Shown here: positions 1 through 64,000 of the stretch, in pieces
How the letters are laid out: every line of letters starts with the position of its first letter
Position numbering within the stretch: position 1 is the stretch's first letter
Origin: Lysobacteraceae bacterium SCN 69-320
GTDB lineage: Bacteria; Pseudomonadota; Gammaproteobacteria; Xanthomonadales; Rhodanobacteraceae
Length of the DNA: 64,000 bases
NCBI GenBank assembly: GCA_001725155.1
Contig: MEFP01000016.1
Location: 19,868 to 83,867, forward strand
Direction: 5' to 3'
Translations under genes and position numbers: made by a program
Notes under the pieces: generated by a model
The model's database searches: none
What the model was told of the DNA's origin: nothing
What the model saw: only the letters and a program-made list of their open reading frames with translations

Positions 1-1
1 G

Positions 2-301
2 TTGCCGCCCGCGGCCCTGGCCGGCTTCGACGCGGGCTGGCTCATCAGCGAGTTCGTCTGCGCGGAAGACTGGTCCAACTGGGAGATGCATCCCGACGGC
101 GACGAGCTGGTCTACCTGCTCGACGGCGACGTTGAATTTCTGCTGGAACTGCCGTCGGGCGTCGCTTCCACACGATTGTCGGGACGCGCCGCGCTGCTTG
201 TTCCACGCGGCACCTGGCATACGGCGAAGATGTTTGCGCCGAGCCGCCTGCTGTTCGTCACGCGCGGCGCGGGCACGCAGCACCGCCAGGTAGACGGCTG
301 A
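2..301 (+). CDS. Cupin-domain protein, 5' end truncated by window start
   Basis: ORF open to window edge; motif WEMHPDGDELVYLLDGDVEFLLE...LVPRGTWHTAK typical of small cupins. Confidence 0.7.
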   Translation: MPPAALAGFDAGWLISEFVCAEDWSNWEMHPDGDELVYLLDGDVEFLLELPSGVASTRLSGRAALLVPRGTWHTAKMFAPSRLLFVTRGAGTQHRQVDG

Positions 302-383
302 TCGCTTTCCATTGCGGACGCCGGTGAAGCGCAGCAGTATCTGACACTGTATCCAATCAACGCGGACCGATGGCAAGGGCACC

Positions 384-611
384 ATGAAAATCCGGAGAGC
401 TTTCCTCGTACCGATTCTCGCTTCTGCGGCCGCAGCCGGTTGCAGCAGCGGTGGCGGCAATGGCAACGCAATCGAGGCCTGTGTCGGACGCGGCGTCGCG
501 TACTTCAAAGAGACAGGCTCCTATCCCACGCTGAAGAGCGCTCCGAACATCGGACGTGCTGCCGAAGATGTGGCTCTCGAGCGTTGCCGCAGAACGACAA
601 CGGCGTTCTGA
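384..611 (+). CDS. Small putative lipoprotein
   Basis: 75-aa ORF, N-terminal signal MKIRRAFLVPILASAAAAGCSS with lipobox-like AAGC. Confidence 0.45.
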   Translation: MKIRRAFLVPILASAAAAGCSSGGGNGNAIEACVGRGVAYFKETGSYPTLKSAPNIGRAAEDVALERCRRTTTAF

Positions 612-760
612 ATCCACGCTGGCCAGGCACTCAGTGACCAATCCCTCCCCGACTCCTGGCGCCTGAGCGCCACGCGTTGCGACGTGAGTTCATCGCAATC
701 GAGGAATCTCCGCGAACACTGCAGCGGTGCAGCAGCAGAACCGATCCAAAGCGCCGACAG

Positions 761-1894
<1,134 letters not shown>

Positions 1895-1944
1895 TCAGTA
1901 TCGCTGGGTGAAATCCTGCGCGGCGCGCCGCGGCGCCGCCTCCG

Positions 1945-3009
1945 TCAGGCCGCCGCGCGCGGCGGCCAGATCAGCATCGCATCGCCGTAGGAAAAGAAGC
2001 GATAGCGCTCGTGCACCGCATGCGCATAGGCCGCCAGCACACGCTCGCGGCCGGCGAACGCGGAGACCAGCATCAGCAGGGTCGATTCGGGCAGATGGAA
2101 ATTCGTGACCAGCCCGTCGACGCTCGTGATGCGATAGCCCGGGAAAATGAAGATCTGCGTCTCGCCGGCGAACGGCAGCACCTCGCCGTCGCGGCTGGCG
2201 CTTTCCAGCGCGCGCACGACCGTCGTGCCGACCGCGACCACGCGGCCGCCGGCTGCGCGCGTGCAACGCATCTTCTCGACGAGTTCGGCGCCGACATTGA
2301 GCCATTCGCGGTGCATGACGTGATCGCGCAGCTCTTCGCTGCGCATGGGCTGGAAGGTGCCGGCACCGACGTGCAGGGTCACGTGGCCGAAATCGACGCC
2401 GCGCGCGGCCAGCGCATCGAGCAGGGGCTGGTCGAAGTGCAGGCCGGCGGTCGGCGCGGCGACGGCGCCGGGGCGGCGCGCGAACAGGGTCTGGTAGCGC
2501 TCCGCATCGCTGTCGTCGGCTTCGCGGTCTATGTACGGCGGCAGCGGCATGCGCCCCAGGCGCAGCAGCAGCTTTTCCAGCGGCTCGCCGGCCGGGAAGC
2601 GCAGGTCGAAGAACGGACCGTCGCGGCCGAGCACTTCGACCTCGCTGCCGTCGGCCAGCACGATGCGGCCGCCGGGCTTGGGCTTCTTCGACACGCCCAG
2701 CTGGGCGCGAGCCTCGTGCGGGCCGGTCACACGCTCGATCAGGATCTCGACGGCGCCGCCGGAATCCTTGCGTCCGAACAGGCGCGCCGGCAGCACGCGC
2801 GTGTCGTTGAAGACGAGCAGGTCGCCGGGCGCGAGGCAATCGACCAGATCGCCGAAAGAGCGATCGGTCAGGCGGTCGGCAGTGGCGTCGAGTTCGAGCA
2901 GGCGGCTCGCCGAACGCTGCGCCAGCGGCTGCTGGGCGATCAGCGCCGGCGGCAGATCGAAATGGAAATCGGATTTTTTCACTTTTACACCGAGGCGCGC
3001 CGGATTCAC
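1945..3009 (-). CDS. queA: S-adenosylmethionine:tRNA ribosyltransferase-isomerase
   Basis: [49 protein letters not shown]. Confidence 0.97.
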
Positions 3010-3034
3010 GGTCCGGCGGGCCGCGGATTATCCG

Positions 3035-5305
3035 CTATCGCGCGGCTTTCGTCCTGCGCCGGCGCAACAGCAGCAGGACGCTGACCAGGGCAACCACACC
3101 GACCCCGACGGCGGCCAACGGCGCCGCACGACGCAGAGTCTGCTTGACCCAGCGCATCTGCTCGAACTTCCGGCGCTTTTCCGCGCCGACGAAATCCGGC
3201 GCCGGGCAGGCATAGCCCGCGGTGCCGAAGTTGCCGGCCCAGGCCAGGTACGGGCCGTCGGCGACGTAGCGGCGGTAGTAGCGCTGCGCGAGATTCGCAT
3301 CGCCGTTGATGACCCAGCCGGTCGCGCTGCACAGCAGCGCCGCGAACGCCTGCGAGCGCGCCGGCACGAGATCGGCCGCCTGATTGGCCAGGTCGGCCGC
3401 GACGAAGCGGTAGTGGAAGCGCTGCGCCGGCTGCGCCTGGCTCGCGGCGAGGCGCCGGGCCTCGTCGGCGCCGACGAGCTTCTTGTCCTGCTTGTCGAGC
3501 TCCGGCTCGCTCCATTCATACGCGCCGTCGAACACGGCCGCGTCGGGCGCGAGTTCGAGACCGAGCAGTTCCATGCCCGATTCGCGCGCAAGCCTGGCCG
3601 CGCGATACAGCGCTTCGGCGCGTTCGATCGACTTGAGCGTGGCGGCGTCGGTGCGGGCCTTGGCGTAGTCGGCGGCCCTGTCGCGCAAGTCCGGCGGGAA
3701 ATAGGCCGCGGCTTCGGCGTAACGGCCGGCGCGCAGCAGGCGGCGGCCCAGCAGCGCGCGCAACTGCTCGTCGGGCGAACGCGGCACCCAGCCGTTCTCG
3801 TCGGGCTTGGCCGCCGTGGTCGGTGCCGGCACGCGCGCATCGACGAACTGCTTGAGCTCCTCGACGCTGAGCACGCGTTCGGCCACGTGCGCCTCGTCCA
3901 TCCAGTACTGCCCCTGGCCTGCATGGAACAAGGTCAGCGCTTCGACATAGTCGCCGCGGCCCAGCGCGAGCACCGCGCGCTCGCCGTCGACGCGGCAGGC
4001 CGGCGCCAGACCTTCGTAGTCATAGCCTTCGTGCGGGACCGGTCCCCAGTCCTCGCTGCGCGGAAAGGCCTGCGAGGCCTTTACATAGGCATCCGCGGCC
4101 GCCTTGTCGTCGCCGGCGCGCAGCGCGAGCTTGGCGCGCACCCACCAGGCCATCGCGCTCTCGCTGCGCGGCGCGAGCTTGGCCGCGAGCTCATAGCGCC
4201 CGGCGCGATAGGCCGCAGCCGCAACGCGATCGACGCCGCCTATCTCGCCGGTGCTCGCGGCAATCACGGCGTAGTAGCGCTCGAGCATGTCCTTGCCCGC
4301 AGTCGCTTCCGCCGCCGCCTGCGCGGCATCGGCTGCCGTGTCGCCGGCGCTTTCCTGTTCCTCGCCGGAGGCATAGATCAGTTCGTTGCTGCGCGTATAG
4401 ACGTAGGCGGCGAGCAGGCGCTGCAGCAGCGGATCGGCCAGCGCCTTGCGCAACGTCGCTTCGTCGGCGAACAGCCCGCGCGCGACGAACAGCAGCGAGG
4501 CGCGGCCCGAGGCCGAACCCTGCGCCGCCTGTTCCGCATAGAGCCTGACCGCCGCAGCCGTCTCCTCGCGCGCCAGATGCAGCTGGGCTTCCTCGCCGTA
4601 GCTCGCCACGGCCAGCCCGAGCGGATCGGCTGCACCGGCGGCGACGGCCGCGCGCACGGCCTGGAAGTCGGCGGCTGCCGCCTGGACGATCTTGTCCATC
4701 GCGACGACGGCCGGATCCGCAGCGCCCTTGCCTGCCGCGATCGCCGCGAGCTGGTCCGGGTCGTAGTGAACATCGAAGGCCAGCCGCACCCGGCCGAGCA
4801 TGAATTGCGCCCAGACGCCGCGGCGGCTGCGCTGGTCGGGCGGCAACGCGAGCACGGCCTCGAAACGGCGGCGCGCGACCTCGGTCTCGCCGGCCTGGAA
4901 CGCACGCGCGCCGGCCAGATACAGGCGCACGTCCTGGGCCAGTCCTTCGCCGGCCGCCCAGGCCGCCGCGTCGTCGGCGGCCTCGCGCATGGCCTGGGCC
5001 TTCGCCCAGCCGTCCTCGCCGAGTTCTTCCTTCTCCACGGCGTCGCGCGACTCGCCGGGCGCTTCCCAGAGATTCTCGCTCGGCTTGAACGCGGTTGCCG
5101 GCCGCGGCACCAGCTGCGCGGCCTCGAAATCGAAAGTGCCTTCGACGAGGTCGTAGACGCTCGCGTGGCGGTCGGTCAGCAGCTCGTGCGGGAAGTCCGG
5201 GCCGCAGGCCACCGCCGGCAATGCCGCGCCAATCAGCATCGAAAACACGGCACGGCGCAGGCGAGCCGACCTTGCAGCTGGCCGGAGAAACGCAGGTGCT
5301 TTCAC
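3035..5305 (-). CDS. Secreted/membrane-anchored TPR-like hypothetical protein with 'ACGPDFP' N-terminal motif and C-terminal TM segment
   Basis: 756 aa, signal peptide ending AVACGPDFP, alanine-rich TPR-like helices, C-terminal hydrophobic helix followed by RRRRTKAAR. Confidence 0.7.
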   Translation of the reverse strand: MKAPAFLRPAARSARLRRAVFSMLIGAALPAVACGPDFPHELLTDRHASVYDLVEGTFDFEAAQLVPRPATAFKPSENLWEAPGESRDAVEKEELGEDGWAKAQAMREAADDAAAWAAGEGLAQDVRLYLAGARAFQAGETEVARRRFEAVLALPPDQRSRRGVWAQFMLGRVRLAFDVHYDPDQLAAIAAGKGAADPAVVAMDKIVQAAAADFQAVRAAVAAGAADPLGLAVASYGEEAQLHLAREETAAAVRLYAEQAAQGSASGRASLLFVARGLFADEATLRKALADPLLQRLLAAYVYTRSNELIYASGEEQESAGDTAADAAQAAAEATAGKDMLERYYAVIAASTGEIGGVDRVAAAAYRAGRYELAAKLAPRSESAMAWWVRAKLALRAGDDKAAADAYVKASQAFPRSEDWGPVPHEGYDYEGLAPACRVDGERAVLALGRGDYVEALTLFHAGQGQYWMDEAHVAERVLSVEELKQFVDARVPAPTTAAKPDENGWVPRSPDEQLRALLGRRLLRAGRYAEAAAYFPPDLRDRAADYAKARTDAATLKSIERAEALYRAARLARESGMELLGLELAPDAAVFDGAYEWSEPELDKQDKKLVGADEARRLAASQAQPAQRFHYRFVAADLANQAADLVPARSQAFAALLCSATGWVINGDANLAQRYYRRYVADGPYLAWAGNFGTAGYACPAPDFVGAEKRRKFEQMRWVKQTLRRAAPLAAVGVGVVALVSVLLLLRRRRTKAAR

Positions 5306-5336
5306 GAAATGTCCTTATGCGATGGCGACGGCGGGC

Positions 5337-7457
5337 TCAATCGCCGCGCGTGGTGAACAGCAGGTCCGGGCGGAACAGGGTGACGCGATTCTCCGTGGCG
5401 CGGCCGACGAGCAGCGTATCGGTGGCCGCATCGTAGGAACGCGTAACACGGCCGGTGCTGGAAACAGTATTGAACGCATCAACGGGGCCATGTATCGGCG
5501 AATGGGCTCGGCCGAAGCTCCAGCGCCGGGGTGTCGTGGGTGAGCCAGGATCGGGCGTGCTGACCGCAAAATTGCCGCCCGGCAGCGGAACGGGAGGCAG
5601 CACGCCGAACCATTGGTTTGACTCCGTGCCGTATAACGCATTCTCGGGCGTCACGCGGCCGACAACCGGATGATTGCCGTCGATCCAGACCACAGCGCCA
5701 ACCCCGTACAGCGGCGGAATGCTTAAGTTGGGCATGGCGATCGCGAGACGCCCCTGCGGCAGCGCCAAGGCGAACTGGCCGACCCGGTCGCCGTAGGTCG
5801 TACCGATCAGCGAGTTCAATGCGCTCACGCGGCCGACCGTAGGGCCGCTCCCGTCGAGTACGGTCACCGCGCCGACGCGCTCCGTCGTCCCGTCGTTCCA
5901 AACGCTGCTCAGCAGCGCGTACTTTCCGTTGTCGAGCGCGATCGCATAGCCGACCTGATCGCCGAGCGTGGACCCGGCCATGCCGCTGGCGTCCGACGTG
6001 AAGCCGCTGAGACCGACGCGCCCGTCGTGCCAGAAGGCCGCGCCGACGGCGACGCCCTGTGCATCGGTACAGAAGGAACAGCCGATGACGAAATGACCGT
6101 TGGTCAGCGCGATCACGCTGCCGGAGCCCGTGCCGAACAGCGCATTGGTGGAAGCTATCACGGCGCTGGTGGGCCGGCTGCCGTCGCCCCATACGCAGGC
6201 ACCGTACGCGGTGGCGTCCACATTGAGGACCGAATCGGAGCACACGACGTAGTTTCCGTTGGTCAGGGCAGCGCTGGCTTGGGCCCATCCGGTACCGAGC
6301 TGGTCGCCATCCCGGGCGCCGACGATGGAATTCGCCGCGGAAATCACCCCGGTTGTGCCGCCGTCGCCGTCACCCCAGGTCAACGCGCCGCGTTTGGCGA
6401 CGTCGGCGTTCGGCGCTTTCAGCAGATAGTTGCCGTTGGACAGCGCAAGAACCGAGTGATCCGCCAGTGACTGCGCATGCGTCCCCACCAGCGCGATCGA
6501 CGCGTCGATGAAACCGCTGCGGCCGGTGGTGCCGTCGCTCCAGACGACGGCGCCGTAGGCAGCATCCCTGTGCCAGTTGGGGAAGCTCACGACATAGTGG
6601 CCGTTGGTCAGCGGCGTGACCAGGGCGCGGGTAGCCGAATACGCGCTGTCACCGACCAGGGCGTTCTGCGCCGAGATCACGCCATGGCTGCCGCGACTAC
6701 CGTCACCCCAGGCCACCGCACCGACATCGGCCACGAGGGGCGCATTCCACGAAGAGGCGACAACGACATAGTTGCCATTCGTCAACGGCACGACGGTCCG
6801 ATCGGTCGATCCGAAATCGCCCTGGGCAGAGCCGACCAGGGAGTTCGTACTACCGACCACACCGCGGACGCCGCTGGCCGCACCTCCCCAGGTCATGGCG
6901 CCGACCCCGGCCCAGTCCGGACTCGCCACCACATAATTGCCGTTTGTCAGTACGACGACGCCACCATACAGCATGTTGCAAAGACGACTACCGGCGACAT
7001 CGGCGACGAGCGAATTGATCGCTGACAACGTGCCGGAAAGACCGGCATCGCCGTCGATCCAGGTCGCAGCGCCGGAATCGACCACCGAGCCGTTGTCCCA
7101 GTCGGGACTGCAGATCACGGCGTTGCCACCCGGCAGAGCGAAGAGGCCGCCGCTACCGATGCGATCGTTGGCCGTACTGCCCGTCACGCGGCTGACGAGC
7201 TCACCACTGCGCCGATACAGGTAGACCGCACCGACATCTGCGGCATCGCCGTCGAATCCCGGATCGGCGACGAGGAAATCACCGTTGCTGAGAAACACCG
7301 CAGAAGCACCGAAACGGCCGCTGCCGGGCGGACCTAGCACGTCGATCTGCTGTGCGGATGCCGCAGGCAGGCCAGCGAGAAACAGCAGGAAAGCGCCGGC
7401 AAGGCGCCGGTAGCAGGAATAGCGCAGCGTCGCTGCGGCCGGGTCACAGGCAGCCAT
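5337..7457 (-). CDS. Secreted repeat protein (about 11 copies of an L-[TSP]-x-G-[NH]-[YF]-[VL]-V repeat)
   Basis: Signal peptide LAGAFLLFLAGLPAASA; repeated LTNGNYVVxSPxW...GAVxWGDGxxGxxGVISAxNxLVG units. Confidence 0.8.
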   Translation of the reverse strand: MAACDPAAATLRYSCYRRLAGAFLLFLAGLPAASAQQIDVLGPPGSGRFGASAVFLSNGDFLVADPGFDGDAADVGAVYLYRRSGELVSRVTGSTANDRIGSGGLFALPGGNAVICSPDWDNGSVVDSGAATWIDGDAGLSGTLSAINSLVADVAGSRLCNMLYGGVVVLTNGNYVVASPDWAGVGAMTWGGAASGVRGVVGSTNSLVGSAQGDFGSTDRTVVPLTNGNYVVVASSWNAPLVADVGAVAWGDGSRGSHGVISAQNALVGDSAYSATRALVTPLTNGHYVVSFPNWHRDAAYGAVVWSDGTTGRSGFIDASIALVGTHAQSLADHSVLALSNGNYLLKAPNADVAKRGALTWGDGDGGTTGVISAANSIVGARDGDQLGTGWAQASAALTNGNYVVCSDSVLNVDATAYGACVWGDGSRPTSAVIASTNALFGTGSGSVIALTNGHFVIGCSFCTDAQGVAVGAAFWHDGRVGLSGFTSDASGMAGSTLGDQVGYAIALDNGKYALLSSVWNDGTTERVGAVTVLDGSGPTVGRVSALNSLIGTTYGDRVGQFALALPQGRLAIAMPNLSIPPLYGVGAVVWIDGNHPVVGRVTPENALYGTESNQWFGVLPPVPLPGGNFAVSTPDPGSPTTPRRWSFGRAHSPIHGPVDAFNTVSSTGRVTRSYDAATDTLLVGRATENRVTLFRPDLLFTTRGD

Positions 7458-7516
7458 GAACGGCAGTCCGTCAGAGGGACCAATACGAGGGAAGCAACAA
7501 TCGACCAGTCGCGAGT

Positions 7517-8119
7517 TCAAAGCCAGCCCTTCTGCCGCGCGAGACGATACGCCTCGATACGGTTGCCGACACCGAGCTTGCCGATGGCTTCGGACAGATA
7601 GTTGCGCACCGTGCCCTGGGACAGGTGCAGCTGCGCGGCGACTTCGCCGGCCGAGAGTCCTTCGCCGGCCAGGCGCAGCACCTGGCGCTCGCGGTCGTTC
7701 AGCGGATCGGCTTCGCTCCAGGCGTCGACGGCGAGCTGCGGGTCGACGACGCGGCCGCCGCGGTGCACCTTGCGCAGCGCGTCGGCCAGTTGTTCGGCCG
7801 GCGCGTCCTTGAGCAGGTAGCCGACGACGCCGGCCTCGAGCGCCCGGCGCAGATAGCCCGGCCGCGCGAACGTGGTCACGATGACCACCTTGCAGGTCGC
7901 GCCGCGCTCGCGTACGCGCTGGGCCAGTTCCAGGCCGGTCAGCCCGGGCATCTCGATGTCGGTGACGAGGACGTCGGGCTTGTGCTGCTCGATCAGGCGC
8001 CAGGCCTCCTGGCCGTCGGCCGCGCTCGCGACCACGTCCATGTCCGGTTCCAATCGCAGCAGTGCCGACAGCGCGCCGCGCACCATGGCCTGATCTTCGG
8101 CCAGCAATACTCGAATCAT
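7517..8119 (-). CDS. LuxR/NarL-family response regulator (DesR-like)
   Basis: MIRVLLAEDQAMVRGALSALL receiver; C-terminal HTH LNDRERQVLRLAGEGLSAGEVAAQLHLSQGTVRNYLSEAIGKLG. Confidence 0.93.
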   Translation of the reverse strand: MIRVLLAEDQAMVRGALSALLRLEPDMDVVASAADGQEAWRLIEQHKPDVLVTDIEMPGLTGLELAQRVRERGATCKVVIVTTFARPGYLRRALEAGVVGYLLKDAPAEQLADALRKVHRGGRVVDPQLAVDAWSEADPLNDRERQVLRLAGEGLSAGEVAAQLHLSQGTVRNYLSEAIGKLGVGNRIEAYRLARQKGWL

Positions 8120-8150
8120 GCGCGCAGCGTAGCCGGAGGTCGCAGCGGGC

Positions 8151-9305
8151 TCAATGCACGACGACCGCATCGGCGGCCGTTGCCGACAGGCCGGCCTGCG
8201 GCACGCGCACGGTCAGCCGCGTGCCCTGCCCGCGCACCGCGTCGATGCGCAGGGTCGCACCGAAGACCTGCAGCCGCTCGCGCATGCCGCACAGGCCGTT
8301 GCCGGGCACGATGTCGCCGCCGCGGCCGTCGTCCTGCACGTCGAGCAGCAGGTCGGCGCCGTCGCTGGCCAGGCGCACGCTCGCGCGTGCAGCCTGCGCG
8401 TGCCGGTGGATGTTGGTGACCGCCTCGCGCAGGACCAGGGCCAGGCAGGTTTCCAGTTCCGGCGGCAGCGGCGGCGCGGCGAGCTCGTACTGGAATTTGA
8501 CGCCGCCGGATTCGAGCAGCAGCCGCGCCGAGGCGGCTTCGGCGGCCAGGCCGGCCGCACGGATGCCGGTCACCGCGCGGCGCACCTGGCTCAGTGCGTC
8601 GCGCGCAACGCGCTCGACCTCGCGCACCTCCTGGCGCGCGGCCTGCGGGTCGCGCTCCCAGAGCCGGTTGGCCAGCTCCGACTTCAGGGTGATCAGCGAC
8701 AGGGTATGGCCGAGCAGATCGTGCAGGTCGCGGCCTATGCGTTCGCGCTCGGCCAGTGCCGCGAGCCGGCGCACTTCTTCGTGCGACAGGCGCAGCGCGA
8801 CCTGCTTGCGCTGGTTGTCGCGCATGAAATACGAGCCGACGAAGCAGGCCGTGCCGACGAGGTAGGTGATGCCGACGGTCAGCGGCGCGCCGCGCACGAA
8901 GGCCAGGATATACAGCGAGAAGCTGGCCGTGATGCCCAGCGCGAGGATCAGCCCGTTGCGCAGCGATACCAGATGCGGCGCGAACGCGCAGGCGAAGATC
9001 ACGAATGTGTTGGAGAACGGATTGACCGACGCGAGCGGCACGGCCAGTACCGACATCGCGAGCACGATCAGCACGAGCTCGCGCCCATGGGCCCAGTAGG
9101 CGCGGAAATACAGCGGCAGGAACACGGCGGTCGCGAACAGGGTCTGCGGCAGCCAGTTGGCGCCGGCGATGCGCGGCACCAGCACCGGCAGGAACAGGAA
9201 GGCCAGATAGGCCAGCGATACGAACGGCGCCCAGCCCATGCCGAGTTCGTCCGGCACGAGGCGGTCGCGCAAAGCCAGCACGGCGGGTCGACGGAACCAG
9301 TTCAT
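8151..9305 (-). CDS. Sensor histidine kinase (DesK/NarX HisKA_3 type)
   Basis: TM N-terminus; ERERIGRDLHDLLGHTLSLITLK phosphoacceptor; DDGRGG and GNGLCGMRERL ATP-lid motifs. Confidence 0.93.
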   Translation of the reverse strand: MNWFRRPAVLALRDRLVPDELGMGWAPFVSLAYLAFLFLPVLVPRIAGANWLPQTLFATAVFLPLYFRAYWAHGRELVLIVLAMSVLAVPLASVNPFSNTFVIFACAFAPHLVSLRNGLILALGITASFSLYILAFVRGAPLTVGITYLVGTACFVGSYFMRDNQRKQVALRLSHEEVRRLAALAERERIGRDLHDLLGHTLSLITLKSELANRLWERDPQAARQEVREVERVARDALSQVRRAVTGIRAAGLAAEAASARLLLESGGVKFQYELAAPPLPPELETCLALVLREAVTNIHRHAQAARASVRLASDGADLLLDVQDDGRGGDIVPGNGLCGMRERLQVFGATLRIDAVRGQGTRLTVRVPQAGLSATAADAVVVH

Positions 9306-9333
9306 GAGAGCGGATCCTGCCATGGATGCGCGC

Positions 9334-10113
9334 TCAGGGCTCGCGCTGCAGACGCCGCGCGGCCCAGCGGCCGACGGCCACGGTGAACACGGCCAGATAC
9401 AGCAGATGCGCCGACATCGCGCCTTCGCCGCCCTGCCCCGTCGCGGCGAGGCCGAGCTGGGCCAGATGCCAGGCCGGCCACAGCACGGCCAGCTGCTGGA
9501 TGAACGCCGGCAGCAGGTTCAGCGGAAACCACAGGCCCGACAGCAGCGCCATCGGCAGGTAGATCAGGTTGATCACGGCCGGTGCGGCCTGACCGTTGAC
9601 GAAGCTGCCGACCAGCAGGCCCAGCGCGCAGAACGGCAACGCGCCGAATACCATCAGCACGAGCAGCGACAGCCACTGCGCGGCTTCCAGACGCACGCCG
9701 CCGACGGCCGCGCCGGCGATGCAGAGCATGCTCACGATGATCGCGGCGAACAGCATGGCCATGGCGAGCTTGCCGCCGACGTAGTTCAGCGGCGGCATCG
9801 GCAAGGCGCGGCGCAGGGCCAGCAGGCCCTTGTCGCGTTCGGTCGCGACGCTGACGCCGAAGCCGAACAGGCCCGGCGCCATGACGCCGAACACCGAATA
9901 GGTCGCCATCAGGTAGTGCGCGGCGCGGCCCGACGCGCCGGGCCTGGCCAGCAGCACGCCGAACAGCAGATAGAACAGCACCGGAAACATCAGCGCCGGA
10001 ATGGCGAAGCTCGGCGTGCGCAGCAGGCGCAGGAATTCCAGCCTGGCTTCGAGCGCGAGACTGCGGCGCGCGATCGCATCGAACGGGGTCGTGATCATGT
10101 CAGGCGGCCTCAC
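9334..10113 (-). CDS. ABC-2 type transporter permease
   Basis: 259 aa, six hydrophobic segments; next to ABC ATPase. Confidence 0.88.
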   Translation of the reverse strand: MRPPDMITTPFDAIARRSLALEARLEFLRLLRTPSFAIPALMFPVLFYLLFGVLLARPGASGRAAHYLMATYSVFGVMAPGLFGFGVSVATERDKGLLALRRALPMPPLNYVGGKLAMAMLFAAIIVSMLCIAGAAVGGVRLEAAQWLSLLVLMVFGALPFCALGLLVGSFVNGQAAPAVINLIYLPMALLSGLWFPLNLLPAFIQQLAVLWPAWHLAQLGLAATGQGGEGAMSAHLLYLAVFTVAVGRWAARRLQREP

Positions 10114-10990
10114 GGGTGATGGTCTGCAGCGCTTCGGCCAGGCCGGCGCGCTGTACTTCGAGATCGTGCAGCTGCGCGTCGGCGGCGAGCAGTTCGCGCA
10201 GTACGGGTTCGGGCTGCGGCGTCACGATGTGCAGGCGCTCGCCTTCGCGCTGCACGCTCTGGACCAGCGGCCAGGCGCGCACCTGTTCGGCACTCAGGCT
10301 GCTGACGCAGCGGATCTGACGCTGGCCGACGCGCGCGCGGATCGCGTCGAGGCTGCCTTCGGCGACGAGCCGGCCCAGCATCAATACGCCTATGCGCTGG
10401 GCGAGCGCTTCGGCCTCTTCCAGATAATGTGTGGTCAGCACGACGGCGCAGCCGCCGGCGACGAGTTCGCGGATGGTCTGCCAGAACTGCCCGCGCGATT
10501 CGGTATCCATGCCGACCGTGGGCTCGTCGAGGAACAGCAGTTCGGGCCGGCCGCAGATCGCCAGCGCGAACTCCACGCGCCGCTGCTGGCCGCCGGACAG
10601 CCGCGCATGGCGCGTGCCGAGCAACGGCTCGATGCCGGCCAGCGCGGCGACGTCGGCCAGACTGCGCGGCTGGGCGTAATAACTGCGCACCTGGGCCAGC
10701 AGTTCGCCGACCGTGAGCGTATCGGGCAGGCCGGCCGACTGCAGCATCACGCCGATGCGCCGGCGCGCGGCGAGTTCCTGCGGCGCCAGGCCGAACAGGC
10801 GCGCCTCGCCGCTGTCCGGGCGCAGCAGGCCCAGCAGCAGGGAAATGGCCGTGGTCTTGCCGGCGCCGTTAGGGCCGAGCAAGGCATAGACTTCGCCCGC
10901 GGCGATGGTCAGATCGACCTCGGCCAGGGCCTGTACCGCACCGCGCTTCTTGCCGGCGCCGATCAATTGCGCGACTGTCTGCCTGTTCAT
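10100..10990 (-). CDS. ABC transporter ATP-binding protein
   Basis: Walker A GPNGAGKTT, signature LSGGQQRR, Walker B LLFLDEPT. Confidence 0.96.
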   Translation of the reverse strand: MNRQTVAQLIGAGKKRGAVQALAEVDLTIAAGEVYALLGPNGAGKTTAISLLLGLLRPDSGEARLFGLAPQELAARRRIGVMLQSAGLPDTLTVGELLAQVRSYYAQPRSLADVAALAGIEPLLGTRHARLSGGQQRRVEFALAICGRPELLFLDEPTVGMDTESRGQFWQTIRELVAGGCAVVLTTHYLEEAEALAQRIGVLMLGRLVAEGSLDAIRARVGQRQIRCVSSLSAEQVRAWPLVQSVQREGERLHIVTPQPEPVLRELLAADAQLHDLEVQRAGLAEALQTITREAA

Positions 10991-11253
10991 CTGCGTCTCC
11001 CGATGGTGCAGCCAGACTACGCAGCCACGCGCCGCCGCCGTAGTTGGCGGCATCAGCAATTGCGATTGACATTCGTCACCTGCATGGCCGCCCGACGCCC
11101 CGCAAAGTGGCCCTGCCCGGAGGCCATGAATCGGCCCCAGGGGGCTACCAATACGCTCTGGTAGACTGGCCCGACTTTGCGCCTGCTGGCGCCCCCTATC
11201 CTGTCTGACACGTGCCTCCGGCGCGCGTCGGCCCGTTTTCGTTGGAGCCCGCT

Positions 11254-12756
11254 ATGCAGCTGATCGAACAACTCACCGTACTGCGCACGGCCGGTGGCGC
11301 CGCGCGTACCCGCGGCCTCGACGACGCGACCCTGCAGCGCTTCGCCGCGACGTCGCCCGAACTCGTCGATGCCGTCGCCCAGGCGCATGCGCGCTTCCTC
11401 GAACTCAAGGCCGCCCTGCCGCAGCTGATCGCGCTCGACGAAGCCGAGCAGATGCGCACGATCCAGGCCGACTTCGTCAATTTCTACGCCGACGACGCGG
11501 TCAACCCCTACGTGGCGCTGGCCGCCTGCGGCCCCTGGGTCGTCACGCTCAAGGGCGCCGTGCTGCACGACTCCGGCGGCTACGGCATGCTCGGCTTCGG
11601 CCACGCGCCGCCGGCGGTGCTCGAAGCCATGAGCCGTCCGCAGGTCATGGCCAACGTCATGACGCCGAACGTCTCGCAGTACAAGCTCGCCCAGGCGCTC
11701 AAGGCCGCGATCGGCACGGTGCGCGGCGGCTGTCCGTATACCCGCTTCCTGTGCCTGAACTCGGGCTCGGAATCGGTTTCGCTGGCCTGCCGCATCGCCG
11801 ACGTCAACGCCAAGCTCATGACCGACGCCGGCGGCCGCCATGCGGGCCGCACGATCAAGCGTCTGGCGGTCAAGGGCGCGTTCCACGGCCGCACCGAGCG
11901 CCCGGCCGTCTATTCCGATTCCAGCCGCAAGACCTACCAGCAGCACCTCGCCAGCTTCCGCGACGAGTCCAGCCTGCTGACGGTCGATCCCTACGACGTC
12001 GCCCAGCTGCGCCAGGTCTTCGCCGACGCCGACAAGAACGGCTGGTTCATCGAAGCCATGTTCCTCGAGCCGGTCATGGGCGAAGGCGACCCGGGCCGCT
12101 CGGTCACGCCGGAGTTCTACGCCGCCGCGCGCGAGCTGACCGAGAAGCACGGCGCGCTGTTCCTCGTCGATTCCATCCAGGCCGGCCTGCGCGCCCACGG
12201 CGTGCTGTCGATCATCGACTACCCGGGTTTCGAGCAGCTGCCGCCGCCGGATCTGGAAACCTTCTCCAAGGCGCTGAACGCGGGCCAGTATCCGCTGTCG
12301 GTGCTGGCGGTCGGCGAACGCGCCGCGCAGCTGTACAAGAAGGGCATCTACGGCAACACCATGACGACGAACCCGCGCGCGATGGATGTGGCCGTCGCGG
12401 TGCTCGGCATGCTGACGCCGGCCGTGAAGAACAACATCCGCGAGCGCGGTGCGCAGTTCGTGCGCAAGCTCGAAGCGCTGAAGGCCGAACTGCCGGGCTA
12501 CATCACCAAGGTGCAGGGCACGGGCCTGCTGTTCTCCTGCGAGCTCAGCGCCGAGTTCAAGTGCTATGGCGCGAACAGCACCGAGGAGTACATGCGCGAG
12601 CACGGCTACGGCGTCATCCACGGTGGCACCAACTCGCTGCGCTTCACGCCGCATTTCAACATCACCGAAGCCGAGGCCGACCTCGTCGTCGACGGCGTGC
12701 GCCAGGCCCTGCTGCACGGCCCGCGCAAGAGCGCCGACGCGAAAGCCGCGGCCTGA
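11254..12756 (+). CDS. Class III (PLP-dependent) aminotransferase, substrate unknown
   Basis: GSESVSLACRIA, AFHGRT, LVDSIQAGLRAHG, FSKALNAGQYPLSV (candidate PLP lysine), TNSLRFTPHFN. Confidence 0.85.
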   Translation: MQLIEQLTVLRTAGGAARTRGLDDATLQRFAATSPELVDAVAQAHARFLELKAALPQLIALDEAEQMRTIQADFVNFYADDAVNPYVALAACGPWVVTLKGAVLHDSGGYGMLGFGHAPPAVLEAMSRPQVMANVMTPNVSQYKLAQALKAAIGTVRGGCPYTRFLCLNSGSESVSLACRIADVNAKLMTDAGGRHAGRTIKRLAVKGAFHGRTERPAVYSDSSRKTYQQHLASFRDESSLLTVDPYDVAQLRQVFADADKNGWFIEAMFLEPVMGEGDPGRSVTPEFYAAARELTEKHGALFLVDSIQAGLRAHGVLSIIDYPGFEQLPPPDLETFSKALNAGQYPLSVLAVGERAAQLYKKGIYGNTMTTNPRAMDVAVAVLGMLTPAVKNNIRERGAQFVRKLEALKAELPGYITKVQGTGLLFSCELSAEFKCYGANSTEEYMREHGYGVIHGGTNSLRFTPHFNITEAEADLVVDGVRQALLHGPRKSADAKAAA

Positions 12757-13019
12757 TCCGCCGTTCCGGACAACGCCCGCCCGGCGCAGCCGCTCGCGCC
12801 ACGGCCACAGGAAGTGGCCAGCTGCTCCGGGCAGGCGTCCTTTGTCCGGCCGATTCCGGTGCCGATGCAAGCCGCTGCATGAGCGGCTTGCGGCCCGCCG
12901 CGTGAATACCTGATCCGCCGCAGCGCCGCGAGCGACCGCCACAGGCGCGCCGCCGCAGCGCGCAGCCCCTTCGACGACCGCCTCGGCTATGCTCGGCGCC
13001 TCCCACGAGCCCGCCCGTC

Positions 13020-13865
13020 ATGAGCCTGCGCAAGAAACTCGCCGAGTTCGGTTTCGAATCCAACGACGACTACGACTACGCGCTGCGCTGCCTGTTCGAG
13101 GCGCATCTGCCGCATCTGCGCTGCCTCAACATCGTCGGCAACGCCGGCCGGCGCAAGACGGCGCTGGCCAATGCCCTGGGACATGCGCTGGACTATCCGC
13201 ACCTGCTCTACCACGACTTCACGAGCGCCGAGCCGCCGCCGGCGCCCATCGTGCTCAGCGAGGACGCGACGACCGCCGGCGCGCTCGAAGCACCGCTGAC
13301 GGCCTTCGAGCGCAGCATCAGCGAAGCCTGCGCCTATTCCGAAGGCGAACGCACCCTGCTCATCCTCGATCAGCTGCAGGCTGCCGACTTCCACGACCAT
13401 ATCCGTCTTTACCAGTTCGTGCAGACGCGCGAGTGGACGTCGGCGCAGGGTACGGTCGTGGCCAATCCGCAGCATCTGCTGCTGGTGCTGATCTCCGAGG
13501 AGCCGCTGTATCACTCGCTGGCCAAGGTCAGCTTCCGCGTATATGCCGACGCCAGCCGCGGCTATCTCGAATACCGTCCCGAAGACTTCGGTCTCGACCG
13601 CAGCGCCGCCGCATTCATGGCCGCGCTCGGCGCCGTGTTCGATGCCGTGGGCTGCAGCCCGACCACGAGCGAATACACGCGCATCCTCGCCGACATCCAT
13701 CAGCGCGTGCGCACCGAGGAACAATTGCGCCAGTCGCTGTTCGGCTGGATGGAAAACCTCGACCGCGCCGCGCTGCACGCCACGCCGCTGCAGCCGCTGA
13801 TCGCTGCGGCCGCTCATGCCATCAATCGCTATCTCGGCATCGAGGAAATCGAGATCGGCAGCTGA
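13020..13865 (+). CDS. ATPase-like hypothetical protein with degenerate Walker motifs
   Basis: CLNIVGNAGRRKTALANAL P-loop-like and RTLLILDQLQ Walker B-like segments. Confidence 0.7.
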   Translation: MSLRKKLAEFGFESNDDYDYALRCLFEAHLPHLRCLNIVGNAGRRKTALANALGHALDYPHLLYHDFTSAEPPPAPIVLSEDATTAGALEAPLTAFERSISEACAYSEGERTLLILDQLQAADFHDHIRLYQFVQTREWTSAQGTVVANPQHLLLVLISEEPLYHSLAKVSFRVYADASRGYLEYRPEDFGLDRSAAAFMAALGAVFDAVGCSPTTSEYTRILADIHQRVRTEEQLRQSLFGWMENLDRAALHATPLQPLIAAAAHAINRYLGIEEIEIGS

Positions 13866-14859
13866 CGATCGCGCGTCGACGACGGCGTCCGCCGAGCGGT
13901 GCCGTCGATCGTCAGTGCAACGGCAGGCCGGCACCCGGGAGTGCGGCGCGTCCGCCTGACCCGCGGATATTGGCTGTTGTACAAACAACGCGGCTTTGTA
14001 CATACAAATTCAGCGACAAGCATTTCGTACGCCGATACGCGTGCAAGGCACGTCGCTACCCGACCGCATTCCGCGCCGTTTCGTTGCCGGCGACGAGCCT
14101 GAAGCACTGCCCTCCACTGCCGCCGACCAACTGGCCATCTGTCGGCGCGGCAATTCGGCAATGCGGCGGCCGGCCGGCGTAAGCCGGCCGACCCGTACGC
14201 ACGCACCACAGGGACGCACACGACGACGCGCGTGCGTACAAATCGCGCCAGCACGGTCCGAACCGCCGTGGCGCCGCGTCGAACAAGAGCACTGGGCAAT
14301 TCGCTGATGTACATGGCGCGGCGGCCGGGCGCCGGACGAGCGCCGGACACCCCGGAGCGGTACGTCTATTTTATATTTTTATATTTATTATCATTTCTGC
14401 GCAGTGCCACCATAGCGCCACTCCAACTGTAGAGATCGAGCACAACAGATTTTCCGAGTTTTACGCTTTGCGGGATTACCGCATTAACAGCCAGGCGAAT
14501 TTGTGCCGAATGCGTCCCGCAGCGGTGTTTTCTGTTGACACGAAATTTTGCGCGCCCCATCGTTTTTCCCGAATGACACTTTTGTCCAGCGTATCGATTC
14601 CACCCAAACGCCGCACAGGAGGAGTTAACGGACTAACGAACACTCGCGCGACGGCGCGTACCGCTTGTCGGTCGCGAAGGTCGGCGTCAGGCGCCCCCGC
14701 AATACCCCCCTGCGCTCCGCCTGCGCCCCTTCGCGCCCGACGTCATCGGTGCCGCAGATCACGCGATCACCACTGCCGGCTTGTCGCTCACGGACGCTCA
14801 GGGACGACCGTGCGGCACTACCGGATTGCCACGCACGATTCCCGCAGGGAGAGATTTCT

Positions 14860-15975
14860 ATGCAATGCATCCGCTCCACGCTGCGCCGCTGGCTCAGCAC
14901 ATCCGCGTTCGCCGTGACCTTGCTGTTCGCCGGCGGTGTCCGGGCCGAAACTCCGGTTCCGGAAACGCCGGAACCCGTCGCACCGATCGACGACTCGCTC
15001 AGTGCGGTCGGCCAGTACTATCCGATCCTCTGCAATACCTGTGCGTCGACGAGCGACTACGTCAACAAGGCCGTCACGCAATATCCGCGCGTCCGCGAGA
15101 GCGTCGCCTTCGTCTACAACCTCACGAACGGGCAGATCCGCAGCATTGCGCTGGACTGGAATGCCGAGCTCGGATTCCAGGCGGCTGGCTACGAAATTCC
15201 GACCGAACAGCGCCTGGTCGACTACGTGCGCACGGTCAGCGATCTCTACCGTCGCAACGGCAACAGCCTGAGCTTCAGTGCGGTGGTCCGCGCCGACGGT
15301 TCGGTCTATCTGACGTTCGCGTCGGGCGGAACGGTCGAACTGCGCGCCGGCAGCCCGCGCACGATTCCGAGCGCGATGGAGGCGCCGGGCCCGGTGCTCG
15401 ACGAGGTCGTGCCGGGAAGAGGCAGCCCGATCGACCTGCGCGGCTACCGCTTCGGCCCCTACTTCAACAACATCTATCCGAACTTCCCGGCCACGAGCTA
15501 TGACCTCGCGTTCGGCCAGCCCGGCAGCATCGACGCGTTCGTCTACGACTATTTCTCGACCCTGGGCCAGAATCCCGGCTTCGTGTTCGACCCCACGTCC
15601 ATGGCGCACGTCAACGGCGCCTACCGGCTGACCGAGCAACTGACCGGCCAGGTCACCCTGTTCGTGCCGATGAAGGACGGCGGCTACGCCAAGGTGCGCT
15701 ATGAAATGTCGAGCGGTGACGTGACCCTGCGTCAGGTCGTCGATCCCAGCGGCGTGGTCCTGCCGAACGGCAACGGCGATGCGCAGCAGTTCTATTCCAC
15801 GCGCAACTGGTTCCTCGGCGCCAACGCCGGCAACGCCGTTCAGTCGTTCGAGGACTGGGCAACCCGCAACGGCATCAGCGTGGTCGTGCTGAACGCCGGC
15901 TGGGGCAGCGGGGGACGCGTGACCTGCATCAGCCGCAGCGTCACCGAAGTCACCTGCACGATACAGCCGAACTGA
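14860..15975 (+). CDS. Secreted hypothetical protein
   Basis: Signal peptide MQCIRSTLRRWLSTSAFAVTLLFAGGVRAE; no domain recognised. Confidence 0.7.
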   Translation: MQCIRSTLRRWLSTSAFAVTLLFAGGVRAETPVPETPEPVAPIDDSLSAVGQYYPILCNTCASTSDYVNKAVTQYPRVRESVAFVYNLTNGQIRSIALDWNAELGFQAAGYEIPTEQRLVDYVRTVSDLYRRNGNSLSFSAVVRADGSVYLTFASGGTVELRAGSPRTIPSAMEAPGPVLDEVVPGRGSPIDLRGYRFGPYFNNIYPNFPATSYDLAFGQPGSIDAFVYDYFSTLGQNPGFVFDPTSMAHVNGAYRLTEQLTGQVTLFVPMKDGGYAKVRYEMSSGDVTLRQVVDPSGVVLPNGNGDAQQFYSTRNWFLGANAGNAVQSFEDWATRNGISVVVLNAGWGSGGRVTCISRSVTEVTCTIQPN

Positions 15976-16093
15976 AGGCGCGCCGCGCGGGCACGGACCT
16001 CGCGTCCGCCCCGCGCGGCGTGCGCCGGGCGTGCTGCACGGATCCGGTGGGGCGCTGCTACCATCGCGCCACCGTCGTCCTCCGGATACCGCC

Positions 16094-16906
16094 GTGCCCG
16101 CACGCCTCGCCCCCGACCAGTCCCGCGGCCATCTGATCGCCATCGGCGTCTTCGCCGGTCTCGACAGCGAGCAACGCCTGATCCGCCGACTTCTTTCCAT
16201 CTGCACACAACGATCACAAGTATCTTTTCTCGTTGCCGGCGAGCTCGACATGCGCGCACTGGACGAGATCGAGAACGGCCTGCTCGCCCTCGGCGCCGGC
16301 GGCGTGCGCCGCGTCCATCTGGCCTCCCGCGCCGATGCCGAACGCCCGGAAACGCTCGGAGCGATCGAACATGCCGATCTCATCGTGCTCGCGACGATCC
16401 ATCCGCTGAAGCTGACCACCTTGATCGGCGGCACGAGCCTGGCCAAGCTGCTGCGCCGCCGCAACGCCGACGGCACGCCGATCGCCGGACTCGGCGCCGG
16501 CGCCGCGGCACTGACCGAGCACATGCTGGCCTCCTCCGGCGAAGCCGGCGCAACCCCGCGCATGGGCGCGATCACGCTGGCGCCGGGGCTGGGCCTGACC
16601 AACCGGGTCGTCATCGACCAGGGCGGCGCCGCGAGCGACCGTATCGGACGCCTGCTCGGCGCGCTCGCGCTGAACCCGTTCGCGCTGGGCCTGGGCCTCG
16701 ATGCGGACACGGCCGCCTTCATCGGACCGGACAACGTGCTCGAAGTCGTCGGCCATGGCGGCGTGACCCTCGTCGATCCCAGCGACGTCGGCCCGACCAA
16801 CATCACCGAAGCCGGTCCGCAGGCACCGATCTCCATCACCAACCTGCATCTCCACGCGCTCGTGCACGGCACGCGCTACGACCTGGACTTCCGCCGGCCG
16901 CTGTAG
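16094..16906 (+). CDS. Cyanophycinase-fold (peptidase S51-like) protein, probably catalytically inactive
   Basis: Colinear with CphB: IAGLGAGAAALTEHM, VVIDQGGAASDRIGRLL, LGLGLDADTAAF, GVTLVDPSDVGPTNITEA, ISITNLHLHALVHGTRYDL; GTG start assumed. Confidence 0.8.
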   Translation: MPARLAPDQSRGHLIAIGVFAGLDSEQRLIRRLLSICTQRSQVSFLVAGELDMRALDEIENGLLALGAGGVRRVHLASRADAERPETLGAIEHADLIVLATIHPLKLTTLIGGTSLAKLLRRRNADGTPIAGLGAGAAALTEHMLASSGEAGATPRMGAITLAPGLGLTNRVVIDQGGAASDRIGRLLGALALNPFALGLGLDADTAAFIGPDNVLEVVGHGGVTLVDPSDVGPTNITEAGPQAPISITNLHLHALVHGTRYDLDFRRPL

Positions 16907-17023
16907 GCGACGACCGGCGCACTGCCGACGCGGTCCGGGAGACACGAGCGGAGTGCCGGCACTTGCCGGCGCAACGCCGATCTGCGATCGCTATGCGATC
17001 ACCATTGCCGAATACTCAAGCCG

Positions 17024-17515
17024 ATGCTGTCCACCGACTATTCCATTCGTCCCGCGACCACCACCGACAACGCCGCGATCGCTGCGATCATCCGCGAGGT
17101 CATGCCGGAGTTCGGTGCCGGCGGCCCCGGCTTCGCGATCCACGACGCGGAAGTGGACAGCATGGCCGAAGCCTATGCGATCCCGCGCGCCGCCTATTTC
17201 GTGGTCGAGGCGGACGGACAGGTGCTCGGCGGCGGCGGCGTCGCTGCGCTGGCCGGCGGCGAGGCCGACGTCTGCGAGCTGCGCAAGATGTATTTCCTGC
17301 CCGCGCTGCGCGGCCGCGGCGCAGGCCGCGCGCTGATCGAGCATTGCCTGGCCGCCGCGCGCGCCTTCGGCTATCGCCGCTGCTATCTGGAAACCCTGAG
17401 CGGCATGGATGCGGCGCAGGCGCTGTACCTGAGGACCGGCTTCCGCCGCATCGACGGCCCGATGGGCGGCACCGGCCATTTCAGCTGCGACAAGTTCTAT
17501 CTGATCGACCTCTGA
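17024..17515 (+). CDS. GNAT family N-acetyltransferase
   Basis: CELRKMYFLPALRGRGAGRALIEHCLAAAR acetyl-CoA motif. Confidence 0.9.
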   Translation: MLSTDYSIRPATTTDNAAIAAIIREVMPEFGAGGPGFAIHDAEVDSMAEAYAIPRAAYFVVEADGQVLGGGGVAALAGGEADVCELRKMYFLPALRGRGAGRALIEHCLAAARAFGYRRCYLETLSGMDAAQALYLRTGFRRIDGPMGGTGHFSCDKFYLIDL

Positions 17516-17764
17516 GCACGCACGGCGCTGCGACGCGCGGGCCCGCCACGACGCGCCGCAGTCTGCCGCCCGGCCGCCGGGATTCGCGCCGCCAGGGCTC
17601 GTCCCGGAAGTCTGCCGCTCAAGCCGCCGCAGGTATCCGGCCGGCGCAACGCCCCTGCGCCGCGCCGGCAGCCCGTCAAACACCGCCGGCTTACGCGCTA
17701 TTCCGCGCTTCCTTACAATGACGCCTTTGCGCCGCTCGCGCGCCCCTCGTCCGGAGTCGTCTGC

Positions 17765-18532
17765 ATGGAACTGAATCAGGTCAAGGCCGTCATCACCGGC
17801 GGCGTTTCGGGACTGGGCCTCGCGGTCGCCCGGCATATCGTCGCCGCCGGCGGCGCCGTCGCGCTGCTGGACGTCAACGACGACAAGGGCGCTGCCGCAG
17901 TCGCCGAACTCGGCACCAAGGCACACTACTTCCGCACCGACGTGACCAGCGAGGAAGCCGTCGTCGCCAATCTCAAGGCCGCCAGCGAAGCGCTGGGCGG
18001 GCTCAACGCGGCAATCAGCTGCGCCGGCATCCTCGGCGCCGGCCGCGTGCTCGGCAAGGAAGCGCCGATGCCGCTGAAAACGTTCGCGACCACGGTCATG
18101 GTCAACCTCGTGGGTTCGTTCAACGTCGCCAAGGGCGCGGCCGATCTCATGCAGCACAACGCGCCGGGCGAGGACGGCGAGCGCGGCGTCATCGTCAATA
18201 CCGCGTCGATTGCCGCCTTCGAAGGCCAGATCGGCCAGGCCGCCTACTCCGCTTCCAAGGGCGGCGTCGTCGCCATGACCCTGCCGATGGCGCGCGAGTT
18301 CGCCCGCATCGGCGTACGGGTGATGACCGTCGCGCCGGGCGTGTTCCATACGCCGATGGTCGAGGGCATGCCGGAAAACGTATATCAGTCGCTTTGTGCA
18401 CAGGTTCCGTATCCGTCGCGCCTGGGCAAGCCCGAGGAATTCGCCGCGACGGTCGCCTTCATCCTGCAGAACCGCTACCTCAACGGCGAGACGATCCGCG
18501 TCGACGGCGCGATCCGTCTGCAACCGAAGTAA
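17765..18532 (+). CDS. Short-chain dehydrogenase/3-hydroxyacyl-CoA dehydrogenase (HSD10-like)
   Basis: TGGVSGLGLAVARHIVAAGG, SCAGIL, NTASIAAFEGQIGQAAYSASKGG, LNGETIRVDGAIR. Confidence 0.93.
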   Translation: MELNQVKAVITGGVSGLGLAVARHIVAAGGAVALLDVNDDKGAAAVAELGTKAHYFRTDVTSEEAVVANLKAASEALGGLNAAISCAGILGAGRVLGKEAPMPLKTFATTVMVNLVGSFNVAKGAADLMQHNAPGEDGERGVIVNTASIAAFEGQIGQAAYSASKGGVVAMTLPMAREFARIGVRVMTVAPGVFHTPMVEGMPENVYQSLCAQVPYPSRLGKPEEFAATVAFILQNRYLNGETIRVDGAIRLQPK

Positions 18533-18594
18533 GCAGGGCCGCGTTCGCCCCCGCCATCGCCATCGCCAAGTCCCGCCGCGCACCTGCACGGATT

Positions 18595-18625
18595 CGCCGA
18601 ACGCCTGCGCCGCCGGCGTTCGGCG
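18595..18625 (+). terminator. Stem-loop downstream of the SDR gene, 11-bp arms, no U-tract
   Basis: CGCCGAACGCC-TGCGCCGCC-GGCGTTCGGCG. Confidence 0.5.
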
Positions 18626-18688
18626 GCTTCTCGAATCGAGGCGCGGCCGCGGCGCGAAAACCGCATCATCCAGAGATCCCCTGATCCC

Positions 18689-19252
18689 ATGAAAGCCAGC
18701 GAAATCAAGAAAGGCAACGTCGTCGAGCACGACGGCAAGGTCTACCAGATCCGCGACATCGAACGCAGCTCGCCGCAGGGTCGCGGCGGCAACGTGACCT
18801 ATCGCTTCAGCATGTATACGGTACCCGGCGGGCAGAAGCTGGACCTCAGCCTGCGTGCCGAGGACGACCTGCGCGAAGTCGAGCTGTCACGCCGCCAGGC
18901 GACCTACTCCTACCGCGAAGGCGATACCTTCGTGTTCATGGACGCCGAGGACTACACCCAGTACATGCTCGATGCGAGCGCGCTCGGCGACGCCGCCGGC
19001 TTCGTCATCGACGGCATGGAAGCCTGTTATGTGCAGCTCATCGAGGACCAGCCCGTCGCCGTGCAGCTGCCGCCGACCGTGACCCTGACCGTCGTCGACA
19101 CGGCGCCGGAAATGAAGGGCGCGACCGCCACGAAGCGGCCCAAGCCGGCCAAGCTCGAAACCGGCATCGAAATCCTCGTGCCGGAATACGTCGTCAACGG
19201 CTCGCGCATTCTCGTGAGCACCGTGACCGGCGAGTACTCGGGCCGCGAATAA
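18689..19252 (+). CDS. efpL: Elongation factor P-like protein EfpL/YeiP
   Basis: EF-P three-domain architecture; [40 protein letters not shown] with tip-loop Arg, [25 protein letters not shown] end. Confidence 0.93.
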
Positions 19253-19453
19253 GCGATTGCGCTCGATGGCTGCCGTAGCGAGTTGCGGCAGCCGCCCGAT
19301 ACCGTCGTCCTGCGCGCGCAGCCCGGCGCGAGCGGATTACGGCAATCCGACCGACATCGGGCGCAGCAACGTCGTCATGCCGCGACGGCCGGCAACGCGG
19401 CAGCCGTTTTCCGGAAAATTCGCCGCCTCCCCGGCACGGGGCGAGACGCAATC

Positions 19454-20035
19454 TCAGGCCCGGGCGAGCCATTTGCGCGCCATGCGCTGCAGCGATTCGT
19501 CGTAGTCGGGCGAACCGACCATCGCGGCGATGTCGCGCCAGGCCAGCGCCAGCGATTCCTCGCTGACCGCGAATTGCTCGTCGCCGCAACATTGCACGAC
19601 ATAGCGCAGGTCGTAATGCCAGTGGCCCGGCACGCCGCCGTGATCGGGGATCCAGTGGCAGTCGAGATCGAACACGTCCGGCTCGATCGTGAGCTCGCGC
19701 AGCCCGGATTCCTCTTCGGCTTCGCGCAGCGCGACGGCGACCAGATCGACGTCGCCGTCCGCATGACCGCCGAGCTGCAGCCAGCGCTGCAGCTTGCGAT
19801 GATGAGTCAGCAATACGCGCCGACCGTCACCGCTGACCAGCCAGGCCGCGCCGGTCAGATGACCGATCGCGAGTTCGCGCTCGGCCGCGTCGGCATGGCG
19901 CTGCATGAAATCGCGGAACTGCGCGATGCTTGCCGCCTCGTCGACATGACGGATGGCATACGCATCAAGCTCGCGCAGCCAGTTTCGCTGCCAGGCCGTC
20001 AATTCAGGCGGAGTGGTGTCGCCGGTTTCGCTCAT
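19454..20035 (-). CDS. NUDIX hydrolase
   Basis: Nudix box GGHADGDVDLVAVALREAEEESGL. Confidence 0.93.
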   Translation of the reverse strand: MSETGDTTPPELTAWQRNWLRELDAYAIRHVDEAASIAQFRDFMQRHADAAERELAIGHLTGAAWLVSGDGRRVLLTHHRKLQRWLQLGGHADGDVDLVAVALREAEEESGLRELTIEPDVFDLDCHWIPDHGGVPGHWHYDLRYVVQCCGDEQFAVSEESLALAWRDIAAMVGSPDYDESLQRMARKWLARA

Positions 20036-20187
20036 CGGGGGCGCTTGCTGGCCTAGGGTGGGTCGCGTATTTTAGCGCGGTTTGTGTCGTGCCCCGTCTC
20101 GTGGCGCGAAAGCATGCCAGGCTTCGCAGGCAGACAGCTGCTGATGGCGCCGGGTCCCAGCAAGAAAAATATGTGGGAGGGGATGCA

Positions 20188-21669
20188 ATGATTTTCTGGC
20201 GCGTAAAGCCGCTCGACCAGATCCTGGAAACCGCAGAAAAGAAAGGCCTCAAGCGTCAGCTCGGCGCGCTGCAACTGACCATGCTCGGCATCGGTGCGAT
20301 CATCGGCACCGGTATTTTCGTGTTGACGGCCGAGGCGGCGCAGAAGGCCGGTCCCGGCATGATGATCGCGTTCGTGATCGCGGCCGTGGTCTGCGGCCTC
20401 GCCGCGCTGGCCTATGCGGAACTCGCCTCGATGGTGCCGGTTTCCGGCTCCGCCTATACCTATACCTATGCAGTGCTCGGTGAAGCGCTGGCCTGGATCG
20501 TCGGCTGGGCACTCGTGCTCGAATACGCGGTCGCCGCCGGTGCCGTGGCCGTCGGCTGGTCGGGCTACGTCAACGGCCTGTTGAATGCCGCCAATCTCAG
20601 TCTGCCGCCCTTCCTGCAGACCGGCCCACTCAACGGCGGTGGCTTCAATCTGCTGGCCTGCCTGATCTCGCTGGTCATCACCGGCCTGCTCATCATCGGC
20701 ACTTCCAAGAGCGCCTGGGTCAACGCCGTACTCGTGACCATCAAGATCGCGGCGCTCATTGCGTTCGTGATCATCGCCGTGCCGGCCGCCAAGGCGCCGA
20801 ACTTCGAACCGTTCATGCCGACCGGCTGGGGCACGCCCATGGGCGGCATCGGCGTGCTCGGCGCGGCCGCGTCGATCTTCTTCGCCTACGTCGGCTTCGA
20901 CGCCGTGTCGACCGCCGCGGAAGAAACCAAGAACCCGAACCGCAACATTCCGATCGGCCTGATCGGCTCGCTCGCGGTCTGCACGATCTTCTACCTGCTG
21001 GTCGGCTACGGTGCGGTCGGCGCCGCCGGCGCACAGCCGCTCTACGACGCGGCCGGCAAGCTGCTCGAACCGGGTACCGACGCGATGGCTGCGGCCTGCA
21101 TCAACTCCACCGTGCTGGTCTGCAGCAACGAGCCGCTGGCTCACGTCCTGCGCTCGCTGGACCACAACACCGTCGCCTATCTCGTCGGCATGGCCGCCAG
21201 CCTCGCCCTGCCCTCGGTCATCCTGATGATGATCTACGGCCAGACCCGTATCTTCTTCGTGATGTCGCGCGACGGCCTGCTGCCGGAAGTCTGCTCCCGG
21301 GTGCATCCGACCTTCCACACGCCGCACGTCATCACGATGATCACCGGCGTGTTCGTGTCGCTGTTCGCGGCGCTGTTCCCGGTCGGCATCCTGGCCGACA
21401 TCTCCAACTCGGGCACCTTGTTCGCGTTCGTCATGGTGGCCGTCGGCGTGATGATCCTGCGCCGCACCCAGCCCGGCCGTGCGCGTCCGTTCCGCACGCC
21501 GCTGGTCTGGCTGGTCTGCCCGCTGGCCGTGCTCGGCTGCCTTCTGCTGTTCGTGAACCTGTCGATGAAGGCGCTGATCGTCTTCAGCTGCTGGACCGTC
21601 GTCGGCCTGGTCGTCTACTTCGCCTATGGCCTGCGCAACAGCGAGCTGGGTCGCCGCAATAACGGCTGA
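20188..21669 (+). CDS. APC-family cationic amino acid permease
   Basis: GIGAIIGTGIFVLTAEAAQKAGPGMMIAFVIAAVVCGLAALAYAELASMVPVSGSAYTY; multiple TM helices. Confidence 0.95.
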   Translation: MIFWRVKPLDQILETAEKKGLKRQLGALQLTMLGIGAIIGTGIFVLTAEAAQKAGPGMMIAFVIAAVVCGLAALAYAELASMVPVSGSAYTYTYAVLGEALAWIVGWALVLEYAVAAGAVAVGWSGYVNGLLNAANLSLPPFLQTGPLNGGGFNLLACLISLVITGLLIIGTSKSAWVNAVLVTIKIAALIAFVIIAVPAAKAPNFEPFMPTGWGTPMGGIGVLGAAASIFFAYVGFDAVSTAAEETKNPNRNIPIGLIGSLAVCTIFYLLVGYGAVGAAGAQPLYDAAGKLLEPGTDAMAAACINSTVLVCSNEPLAHVLRSLDHNTVAYLVGMAASLALPSVILMMIYGQTRIFFVMSRDGLLPEVCSRVHPTFHTPHVITMITGVFVSLFAALFPVGILADISNSGTLFAFVMVAVGVMILRRTQPGRARPFRTPLVWLVCPLAVLGCLLLFVNLSMKALIVFSCWTVVGLVVYFAYGLRNSELGRRNNG

Positions 21670-21966
21670 GTCTGCTGCGACGGAGCCGGGTCGCCCGGCT
21701 CCGTCGCCCGCTCCGCGGCGCTTCCGCTCGCCCATCCGGCGGATCTCCCTGCCTGATCAAGCACTTGGCGCTCGCCGTCGAGCTCGCCAGGTGGGCCCTC
21801 CGTTCCTGGCGCCGACGCCCTTTGCACTCAACGACTTAGCGAGGCATCGCGCAGTCGGGGCGGATTTGCTCACTGCCTATGCACAGTTTTCCCCCGGTCT
21901 ACAAAATTTCTTCAAGACCTTGATCAAAAAAAACATTGTGGCGAGCGCTCACAAGCAATCCACGGC

Positions 21967-21975
21967 TTATCCACA
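21967..21975 (+). promoter_or_regulatory. Consensus DnaA box TTATCCACA
   Basis: Exact 9-mer in noncoding AT-rich region. Confidence 0.5.
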
Positions 21976-22257
21976 GCCCGGCGTTAGCTCGGCGCCACGC
22001 CAGCGGTTATGATCAAGGTCCGCGGGAAATACACTTGGCAGTGGGCCCCTCGGAATGCGGCTCGGATGCGTTCAGACGGGTTAGCTCCTCGGTCTGGACG
22101 CATCCGGGCAGCGACTTTCTCCTCCCGGGTTTCCGTTTCATCCCTCCCGATTTCCACTCCGACGACGTGCCGATCGCGGCATGTCGGCGATTCCGTTCGT
22201 CATCAACGCCGCGACAGCGCTCGGTTATAGTGACCGCCCGCTCGCCACTGACTGCCC

Positions 22258-22899
22258 ATGACCGAACTGAAGCTTCCTGACGCCGACCGTCTTGCGCTGT
22301 GCGCGCGCGAAATCGCCGAAGCCGGCAAGGAACTCGGCGCACGCGGCTGGACGCCGGCCACGAGCAGCAACTTCTCGCGGCGCTACGACGCCGGACACGT
22401 GGCCGTGACGATCTCGGGCCGCGACAAGGGCCACCTCGGCATCGACGACGTCATGCTCGTCGACCTGGCCGGCCAGGCCGTCGGCACGACCACCCGGCCG
22501 TCGGCGGAAACCCTGCTGCACGTGCAGATCTATCGCCGCGACCCGTCCGCCGGCGCCGTGCTGCACACGCATTCGCACAACCAGACCGTGGCCTCGCGCC
22601 TGTACGCCGCGCAGGGCCTGATCCGCTTCAGCGGCTTCGAACTGCAGAAGGCCATCAGCGGCTATACCACGCACGAGAGCGAACTCGACCTGCCGGTGTT
22701 CCCGAACACCCAGGACATGCCCGAGCTCGTCGCCCGCGTCGACGCCTGGCTCGATGCCGGCAAGCCGCTGTTCGGTTACTTGATAGACGGCCACGGCATC
22801 TATACCTGGGGCCGGGACATGGCCGAAGCCAAGCGGCATCTCGAAGCCTTCGAGTTCCTGCTGGCCGTCGAACTGGACCTGAGGAGACTGCGCGCATGA
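22258..22899 (+). CDS. mtnB: Methylthioribulose-1-phosphate dehydratase
   Basis: Class II aldolase-like: [26 protein letters not shown]; followed by mtnD and mtnC. Confidence 0.95.
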
Positions 22900-23444
22900 G
22901 CCGCCTGCGGATTTTCGCCGAAGACCGCCCCGACCAACCGCTGCTGGACAGCGACGACCACACGCAGATCGCGCAGGCGCTGGCCGCGGTCGGCGTGCGC
23001 TTCGAACGCTGGGAAGCCGCGGCCGACATCGAGCCGGGCGCTGCATCCGAAACCGTCATTGCCGCCTATCGCCGCGACATCGACCGGCTCATGGGCAGCG
23101 AGGGCTACCAGGCCGTCGACGTGATCAGCCTGAATCCCGATCACCCCGACAAGGCCGCGCTACGCCAGAAATTCCTCAGCGAGCACACTCACTCCGAGGA
23201 CGAGGTGCGCTTCTTCGTCGCCGGCCGCGGCCTGTTCACCCTGCACCTGGACGACAAGGTCTACGAGGTGCTCTGCGTGCAGGGCGACCTGATCGGCGTG
23301 CCGGACGGCACGCGCCACTGGTTCGACATGAGCGAGCAGCCCTACTTCGTCGCGATCCGTCTGTTCACGAACAAGGAAGGCTGGGTCGCCAACTTCACCG
23401 GCAGCGACATCGCGGGACGCTTCCCACGACTGCAAGCCGCCTGA
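22896..23444 (+). CDS. mtnD: Acireductone dioxygenase
   Basis: [21 protein letters not shown] metal site, [28 protein letters not shown] overlap with mtnB. Confidence 0.97.
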
Positions 23445-23498
23445 TTTTCCCGTACTGCGCCGGCGCATCCGGCGACTGCAGCGGCCGAGCGAGAAACG

Positions 23499-24179
23499 AT
23501 GACACGCGCGATCCTGACCGACATCGAAGGCACCACCAGTTCCATCAGCTTCGTCAAGGACGTGCTGTTCCCGTACGCGCGCGCGCACCTGGCCAGTTTC
23601 GTCGCCGAACACGGCGACGAGCCCGACGTCGCCCACTGGCTCGCAGCGACAGCGCAGGAAGCCGATCTCGACCCGAGCGACCGCGACGCCATCGTCGCGA
23701 CCCTGCGCCGCTGGATCGACGAGGACCGCAAGGCTACGCCGCTGAAGGCGCTGCAGGGCATGATCTGGCTCGCCGGCTACCGCGACGGCGCCTATCAGGC
23801 CCACGTCTACCCGGAAGTCGCCGGCCGGCTGCGCGCGTGGAAGGCGCAGGGCCTGCCGCTGTACGTCTATTCCTCGGGCTCGGTACCGGCGCAGAAACTG
23901 TTCTTCCGCTACAGCGAGGCCGGCGATCTGTCGGCCCTGTTCGACGGCCATTTCGACACCGAGATCGGCGGCAAGCGCGAGGCGGATTCCTATGCGCGCA
24001 TCAGCGCGGCGATCGGCGTCGCACCGGCCGACATCCTGTTCCTGTCCGACATCGTCGAAGAGCTCGACGCGGCGCGCAGCGCCGGCCTGCAAACGACCTG
24101 GCTGTGCCGCGCGCCGCTGCAGTGCCCGGCCGGCAGTGCCCACCGCTGCGTGACCGATTTCGACGCGATCCGCGTCTGA
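23499..24179 (+). CDS. mtnC: Enolase-phosphatase E1
   Basis: [54 protein letters not shown]. Confidence 0.97.
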
Positions 24180-24192
24180 TCCGGCGCCACCG

Positions 24193-25263
24193 ATGACGGG
24201 CCGCCGCCGCGTCCTGCCTCTACTGACCCTGCTGCTCGGCGCAGCACTCGGTTACGGCCTGCGCGACCGGCTGGTCCAGGACGAAGACCCGACGCCGCCG
24301 CCCGCGACCGAGACCGATTCCGACACCCTGCGCCGTCAGCTCGTGGAGACGCGGGCCTGGGTCGCGCGCTGGCTGCCGCAGCCGGCCGAAGCGACCGAGA
24401 CCGAAGCGCCGGACTACAGCGCCGAGCGCGTGCTCTACGACCAGTACCGCCTCGTCGACGAAGCGCTCGCTCGCCTGCGGCCGCAGACGCCGGGCAAGAC
24501 CGATCTGTATGTCGTGGCCTTCGCCGGCGACGGCGACGAGGACGTGTTCCGCAACGAAACCGAATATGCCGAGAAACTATTTTCCGAGCGCTTCGACGCC
24601 CGCGGCCACGTCGTCGTGCTGCAAAACAATCCGGCCACCGTGGAAACGCGGCCGCTGGCGACCTGGAGCAACCTCGAACTCGTGCTCGACGGCCTGCTCG
24701 AAAAGGCCCGCTTCGATCCCGACGAAGACATACTGCTGCTGTTCCTGACCAGCCACGGCGACGCCGAGCACAATCTCTACGTCGGCATGGACGTGCTGCC
24801 GCTGGACTGGATAGGTGCGTCGGACCTGGCCGAGATTCTCAATGCGCGGCCGTTCCGCTGGCGCGTCGCCATCGTCTCGGCCTGCTATTCGGGCGGCTTC
24901 CTCGACGTGCTGAGGAATTCCACGAGCATGGTCATCACCGCTTCGCGCGCCGACCGCACCTCGTTCGGCTGCGGCAGCGATTCGGACATCACGTTTTTCG
25001 GCAAGGCCTTCCTCGTCGACGGGCTGAACCAGACCGACACGTTCCGCGGCGCGTTCGAGATCACGCGTCAGCTCGTCGCCGAATGGGAGGAGGCCGAAAA
25101 GCAGACCCCGTCGGAGCCGCAGATCGCGAGCACGCCGCTGATCGAAGCCAAGCTCGCCCAGTGGCGCCAGGGCATACGCCTGGGCCCGCCGCAGCCGTTT
25201 CAGCCGGCCGGCGCCGCCTCGGGCGGCAGCGGATCCTCCAGCGAGAAATCGACCAAGCAGTAG
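24193..25263 (+). CDS. C13 (legumain-like) family peptidase, N-terminally membrane anchored
   Basis: LLLFLTSHGDAEHNLYV (His) and VAIVSACYSGGFLDVL (Cys) dyad; N-terminal TM RRRVLPLLTLLLGAALGYGL. Confidence 0.85.
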   Translation: MTGRRRVLPLLTLLLGAALGYGLRDRLVQDEDPTPPPATETDSDTLRRQLVETRAWVARWLPQPAEATETEAPDYSAERVLYDQYRLVDEALARLRPQTPGKTDLYVVAFAGDGDEDVFRNETEYAEKLFSERFDARGHVVVLQNNPATVETRPLATWSNLELVLDGLLEKARFDPDEDILLLFLTSHGDAEHNLYVGMDVLPLDWIGASDLAEILNARPFRWRVAIVSACYSGGFLDVLRNSTSMVITASRADRTSFGCGSDSDITFFGKAFLVDGLNQTDTFRGAFEITRQLVAEWEEAEKQTPSEPQIASTPLIEAKLAQWRQGIRLGPPQPFQPAGAASGGSGSSSEKSTKQ

Positions 25264-25889
25264 CCGTCGGCGCGTTCCTGAGCGCCGGCCCGCAACCGCA
25301 GCGGCCGAGCGAAACACGGACCGTCGACCACAATGCTGTGGTACTCGCCGGCCTCGCCGCAAAGATCAATGCCGGCGCGACGGAATTCGGCGATGACGTC
25401 CGCGTCGAGCGGTCGGCCGAGCAGATGCGCATCGAGCTTGTCCTCCTGCAGCGCGACGAGGCGCGTGACGAAGCCGGCGTCGAGGAATTCCTGCAGCAGG
25501 GCCTCGCGCGGTGCTTCCCACAGCGGATGCAGGCAGTCCAGCGCAAGCTCGGCACAGACACTGAGGCACCAGTCGCGATGGGCCTGGAGGTCAATGTCGC
25601 CGAACGCGACCGCGGTGATGCCGTCGACATCGCGCAGCTGCGCGAGGGCGGCACTGAAGTTGCGTCGATAGTCGCTCATGCCGGTCGCGACTTCGACCAC
25701 GCGCAGCCCCATTGCCGCGGCCTGCGCACGCAGCACCTCGGGCCGCAGGCGGTGCGATCGCGTACGCGAGCCGTCGTCGAGCAGGGTCGTCACCAGCGCG
25801 GTCGGCGCGCCGCGCTCGCGCCAGAGCCGCCAGAGACTCAGCATCGAGTCCTTGCCGCCACTCCAGGACACTGCATAAGGTTGCCGCAT
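25200..25889 (-). CDS. Dph6/MJ0570-like ATP-pyrophosphatase (adenine nucleotide alpha hydrolase)
   Basis: PP-loop VSWSGGKDSMLSLWRL; GVDGIxAVAFGDIDLQAHRDWCLSVCAELALDCLHPLW; LCGEAGEYHSIVVDGPCF. Confidence 0.9.
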   Translation of the reverse strand: MRQPYAVSWSGGKDSMLSLWRLWRERGAPTALVTTLLDDGSRTRSHRLRPEVLRAQAAAMGLRVVEVATGMSDYRRNFSAALAQLRDVDGITAVAFGDIDLQAHRDWCLSVCAELALDCLHPLWEAPREALLQEFLDAGFVTRLVALQEDKLDAHLLGRPLDADVIAEFRRAGIDLCGEAGEYHSIVVDGPCFARPLRLRAGAQERADGYCLVDFSLEDPLPPEAAPAG

Positions 25890-25974
25890 CGCATCGCTTC
25901 CGCCGAAAAACGCAGGGTATCGCGAGACGGGAGCCCGCGCAGGCTTTCGGCAGACGCCGGTTGCGATGAGGCAG

Positions 25975-26001
25975 GTTGCGGTGAGCGCAGCGAACCGCAA
26001 C
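25975..26001. repeat. REP-like hairpin GTTGCGGT...ACCGCAAC
   Basis: Perfect 8-bp inverted repeat between two minus-strand genes. Confidence 0.5.
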
Positions 26002-26245
26002 GTCGCGATGCTGAATCCATGAGGAACCCCACGAACCCCGCACAGAACGTCGCGAGTCCCATCCGGGGACGATCACATGCGGCGTTTCACGGGACCTGCC
26101 TGCGCCATGTCATCGACGTTCCACGCTCGGCCGGCAAGGCCGCTTCGGCTCGTAGCCGGTTCGCCGCTTTCCGCCAGCCCTCGCCCATCGGGACAGCGAT
26201 GTTGCGGTGCCTCAACCAGCGCGCCGTCTCCGCCGGCGCAACCTC

Positions 26246-27961
26246 TCACGTCGCCGTCAGTGCGAGGGTGGTCGGTGCCGACTCGATGCGGTTGCGACCG
26301 AGGGTCTTGGCGCGATACAGCGCGCCGTCGGCGCGTGTGACGAGCGCCAGCGCATCCAGCCCGACCTGCGGTATCAGCGCGGCGACGCCGATGCTGACGG
26401 TCAGATACGGCGCTGCGCGCGAAGCCGCATGCGGCAGGGCCAGCCGCGCGACCGCCTGCGCGACGTGCGCGGCCACGGGTTCGGCGTCCGCCAGTGTGCT
26501 CTGCGGCAGCAGTACGGCGAACTCCTCGCCGCCGTAACGCGCGACGCAGTCTTCGGCGCGCCCCAGCGCCTCGTTCAACGCCCGCGCCACCTGACGCAGC
26601 GCGTCGTCGCCGGCGAGATGGCCGTAGCTGTCGTTGTAGCTCTTGAAATCGTCGATATCGAGCAGCAGCAGCGCGAGGCTGTAGCCGTGGCGCAGCGCGC
26701 GGCCCCATTCCAGAGCCAGCGCCTCGTCGAAGCGCCGCCGGTTGGCGATACCGGTCAGGCCATCGCGATGCGACAGCCGCTCCAGTTGCCGGTTCGCCTC
26801 GCGCAGATGCCGGTTGGCCTGGCCGAGCGCGGCGGACTTCTCCTCGACGAGCCGATTGATCTCGCGCAGCCGTTCGTTGGTCGCCGCCAGATGCACGGCG
26901 CCGGCGATCTGCTCGGCCAGCGCGTCGAGCATCTGCCGGTTGACCGCCGACAGCGACTGCGGATCGGAGGCTTCGAGATTGAGCAGGCCGATGAGTTTGC
27001 CGCGCAGACGTACCGGCAGCACGTACTCCGCCGCGACGGCCGGGTTGCCGAGCACGTAGTCGATGTCCTCGATCACGTCGGCCACGTACTGCGACTGGCC
27101 GCTGCGGAACGCGCGGCCGATCACGCCGAGCGACTCCGGCCAGTCGCCGCCGCAGCGGCCATGGAATACCGAATTGCCCGCATGCGCCTTGAAGCGCAGG
27201 CGCGGCTGCTTGCCCTCGACGAGCAGCACGCCGACCGACTCCAGCGCAAAGCGTTCGCGCAGGAACCGGGCGATGCGCAGCAGCACTTCGTCCAGGCCAT
27301 CGGCCTCGATCGCCGTGCGCGACAGTTCGCTGAGCATGCCGAGCAGTTGCAGCCGCTGGCTCTGCTCGCGGTTCAGGCGTTCGGTCGCGAACATGCCGGC
27401 CAGTTGCTCGGCGATCGTCTCGAGCAGGTCGATGTCCGTGCCGAAGGCATTGGCGCGCAAGGCCTCGGCGTTGATCACACCCATGACCTCGCCGTGGTGG
27501 CGCATCGCGACGCACAACTCCGAGCGCGTACCCGGCAAGGTTTCGACGTAGTTCGGATGCAGCGCGACGTCGGCGACGTAAAGGGTCCGGCCGTTCGCGG
27601 CGACCTCGCCGACGACGCCGCTGCCGAGCTCGCGGCCGTAGCCGATATGGACATCGCTCGGCAGCTCCGTGTCCAGCGCTTCGCAACGGAAACGGCCGCT
27701 GCCGCGGTCGATCGACGCGCAGGCAACGAGCGCACAGCCCAGATGCTCGCGCAGCAGCCGCACGATCTGCCGCAGGCGTTCGGACAGTGGGATGTTCTCG
27801 GCGACGAGGCGGGCAATACGATGGATCAGCGCGAGCTGGCTGGCTTCGCGTTCGCGGGACGCGGAATCGCTGATCTCGGACGGCGGCATCCTGCGCCCCT
27901 GACGACGCGTTGCACGGAGTCTAGCAAGCTTTTTCCGACGCGCTGAGCGGTCGAAAAGCAA
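26246..27961 (-). CDS. GAF-GAF-GGDEF diguanylate cyclase
   Basis: GAF-like regions; RAEDCVARYGGEEFAVLLP active site with RxxD I-site; alternative start at MPPSEISDS. Confidence 0.93.
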   Translation of the reverse strand: MLFDRSARRKKLARLRATRRQGRRMPPSEISDSASREREASQLALIHRIARLVAENIPLSERLRQIVRLLREHLGCALVACASIDRGSGRFRCEALDTELPSDVHIGYGRELGSGVVGEVAANGRTLYVADVALHPNYVETLPGTRSELCVAMRHHGEVMGVINAEALRANAFGTDIDLLETIAEQLAGMFATERLNREQSQRLQLLGMLSELSRTAIEADGLDEVLLRIARFLRERFALESVGVLLVEGKQPRLRFKAHAGNSVFHGRCGGDWPESLGVIGRAFRSGQSQYVADVIEDIDYVLGNPAVAAEYVLPVRLRGKLIGLLNLEASDPQSLSAVNRQMLDALAEQIAGAVHLAATNERLREINRLVEEKSAALGQANRHLREANRQLERLSHRDGLTGIANRRRFDEALALEWGRALRHGYSLALLLLDIDDFKSYNDSYGHLAGDDALRQVARALNEALGRAEDCVARYGGEEFAVLLPQSTLADAEPVAAHVAQAVARLALPHAASRAAPYLTVSIGVAALIPQVGLDALALVTRADGALYRAKTLGRNRIESAPTTLALTAT

Positions 27962-28041
27962 GCCGGCTCCGCGTCGCGGACCGGCCGACAGGCGGCACGA
28001 CCGCAGCGCGGGAAGCGGCCTCCGCCTTGCGGTCGAGGCCG

Positions 28042-28650
28042 CTAGCGATACCGCCGCTGCAGCTCGGCGATCGCATCGGCCAGCGACAGGCCGCGCGCAC
28101 GCAGCAGCACGGTCAGATGGAACAGCAGATCCGCGGCCTCGCCGACCAGCGCGGCCTCGTCCTGGGCGACGGCGGCCAGCGCGGTTTCCACTCCCTCCTC
28201 GCCGACCTTCTGCGCGATGCGGCGCAGGCCGCTTTCGAACAGCTGCGTCGTGTAGCTGCCGGCCGGACGCTCGCGCTCGCGCGCGGCGACCAGCGCATCG
28301 AGCCGGTCGAGGAATCCGGCCGTCGGCACGGCCGCGTCACCGAAGCAGCTGTCGCTGCCGAGATGGCAGGTCGGCCCCTGCGGTTCGGCAAGCAGCAGCA
28401 GTGCATCGCGGTCGCAATCGGTCATGACCTCGCGCAGCAGCAGCCAGTGCTGCGAGCTCTCGCCCTTGGTCCACAGCCGCTGCCTGCTGCGGCTGTAGAA
28501 CGTCACGCGGCCCTGCGCCAGGGTCGCGCGCAGCGCTTCCTCGTTCATCCAGCCCTGCATCAGCACGACGCCGCTGCGCCAGTGCTGCACGATGGCCGGC
28601 AGCAGGCCGTCGCCCTTGTTCCAGTCCAGGCTGGCCGGATCGAGGATCAT
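28042..28650 (-). CDS. hisI: Bifunctional phosphoribosyl-AMP cyclohydrolase/phosphoribosyl-ATP pyrophosphohydrolase
   Basis: [38 protein letters not shown] plus HisE domain [16 protein letters not shown]. Confidence 0.97.
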
Positions 28651-29417
28651 GGCCGCACCGCCAGTCCCTGCGCACGCAGATGGGCCTTGAGCGCGGGAAT
28701 CGCGACCTGGCCCGAATGGAATACGCTGGCCGCCAGCGCCGCGTCGACATCGGCCTCGGCGAACACCGCGGCGAAATGTTCCGCCGTGCCGGCGCCGCCG
28801 GAAGCGACCAGCGGCACCGTGCAGCGCGCACGCGCGGCGCGCAGCTGTTCGAGGTCATAGCCTTCGCGCACGCCGTCTGCGCCCATGCAGTTCAGCACGA
28901 CCTCGCCGGCGCCGAGCGCGATCGCCTGTTCGATCCAGTCCAGGGTCGGCTGCGCCAGCGCGCGCGTGTGCTGCGGATCGCCGCTGTACTGGCGCACGCG
29001 CCATTGACCGTCGGCATCGCGCAGACTGTCGATGCCGACGACGACGCACTGCACGCCGAACGCATCGGCCAGCTCGTTGATCAGCGCCGGCCGCGCGAGT
29101 GCCGGCGAATTGATCGAGATCTTGTCGGCGCCGGCCTGCAGCACGGCGCGCGCGCCGTCCACGCTGGCGATGCCGCCGGCGACGCAGAACGGAATGTCGA
29201 TGGCCGCGGCGACGCGCGCGATCCAGGCGCAGTCGACCTCGCGCCCCTGCGGACTGGCGGTGATGTCGTAGAACACGAGCTCGTCGGCGCCATCGTCGCG
29301 ATAGCGCAGCGCGAGATCGAGAATGTCGCCGACGTCGCGGTGGTCGCGGAAACGCACGCCCTTGACGACGCGGCCGTCGCGCACGTCCAGGCACGGAATC
29401 AGGCGCCGCGTCAGCAT
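28647..29417 (-). CDS. hisF: Imidazole glycerol phosphate synthase cyclase subunit
   Basis: [36 protein letters not shown]. Confidence 0.98.
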
Positions 29418-30139
29418 GCCAGCGCCGCCGCCAGATCGAGATGGCCGTCGAGCAGACTGCGGCCGAGCACGACGCCGGCCAGGCCGAGATCGCGCACGGC
29501 GCGGATGTCGGCCACGTCGCGCACGCCGCCGGAAGCCTGTACCTGCAGACTCGGCGCGAGCCGGCGCAGATGCGCGTACAGCGCGAGATTCGGCCCGGCC
29601 AGCATGCCGTCGCGATGAATGTCGGTGCACAGCACGTGGACCGCACCCGCGGCTGCGTAGCGCGGTGCGAGTTCTTCCAGGGTCGGCGCCTCGCTGCGCG
29701 TCCAGCCTTCGCTGGGCAGACGCCAGACGCCGTTTTCGGCGCGCGTGTCCAGCGCAATGCACAGCCGCTGCGTGCCATGGTCGGCCAGCCACTGCTGCAC
29801 GCGCTCGGGCTCGCGCACGGCGACGCTGCCGAGCACGACGCGGGACACGCCCGCATCGAACAGGCGCCGCAGATCGTCCTCGCTGCGCACGCCGCCGCCG
29901 GCCTGTATCTGCAGGGCGCTGCCGGCCAAGGCTTCGATCAGGCGGAAATTCGCCGCCGTGCCGCTGCGCGCGCCGTCGAGGTCGACGACGTGCAGCCACG
30001 CCGCGCCGGCCGCAGCGTAGTCGGTCGCCAGACGCAGCGGATCGGCGCGATAGCTCGTCTGCTGCGCATAGTCGCCCTGGCGCAGGCGCACGACATGGCC
30101 GTCGCGCAGGTCGATCGCGGGAATGACGTCGAAGCTCAT
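29411..30139 (-). CDS. hisA: ProFAR isomerase
   Basis: [43 protein letters not shown]. Confidence 0.98.
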
Positions 30140-30726
30140 AGGCTCAGGAAGTTCTTCAGCAACAGGGAACCGACCGCGGCAGAGCGTTCCGGATGGAACT
30201 GCATGCCGAAGAAATTAGCGTTTTGCACAATAGCGGAAAACTCGGAACCGTGGCGGCAGCCGGCCAGGGTCCACGGTCCCGCCGGCGCCGCATAACCGTG
30301 CACGAAATACGCGTAGGCGTCTTCGGGCAGGCCCGCGAACAACGGATGAGCGCGCTGCGGCAGCAGCCGGTTCCAGCCCATGTGCGGCACGCGCAGGCCC
30401 GGCGCGGCCGGCAGCTTGTGCACGGCGGCCGGAATCAGGCCCAGGCATGGCGTGTCGGCCTCGGCCGAACGCGCGAACAGCAGCTGCATGCCGAGACAGA
30501 CGCCGAGCACGGGCTGTCGCAGCGACCGGAGCGTATCGACCAGATCGAACTCGGCCAGCCGCCGCATGGCCGGCCCGGCCGCGCCGACGCCGGGCAGGAT
30601 CACGTGGCTCGCGGCGCGGATGCGCGCGGCGTCCGTGGTCAGCGGCGCATCGACGCCGAGCCGCTGCAGCGCACAGCGCACCGAGCCGATGTTGGTGCCG
30701 CCGCCATCGACCAGGACGACGCTCAC
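30136..30726 (-). CDS. hisH: Imidazole glycerol phosphate synthase glutamine amidotransferase subunit
   Basis: [33 protein letters not shown]. Confidence 0.98.
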
Positions 30727-31823
30727 AGCGTCCCCTTGGTGCTCGGCAGATCGGCGCCGTCGCGGCGCAGCGCCGCACGCAGCGCGCGCGCGGCCGCCTT
30801 GAAACAGGCCTCGACCATGTGATGTGCGTTGTCGCCGCGCACGGCCAGATGCAGGTTCGCGCCGAGGCCGTCGCAGAGCGAGCGGAAGAAATGCGGAACG
30901 AGCTCGGTCGGCAGATCACCGACGCGTTCGCGGGGAAACGCACCGTCGAACACGAAGCAGGCGCGGCCCGACAGATCCAGGGCGGCGCGCGCGAGGGTTT
31001 CGTCCATCGGCAAGGTGATCGCGACGGACGCGGGGTCCGCCGGTTCGACCGCATCGCCGTAGCGGCCTATGCCGCGTTTGTCGCCGAGTGCCTGACGCAG
31101 CGCCTGCCCCAGCGCCAGCGCGCAGTCCTCGACCGTGTGGTGCTCGTCGATGTGCGTATCGCCGGCGCAGGTCAGCGACAGCGCGATGCCGGCATGCTTG
31201 CCGATCTGCTCGAGCATGTGGTCGAAGAAACCCAGGCCGGTCGCGACGACCGCATCGGCGCTGCGATCCAGATCGACGCGCACGCGGATGCGCGTCTCGC
31301 GCGTGTCGCGTTGAACTTCAGCCGTGCGCGGCGCGGCGCACAAGGTCTGCGCGATCGCGGCCCAGTCCCATTCGCCGTCGCCGAGGCGAAAGCCGCGCAC
31401 TCCGAGGTTCGCCGCGAACTCGATGTCGGTCGCCCGGTCGCCGACCATGGCCGAGCCTCCCCGGCTCCAGCCGTCATCGGCCAGATAAGTCCGCATCAAT
31501 CCGGTCCCGGGCTTGCGCGTCGGCAGGTTGTCGTGGGGAAAGCTGCGGTCGATCAGCACGTCGGCGAACGGCACGCCCTGCGATTCGAACACCTGCAGCA
31601 TGAGCCGGTGCGGGCCCCAGAACTGCGCCTCGGGAAAGCTGTCCCCGCCGAGGCCGTCCTGGTTGGTCACCATGACGAGCACATAGCCGGCTTCGACGCA
31701 GCGGCGCAGCGCCGGGATCACGCCGGGCAGGAACGCGAGCTTGTCGTAGGCGTCGATCTGCTGATCGGGCGGCTCGACGATCAGTGTGCCGTCGCGGTCG
31801 ACGAACAGGTATTTCCGGCTCAT
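30723..31823 (-). CDS. hisB: Bifunctional histidinol-phosphatase/IGP dehydratase
   Basis: HAD domain [16 protein letters not shown] fused to [34 protein letters not shown]. Confidence 0.98.
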
Positions 31824-32887
31824 GCGGCCACCTCGACGTTGCGCAGCGCCGCGAGCACGGCGCGATTTTCCGCCGGCGTGCCGACGGAAACACGCAGGCA
31901 GTCGGCCAGGCCGCGATAACGCGTGACGTCGCGCACGACGATGCCGGCCCGGCGCAGTTGCGCATAAATCGCTGCCGCATCGCGCCAGCGCACGCAGAGG
32001 AAATTCGCCGCCGAAGGCAACACCGCGACGACCTCGGGCAAGGCCGCGAGTTCGCCGCGCAGCCATTCGCGCTGCTCGCGCAGCACGGCGATGCGCCGGC
32101 GGGTTTCCACGAGTGCAGCGGCATCGGTCGCCGCCAGCGCCGCGGCGATGCTGGCTGCCGGCAGCGGATACGGCGCGAGGATGCGGCGCAGCAAGGTGAT
32201 GACCGGCGCGGCCGCGAGCAATACGCCGACGCGCGCGCCGGCCAGGGCATGCGCCTTGGACAAGGTGCGCAGCACGGCGACATGATCGTTGCCGGCGATC
32301 AGCGCGCTGGCGCTGGCCGTGTCGGCGAACTCGACATACGCCTCGTCGACGACGAGCAGCGCGCGGCCGCGCAACGCCTGCGCCAGATGCGCCAGCGCCG
32401 CGGGAGCGGCCGGCGCGCCGCTGGGATTGTTCGGCGTACAGACGAAGACGAGCCTGACCTGCTGGGTCAGCGCCGCAAGCACACCGTCCACGTCGAGCGA
32501 AAAGTCGTCGCCGAGCGGCGCCTGCACGACGGCCGCGCCCTGCACCGCCGCGGCAACCGCGTACATGCCGAACGTCGGCGGCGACACGAGCACTGCGTCC
32601 GTGCCGGCGCGGCAGAACGCACGCACGAGCAGGTCGATCGCTTCGTCGCTGCCGCGACCGAGGAGCACCTGTTCCGGCGCAACCTCGTACAGCGCGGCCA
32701 GCCGGTTCACGAGCGCGGCCGGCTGCGGGTCGGGATAGCGGTTGAGCCCCTCGCCCGCCTCATTGGCCGGCGACCACGGCGATTCGTTCGCATTGAGCAG
32801 CACGCGGCCGCCGTCGGCTTCCATGCGCGCCGAGGAATACGGCGTCAGCGCGCGGATTTCGGCGCGGGCCAGATCGAGCACGTTCAT
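31820..32887 (-). CDS. hisC: Histidinol-phosphate aminotransferase
   Basis: [42 protein letters not shown]. Confidence 0.97.
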
Positions 32888-34200
32888 GCCGGCACCGCCT
32901 GCAGCCGCTGCAGCCGCAGCCCGACCGCACGCTCGTGCGCGTGCAGGCCTTCGGCCCCGGCCAGGATCTGCGCGCAGGGGCCTATCGCCTGCAGGCCCGC
33001 CGGCGTGAGTTCCTGCACCGTGACGAGCTTGAGGAAACTCGCGACCGACACGCCGCTCCAGGCCCGCGCATAGCCGTAGGTCGGCAGTACGTGGTTGGTG
33101 CCGCTGCAGTAGTCGCCGACCGCTTCGGGCGACCAGGCACCGAGGAACACCGAGCCCGCATTGACGACGGCCGGCAGCAGCGCGCGCGGCGCGACGACGT
33201 TGAGAATCAGATGTTCCGGCGCATACGCGTTGCTGATCGCGACGGCTTCGGCGAGATCGGCGACCTCGATCAGACGCGCATGGGTCAGCGCCTGCCGTGC
33301 CAGTGCGGCGCGGGGCAGCTCCGCCAGTTGTTCCTCCACCGCCGCAGCGACCGAATCGAGCAGCGGCACCGACGGCGACAGCAGCACCACCTGCGAGTCG
33401 CTGCCGTGTTCGGCCTGCGACAGCAGGTCGGCGGCGACGAACGCCGCATCGGCGTCGGCGTCGGCGATGACCAGCACCTCGGACGGCCCGGCCGGCAGGT
33501 CGATGGCCGCGCCGGCCGGATCGTTGGCGACCTGGCGCTTGGCCTCGGTGACCCAGGCGTTGCCGGGCCCGAACAGCTTGTCGCAGCGCGGCACGCTTTC
33601 GGTGCCGTAGGCCATGGCCGCGATGGCCTGCGCACCGCCGAGCTTGAACACGCGCGTGACGCCGCACAGCTGCGCCGTGTACAGCACGGTCGCATCACAG
33701 CTGCCATCGGCGCCGGCCGGCGTGCACAGCACGACATCGCCGCAGCCGGCCAGCTGCGCCGGCACGGCCAGCATCAGCACGGTCGACGGCAACGGCGCGG
33801 TGCCGGACGGCACATACAGGCCGACCCGACGCAGCGGCCGCAGCACGCGTTCGCAGATCACGCCGGGCGCGGTCTCCACGCGCACCGGCGCGGGCGCGCC
33901 GGCCGCATGGAAGCGCGCGATGCGCTCGCGCGCCTCGGCGATCGCCGCGCGCAATTCCGGCGCGACCTGCGCCGCCGCCGCGGCGAACTCCTCCGCCGTG
34001 ACTTCGAGCGCATCGAGTTCGCAGCCGTCGTAGCGCCGCGTCAGCGCGCGCAAGGTCGCGTCGCCGTCGGCGCGCACCTGGGCGATCAGCCGCTTCACGG
34101 TCGCGCGGCGCGCAGCCGCCTCGACCGGCGCCTGCGCCGGCCGCTGCAAGGCCGCGGCCCGCGCGGCCGCATCCAGTTCCTTCCATGCCAACCGCTTCAT
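32884..34200 (-). CDS. hisD: Histidinol dehydrogenase
   Basis: [61 protein letters not shown]. Confidence 0.98.
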
Positions 34201-35096
34201 GCGAGCATCTTCTCCACCGGCAATACGAGCATGCGACGCGCGCCGGCCCGGCGCATGTCTTCCAGATGCTGCCAGGTGATCGCACCGTGGCAGACGGCCT
34301 GCAGCGCGACCTCGTCGACGCTGCCCTCGATACTCGTGACGGTCGGCTGCTGGCCCGGCGGCAGCAGCCGCGTGACGCCGGCCAGCGCCGCTCGCGTGGT
34401 CTGCAGCAATACGAGCTTGGATTCGCGCACCTGGATCACGCCGTCGATGCGACGCAGCAGCAGTTCCTGCAGTTCGCCGCGCTCGTCGGGCGGCGCCACG
34501 GGCGCGCCGGCCAGCACGGCCTCGCTGTCGAGAATGCCGACGACTTCGCGCAGCTGATTGGCCTGCAGGGTCGCGCCGCTGGACACGAGATCACAGATCG
34601 CATCGGCTGTGCCCAGGCGCGGCGCAATTTCCACCGATCCCGACAGCACGACGATCTTCGCCTCGACACCGGCAGCAGCCAGCCAGGCGCCGGTCAGCGC
34701 CGGATACGTGGTCGCGATGCGCAGGCCCTGCAGCGCCGCGCTGCCGGCGTATTCCTGTTCCTGCGGCAAGGCGATGGCCAGGCGGCAGCGGCCGAAGCCC
34801 AGCGGCAGCAATTCGCGCAGCGCGACCGCCTCGCCGCGGCTGCGCGCCGCGGCCTGCTGCTCGGCCAGCACGTTGCGTCCGACGATGCCGAGGTCGCAGA
34901 CGCCATCGGCAATCAGTCCCGGAATGTCGTCGTCGCGCACGAGCAGCAGGTCGATCGCCAGGCTTTCGCCGAAGCAGAACAGCTTGTCGCGGCTCTGCCG
35001 GAACTTCAGGCCGCAGCGCGCGAGCAGATCCTGCGAGACGTCGGCCAGCCGGCCCGACTTCTGCACCGCGATGCGCAGCCGGTCGCGTGTTTTCAT
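34197..35096 (-). CDS. hisG: ATP phosphoribosyltransferase (long form)
   Basis: [21 protein letters not shown]-terminal regulatory domain region. Confidence 0.97.
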
Positions 35097-35494
35097 GAGG
35101 AACTCCTGCTGCGAGTGCGCGGCGCGGGCGCGCGGCGATCGGTCGATGCCGGCGCAGCGCCGCGGCGGCGCGCCGGCTTGGGCAGCGGCGGCAATGCCTC
35201 GTGCGCGACGACGGCGAGATAACCGCCGTTGCCCTGCTGCAGGAAGCGCGCGACGCGGCCTATGGTCGTGACGCTGACCGAGGTTCGGTCGTGGATCTCG
35301 CGATAGGCGTAGCCGGCCAGCAGATAGGGCACCACGCGCCAGCGGTCGACCAGCGCCTCGAGCTCGGCCGGCGTGCAGAGGTCGCGCAGGAAAGCCAGCA
35401 TCTCCGCCGGCGTATCCAGCGAGAGCAAGGCCCGGCACAGGCTTTCCTCGGGCGGAACCGGCGTGTTTTCGGGCTCGAGATAGCGTCGCTTCAT
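35093..35494 (-). CDS. TrpR/YerC-family transcriptional regulator, first gene of his operon
   Basis: LRDLCTPAELEALVDRWRVVPYLLAGYAYREIHDRTSVSVTTIGRVARFLQQGNGGY; ATGA overlap with hisG. Confidence 0.92.
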   Translation of the reverse strand: MKRRYLEPENTPVPPEESLCRALLSLDTPAEMLAFLRDLCTPAELEALVDRWRVVPYLLAGYAYREIHDRTSVSVTTIGRVARFLQQGNGGYLAVVAHEALPPLPKPARRRGAAPASTDRRAPAPRTRSRSSS

Positions 35495-36050
35495 GATTCA
35501 ATGTAATAACGCATTAGAACAGTCCGGCGACTCTAGCGCAGGCTGACGCGGGATGTAAACCGTGGGGCGCCGGCAGCCGGAAACCGGAAGGAACCGGCAG
35601 TCGTGATAACCGGTGGCGCTGAAACGGGAAGCCGTCTGCCCGCACAGCGAAAACCCATCCCCTCCATCGCCCTCCGCCCTGTTGGGCGCTCGCAGTCGCC
35701 AGTGCGGCGGCTTCGAGCGGCGACTCACTTGCCCCCTTGCGAGCGGGGCGGCTGCCGCTCCTGCGATTCCCGATTCCCCGACCCTGCCACGACACAATTT
35801 GTTGCAGCCGGACGCCGCCACCGTCGCGACCGCACAACGGCACGACGACGTCGCCGTACAACCCGTCAAATCAAGCAATTGGCGCCGGGTCCTGCCCAGG
35901 GGTACCGCATCGCCGGCGCGATTCGCGCGCCACCGGCCCACCGCCCGCGCCGATGCACGTTCGGCAACTCCGCGGTCGCGCGTTGATCGAAAGCGGGGGC
36001 TGGCCGTGATCCTGCATGAGCCCGTCGACAGCGGCGAAACGGAGCGTTGC

Positions 36051-37877
36051 GTGGTTCGTCTACTGCTGGGACTGTTGCTGTGCTGCAGCCTGCTGGCGGG
36101 CGGGCGGGCGACTGCGGCCGACCGGTTGGAGACCTTGCCGCTGCATGCGGGCCAGACGCAGGCCGAACTCGCCGCCGCAACCCGCTACGCCGTGGACGCC
36201 GATGCGACGGCGACGCCGCAGCAGATGTTCGCCGCGGCCGATGCAGGTCAGCGATTCGCCCCGCTGCCGGACGGCAGCGCGACGTTCGGTTTCGTCGACG
36301 GCGCCTACTGGTTCCACCTGCGCCTGGCCAATGTCGATGCGGCCGACACGCGCTGGCTGCTGGTGCTCGACTACGCCTTGCTGGACGAGGTCGACCTCTA
36401 CGTGCGCGACGTCGACGGGCGTGTCGAACACGCCGCTTCGGGCGATCTGCGTCCGTTCGCGCAGCGCGCCGTCAGCTATCGCGAACCGAACTTCTGGCTG
36501 ACCCTGACGCCGGGCCGGCCGCTGGACCTGCTGCTGCGCACGCAGAGCCGCAGCTCGATGCAGGTGCCGCTGACCCTGTATGCGCCCAGCGCCTTCCTGG
36601 TCCTCACGCGCGACACGCAGTTCGGCATGGGTCTGTACTACGGCATCCTGCTCGCGCTGCTGTTCTACAACCTGATCCTGTTCGCCTCGCTGCGCGACCG
36701 CTCGCATTTCCTCTACAGCCTGCACGTCGCCGGCTTCGGCCTCGTGCTGTTCTGCCTCAACGGCTTGGCGTTCGAGTATTTCTGGCCGAACTCGCCGTGG
36801 CTCGCGAATGCGGCCGTGCCGATGTCGATGGCCCTGGCCATGCTCGCGATGCACCTGTTCGCGCGCGATTTCCTCGAGCTGCCGCGGCGCTCGCCGCTGG
36901 CCAACCGCCTGCTGCTCGCACTGATCGGCGCGCATCTGCTGATGCTGCTGGCCTCACCGCTGCTGCCGTACCGCACGGCGGTGCTGATCGGCACGGCGCT
37001 GGTGTTCCCGGGCGTGGCGGCGATCATCGCCGCGGCGGTCACGGTCGCGCGGCGCGGCTTCCGCCCTGCCCTGCTGTTCCTCGTGTCCTGGGCCATGCTG
37101 CTGACCGGCACCTTGAGCTATGCCGCCGTTTCCTTCGGCCTGCTGCCGAGGACCTTCGTGACCGAATACGGCATGCAGATCGGCTCGGCCGCGGAAATGA
37201 TCTTCCTGTCCTTCGCCCTGGCCTACCGCTGGGCCGCGCTGCGCGAGGAGAACGAGCGCATCGCCCACGAGGCCAACGAGCGCCTGGAGCAGCGCGTGGC
37301 CGAACGCACCGAAGCATTGAGCGGCGCGCTGCAGCAGCTCGGCGAGGTGCATGCGCGCCTGCACGAGCTCAGCGCCCGCGACGGCCTGACCGGGGTGTTC
37401 AACCGGCGCCATTTCGAGCAGATGTTCGCGCCGCAGCTGGCCGAATGCCTGCAACACGCCCGGCCCTATTCGCTGCTGATCGCCGACCTGGATCACTTCA
37501 AGCGCGTCAACGACGACCACGGCCACCTGACCGGCGACGACTGCCTGCGCAGCATCGCCGCGATCCTGCAGCGCTGCGCCGGCGGCCGCGGCGCGGTCGC
37601 GCGTTTCGGCGGCGAGGAATTCGTCGTGCTGATGCCCGACACCGACGAACTTGGCGCGCGGCGCACGGCCGAGGCCATACGCCAGCGCGTCGCCGCCGAG
37701 GTGTTCGCGCTGGACGGCGGACGCCAGCTACGCCTGACGGTCAGCATCGGCGCGGCGACCGTGGCCGCCGGGGCTGACGCCGCCGCCGAGGCGCTGCTGC
37801 GCCGTGCCGACGACGCGCTGTACGAGGCCAAGCGCGGCGGCCGCAACCGCGTCGTGCAGGGCTCGGCCGCCGCCTGA
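36051..37877 (+). CDS. 7TMR-DISM/GGDEF diguanylate cyclase
   Basis: Periplasmic DISMED2-like domain (FVDGAYWFHLRLAN), 7 TM helices, ARFGGEEFVVLMPDTD; GTG start assumed. Confidence 0.93.
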   Translation: MVRLLLGLLLCCSLLAGGRATAADRLETLPLHAGQTQAELAAATRYAVDADATATPQQMFAAADAGQRFAPLPDGSATFGFVDGAYWFHLRLANVDAADTRWLLVLDYALLDEVDLYVRDVDGRVEHAASGDLRPFAQRAVSYREPNFWLTLTPGRPLDLLLRTQSRSSMQVPLTLYAPSAFLVLTRDTQFGMGLYYGILLALLFYNLILFASLRDRSHFLYSLHVAGFGLVLFCLNGLAFEYFWPNSPWLANAAVPMSMALAMLAMHLFARDFLELPRRSPLANRLLLALIGAHLLMLLASPLLPYRTAVLIGTALVFPGVAAIIAAAVTVARRGFRPALLFLVSWAMLLTGTLSYAAVSFGLLPRTFVTEYGMQIGSAAEMIFLSFALAYRWAALREENERIAHEANERLEQRVAERTEALSGALQQLGEVHARLHELSARDGLTGVFNRRHFEQMFAPQLAECLQHARPYSLLIADLDHFKRVNDDHGHLTGDDCLRSIAAILQRCAGGRGAVARFGGEEFVVLMPDTDELGARRTAEAIRQRVAAEVFALDGGRQLRLTVSIGAATVAAGADAAAEALLRRADDALYEAKRGGRNRVVQGSAAA

Positions 37878-38065
37878 TGCCCGACGTTTCCGCCCGCGGC
37901 CTCAGCCCGGGCCGGCCGCCCGTCCGGCCGCATTTGGCGTTTGGTTTCGCCACCGCAGCGGGAAAACGCCAACTGCGTCACATATTTTTGCAGTGCAGCA
38001 ATGAGCCGCTGCCCCGGCCAGCTTCTAGGATTCCGCGCTTGTGCCGTTCGTTGGGGGGACACCGC

Positions 38066-40462
38066 ATGCGCTTTCACTGGATTTCCGCGTTTCTGCTGAC
38101 CCTGGCCGCGCTGCCGGCTTCGGCCGCCAGCCCGTCGCCGGAAGTCGTCGTCGTACAGACCCGCGATCAGGCGCTGATCCAGCGCATGGCCGACCGCCTC
38201 GGCCACCTGCGCGTGGACCGCAAGAAAGGCACGGTCATGGCCGAGATCGAACCCGAGGATCTGGTCTGGCTGCGCACGCAGACGGCGGATCTCACGATCG
38301 ACAAGGACGCGACCGCGGCACTGCAGCAGCAGACCTCGGGCCGCTCGCTCAAGAGCATTCCGGGTTTCTCCTGCTATCGCACGGTCGAGGAAACGCTGTC
38401 CTCGATCGACGCGCTGGTCGCGGCGCATCCGAACCTCGCCAGCAAGATCGACATCGGCGATTCCTGGGAAAAAGTCACCGCCGGCGGCGATCCGGGCTAC
38501 GACCTCGTCGTGCTCAAGCTGACCAATTCCGCGGTCGCCGGGCCCAAGCCCAAGATGTTCGCGATGACCGCGATCCATGCGCGCGAATACACGACGGCCG
38601 AGCTCAACACACGCTTCGCCGAATGGCTGGTCAACGGCTACGGTGTGGATCCCGAAGCGACCTGGCTGCTCGACCACAACGAATTCCATCTGCTGCTGCA
38701 GTCCAATCCGGACGGCCGCAAGAAGGCCGAGACCGGCCTGTCCTGGCGCAAGAACACGAACACGGCCTACTGCGGCGCGACGAGCAATTCGCGCGGCGCC
38801 GATCTCAACCGCAATTTCCCGTTCCACTGGGGCGGCCCCGGCGCAAGCACCTCGGCCTGCAACGAGACCTATCGCGGCGCGAGCTCGGCGTCGGAACCGG
38901 AAACCCAGGCCGTCGTCGCCTACGTGCGCAGCATCTTCCCGGACCTGCGCCCCGACGACACCACGACGCCGGCGCCGGACACGACGCAGGGCGTGTTCTT
39001 CGACATCCACAGCTTCTCGCAGCTCGTGCTGTGGCCCTGGGGCGACACGACGACCCTGGCGCCGAATTCGGCCGCGCTGGAAATGCTCGGCCGCCGCGTC
39101 GCCTGGTTCAACGGCTACGACCCGCAGCAGTCGGTCGGCCTGTATGCGACCAGCGGCACCACGGACGACTCGGCCTACGGCCCCCTCGGCGTGCCGGCCT
39201 ATACGATCGAGCTCGGCGTCGCGTTCTTCGAGGACTGCGCGTCGTTCGAGAGCAGCACCTACCCGCACAACGTCGACGCGCTGCGCTATGCGGCGCGCAC
39301 GCTGTGGGCGCCGTACAAGCTGCCGTTCGGTCCCGACGCGGCGGAGATCAGCGCGACGCCGGACCTCGTCGTCGCCGGCGACACGGTGCGCGTCAGCGCG
39401 CGCGTCGACGATTCGCGCCTGAACCGTACGGCGCAGCCGCAGGCCGGCGCACCGCCGCCGCCGACCACGCAGAACGTCGCCTCGGCGCGCGCGTTCGTCG
39501 ACCTCCTGCCCTGGGAAAGCGGCGCCGTGGCGCGGGCCATGACCGCGAGCGACGGCAGCTTCAACAGCGGCAGCGAAGCGGTGCAGCTCGATCTCGACAC
39601 GACGGGCCTTTCCAGCGGCCGCCATCTGGTCTACGTGCAGGGTGTCGACACCGCCGGCGACGCCGGTCCGCCGAACGCCGTGTTCATCGAAGTCGCACAG
39701 GCCAACGAGATCGCGACGGTGCACGGCAGCGTACGCGACGCGACGACGAACGCACCGCTGGCCGCGACCATCAAGATCGGCACGAGCACGCAGCAGGCCG
39801 ATGCCTCAGGCAACTACACCAGGCGCCTGCGTGCCGGCACGTTCGACATCGAAGTCAGCGCGCCGGGCTACATGACCGAGCGCGCGACCGGCGTCACCCT
39901 GAGCGGCGGCGGCGACGTCGTGCGCAATTTCACGCTGACGCCGAACTGCACCGTGTTCAGCGACGATGTCGAAGGCACGAACCCGGGCTGGACCGCGCAG
40001 ACGCCCTGGGGCATCAGCTCCAGCGTCGCCGGCAACACGACCAAGGTCTGGACCGACAGCCCGGCCGGCAGCTACGCGAACAACGCGAACACCAGCCTGA
40101 CCTCGCCGCTCCTGAACCTGACCAACTACGACGAAGCCGTGCTGACCTTCGACCAGAAATGCGTGACCGAGTCCGGCTACGACTACGGCATCGTCGAGAT
40201 CAGCACCAACGCATCGGCGGGTTCGCCGACCTGGAGCGAAGTCGCGCGCTGCAGCGGCGAAACCGCCTGGCGCTCCACGCGCCTGGCGCTGCCGGCCGCG
40301 ACGAACCAGGGCGCCGTGAAACTGCGCTTCCGCCTGACCAGCGACAATAGCCAGAGCGCCGAAGGCTGGTCCATCGACAACGTCAAGGTCGCCGCCGGCG
40401 GCCAGGCCTGCCGCGCGATCAACAACGACGTGCTGTTCGCGAACGGGTTCGAAACGCCGTAA
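38066..40462 (+). CDS. Secreted M14 zinc carboxypeptidase with carboxypeptidase-regulatory-like and jelly-roll C-terminal domains
   Basis: AIHAREYTTAEL zinc motif, GADLNRNFPFHWGG, FFDIHSFSQLVLWPWG; C-term ends NNDVLFANGFETP. Confidence 0.93.
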   Translation: MRFHWISAFLLTLAALPASAASPSPEVVVVQTRDQALIQRMADRLGHLRVDRKKGTVMAEIEPEDLVWLRTQTADLTIDKDATAALQQQTSGRSLKSIPGFSCYRTVEETLSSIDALVAAHPNLASKIDIGDSWEKVTAGGDPGYDLVVLKLTNSAVAGPKPKMFAMTAIHAREYTTAELNTRFAEWLVNGYGVDPEATWLLDHNEFHLLLQSNPDGRKKAETGLSWRKNTNTAYCGATSNSRGADLNRNFPFHWGGPGASTSACNETYRGASSASEPETQAVVAYVRSIFPDLRPDDTTTPAPDTTQGVFFDIHSFSQLVLWPWGDTTTLAPNSAALEMLGRRVAWFNGYDPQQSVGLYATSGTTDDSAYGPLGVPAYTIELGVAFFEDCASFESSTYPHNVDALRYAARTLWAPYKLPFGPDAAEISATPDLVVAGDTVRVSARVDDSRLNRTAQPQAGAPPPPTTQNVASARAFVDLLPWESGAVARAMTASDGSFNSGSEAVQLDLDTTGLSSGRHLVYVQGVDTAGDAGPPNAVFIEVAQANEIATVHGSVRDATTNAPLAATIKIGTSTQQADASGNYTRRLRAGTFDIEVSAPGYMTERATGVTLSGGGDVVRNFTLTPNCTVFSDDVEGTNPGWTAQTPWGISSSVAGNTTKVWTDSPAGSYANNANTSLTSPLLNLTNYDEAVLTFDQKCVTESGYDYGIVEISTNASAGSPTWSEVARCSGETAWRSTRLALPAATNQGAVKLRFRLTSDNSQSAEGWSIDNVKVAAGGQACRAINNDVLFANGFETP

Positions 40463-40728
40463 TCCGGGCGCAGTCGCCGCGCCGATGCGGCGACGCCGCT
40501 GCGCCCGCAACAGCATCCCTCGCCCTGATCCGATCGGGGCGAGGGACTACCCGGAGAACCCGGCTACGACCCAGCCCGATCGGCGCATCGACGACCGGTG
40601 GCTTTTCACGTAAAGGGTCGGGCGTCGCAGCCACTCCGACGTCGTCCGCCTTTCGCCTGACGCGCAGGCAGCGAGCGCTGCGATGGCTCCGCACAAGATC
40701 GACGAAGCGACGGCGCGGTCGCAGCGGA

Positions 40729-42018
40729 TCAGCGCGGCGCGCGAAACGGATTCCGATTCAGCGCCGCGAGCGCTGCCCATGCCGTCGCACCCAGGTGCGG
40801 CCGGCGGTAGTAGTAGGCGTCCGCCGAGGTGCTGGCCGGACCGATCGCAAGGCCCGTCGTGATCTTCGCTTCGCGCGTCGCGAACACGTAGCCGTCCGGA
40901 CTGAACTGCGCGGCCACTTCGGCCAGGCTGCGCCGTGCCGCGTCGGTCTCGCCGGCGATGCGATACGCGAGCGCGGCCTGGGCCGTGCCTTCCAGCCATT
41001 CGCCGTCGCGGTCCTCGTTGAAATCGAATCCGTCGCCGACTGCATGCACGCGTTCGGCGTAGCGCATCGCGCGGCGCCATTCTTTCGGTGCGCCAGGCAG
41101 CATCGGCGCCCACCACTGCACGTCCAGCGCCGATGTCGCGCGGTTCGGCGTGCGGCCGTCGGGCAAGGTGCCGATCAGGAAATGGCCGCTGGCCGCATCC
41201 CACTGGCTGTCGAGAAATCGTCGCGCACGAGCTGCCTGGGCCTCCCACTCGCCGGCCGCCTTGGCGTCGGCCAGCCAGCCGAACACGGCGACGAGGTCGA
41301 TCGCATGCTCGCTGGACTTCCAGCCGAGCCTGACCGGCGCCGCGTCGAAACCGTCGACGCCGCCACTGAAACCGTCGTCAGGCTTCGTGCCGCTCGTGTT
41401 GGCAGTCACCCAGCCGGCGAGCTTCGCCGCGGCATCGCGCCAGCGCACCTCGCCGGTGTGCTCGTGCAGCGCCAGCAGCGCGAGTGCGGCCCAGGCGACA
41501 TTGCCCGTGGCCGTGCCCGACTGATAGGCATCCTCGACCCAGCGATCCTGCGCCGCGTCCCACCAGCCGTTGGCGAGCACGGCGTCCTCGACCGCGCCGG
41601 CGCGATAGGCATTGCGCAGACGCGTATCGCGCAGCGCGGCGCGTTCCAGCGCGGTGCCGATGCGCAGCGCTGCCTCCTGATGTCCGCAGGCCAGCAAGGC
41701 GATGACGGCGAGCGCGTTGTCGTAGGTGAAAGCCGCGGTGCGCAGCGCCGGCAGATCAGGGTTCGCATCGCCCTGCACCTCGTCGTAGCTGCGCAGCAGC
41801 AGCGGAGCCTTGCCGGGAATCGCATCGACGCGGCGTTTCATCGCGCCGCAGGCCTGCGTCGAAACCGTACGCGCGACCGTATCCAGCGACGCCGCCGGCT
41901 TGCCGGGCGCCGCCAGGACAGCCGGCGACACGGTTCCGAAACACAGCACGCTCAGCAGCGCCGCCGCCGCGGCGCGGACGTTGCCGCCCGCCGCCTTCCG
42001 GAAGCCGGCGCCGCGCAT
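40729..42018 (-). CDS. Secreted (alpha/alpha)6-barrel 'six-hairpin glycosidase'-like protein
   Basis: Signal peptide; Tyr/Trp-rich helical hairpins (TFTYDNALAVIALL, FNEDRDGEWLEGTAQAALAY); fold assignment by pattern only. Confidence 0.6.
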   Translation of the reverse strand: MRGAGFRKAAGGNVRAAAAALLSVLCFGTVSPAVLAAPGKPAASLDTVARTVSTQACGAMKRRVDAIPGKAPLLLRSYDEVQGDANPDLPALRTAAFTYDNALAVIALLACGHQEAALRIGTALERAALRDTRLRNAYRAGAVEDAVLANGWWDAAQDRWVEDAYQSGTATGNVAWAALALLALHEHTGEVRWRDAAAKLAGWVTANTSGTKPDDGFSGGVDGFDAAPVRLGWKSSEHAIDLVAVFGWLADAKAAGEWEAQAARARRFLDSQWDAASGHFLIGTLPDGRTPNRATSALDVQWWAPMLPGAPKEWRRAMRYAERVHAVGDGFDFNEDRDGEWLEGTAQAALAYRIAGETDAARRSLAEVAAQFSPDGYVFATREAKITTGLAIGPASTSADAYYYRRPHLGATAWAALAALNRNPFRAPR

Positions 42019-42020
42019 GC

Positions 42021-43922
42021 TCAGGCCTTGCGGCCGAGCAGCGCTCCGCTGCGCACGAGCGCGCAGACGCGCTGGACTTCGGCATCCATGGCGCGATCGC
42101 GCTGCATGAAGCCGACGACGTCGCGCACGCGGGCGAAGGCCTCGCGCACGGCGTCGCCGGCGCGGAATTCGCCGGCCTCGCGCAGCGCCTGCATCAGCGC
42201 GGCGACTTCGTCGCGGAACTGCGCGTGCTCGGCGTGTCCCTCCGCCGGCGCGCCCTGCACCTTGGCCGCGAACGCCGCGAGATCGCCGCGGTCGGCCAGC
42301 CGCCGCGCCGCGTTGAGCATGTCCTGGCGATATTCCAGCGCCTGCGCCGCGGTATAGACCTCCAGCGCGAGCACGTCGGACAGATCGTCGGTCATGTCGA
42401 GCACGTGGCGCGCCTCGTTGGCGCCCATGGACACATGGTCCTCGGCATTCGCGCTGGTCGGGATCGAATAGACGCTGGCCGGATGCGCGCGCGTGGCCAG
42501 GTCGTTGACCAGCGCCGCGGCCGTGTACTGCACGATCATGAAGCCCGAATCGGTCGCGTCCTCGTTGCCGATCAGGAACGCCGGCAGGCCGTCGTTGTTG
42601 GCCGGATCGACCAGTTTGTTCAGACGCCGCTCGGCGATCGAGGCCAGCACCGGAATGGCCGCCTTCAGGTAGCTCATCGCCAGCGCCAGCGGCATGCCGT
42701 GGAAATGGCCGGCGGAGACGACCTGATCCTCGATGACGGACGCATTTTCCATGTGCGGAAAAATCAGCGGATTGTCGGTGACCGCGTTGAGCTCGATGTC
42801 GATGACGCGGCAGGCCTGGCTCCAGGCATCGCGCACCGCACCGTGTACCTGCGGCGCGCAGCGCAGGCAGTAGGCGTCCTGCGGCTGGTGCTTCTTGCCG
42901 CCCTTGAACGGCAGGAAGCGCGCATAGAACGATTCCTTGCCGTGGCGCTGCGCCGGCGGCACATAGTCCCACGACAGATCGAAGCGCGCGGCCTGGTCCT
43001 GCACATGCGACCAGGAACTCGCGAGCCAGGTGCGGAAGCGCGGCACGAGGTGATACGGAATGTCGGCCAGGGTCGAGCCGGCCAGCAGGCGGCGCAGGTT
43101 CGCCGCCGACTGCACCTGACCCGGATGCGGGCGCAGCTGATGCACTTCGGGCTTGAGCGCGCCGGTGCGGCCGGCGAATGCATCCAGGGTCATCGCCGCG
43201 GCGAGATCGGCCACCTCCAGCAGATACTCCATGCGCGCGAGCGCGAGCGTCGCGGTCGCGAGCATCTGCGTCGTGCCGTTGTTCAACGCGAGACCTTCCT
43301 TGAACGACAGGCGCAGCGGCGCGAGGCCGGCGCGCGCGAGCGCTTCGGCGCCGGGCAGGCGCTGGCCGCCGACGAAGGCTTCGCCGCCGCCGAGCAGCAC
43401 GATGGCCAGGTGCGACAGCGGCGCGAGATCGCCGCTGGCGCCGACCGAACCCTTCTGCGGAATCACCGGGATCACATCGCGGTTCAGCAGTTCGGCGAGC
43501 GCCTGCAAGGTGCTCGCGCGGATGCCGGAATGGCCGCGCATCAGGGTGTTCACGCGGATCGCGAGCATCGCGCGCACCACCGGCGGCGCAAACGGTTCGC
43601 CGACGCAGACCGCATGCGTCACGACGAGGTTGTACTGCAGCTCCTCCATCAGCGTGCCGTCGTGGCGCTCCGGATTGCCGCCGGGCAGTTCGTCGCGCGC
43701 GCGGTGCGCGCCGAGCAGCTTGTCGGCGTTGCTGCCGAAGCCCGTCGTCACCCCATAGATGGGTTCGCCGCAGCTGACCTTGTCGGCGAGGAAATCGGCG
43801 GTCTGCTGCACACGGGCCAGCTGCGCCGCATCCAGCGCGATGCGGCGGCCGTCGTAGGCGATCGCGGCCACCTGGGCACGCGTCAGCGAGGAACCGTCGA
43901 GAATGATGGCGTCGTTGTTCAT
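42021..43922 (-). CDS. hutH: Histidine/aromatic ammonia-lyase family protein (long form)
   Basis: MIO motif GSVGASGDLAPLSH, YGVTTGFGSNADK, NAVTDNPLIF, SIPTSANAEDHVSMG; HAL-like TH selectivity motif in LQYNLVVTHAV. Confidence 0.88.
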   Translation of the reverse strand: MNNDAIILDGSSLTRAQVAAIAYDGRRIALDAAQLARVQQTADFLADKVSCGEPIYGVTTGFGSNADKLLGAHRARDELPGGNPERHDGTLMEELQYNLVVTHAVCVGEPFAPPVVRAMLAIRVNTLMRGHSGIRASTLQALAELLNRDVIPVIPQKGSVGASGDLAPLSHLAIVLLGGGEAFVGGQRLPGAEALARAGLAPLRLSFKEGLALNNGTTQMLATATLALARMEYLLEVADLAAAMTLDAFAGRTGALKPEVHQLRPHPGQVQSAANLRRLLAGSTLADIPYHLVPRFRTWLASSWSHVQDQAARFDLSWDYVPPAQRHGKESFYARFLPFKGGKKHQPQDAYCLRCAPQVHGAVRDAWSQACRVIDIELNAVTDNPLIFPHMENASVIEDQVVSAGHFHGMPLALAMSYLKAAIPVLASIAERRLNKLVDPANNDGLPAFLIGNEDATDSGFMIVQYTAAALVNDLATRAHPASVYSIPTSANAEDHVSMGANEARHVLDMTDDLSDVLALEVYTAAQALEYRQDMLNAARRLADRGDLAAFAAKVQGAPAEGHAEHAQFRDEVAALMQALREAGEFRAGDAVREAFARVRDVVGFMQRDRAMDAEVQRVCALVRSGALLGRKA

Positions 43923-43953
43923 GCGGATTTCCAACTGGGAACCATGAATGAGT

Positions 43954-44086
43954 CAGAGCCTGGCTCTGGAACGGAGCCCCCTTGCGTCAAGGGGGTGAAG
44001 AATGATCGTTGAGAACCGCAGGTTCTGATCGTTCTGAACGCCCGACGGGCCGGATCGGCCAAACGCTCGCATGGCGAGCGTTTGGC
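43954..44086. repeat. Array of short perfect hairpins in hutH-hisS intergenic region
   Basis: CAGAGC-CTG-GCTCTG; CCCCCTTG-CGT-CAAGGGGG; AGAACC-GCA-GGTTCT; GCCC-GAC-GGGC; GCCAAACGCTCGC-ATG-GCGAGCGTTTGGC. Confidence 0.8.
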
Positions 44087-44157
44087 GGGGTTGTGGCGAC
44101 AAGCAGCAGGGCACAGGAGCGGCGTTGTGGACACTCGCTCGACCCTTTCCGGCCTCG

Positions 44158-45531
44158 TCAGCCCATCGCCTGCGCCTGTTCGAGCTCCACGCGCAGCGCC
44201 TTGACCAGCTCGGCGCGCGCGACCTCGAATTGCTCGCGCCGGCGCAGGTCCTTGACGATGGCCGTGCCCTTGGCGATTTCGTCGCTGCCGACGACGACGG
44301 CGAACGCGATGCCGGCCTTCTCGGCGTACTTGAACTGCCGGGCGAGCTTGCCGGCTTCGAGCACGACTTCGGTATTGATGCCGGCCTGGCGCAGCTCGTT
44401 CGCGATCGCGAGATAGCGCGGCAGCTCGGCTTCATCCATCTGCGTGACGAGTACCTGCACCGTGCTCGCGCCGGTGCCGATCAGGCCGGCCTCGCGCAAC
44501 TGCCAGTACAGGCGCGTCGCGCCGATGGAAATGCCGACACCCGGCAGGTGCGACTTGGTGTAGTGGCCGGCCAGGTTCTCGTAGCGGCCGCCCGAGCAGA
44601 TCGAGCCGATCTGCGGGTGATCGGTCAGGTGCGTCTCGTAGACCGTGCCGGTGTAGTAGTCCAGACCGCGCGCGATCGACAGGTTCAGCGCGTAGAACTG
44701 TTCTGGAACGCCTAGCGCGCGGATCAATTCCAGTACCTCGCGCAGCTCGATGATGCCTTCGTTGAACGCCGCGCTGCCCTGCCCGAGCGCATCGAGCCGG
44801 GCCAAGGCATCGGCGTGGCCGGCCGAGCGCGTCTGCACGAAGTCGAGGATGCGCGCGACGTCGTCGGCCGTCAGGCCGAAGTCGCCGTCGCGCAGGGTCT
44901 GCGCGACCTTGTCCGCGCCGACTTTGTCGAGCTTGTCGATCTCGCGCAGGATCAACGCCTGGCGCTCCGCGTCGGCCTGGCCGAGATTCTCGAAGAAACC
45001 GCGCAGCAGCTTGCGGTTGTTGAGCTGGATCGTGAACGGGCCGATCTTCAGGTCGCGGAACACCTGATAGATCACGGCCGGCAGCTCGGCGTCGTAGCGG
45101 ATCGACAACGCGTCCTTGCCGATCACGTCGATGTCGCACTGGTAGAACTCGCGGAAGCGGCCGCGCTGCTGGCGCTCGCCGCGATAGACGCGCTGCATCT
45201 GGTAGCGGCGGAACGGGAAGTTGAGCTGGTGCTCGTGCTCGGCGACGTAGCGCGCGAGCGGCACGGTCAGGTCGAAGCGCAGCGCCATCTCAGGTGTGCC
45301 GCCCTTCTCCAGATTGCCGGTCGACTGCACGAAATAGACCTGGCGTTCGGTCTCGCCGCCTTCCTTGGTCAGCAGCACCTCGGTCAGCTCCATGACCGGC
45401 GTCTCCACCGGCAGGAAGCCGAAGCGCTCGAAGCTGCGGCGTATCGTGTCGAGCATGTCCTGGAACGCAATCTGATCCAGCGGCAGCAGTTCGAGCACGC
45501 CGGGCGGCGTGCGGGCGGCGGTCAATGCCAT
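44158..45531 (-). CDS. hisS: Histidyl-tRNA synthetase
   Basis: [54 protein letters not shown]. Confidence 0.97.
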
Positions 45532-45670
45532 GGAATTCCTCGGTACGTGGTGCGGGCCGGGCGCGAAGGGCGCATAGCCTAGCAGAAGGCCGCGAGCGGG
45601 CTCGGTCATGTAATAGCGGGTTGTTACTTGCCGGGAATGGGAATCGGGAATCGTCGAAACCGCACGGCGA

Positions 45671-45896
45671 AACCCATCCCCACCCATACCCTCCCCTTGA
45701 AGGGGAGGGTTTCACAGCGAACTGCCTTCAAGCCCTCTCCCTCAAGGGAAGATTTAAAAGCGATGCCTTCAAGCCCTCCCCTTCAAGGGAGGATTTCAAA
45801 GCGGACGCCTTCAGCCCTCCCCTTCAAGGGAGGATTTCAAAGCGGACGCCTTCAAGCCCTCCCCTTCAAGGGGAGGGTATGGGTGGGGATGGGGTT
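45671..45896. repeat. REP-like palindromic element with internal ~41-bp tandem units
   Basis: Outer inverted arms AACCCATCCCCACCCATACCCTCCCC / GGGGAGGGTATGGGTGGGGATGGGGTT enclosing three GCCTTCA(A)GCCCTCYCC... units. Confidence 0.9.
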
Positions 45897-46240
45897 GCTT
45901 CGCACGATCGGGCAACAGCCAAAGCATCGCGCCGCAAGCTTCCAGCCCGGTTCCTACGATTCCCGGCCAAAACAAAGCAGCGCTCGCCAATCCCCGCCCA
46001 TTCCCGTATAGTCCGACGGTTCTCGTGCGGACTCCCCGGCTTCCCTACCGGATTTCTGGCGTGACGCAGCCGGCGCGATCCTGGCGCCCGCCACGTCTGC
46101 AGCTTTCTCTCTCCACCGGCTTCCACGACGACACGGCAAGGCCTCAAGCGCCCGCCGTCACCATTTCTACCTGCAGCGCGGATATATGGCCCTGGACGGC
46201 CGTTGGGAACGCTCTGGGTTTTCTGCTGAGGAGCAATCCC

Positions 46241-47617
46241 ATGTCTTTCGACAACCTCGGGCTGTCGCCCGCTCTGCTGTGCGCGCTCAACGAGCTCGGC
46301 TACGACACCCCCACGCCGATCCAGGCCGAAGCGATCCCGCTCGTGCTGGCCGGCCGCGACCTGCTCGCCGGCGCGCAGACCGGCACCGGCAAGACCGCCG
46401 CCTTCGCGCTGCCGCTGCTGGAACGCCTCTATCCGAACGGCGCGCTGCGCAAGGATCAGCCGCGCAAGGTGCGCGCGCTGGTACTGACGCCGACGCGCGA
46501 ACTCGCCGTGCAGGTGCATGACAGCATCCGCGCCTACGGCAAGAACATCCGCTTCAACTCCACCACGATCTTCGGCGGCGTCGGCATGGGCGGCCAGGTG
46601 CAGGCGCTCAAGCGCGGCATGGACCTGATCGTCGCCACGCCGGGCCGCCTGATCGACCATCTCGACCAGCGCACCCTGAACCTGCGCGACGTCGAGATCC
46701 TCGTGCTCGACGAAGCCGACCGCATGCTCGACATGGGCTTCCTGCCGGCGCTGAAGAAGATCCTCGGCCAGCTGCCGCGCCAGCGCCAGAACCTGATGTT
46801 CTCGGCGACCTATGCCGACGACATCCGCAAGCTCGCGACCGAGCTGCTGAACGATCCGGCGCAGATCCAGATCGCGCAGCAGAACAGCGTCGCGGCCACG
46901 GTCGAACACCGCGTCTATGCGGTCGACGCCGAGCGCAAGAAGGACCTGCTGATCGAACTGCTCGCGCAGGACAGCCGCCGCCAGACCCTCGTGTTCGGCC
47001 GCACCAAGCACGGCTCGGACCGACTGGCCAAGCAGCTGTGCCAGGCCGGCTTCAAGGCCGACGCGATCCACGGCAACAAGAGCCAGAACGCGCGCCAGCG
47101 CGCGCTGAAGGACTTCAAGGACGGCCGCATCCACGTACTGGTCGCGACCGACATCGCCGCGCGCGGTCTGGACATCGACCAGCTGCCCGTCGTCATCAAC
47201 CACGACCTGCCGATGGTCGCGGCCGACTACGTGCACCGCATCGGCCGCACCGGCCGCGCCGGCTGCGACGGTATTGCACTGTCGCTGGTCAGCCGCGACG
47301 AGCAGGGCCTGCTCAACGACATCCAGCGGCTTCTGAAGCGCGACATCGAGATCGCCGTGCTGCCGGGCTTCGAGCCCAAGCTGCCGCTGCGCACCGGCGC
47401 CGACGCCCAGCGCGCCGGCAAGCCCAAGCAGCCCGGCCGCAGCACCGCGCGCCGCGGCCACGTCGCCCAGCCGACCGGCGGCAAGCACCACGCCGGCCGC
47501 GACCAGCGTCGCGGCGGCGGCAACGGCGGCCAGACCAGCGGCCGTCGCTCGGGCAACGGCAATGCCGGCGGCAACGGCGGCAACAACGGCGGCCGCGGCT
47601 CGCGTTCGCCGCGTTGA
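46241..47617 (+). CDS. rhlE: DEAD-box ATP-dependent RNA helicase (RhlE type)
   Basis: AQTGTGKT, PTRELAVQV, LDEADRMLDMGF, SAT, HRIGRTGRAG; Gly-rich basic tail. Confidence 0.95.
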   Translation: MSFDNLGLSPALLCALNELGYDTPTPIQAEAIPLVLAGRDLLAGAQTGTGKTAAFALPLLERLYPNGALRKDQPRKVRALVLTPTRELAVQVHDSIRAYGKNIRFNSTTIFGGVGMGGQVQALKRGMDLIVATPGRLIDHLDQRTLNLRDVEILVLDEADRMLDMGFLPALKKILGQLPRQRQNLMFSATYADDIRKLATELLNDPAQIQIAQQNSVAATVEHRVYAVDAERKKDLLIELLAQDSRRQTLVFGRTKHGSDRLAKQLCQAGFKADAIHGNKSQNARQRALKDFKDGRIHVLVATDIAARGLDIDQLPVVINHDLPMVAADYVHRIGRTGRAGCDGIALSLVSRDEQGLLNDIQRLLKRDIEIAVLPGFEPKLPLRTGADAQRAGKPKQPGRSTARRGHVAQPTGGKHHAGRDQRRGGGNGGQTSGRRSGNGNAGGNGGNNGGRGSRSPR

Positions 47618-47712
47618 ATCCGCACGCGCCATGCGGCGTGTCCGGCTGATCCGGACCGCGCACGGCGCAGCGACGGCAGGCGGACTGCGCCGCCGCCTCA
47701 TCCGGCTGCACC

Positions 47713-47747
47713 GCGGCAAAGCGCGATCACCGACCGCGCTTTGCCGC
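47713..47747 (+). terminator. Stem-loop downstream of rhlE (13-bp perfect arms)
   Basis: GCGGCAAAGCGCG-ATCACCGAC-CGCGCTTTGCCGC. Confidence 0.6.
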
Positions 47748-47765
47748 CCGATCGACACGTATGCG

Positions 47766-47793
47766 AACCTCGGCGGGTTTCCGCCGGGGTTTT
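47766..47793 (+). terminator. Rho-independent terminator-like hairpin
   Basis: AACCTCGGCGG-GTTT-CCGCCGGGGTTTT. Confidence 0.6.
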
Positions 47794-47796
47794 CGC

Positions 47797-48882
47797 ATGA
47801 ACAACCGTGCCGCCGCCTCTCCCGCTCCACGCTTCGCCTCGGTCGACGCGCTGCGCGGGCTGACCGTCGCGGCCATGCTGCTCGTCAACGACGCGGGCGA
47901 CTGGAGCCACGTGTATCCGTGGCTGGAACATGCGGCCTGGAACGGCTGCAATCCGGCGGATTACATCTTTCCCTTTTTTCTGTTCGTCGCCGGCGTTTCG
48001 CTGGCGCTCGCGCTCGAACCGGCGCTGGAACGCGGTCGCGCACCGGCGGCTTTGCGGCGCGGCGTGCTCGGCCGCGCCGCTCGGCTGTTTGCCGCAGGGC
48101 TGTTCCTGCATGCGGCCGCGGCGCTGCTGATTGCCGAGCGCAGTTTCCGCCTGCCCGGCGTGCTGCAGCGCATTGCACTGTGCGTCGCGCTGGCCGGCGC
48201 GATCGCGCTGTATCGGCAGCCGCGGACGCAATGGGTGCTGCTCGGCCTGTTGCTGTTCGGCCATGGCGCGCTGCTGGCCTGGGGCGGCACGGCGCCGGAC
48301 GCGAATCCGGAGCTCTACTTCGACAGCGCCGTGCTCGGGCGTCTGGCTTATCAGTACGACGCGGCCAGCGGTCGCGCGTTCGATCCCGAAGGCCTCGTCA
48401 GCACCCTCGGCGCGCTCGCGACGACCGTGCTGGGTTTGCGCGCCGGGCATTGGTTGCGCTGCGGCGATCTCGGCGCACTGGCGCGTGCGGGTTTCCTCAC
48501 GGCAGCCGCTGGCGCCGCCCTGGATTTCGTACAGCCGATCAACAAGGCGCTATGGACGCCGGCCTATGTGCTGTGGACCGGCGGCATTGCCTGTCTCGCG
48601 CTGCTCGCGGCGCACAGGCTCGCCGAGGGGCGCGGCATCCGGCTGCCCGGCGGCGCGCTCGGACGCAACGCCATGCTCGCGTATGCGGGATCGTGGCTCC
48701 TGGTCTGCGTACTCGCCGCGACCGGCGCGGACCGCTGGCTCTATGCGCACGCGTTCGCGAACTGGCTGACGCCGCTGGCCGGTGCGGAATTCGCTTCGGC
48801 TGCCTGGGCTGCCGCGATCGTCGCGGTCTGGTGGCTCATTGCGATCGCGCTGGACCGGCGGGGCTGGTACTGGAAGATCTGA
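47797..48882 (+). CDS. NagX-like membrane acyltransferase (heparan-alpha-glucosaminide N-acetyltransferase/DUF5009 family)
   Basis: RFASVDALRGLTVAAMLLVNDAGDW...NPADYIFPFFLFVAGVSLALAL; ~10 TM. Confidence 0.88.
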   Translation: MNNRAAASPAPRFASVDALRGLTVAAMLLVNDAGDWSHVYPWLEHAAWNGCNPADYIFPFFLFVAGVSLALALEPALERGRAPAALRRGVLGRAARLFAAGLFLHAAAALLIAERSFRLPGVLQRIALCVALAGAIALYRQPRTQWVLLGLLLFGHGALLAWGGTAPDANPELYFDSAVLGRLAYQYDAASGRAFDPEGLVSTLGALATTVLGLRAGHWLRCGDLGALARAGFLTAAAGAALDFVQPINKALWTPAYVLWTGGIACLALLAAHRLAEGRGIRLPGGALGRNAMLAYAGSWLLVCVLAATGADRWLYAHAFANWLTPLAGAEFASAAWAAAIVAVWWLIAIALDRRGWYWKI

Positions 48883-49011
48883 GCGTGCGCCGGCGAAGCT
48901 CCGACAGCTCGGCGCCGGGTTCGCGGCGCCCGCCGCCGGCCTGCGCCCGTTCCGCGACGACGCGTCGCGGCGGAACAGGCGCGCGGCCGCCTGTTCGGCG
49001 CCCGTCCCGCC

Positions 49012-51519
49012 CTACGGACCGAAGCCGTCGGCGAAGATCTGGTCCACGCTGCAGACGCCCGGAACCTGCGCATGGCTCAGCGCGATGTCGTCGACGTACC
49101 AGCCCTGCCCGGCCGTACCGCCGTCGGTGCGGTAGAGCCAGCGCAGCTGCACGCTCTGGCCCGCATAGGCCGACAGGTCGATGCGCGAGTTCGTCCAGCT
49201 GGTCAGCTGGTTCGTGCCCGTGAAAGCACCGGAGCCTTGCGCGATGCCGCAGAGCGTGCCGCCGTTCGTGATCGACGACGGGTAGCCGCCGATCGGCGTC
49301 AGCCGCGTCCAGGTCGCGCCGTTGTCGGCGGACACTTCGACGACGCCGCCGTCCCAGCCGGCTTCGATGTCCCAGGCGCTCCAGAACGACAGTTCGGCGC
49401 TCTGCCCGGCCGTCAGGCTCAAGGTCGGGCTGACCAGCGAGACGCAGAGATTGTTGGCCGAGGTCGACCAGAAGCTCTGCGCACCGCTGCGCTTGCGCGT
49501 CGTCGCCGTATGCCAGCCCGCATGCTGCGGCGCTTCCACGGCGTTCGTGACCGGGCCGGCCAGCGAGGTGTCGAACAGCGGCTCGCCGGGTTCGGCGCCC
49601 GAGACGAAGGTGCCGTCCTGCGCCGGACCGGTCGCGAAGCCGGCGAGCTCCACGCCGTTGCCGTCTTCAGCACCGTTGGCCGCATCGACGGCGCGCACGA
49701 CGTAGTAGCGGTTCGCGCCGCCGGCGACGCTGTCGTCGGAATAGCTCTGCGTCTGCAGTCCGCTCGCGATGCGGTTGGCCGCCGCCGGCACGAAGCCGGC
49801 ACTGTCGCCGCGATAGATCGAATACCGCGCAGGGCCGCCGCAGGCCGGCGCCGCGGCATTCCAGTTCAGATCCAGCCGGCAGCGCGGCGTGGCCGCATTG
49901 GAGACCGCGGAAACGCCGCCGAACAGCGGGGCCGCCGTGCAGTCGCCGCCGGTCTGCGCTTCGACGCAGGCCGAGGCGACGGAGGCGCACTGGCCGTTGG
50001 CAGTCTGCTCGACGACGCGATAGCCGTAGGTGACCTGGCCGGACGCGCCGGTGTCGGTGAACGTCGACGTGGTCAGGCCGCTGGCCAGGGTCGAGAACGC
50101 GCCGCCGCAGCCGCCCTGAGCGCGCTCCACCTTCCAGATCGCGCCGGCGCTGCCCGAGCCGGTCCAGCCCAGGGCGATCTGTCCGCTGCCCGCCGGTACC
50201 GCGCTCAGCGCCGAGGGCGCCGCCGGCGGGCTGCACAGCTGCGGCGCGACGACGAAGAAGCCCTCGTCGATGCCGGTCAGGATCACGTTGCCGCTGCCGG
50301 GAAAACGGTAATTGTTCCAGTTGCCGTTGAACTCGGCGTTGTTGCTGGCCGGATAGACGTCGAAATACGCCACCTCGGTCATCTGCGCCTGGGACAGATT
50401 CTCCAGCCGCAGTATGCGCAGACCCGACTCGTAGTTCGATTCGTAGACGTACTGGCCGTGCACGTAGAGGTTGTGGTCGATCACGCCGAGGGCGTGCTCG
50501 TGATAGCCGACGAGCACCGGCGCGTCGAGGTCGGCCAGATCGAATACCAGCGTGCGCGCGTTGTGGCCGAAGCTGGTCTCGTCGAGCTCGTCGTTGAGCA
50601 GCGCATAGCGCTGGTCATCGGTGAACCAGGCCTGGTGCGGATAGCCCGCCCCGGTCCAGGTCAGGGACGACAAGGTCACCGGCGCGGACTTGCTGGTCAC
50701 GTCGACGATCGCGAAGCGCTTGGTCGGGCCGTTCGCGTTGAGGCAGATCTCCTTGCCCTGGTGCGCCGTGTCCGGTCCCGTATAGACGAAACACTGGCTT
50801 TCATGCGTATAGCTGCCGGTCGTCACGCAGCCGACGAAGGTCGGATTGGCCGGCGCATGGATGTCGTAGATGCGCAGCGCGCCGGTCGCGCTCGGCGCGG
50901 GACAGGTATTGCTGCCGGCCACGTAGGCGAAGCCGGTCGCTTCATTGATCGCGATCGTGTGGCCGCGGCCGAAGTCGCCGCGGAACGCGTCTTCGCTGAA
51001 GGTCTGCGGCGTGGTCACGCCGCGCAGACGGGTCAGGTCGAACACCTGCAGGCCGTGGTTGCCGTTGTTGTCGCTGACGACGTAGGCATAGTTCGCGTAG
51101 ACGCGCACGTCGCGCCAGATCGAGCTGCCGGTATGCGTGGGCAGCTTGCCGAGGTACTTCGGATGGGTCGGGTCGGCGAGCTCGAACATCGCCAGGCCGT
51201 CGTTGGCGCCGATCAGCGCGTATTCGAGCTGCGTGGTCGGATCGGTCCAGCCCCAGAGGCTGTTCGTGCTGGTCGAGGAAAACGTCGCGACCGGCGTGAA
51301 CGAGAGCAGGTCGATGTTGGAACAGGGATAGCCCGCGGCAAGGCCGCCGACACAGGGCGTCCCATGCAGCGGCGCCAGCGGCGGCGGCTGCGCCGGGCGT
51401 GCCGCGAGCTGCGCCTGCATCAGCGGGCTGAGTCCGCCGGAATCGGCCGCAGCCAGCGGCGCGGACAGCAACAATCCCCAACACACCGCCAGGCCGGCGT
51501 GAATCCCTGCGCGCTTCAT
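49012..51519 (-). CDS. Secreted choice-of-anchor B-type protein with Fn3-like and jelly-roll domains
   Basis: TWTGAGYPHQAWFTDDQRYALLNDELDE, NLYVHGQYVYESNYESGLRIL; signal peptide; C-term CSVDQIFADGFGP. Confidence 0.85.
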   Translation of the reverse strand: MKRAGIHAGLAVCWGLLLSAPLAAADSGGLSPLMQAQLAARPAQPPPLAPLHGTPCVGGLAAGYPCSNIDLLSFTPVATFSSTSTNSLWGWTDPTTQLEYALIGANDGLAMFELADPTHPKYLGKLPTHTGSSIWRDVRVYANYAYVVSDNNGNHGLQVFDLTRLRGVTTPQTFSEDAFRGDFGRGHTIAINEATGFAYVAGSNTCPAPSATGALRIYDIHAPANPTFVGCVTTGSYTHESQCFVYTGPDTAHQGKEICLNANGPTKRFAIVDVTSKSAPVTLSSLTWTGAGYPHQAWFTDDQRYALLNDELDETSFGHNARTLVFDLADLDAPVLVGYHEHALGVIDHNLYVHGQYVYESNYESGLRILRLENLSQAQMTEVAYFDVYPASNNAEFNGNWNNYRFPGSGNVILTGIDEGFFVVAPQLCSPPAAPSALSAVPAGSGQIALGWTGSGSAGAIWKVERAQGGCGGAFSTLASGLTTSTFTDTGASGQVTYGYRVVEQTANGQCASVASACVEAQTGGDCTAAPLFGGVSAVSNAATPRCRLDLNWNAAAPACGGPARYSIYRGDSAGFVPAAANRIASGLQTQSYSDDSVAGGANRYYVVRAVDAANGAEDGNGVELAGFATGPAQDGTFVSGAEPGEPLFDTSLAGPVTNAVEAPQHAGWHTATTRKRSGAQSFWSTSANNLCVSLVSPTLSLTAGQSAELSFWSAWDIEAGWDGGVVEVSADNGATWTRLTPIGGYPSSITNGGTLCGIAQGSGAFTGTNQLTSWTNSRIDLSAYAGQSVQLRWLYRTDGGTAGQGWYVDDIALSHAQVPGVCSVDQIFADGFGP

Positions 51520-51829
51520 AAGTCGCTCCCCCGTTGATCCGCCGATTCTAGGCAGGCGCGGTGGCGCACTCCAAGCGGTCTTCCCGGCGGCGGCGCCGGG
51601 CAGCCGCACGGCGGCACGCCATCTCGGCCACGCGACGGAGCCGCCGGTGCATCGTCTTACGCCGAACTACGCGCCGATCCGGCATTCTGCGGCCGGCGTT
51701 CCCGGTGCATTGCGGCGCAGCAGCACGGCCGGCGCAGCCGCGGCAAAGCGCCTGGGACTTCCGTCAGGGGCAGGATGGCCGGCGAGGGTTTAGGATCGAC
51801 GCCCGTTTTCCTGTCCGGAGTGCGTTTCC

Positions 51830-53998
51830 ATGAAGAACCGTCTCGCCGTCGCGCTGGCCCTGGCCCTGGGTCTCGCGGCGCCGCTGTATGCCGCCGACCA
51901 GGCAGCCACTGCCGCCCCTGCCGCGGCCAAAGCCGACATGAGCCACAATCCTTTCGCCAAGCCGAGCACCCTGCCGTTCCAGTACCCGGCCTTCGACAAG
52001 ATCAAGAACGAACACTTCGTGCCGGCGATGGAAGCCGGCATGACCGAGCAGCGCGCCGAGATGGACGCGATCGCCAATGCCAAGGACGCGCCGACGTTCG
52101 ACAACACCATCGTCGCGATGGAGAAGTCGGGCCAGCTGCTGAACCGCGCGACCACCGTGTTCTTCAATCTCAGCGGCGCCAACACCAACGACGACATCGA
52201 GAAGATCCAGGCCGAGATGGCGCCGAAGCTGTCGGCCCACCAGGATGCGATCGCGCTGAACGCCAAGCTGTTCGCGCGCATCCAGGCGCTGTACGACAAG
52301 CGCGACACCCTGGGCCTCGACGCCGAAGGCAAGCGCCTGGTCGAGCGCTACTACACCGACTTCGTGCGCGCCGGGGCCAAGCTCAGCGATGCCGACAAGA
52401 CCAAGCTCAAGGAAATGAATGCGGAGCTGGCCTCGCTGCAGACCCAGTTCAGCCAGAACCTGCTGAAGGAAAACAACGCCTCGGCCATCGTCGTCGACAG
52501 CAAGGACGAGCTCAAGGGCCTGTCCGAAGCGGCGATCGCCGGTGCCGCCGAAGCGGCCAAGCAGCGCAAGCTCGAAGGCAAGTACGTGATCGCGCTGCAG
52601 AACACCAGCGGCCAGCCGGCCCTGGCCCAGCTCGAGAACCGCGCCGTGCGCGAGCGCCTGCAGAAGGCGTCGGTCAATCGCGCCAGCCACGGCGGCGAGT
52701 TCGACACCCGCGCCATCGTCGCGAAGGTCGCCAAGCTGCGCGCCGAACGCGCCGCGCTGCTCGGCTATGAGAACCACGCCGCCTACACGCTGGAAGACGA
52801 GACGGCCAAGACGGTCAAGGCCGTCAACGACCGCCTCGCCCAGCTCGCGCCGCCGGCGGTCGCCAACGCGAAGAAGGAAGCGGCCGACCTGCAGGCCATG
52901 ATCGACAAGGAAAAGGGCGGTTTCCAGCTCGCACCGTGGGACTGGTCGTTCTACGCGGAGAAGGTCCGCGCCGAGAAGTACAGCTTCGACCAGAACCAGC
53001 TGCGTCCGTACTTCGAGCTCGACAACGTGCTCAAGAACGGCGTGTTCTTCGCCGCGAACAAGCTTTACGGCATCAGCTTCAAGGAACGCAAGGATCTGCC
53101 GGTCTACAACCCGGACGTGCGCGTGTTCGACGTGACCGACGCCGACGGCAAGCCGCTCGCGATCTTCCTGGTCGACTACTACGCGCGCGACAACAAGCGC
53201 GGCGGCGCCTGGATGAACGAATACGTCTCGCAGAGCGGCCTGTTCGGCACGCATCCGGTCGTGGCCAACCACCTGAACATTCCGAAGCCGCCCAAGGGCG
53301 AGCCGACCCTGCTGAGCTTCGACGAGGTCAACACCGCGTTCCACGAATTCGGCCATGCGCTGCACGGCATGTTCTCGAACGTGAAGTACCCGCGCTTCTC
53401 GGGCACCAGCGTGCCGCGCGACTTCGTCGAATATCCGTCGCAGGTCAATGAAATGTGGGCGACCTGGCCGGAAGTGCTGAAGAACTACGCCAAGCACTAC
53501 AAGACCGGCGAAGCGATTCCGCAGGAACTCGTCGACAAGGTGCTCGCGGCCGAAAAGTTCAACCAGGGCTTCGCGACGACCGAATACCTCGGCGCCGCGC
53601 TGCTGGACCAGTCCTGGCACCAGATCAAGGCCGGCCAGGCGCCGGACGCCAGCGGCGTCCTCGACTTCGAGGCCGCTGCGCTGAAGAAGGCCGGCGTCGA
53701 CTTCGCGCCGGTGCCGCCGCGCTACCGCAGCGCCTACTTCTCGCACATCATGGGCGGCTACGCGGCCGGCTACTACGCCTACATCTGGAGCGAAGTGCTC
53801 GACGCCGACAGCGTGGAATGGTTCAAGGAGAACGGCGGCCTGCAGCGCAAGAACGGCGACCACTTCCGCCAGACCCTGCTGTCGCGCGGCGGCAGCGAGG
53901 ACGCGATGCAGCTGTTCAAGGACTTCCGCGGCCGCGACCCGGACGTCAAGCCGCTGCTCGAACGCCGCGGCCTGACCGCAACGGCGACCGGGAAGTAA
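51830..53998 (+). CDS. dcp: Periplasmic M3 peptidyl-dipeptidase (Dcp)
   Basis: Signal peptide; TAFHEFGHALHGMFS zinc site; YFSHIMGGYAAGYYAYIWSEVL. Confidence 0.95.
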   Translation: MKNRLAVALALALGLAAPLYAADQAATAAPAAAKADMSHNPFAKPSTLPFQYPAFDKIKNEHFVPAMEAGMTEQRAEMDAIANAKDAPTFDNTIVAMEKSGQLLNRATTVFFNLSGANTNDDIEKIQAEMAPKLSAHQDAIALNAKLFARIQALYDKRDTLGLDAEGKRLVERYYTDFVRAGAKLSDADKTKLKEMNAELASLQTQFSQNLLKENNASAIVVDSKDELKGLSEAAIAGAAEAAKQRKLEGKYVIALQNTSGQPALAQLENRAVRERLQKASVNRASHGGEFDTRAIVAKVAKLRAERAALLGYENHAAYTLEDETAKTVKAVNDRLAQLAPPAVANAKKEAADLQAMIDKEKGGFQLAPWDWSFYAEKVRAEKYSFDQNQLRPYFELDNVLKNGVFFAANKLYGISFKERKDLPVYNPDVRVFDVTDADGKPLAIFLVDYYARDNKRGGAWMNEYVSQSGLFGTHPVVANHLNIPKPPKGEPTLLSFDEVNTAFHEFGHALHGMFSNVKYPRFSGTSVPRDFVEYPSQVNEMWATWPEVLKNYAKHYKTGEAIPQELVDKVLAAEKFNQGFATTEYLGAALLDQSWHQIKAGQAPDASGVLDFEAAALKKAGVDFAPVPPRYRSAYFSHIMGGYAAGYYAYIWSEVLDADSVEWFKENGGLQRKNGDHFRQTLLSRGGSEDAMQLFKDFRGRDPDVKPLLERRGLTATATGK

Positions 53999-54170
53999 GC
54001 GCCGCCGCAGGACCCGCGGGGCCGCGAGTCATCGCGGCCCTGCGCGTTTCGGCTTCGCGCTCAAGCGCTGACGTTTCCTGTTTCGCCGCGTTTCTGCCAG
54101 CAGCTCAGCCACGCACTGGAAGCGTTTGCGCACTCGCGACGATAGGCGGGGGAAACTGCGCCTGCAAAGC

Positions 54171-54374
54171 AACCCCATCCCCACCCATACCCTCCCCTTG
54201 AAGGGGAGGGGTTTTTTTATGCGCCTCGCTTGCGAGGGATGTGATCCAATCGACTTTTCGGGCGTGAGTCGAGACACCCGGCGTGATTGGGAACCCCACG
54301 ATCAAGCCATGTCCCTTCGAGCTCGCCTGGACAAACCCTCCCCTTCAAGGGGAGGGTATGGGTGGGGATGGGTT
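54171..54374. repeat. REPIN-like pair of inverted REP arms flanking ~115 bp
   Basis: AACCCCATCCCCACCCATACCCTCCCCTTGAAGGGGAGGGGTTTTTTT ... AAACCCTCCCCTTCAAGGGGAGGGTATGGGTGGGGATGGGTT. Confidence 0.9.
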
Positions 54375-54417
54375 ACGTCGTTCGACGCGAGCGACGACCT
54401 CGGAACGCCCTGGTGTC

Positions 54418-54921
54418 TCAGGCGTCGCGTGCCGCGTCGCGCAGCGACGAACGGTAGGGCATCTTGTCGGCGTTGAGCAGCCGTTCGATGCGCATGAACA
54501 CCTCGGCGCGCGAGAACGGCTTTTTCATGAAATCGTCGGCGCCGATGCGCTGAGCGTAGAACTGCTCGGTCGCCTGCTCGTTGCCGCTGATCATGATGAT
54601 GGGAATTTCCTTCGTGCGCGAATCGCGGCGCAACTGGCGCAGCGCCGCGAAACCGTTCATGCCCGGCAGCACGATGTCGAGGAAGATCAGGTTCGGCGCC
54701 TCGGCCTGGGCCAGGCGTATGCCTTCCTCGGCGTCGCCGGCCTCCAGGGTCGCGTAACCGTTCTGCTGCAGCAGCTTGCGCAGCAGCGCGACGATCGTCG
54801 GCGAATCGTCGACGATGAGCACGCGGGTGCCCTCACGCGCGTTGATGCGCGGCCGGTCGCGCCGTTCCGCCGCAGCGGGCTGGCCGCCGAAAATCCGTTG
54901 CAAGAACGCCAAAAAGCCCAC
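54418..54921 (-). CDS. Response regulator, stand-alone receiver
   Basis: VLIVDDSPTIVALLRKLLQQNGY, LIFLDIVLPGMNGF, MKKPFSRAE. Confidence 0.92.
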   Translation of the reverse strand: MGFLAFLQRIFGGQPAAAERRDRPRINAREGTRVLIVDDSPTIVALLRKLLQQNGYATLEAGDAEEGIRLAQAEAPNLIFLDIVLPGMNGFAALRQLRRDSRTKEIPIIMISGNEQATEQFYAQRIGADDFMKKPFSRAEVFMRIERLLNADKMPYRSSLRDAARDA

Positions 54922-55043
54922 GTCTATTCCCCCGAAACTTCATCCCCGGCCGGGAAGTGTCCGGCTTAGGCGCGGGCGGGTCAAACCGGACCGTCCGCCA
55001 GCGGGGCGATGGCCGCCGGCAGCGGCCGCCCGGACCGGCCGTC

Positions 55044-55628
55044 TCAGTGCAACAGGCGGCCGACCAGCGACGGCTCCAGCAGGGCCATGAACATCAGGCC
55101 GAAACCCGCGCCCCACAGATGCGCGCTGTGGTTGATGTTGTCGTTGGACTGGCGGTCCATGTACCAGGAGTAGGCGATATAGGCGATGCCGAACACCAGC
55201 GCCGGCATCGGGATGAAGAACAGGTAGATCGTCGCGCCGGGCCGCAGCAGCACGGCTGCGAACAGCACGGCAGCGACCGCACCCGAGGCGCCGAGGCTGT
55301 AGTAGTTCGGGTCGTTCTGATGCTTGACGTAGCTCGGCAGTATCGACGCGACGAGACCGCCGACGTACAGCAGCGGCAGACCGAGCACGCCGATCCGCAT
55401 GCTCAGATACGCTTCCATCTGCCCACCGAAGAAGAACAAGGTGAACATATTGAAAAAAAGATGCATGCCGTCGGCATGCACCAGACCGTAGCTCAGCAGA
55501 CGCCAGTACTCGTGGCGGCGGCGCACGGCCGGCGGCCACAGCACGAGTTGCTGCTTTAGGCGCGCGTCGTTGAACGCGGCCAGCGACACGAGCACGGTCA
55601 GGCCGATCAGGATTAGCGTGACGATCAT
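55044..55628 (-). CDS. Rhomboid family intramembrane serine protease
   Basis: HADGMHLFFNMFTLFFFG, YSLGASGAVAAVL (catalytic Ser), INHSAHLWGAGFG (catalytic His). Confidence 0.93.
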   Translation of the reverse strand: MIVTLILIGLTVLVSLAAFNDARLKQQLVLWPPAVRRRHEYWRLLSYGLVHADGMHLFFNMFTLFFFGGQMEAYLSMRIGVLGLPLLYVGGLVASILPSYVKHQNDPNYYSLGASGAVAAVLFAAVLLRPGATIYLFFIPMPALVFGIAYIAYSWYMDRQSNDNINHSAHLWGAGFGLMFMALLEPSLVGRLLH

Positions 55629-55815
55629 GCGGAAACGGCTCCGGCGGTATCGCGGCCCATGCTAGAGCCCTGCCCCGCGCTTGACTATCGGATGACGGCA
55701 GGGCCTTTCACCCTGCGGCGTGATTCGCGCCCATCGGACGCACAGGCCGGCATCCGTTGTTCGATACGAATCCGGACGGACCGCCGCTGCGTCATCGACG
55801 CAGCGGCGCAACGGT

Positions 55816-56031
55816 TCAACCGCGCGGCTTGAACAGCGCCGCGTCGAGTATCGACCACAGATGCACGATCCAGCCGAGCAGGACGAGCCAGAGCACGGCG
55901 GCGAGCACGAACTGCACCGCAGCCATGAGCAGACGTCCCTGCACGAGCTGGCCGAGCCCCGGAATGAAGAAGCTGCAGAGCGCGGCGATCACGTTGCCGG
56001 CGGAACCCTGTCCTGTACTCATTGCGCTCAT
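55816..56031 (-). CDS. Small two-helix membrane protein
   Basis: 71 aa, FFIPGLGQLVQGRLLMAAVQFVLAAVLWLVLLGWIVHLWSILDAALF. Confidence 0.75.
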   Translation of the reverse strand: MSAMSTGQGSAGNVIAALCSFFIPGLGQLVQGRLLMAAVQFVLAAVLWLVLLGWIVHLWSILDAALFKPRG

Positions 56032-56250
56032 GTCTCCCTGGAGAGGCGGCCTGCGGCCGCCGGAAAGTGCTGCGGCGCGGCGGCTGACCTGCACGCACCG
56101 CCGCGCTGCGCGGCGCAACGGCCGCTCGTGAGGGCAGATGTTAGCGACAACGGCGCATTTCAAGCCGCGCGGTTGCTTTCGCACTGGCAGCGGTACTAGC
56201 CTGCGCCACCACGCCGGCGGCCGCGGGGCCGCGGCTTCCGGGAGTCGTCC

Positions 56251-58071
56251 GTGATACCAGTCCGTTCCGCACTTGCATTGGCCCTCGCGATCGGTTTGAG
56301 CGCCGGCGCGCCCGCCGTTCTCGCCCAGACCGCCGACGCGGCCGCCGCCGACAGCTTCGTCGCCGCGATCAACCAGGAGATCCGCGACAACTACGTCGAG
56401 ATCACCGCCGCGCAGTGGGTCTCGGAGACCTACATCAACGGCGACACCGAGGTGCTCGTGGCCAAGGCCAACGAGCGTGCGCTTGCGCGACTTTCTGCCA
56501 ATGTGGAGAAATCCAGGCAGTTTGCCGGCGTCAAGGGCATTTCGCCGGCGACCCAGCGCGGCATCGACCTGCTCAAGCTGCAGACCGCAATGCCGGCACC
56601 GAAAGATCCCGCAAGGCTCGCCGAACTGACCCAGATCGCTTCGCGCCTGAACGCCGCCTACGGCTCGGGCAAGTCCTGCACCGATCCGGCCAGGCCCGAG
56701 ACCTGCCGCAATCTCGACCAGCTCAGCAAGGTCCTGGCCGAGAACCGCGACTGGGACGCCGACCTGGAAGCCTGGACCGCCTGGCACAACACCGCGCGCG
56801 GCATGCGCAAGGACTACGTGCGCTTCGCCGAACTCGTCAACGAAGGCGCCCACGAGATGGGCTATGCCAACGCCGGCGACATGTGGCGCGCCGGCTACGA
56901 CATGAGCGCGGCCGACTTCCGCAGGGAAACCGACCGTCTCTGGGGCCAGGTCGAGCCGCTGTACAAGGATCTGCAGTGCTATGCGCGGCACAAGCTGGAG
57001 AAGCAGTACCCGGGCAAGCTCGCCGCCGACGGCACGATCCCGGCGCATATCACCGGCAACATGTGGTCGCAGGACTGGGCCGCGCTGTATCCGCTGCTGC
57101 AGCCGTATCCGGGCGTGTCCAATCTCGACGTCGACGCGGCGCTGAAGGACAAGCAGTACACGCCGGTCGCGATGGTGCAGCGGGCCGAGGATTTCTACAG
57201 TTCGCTGGGCTTCCCGGCCCTGCCGAAATCGTTCTATGAAAAGTCGCAGCTCACGCGCCCGGCCGACCGCGACGTGGTCTGCCATGCCAGCGCCTGGGAT
57301 CTGAACCTCGAAGGCGACGTGCGCATCAAGATGTGCATCAACATCAACGAGGAAGATTTCCGCACGATCTACCACGAACTCGGCCACATCTATTACTACC
57401 TCGCCTACAACAAGCTGCCGCCGCTGTTCCAGACCGGCGCGCACGACGGCTTCCACGAAGCGATCGGCGACACCATCCAGCTGAACCTGACGCCGGGCTA
57501 TCTCGCGCAGATCGGCCTGGCCGGCGCGACCAGGCCGAGCAAGGAAGCCATGCTCAACGCACAGATGAAGCAGGCGCTGGAAAAGGTCGCGTTCCTGCCG
57601 TTCGGCAAGCTCATCGACGAATGGCGCTGGGGCGTGTTCGACGGCTCGATCAAGCCGGCCGACTACAACGCCGCGTGGTGGGCGCTGAAGAAGAAGTACC
57701 AGGGTGTCGCGCCGATCGTCGCGCGCACCGAGGCCGATTTCGATCCCGGCGCGAAATATCACGTGCCCGGCAACACGCCGTACATGCGCTACTTCCTCGC
57801 CCACATCCTGCAGTTCCAGTTCCAGCGCGAACTGTGCAAGGCCGCCGGCTACAAGGGCCCGCTGCACGAATGCTCGATCTACGGCAACAAGGCCGCCGGC
57901 GCGAAGTTCTGGGCCATGCTCGAAAAAGGTTCCAGCCAGACCTGGCAGGCCACGCTCAAGGAGCTGACCGGCAAGGGCGAGATGGACGCCTCGGCCATCC
58001 TCGACTATTTCGCGCCGCTGCATGCCTGGCTCAAGCAGCAGAACAAGGGGCAGCACTGCGGCTGGGAGTGA
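56251..58071 (+). CDS. M2 family peptidyl-dipeptidase (angiotensin-converting enzyme homologue)
   Basis: TIYHELGHIYYYLAYNKLPPLFQTGAHDGFHEAIGDTIQL; signal peptide. Confidence 0.95.
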   Translation: MIPVRSALALALAIGLSAGAPAVLAQTADAAAADSFVAAINQEIRDNYVEITAAQWVSETYINGDTEVLVAKANERALARLSANVEKSRQFAGVKGISPATQRGIDLLKLQTAMPAPKDPARLAELTQIASRLNAAYGSGKSCTDPARPETCRNLDQLSKVLAENRDWDADLEAWTAWHNTARGMRKDYVRFAELVNEGAHEMGYANAGDMWRAGYDMSAADFRRETDRLWGQVEPLYKDLQCYARHKLEKQYPGKLAADGTIPAHITGNMWSQDWAALYPLLQPYPGVSNLDVDAALKDKQYTPVAMVQRAEDFYSSLGFPALPKSFYEKSQLTRPADRDVVCHASAWDLNLEGDVRIKMCININEEDFRTIYHELGHIYYYLAYNKLPPLFQTGAHDGFHEAIGDTIQLNLTPGYLAQIGLAGATRPSKEAMLNAQMKQALEKVAFLPFGKLIDEWRWGVFDGSIKPADYNAAWWALKKKYQGVAPIVARTEADFDPGAKYHVPGNTPYMRYFLAHILQFQFQRELCKAAGYKGPLHECSIYGNKAAGAKFWAMLEKGSSQTWQATLKELTGKGEMDASAILDYFAPLHAWLKQQNKGQHCGWE

Positions 58072-58102
58072 GGCCCGCTGCAAGCGCGGCTGCTGCGTGA
58101 AG

Positions 58103-58133
58103 GGGCGCGCCGCAAGGCGCGCCCTTTTTCTTT
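58103..58133 (+). terminator. Rho-independent terminator of M2 peptidase gene
   Basis: GGGCGCGCC-GCAA-GGCGCGCCC-TTTTTCTTT. Confidence 0.92.
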
Positions 58134-58345
58134 GCCGTGCGGGCGATGTGGCCCAGACCGTCCTGCCGCGAGTCGGCGCGTTGAAATTGGTTCTGCAAAT
58201 TCAGCACCGATGCCGGCTCCGGCAGCCTCCTCTCCCCGGCCCGCTCCCGCGAGGGGAAAGGGAGGAAGCGCTGCAGCGGATTTTTCGCGGCACCGGGTAT
58301 CGCGGCGCGTGCTATGTTCGCGCCAGCCAACCGAGAGACCCTGCC

Positions 58346-58582
58346 ATGCAACGCTGGATCAAACTTCCCGACGGCCGCTTCGTCGACGCCAACCGCATCA
58401 TGTACATCGGCAAGGTGGAAACCTATCCGCGCACCGACGAAGACGGCAACGACCTCGGCCAGGGCTACAACGTCAACGTCGGCACCGACATTTCGCGCGA
58501 ACACCAGCTGACCATCATGGGCAGCAAGGATGAGGTGCTGCTGGTGCTCAAGCAGATTCTCGGCGCCGCGCCGGCCGCCTGA
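58346..58582 (+). CDS. Small conserved-looking hypothetical protein
   Basis: 78 aa MQRWIKLPDGRFVDANRIMYIGKVETYP...; good codon bias, plausible RBS. Confidence 0.6.
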   Translation: MQRWIKLPDGRFVDANRIMYIGKVETYPRTDEDGNDLGQGYNVNVGTDISREHQLTIMGSKDEVLLVLKQILGAAPAA

Positions 58583-58594
58583 ATCCGCGCGGGC

Positions 58595-59830
58595 TCAGTC
58601 CGCCGATGCGGCTGCCTGCGCCGTGCCGGCCGCGCCGGGTTCCTGCTTGATCTGGCCGCGGAACACGCGCCAGGCGACGAAACCGATCACGGTCAGGGCG
58701 GCCGCGCTCAGCGCCAGATGCAGCGCGCTGCCGGACACGAACACGACGACGAGACCGGCCAGTACCGCGTTGAAGACAAGGCTCACGAAGGCCTGCAGCG
58801 AGGACGCGCCGCCGCGATGCAGCGGGAAGCGATCCAGCAACAGCACGGTCAGGCTCGGGAACGACAGCGAGATACCGATCGCATGCAGGCCGATCGGCAG
58901 TACCGACCACGGGATCTTCGGCTGCGCCAGCACCAGCGCCGTGGTCACGTTCAACACCGACGCGACCAGCATGACCGCATAGCCCAGGCTGATCGTGCTC
59001 ATGACGCTGACGCGTCCGGCCAGGCGGCTCGACAGCAGCGAGCCGAGGAACATGCCCATGACCGCCGGCACGAACAGCCAGCCGAACTGCTGCGGACCGA
59101 GCTTGAGCAGGCCCACCACGAAGGCCGGCGCCGAGGAAATGTAGAGGAACATCGCGCTGAAGTTCATCGTGCCGGCGATCGCCAGCGGCCAGAACTGGCG
59201 ATGCCGCAGCATGTCGAGATAGCCGCCGAGCAGCGCCGGCAGACGCAGCGCGATGCGCCGTTCGGGCGGATGCGATTCGGGCAGGCGCCCGATCGAGGCG
59301 ATCAGCAGCAAGCCGCCCCAGAGCGCGAGGAACCAGAAGATCCAGCGCCAGTTGCCGGCCAGCAGCACCCAGCCGCCGATCATCGGCGCCAATGCCGGCG
59401 CGATCGTGAACAGCATCGACACGTTCGACATCAGCCGCTGCACGACCGCCCCCTGATACAGGTCGCGCATGATCGCGCGCGCGACGATCCAGCCGGCGCC
59501 GGCGCAGGTGCCCTGCAGCGCGCGGAAGAACCAGAGGCTGTCGATGGACCAGGTCAGCGCGCAGCCGATCGAGGCCAGGGTGAACACGGCGACGCCGCCG
59601 ATGACGACGGGCCGGCGCCCGAGCGCGTCCGACAGCGGTCCGTGCACGAGCGACATCACGGCCAGCGCGACCAGATAGATCGACAAGGTCTGCTGCATCG
59701 CGAAGTCGTCGGCGCCGAACTCGGCCGCGATGGCCGGGAACGCCGGGAACATGGTGTCGATCGCGAACGGACCGAACATGGCCAGCCCGGCCAGCAACAC
59801 GGTCAGACCGCGCTTGGGCGCCACGCTCAC
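58595..59830 (-). CDS. Bcr/CflA-family MFS multidrug transporter
   Basis: FGPFAIDTMFPAFPAIAAEFG, HGPLSDALGRRPVVIGG; 12 TM; GTG start assumed. Confidence 0.93.
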   Translation of the reverse strand: MSVAPKRGLTVLLAGLAMFGPFAIDTMFPAFPAIAAEFGADDFAMQQTLSIYLVALAVMSLVHGPLSDALGRRPVVIGGVAVFTLASIGCALTWSIDSLWFFRALQGTCAGAGWIVARAIMRDLYQGAVVQRLMSNVSMLFTIAPALAPMIGGWVLLAGNWRWIFWFLALWGGLLLIASIGRLPESHPPERRIALRLPALLGGYLDMLRHRQFWPLAIAGTMNFSAMFLYISSAPAFVVGLLKLGPQQFGWLFVPAVMGMFLGSLLSSRLAGRVSVMSTISLGYAVMLVASVLNVTTALVLAQPKIPWSVLPIGLHAIGISLSFPSLTVLLLDRFPLHRGGASSLQAFVSLVFNAVLAGLVVVFVSGSALHLALSAAALTVIGFVAWRVFRGQIKQEPGAAGTAQAAASAD

Positions 59831-59969
59831 GGCGGCGCCGCCGTATCCGCCGCGTAGCACGGCGCACGGGCTGCCGCCCGGCCGTGCCGGACATTGGAGG
59901 AAAGCTGGCCGGCGGCAGGCGCCGGCAGGTGCGCGGCCGACCGGGCCGCGACGCCGGATCCGCGCGGAC

Positions 59970-60689
<720 letters not shown>

Positions 60690-60907
60690 GGACGGTCCCG
60701 GTTTGAATGCCGCGGCAGGGGAGTCGCGGCGGCAGGGGCGCCATGATGCACCATGCGCGCACGCCGCGCGCGGCGCTGCCGCACAGCGGCCGCTGTGACC
60801 ATGGTCCTGCTTGCCGCGAATACGGGAATCTGCGCAGCCCGGCGGCGCACTTGACTGCGGCGCGGCCCTGGCGCAGAACCCGACATCGACTTGCGGAGAT
60901 GCCCGGC

Positions 60908-61294
60908 ATGAATTGGATTTCGGTCACGGCGGTCGGCCTCGGCGCCGCCTGCGGCGCCTGGCTGCGCTGGGGCCTCGGCGTCTGGCTCAATCCCCTGTTC
61001 GAGCGGCTGCCGCTGGGCACGCTCGCGGCCAATCTCGTCGGCGGCCTGCTCATGGGCGTGCTCCTGGCCGTATTCGAGGCGCATGCGGACACGTCGCCGC
61101 AGCTGCGCCTGTTCGCCGGCACGGGCTTCCTGGGCGGGCTGACGACATTTTCCACATTTTCCGGAGAAGCCGCGTTCCTCGTCGAACGCGGCGACTACAC
61201 CGGCGCCGGCGCGCTGATCACGGTCCACGTGGTCGGCTCCGTCACCGCGACCCTGGTCGGCTGGCTGCTGCTGCGCCCCCTGCTGCGCGGCTGA
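60908..61294 (+). CDS. crcB: Fluoride efflux transporter CrcB/Fluc
   Basis: [29 protein letters not shown]. Confidence 0.96.
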
Positions 61295-61440
61295 GGCCGG
61301 CGATTCGAAGCCGGCGGCCGATTGCGGCAGAATAGCCGCCTTTGCGCCGTTGCCCGCGCGCCGCCCGCCCGCTCGTTGCATCCGATCGGCGGCCCGCACC
61401 GGCGGCGCCGCGTTCCGGTCTCCCTGAGGTTTGCTCCGCG

Positions 61441-63681
61441 ATGAGTCTGCAAAGCAATTTCGAACAGATCCCGCTCAAGGAATATGCCGAGCGCGCGTAC
61501 CTGGACTACTCCATGTACGTCGTGCTGGACCGCGCCCTGCCGTTCGTCGGCGACGGGCTCAAGCCGGTGCAGCGACGCATCGTCTATGCGATGAGCGAAC
61601 TCGGCCTGGCCTCGACCGCCAAGCCGCGCAAGTCCGCGCTGACCATCGGCGAAGTCCTCGGCAAATACCATCCGCACGGCGACAGCGCCTGCTACGAGGC
61701 GATGGTGCTGATGACGCAGTCGTTCTCCTACCGTTATCCGCTGATCGAAGGCCAGGGCAACTTCGGTTCGCCCGACGATCCCAAGTCCTTCGCCGCGATG
61801 CGCTACACCGAGGCCAAGCTCGCACCGATCGCCGCGCTGCTGCTCGAAGAGCTCGGCCAGGGCACGGTGGATTTCTCGCCGAACTACGACGGCAGCCAGG
61901 AAGAACCGTCCTGGCTGCCGTCGCGCGTGCCGCACGTGCTGCTGAACGGCTCCATGGGCATCGCCGTGGGCATGGCCACCGACATCCCGCCGCACAACCT
62001 GCGCGAGATCGCCAGCGCCTGCATACGCCTGCTCGACGATCCCGACGCGACGGTGCGCGACCTCTGCGAACACGTGCAGGGCCCGGACTACCCGACCCGG
62101 GCGGAGATCATCACCGCCAAGGCCGAGCTGCAGGCGCTGTACGAGAACGGCACCGGCAGCGTGCGCGCCCGTGCCGTCTATGCCAAGGAAGACGGCAACG
62201 TCGTCATCACCGCCCTGCCCTATCAGGTGTCGCCGTCGAAGATCCTCGAGCAGATCGCCGCGCAGATGCGCGCGAAGAAGCTGCCGATGCTCGAAGACCT
62301 GCGCGACGAGTCCGATCACGAGAACCCGATCCGCCTCGTGCTGATCCCGCGCTCCAACCGCGTCGACGCCGACGAGATGATGCAGCATCTGTTCGCGACG
62401 ACGGACCTGGAGAAGAGCTACCGCGTCAACCTCAACATCATCGGCCTGGACGGGCGGCCGCAGGTCAAGAACCTCAAGCAGATCCTCAGCGAGTGGCTGC
62501 GCTTCCGCAGCGACACGGTCACGCGGCGCCTGAACCACCGTCTGGCCAAGCTCGAACGCCGCCTGCACCTGCTCGAAGGCCTGCGCATCGCCTACCTCAA
62601 CCTCGACGAGGTGATCCGCATCATCCGCACCGAGGAAGAGCCCAGGCCGGTGCTGATGGCGCGCTTCGGACTCAGCGAGGAACAGGCCGACTACATTCTC
62701 GAGACGCGCCTGCGCCAGCTCGCGCGACTGGAGGAAATGAAGATCAACGGCGAGCGCGATCAGCTCGAGGAAGAACGCGCGCGCATCAACGTGATCCTCA
62801 ATTCCAAACAGCGCCTGAAGACCTTGATCAAGGACGAGCTCAAGGACGACGCGAAGAAATTCGGCGACGAACGCCGCTCGCCGATCATCGAGCGCCAGGT
62901 CGCCCAGGCCCTGGACGAGGCCGCGCTCGTCGCGAGCGAGCCGACCACGGTCGTGCTGTCGCAGAAGGGCTGGATACGCGCGGCCAAGGGCCACGAGGTC
63001 GATCCGGCCGGCATGAGCTATCGCGAAGGCGACGCGTTGCAGGCCTTTGCGCGCGGCCGCACCACCCAGCAGGTCGCCTTCGTCGACTCCACCGGCCGCA
63101 GCTATTCGACCGCGGCGCACAGCCTGCCGTCGGCGCGCGGCAACGGCGAGCCGCTGACCGGCCGCTTCGCGCCGCCGGCCGGGGCGCGCTTCGAGGTCGT
63201 GGCCATGGCCGACGCCGACACGCGCCTCGTGCTCGCGTCCGACTTCGGCTACGGCTTCGTCACGCGCTTCGCCAATCTCGTCGGCAACAAGAAGGCCGGC
63301 AAGCAGATCCTCAACATCGACGACAACGCACGCGTGCTCGCCCCGGCCTACGTCGCCGACGCCGCGCGCGACCGCATCGTCGTCGTGACGAATGCCGGCC
63401 ACCTGCTGATGTTCTCGGTGGCCGAGCTGCCGGAGCTCGAAAACGGCGGCAAGGGCAACAAGCTCATCGAGATTCCGAAAGCCAAGCTCGGCGAAGGCGA
63501 GCGCGTCGCGGGCATCGCCGTGGTGACCGAGGGCAAGGGCGAGGTCACGCTGTACGCCGGTGCGCGCAAGCTCACCCTGCGCTGGGCCGATCTGGTCGAA
63601 TACGGCGGCAACCGCGCCGGCCGCGGCGGCCTGCTGCCGCGCGGACTGCAGCGCGTGGAGCGCATCGAGACGACGGGCTGA
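61441..63681 (+). CDS. parC: DNA topoisomerase IV subunit A
   Basis: [56 protein letters not shown]. Confidence 0.97.
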
Positions 63682-63820
63682 GGCCGTCGGCCACGGTCGC
63701 CGTCCCGCGGCGGCGGGTTTCCGGCGCACAGCGCGGCCGGTATCGGCGGGCAGACGCGTTTTCCGGGCGTTTGCCGGGCGCACCGGCTAGCGTCAGCGCG
63801 ATGGCGGTGGGCCTGCGCGC

Positions 63821-63879
63821 AAACCCATCCCCACCCATACCCTCCCCTTGAAGGGGAGGGTATGGGTGGGGATGGGTTT
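63821..63879. repeat. Perfect 59-bp palindrome, REP-like, downstream of parC
   Basis: AAACCCATCCCCACCCATACCCTCCCCTT-G-AAGGGGAGGGTATGGGTGGGGATGGGTTT (29-bp perfect arms). Confidence 0.95.
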
Positions 63880-64000
63880 TGCCCTGCGCGATTGACGAAA
63901 AGCCGTAAGCGTCCGGCCTAGCCACATTCCGCAACCCGATGGCCAGACCAATGCTTGCCACTCCCTTTCTCGGAGCGTCAAGCATGCAGTCCTCGAAGAC

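Follow-up and report, generated by a model that had tools for sequence, protein, structure and literature searches.

CphB, a cyanophycinase of peptidase family S51, is reported to be dimeric. In the Synechocystis protein (PDB 3en0 and 7uqw; TIGR02069) its triad is formed by Ser132, His174 and Glu201; the title of the 7uqw entry gives the number Ser132. An inactive CphB is not in itself a novel idea, as a CphB-fold protein from Pseudobacteroides cellulosolvens (PDB 7uqv) is called 'pseudo-CphB' by its depositors and is reportedly inactive; it keeps Ser, His and Glu in alignment, in contrast to the clade described here, which has lost all three and for which a triad-intact gene, taken by us to be its positional orthologue, is known. 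According to a published survey (PMC10206079), the usual neighbour of a cyanophycinase gene is cphA1 or an isoaspartyl dipeptidase gene; the gene described here clusters with neither. Within the literature searched there was no paper on a cyanophycinase pseudoenzyme or pseudo-CphB, and none describing a clade that lacks the whole triad, has a mapped orthologue with an intact triad in the corresponding position and lies in a context other than cyanophycin metabolism.

The window, which is the whole 64,000-nucleotide stretch of DNA that was analysed, encodes a protein of 270 amino acids with a GTG start codon at 16094 and a TAG stop codon at 16904–16906 on the + strand. The open reading frame and its altered sequence blocks are as follows:

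16094..16906, + strand: pseudo-cyanophycinase open reading frame, predicted CphB fold, Ser/His/Glu triad replaced by Gly134, Gly177 and Ala204
16391..16414, + strand: ATIHPLKL replacing TGGN/DQLRL (Gln101 to Pro104), from residue alignment and clade comparison
16487..16507, + strand: GLGAGAA, the former nucleophile elbow (Ser132 to Gly134), from residue alignment and clade comparison
16613..16630, + strand: IDQGGA, the former His block (His174 to Gly177, Phe175 to Gly178), from alignment, with both Gly residues in 48/48 clade members
16688..16711, + strand: GLGLDADT, the former Glu block (Glu201 to Ala204), from residue alignment and clade comparison

Both the sequence and the predicted structure place the window protein with the cyanophycinases. 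It scores 150.1 bits against the TIGR02069 cyanophycinase model (cut-off 126.6) and 31.5 bits against Pfam S51 (cut-off 23.9), and its strong sequence matches in the PDB are all cyanophycinases, the best being 7uqv. An AlphaFold model (mean pLDDT 91.5, pTM 0.90) compared by Foldseek with 3en0, 7uqw and 7uqv gave TM scores of 0.84–0.88, with 0.84–0.87 for 3en0 and 7uqw and 0.88 for the pseudo-CphB 7uqv, so that the model shows the fold of cyanophycinase (CphB, peptidase S51); the proteins are also alike in length and have colinear blocks. Peptidase E and GATD1 share the fold superfamily and a related alpha/beta fold, although the resemblance is much weaker (TM 0.47–0.63 and E 0.33, respectively).

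Residue alignments to 3en0, 7uqw and 7uqv place Ser132, His174 and Glu201 at Gly134, Gly177 and Ala204. A preliminary description of this DNA had claimed that the protein is colinear with CphB and has all three triad positions replaced, and this is upheld by the PDB alignments, the AlphaFold model and TIGR02069. Further losses are seen at GGDQ, which reads TIHP (Gln101 to Pro104), at Phe175, which is Gly178, and at the first Arg that follows the HF block. We compared 48 full-length homologues that form a clade with 42 other CphBs. The nucleophile position in the GTSAG elbow is Gly or Ala, and once Glu, in the 48 clade members, and Ser in none; the His position of DQHF is Gly in all 48; the Glu position of DEDT is Ala, Pro, Gly, Val or Thr, and never Glu; and the Gln101 position is Pro in 47 of the 48, with the GGN of the GGN/DQ loop also lost. 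All 42 comparison CphBs have Q, S, H and E at the same four positions, so that the triad-less state (48/48 versus 0/42) is far beyond chance, and the notion of a lone mutant is ruled out. The changes extend to the surroundings of the triad, in that the clade's versions of the conserved CphB active-site loops (GGAE, IPTAS, GGNQ, GTSAG, HF) either carry substitutions or show relaxed constraint, the latter including GGAE, IPTAS and GGN, which vary little or not at all among CphBs. Residues fixed or nearly fixed specifically in the clade are Gly177, Gly178, Pro104, Asn236 and Phe266, and conservation is concentrated in the C-terminal half. No alternative nucleophile is apparent, as neither Ser nor Cys is found at any position that is invariant across 23 clade members. 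Because the catalytic residues are missing, and given the established chemistry of the family, hydrolysis of cyanophycin by the CphB mechanism should be ruled out, and the pseudoenzyme is, unlike CphB, not expected to hydrolyse this polymer.

TIGR02069, an equivalog model, nonetheless labels these triad-less proteins 'cyanophycinase': all 23 clade members tested match it, and the 13 listed with scores (140–173 bits) are all above the cut-off. Automatic annotation with this model would therefore name inactive-looking proteins as cyanophycinases, and can lead to too many organisms being counted as users of cyanophycin.

The 48 full-length homologues come from five genera of Rhodanobacteraceae and form a single clade with support of 100/99 or better. 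Among 198 sampled genomes of the family, those with a full-length member belong to genera g1 (with Tahibacter), g3, g5, g12 and g14 (with a Pseudolysobacter record); these proteins score 365–462 bits as against at most 281 for other CphBs, and none was found elsewhere among 369 genomes of the class. Nei-Gojobori estimates of omega are 0.03–0.13 across nine close pairs. Between the window and its relative L002 omega is 0.056 for the pseudoenzyme, compared with 0.140, 0.091 and 0.042 for the neighbouring GNAT, SDR and EfpL genes described below. These values strongly support the view that the pseudoenzyme is under strong purifying selection and is not decaying, as the preliminary description had proposed in calling it a maintained pseudoenzyme. 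The clade offers a clear case in which catalysis was lost, apparently once, and the protein was then conserved across several genera.

We next consider whether the pseudoenzyme is tied to cyanophycin metabolism. Eight of 13 tested genomes with the pseudoenzyme also have a triad-intact cphB and a full-length cphA1, and five have neither; in the eight, the cphB-cphA operon is located elsewhere and the pseudoenzyme is unlinked to cphA. Because five of the 13 lack both cphA1 and a triad-intact CphB, presence of the pseudoenzyme is independent of cyanophycin metabolism. All eight sampled Tahibacter genomes likewise keep the pseudoenzyme and lack a triad-intact CphB. The earlier statement that no cyanophycin synthetase is visible in the window holds and extends to the whole genome, in which a search found neither cphA1 above the cut-off nor a triad-intact CphB. 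A 578-amino-acid Mur-ligase-like open reading frame on contig C11 was considered as CphA and rejected, as the synthetase model gave it only 73.5 bits against a cut-off of 850. The sole other S51 homologue found in this genome (L074; G000 contig C30, ~813779–814318) is a CphE-like protein of 337 amino acids with an intact triad and a signal-peptide-like N-terminus, and its gene adjoins one for a beta-aspartyl (isoaspartyl) peptidase; the two are possibly a cyanophycin-scavenging pair.

The triad-intact CphBs closest to the clade are found in another family of the order, f12 (loci L161–L167, n=7), with 43–47% identity to the window protein. Full-length cphA1 is present elsewhere in six of these seven genomes, and the f12 CphB is probably their working cyanophycinase. 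It retains the triad and the loops, as the pseudoenzyme does not, but its setting is similar: in several f12 loci liuE lies upstream (in L161 and L162 a GGDEF/EAL gene separates it from cphB), and in four of the seven a relative of the same GNAT gene follows 3–30 bp after cphB. The same order of liuE, [GGDEF/EAL], pseudoenzyme and GNAT is found in Rhodanobacteraceae, for example at L130 and L160, whereas none of six loci of other CphBs (L168–L173) has liuE. In view of this shared order we take the pseudoenzyme to be the positional orthologue of the intact f12 CphB, and the states before and after loss of the triad can therefore be compared directly between the families. In a GNAT tree the pseudoenzyme-linked and f12-linked proteins, with two unlinked ones, lie on one side of a branch with 98/97 support, and 20 unlinked Rhodanobacteraceae GNATs fall apart from the linked ones; few linked sequences passed the length filter, and this tree is supportive only. 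A tree of the S51 proteins with outgroups does not by itself fix the branching order of f12 CphB, cphA-linked CphB and pseudoenzyme. A GGDEF/EAL gene lies directly upstream of the pseudoenzyme or the intact CphB at L060, L061, L137, L139, L159 and L161–L163, which span the two families, and may hint at control of the locus by c-di-GMP.

The conserved neighbours of the pseudoenzyme gene in the window are:

17024..17515, + strand: GNAT acetyltransferase, downstream, for which the analysis gave no substrate assignment and relatives of which adjoin the pseudoenzyme in many loci and the f12 CphB, often with overlapping stop and start codons
17765..18532, + strand: short-chain dehydrogenase (SDR) resembling 3-hydroxyacyl-CoA dehydrogenase type II (HSD10)
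18689..19252, + strand: elongation factor P-like protein EfpL/YeiP, probably a neighbour by position only
20182..21669, + strand: APC-family amino-acid permease, for which the best model is BcaP, below its cut-off

Among the 44 pseudoenzyme loci with enough sequence (L009 and L010 being near-copies), 38 have liuE upstream on the same strand, within ~130 bp in 17; its product is HMG-CoA lyase (459.8 bits on its model). Genes for a biotin carboxylase and an enoyl-CoA hydratase precede the pseudoenzyme in many loci, and are termed liuD-like from motif and context and liuC-like from a general enoyl-CoA hydratase match, respectively. The SDR is closest to 3-hydroxyacyl-CoA dehydrogenases, type II included, and the neighbourhood of the pseudoenzyme is one of leucine and isoleucine breakdown. 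In L008, L010, L011 and L014 the pseudoenzyme stop codon overlaps the GNAT start codon (GTGA), with a like overlap in f12; in the window the two genes are 117 bases apart. The window and its close relative L004 have no liu gene directly upstream of the pseudoenzyme; in the window a lysine-aminotransferase-like gene and two unassigned genes are found there, and liuE is on another contig. An obligate pairing of pseudoenzyme and GNAT was rejected, since the GNAT is present in 166 of the 198 family genomes, mostly without the pseudoenzyme and then in other contexts, and none of the listed g3 genomes with the pseudoenzyme has it. In part of g5 (L054, L056, L153, L156, L157) two long genes, DUF1501/DUF1800-like by eye, lie ~2–4 kb downstream of the pseudoenzyme in the place occupied elsewhere by the GNAT-SDR block.

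The reading we favour, with a probability of roughly 0.7, is that a working CphB gave rise to a catalytically dead CphB-fold protein that is now a non-catalytic binding or scaffold subunit, perhaps linked to branched-chain amino-acid catabolism. The ancestor would have been a functional CphB at a locus of the form liuE-[GGDEF/EAL]-cphB-GNAT, and a common ancestor of several Rhodanobacteraceae genera would have lost the triad and the substrate loops and kept the fold; the protein is now subject to strong purifying selection. A binding or scaffold role seems the most likely because the fold is retained, selection is strong and conservation is concentrated in the C-terminal half; this half and the rebuilt cleft (the invariant GG after DQ, and Pro104) may contact a partner. 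The gene context suggests a candidate partner made with the leucine and isoleucine genes, such as the GNAT, HMG-CoA lyase or the HSD10-type dehydrogenase, and favours a tie with branched-chain amino-acid catabolism over one with cyanophycin; a general regulatory role is also possible. Counting against this proposal, adjacency of the GNAT, SDR and liu genes to the pseudoenzyme is not constant across loci, and a position in an operon can be passively inherited. More tentatively, a storage-polymer hydrolase encoded beside a leucine-degradation cluster may have lost all catalysis and been taken over, as a conserved structural or regulatory subunit, by branched-chain amino-acid catabolism, where it would act together with the co-encoded GNAT or with one of the pathway's CoA-dependent enzymes. 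As a lead on function, the connection with leucine catabolism is testable.

Several other explanations can be set against a binding or scaffold role. Decay into a pseudogene, or an artefact of sequencing, is suggested by the active-site loss and nothing further, and this idea, of negligible probability, is already refuted by 48 full-length open frames from many genomes with omega of 0.03–0.13. A new enzymatic activity on the CphB scaffold would use clade-invariant residues such as D175, R183, R186, D203, N236, H254, R261, D263 and R267. Many charged residues are indeed invariant and some fixed states (Gly177, Gly178, Pro104, Asn236, Phe266) are specific to the clade; however, no Ser or Cys is invariant, most of the charged invariants outside the C-terminus are common to CphB and so are probably structural, and the residues specific to the clade (Gly, Pro, Asn, Phe, Leu, Ile) do not form a typical catalytic set, so that we regard this as unlikely.

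Two further possibilities retain a connection to cyanophycin. The protein might sense dipeptides derived from cyanophycin or related to these, such as products of the CphE-like enzyme encoded in this genome. This has some appeal because the triad-intact S51 protein encoded beside an isoaspartyl peptidase means that beta-Asp-Arg could be produced, but it is improbable given that the loops forming the CphB active site are unconserved in the clade and that other residues stand in place of Gln101 and of the first Arg following HF. The same changes to the conserved loops leave unsupported the suggestion in the preliminary description of an aspartyl/arginyl or isopeptide-type ligand. A role in regulating a genuine CphB, or in opposing it as a dominant-negative partner, for instance within a heterodimer, would fit the reported dimeric state of CphB and the cphB-cphA operon elsewhere in eight of the 13 tested genomes. 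It is the more improbable of these two, as the pseudoenzyme is kept where a triad-intact CphB is absent, including all eight sampled Tahibacter genomes, and in five genomes that also lack cphA1, the window's own among them, and has no linkage to cphA. As a general role the heterodimer was rejected, since the gene persists without CphB.

Elsewhere in the window, a peptidase C13 (legumain-like) gene at 24193–25263 follows three genes read as mtnB, mtnD and mtnC of methionine salvage, and is kept at the same place in close relatives.
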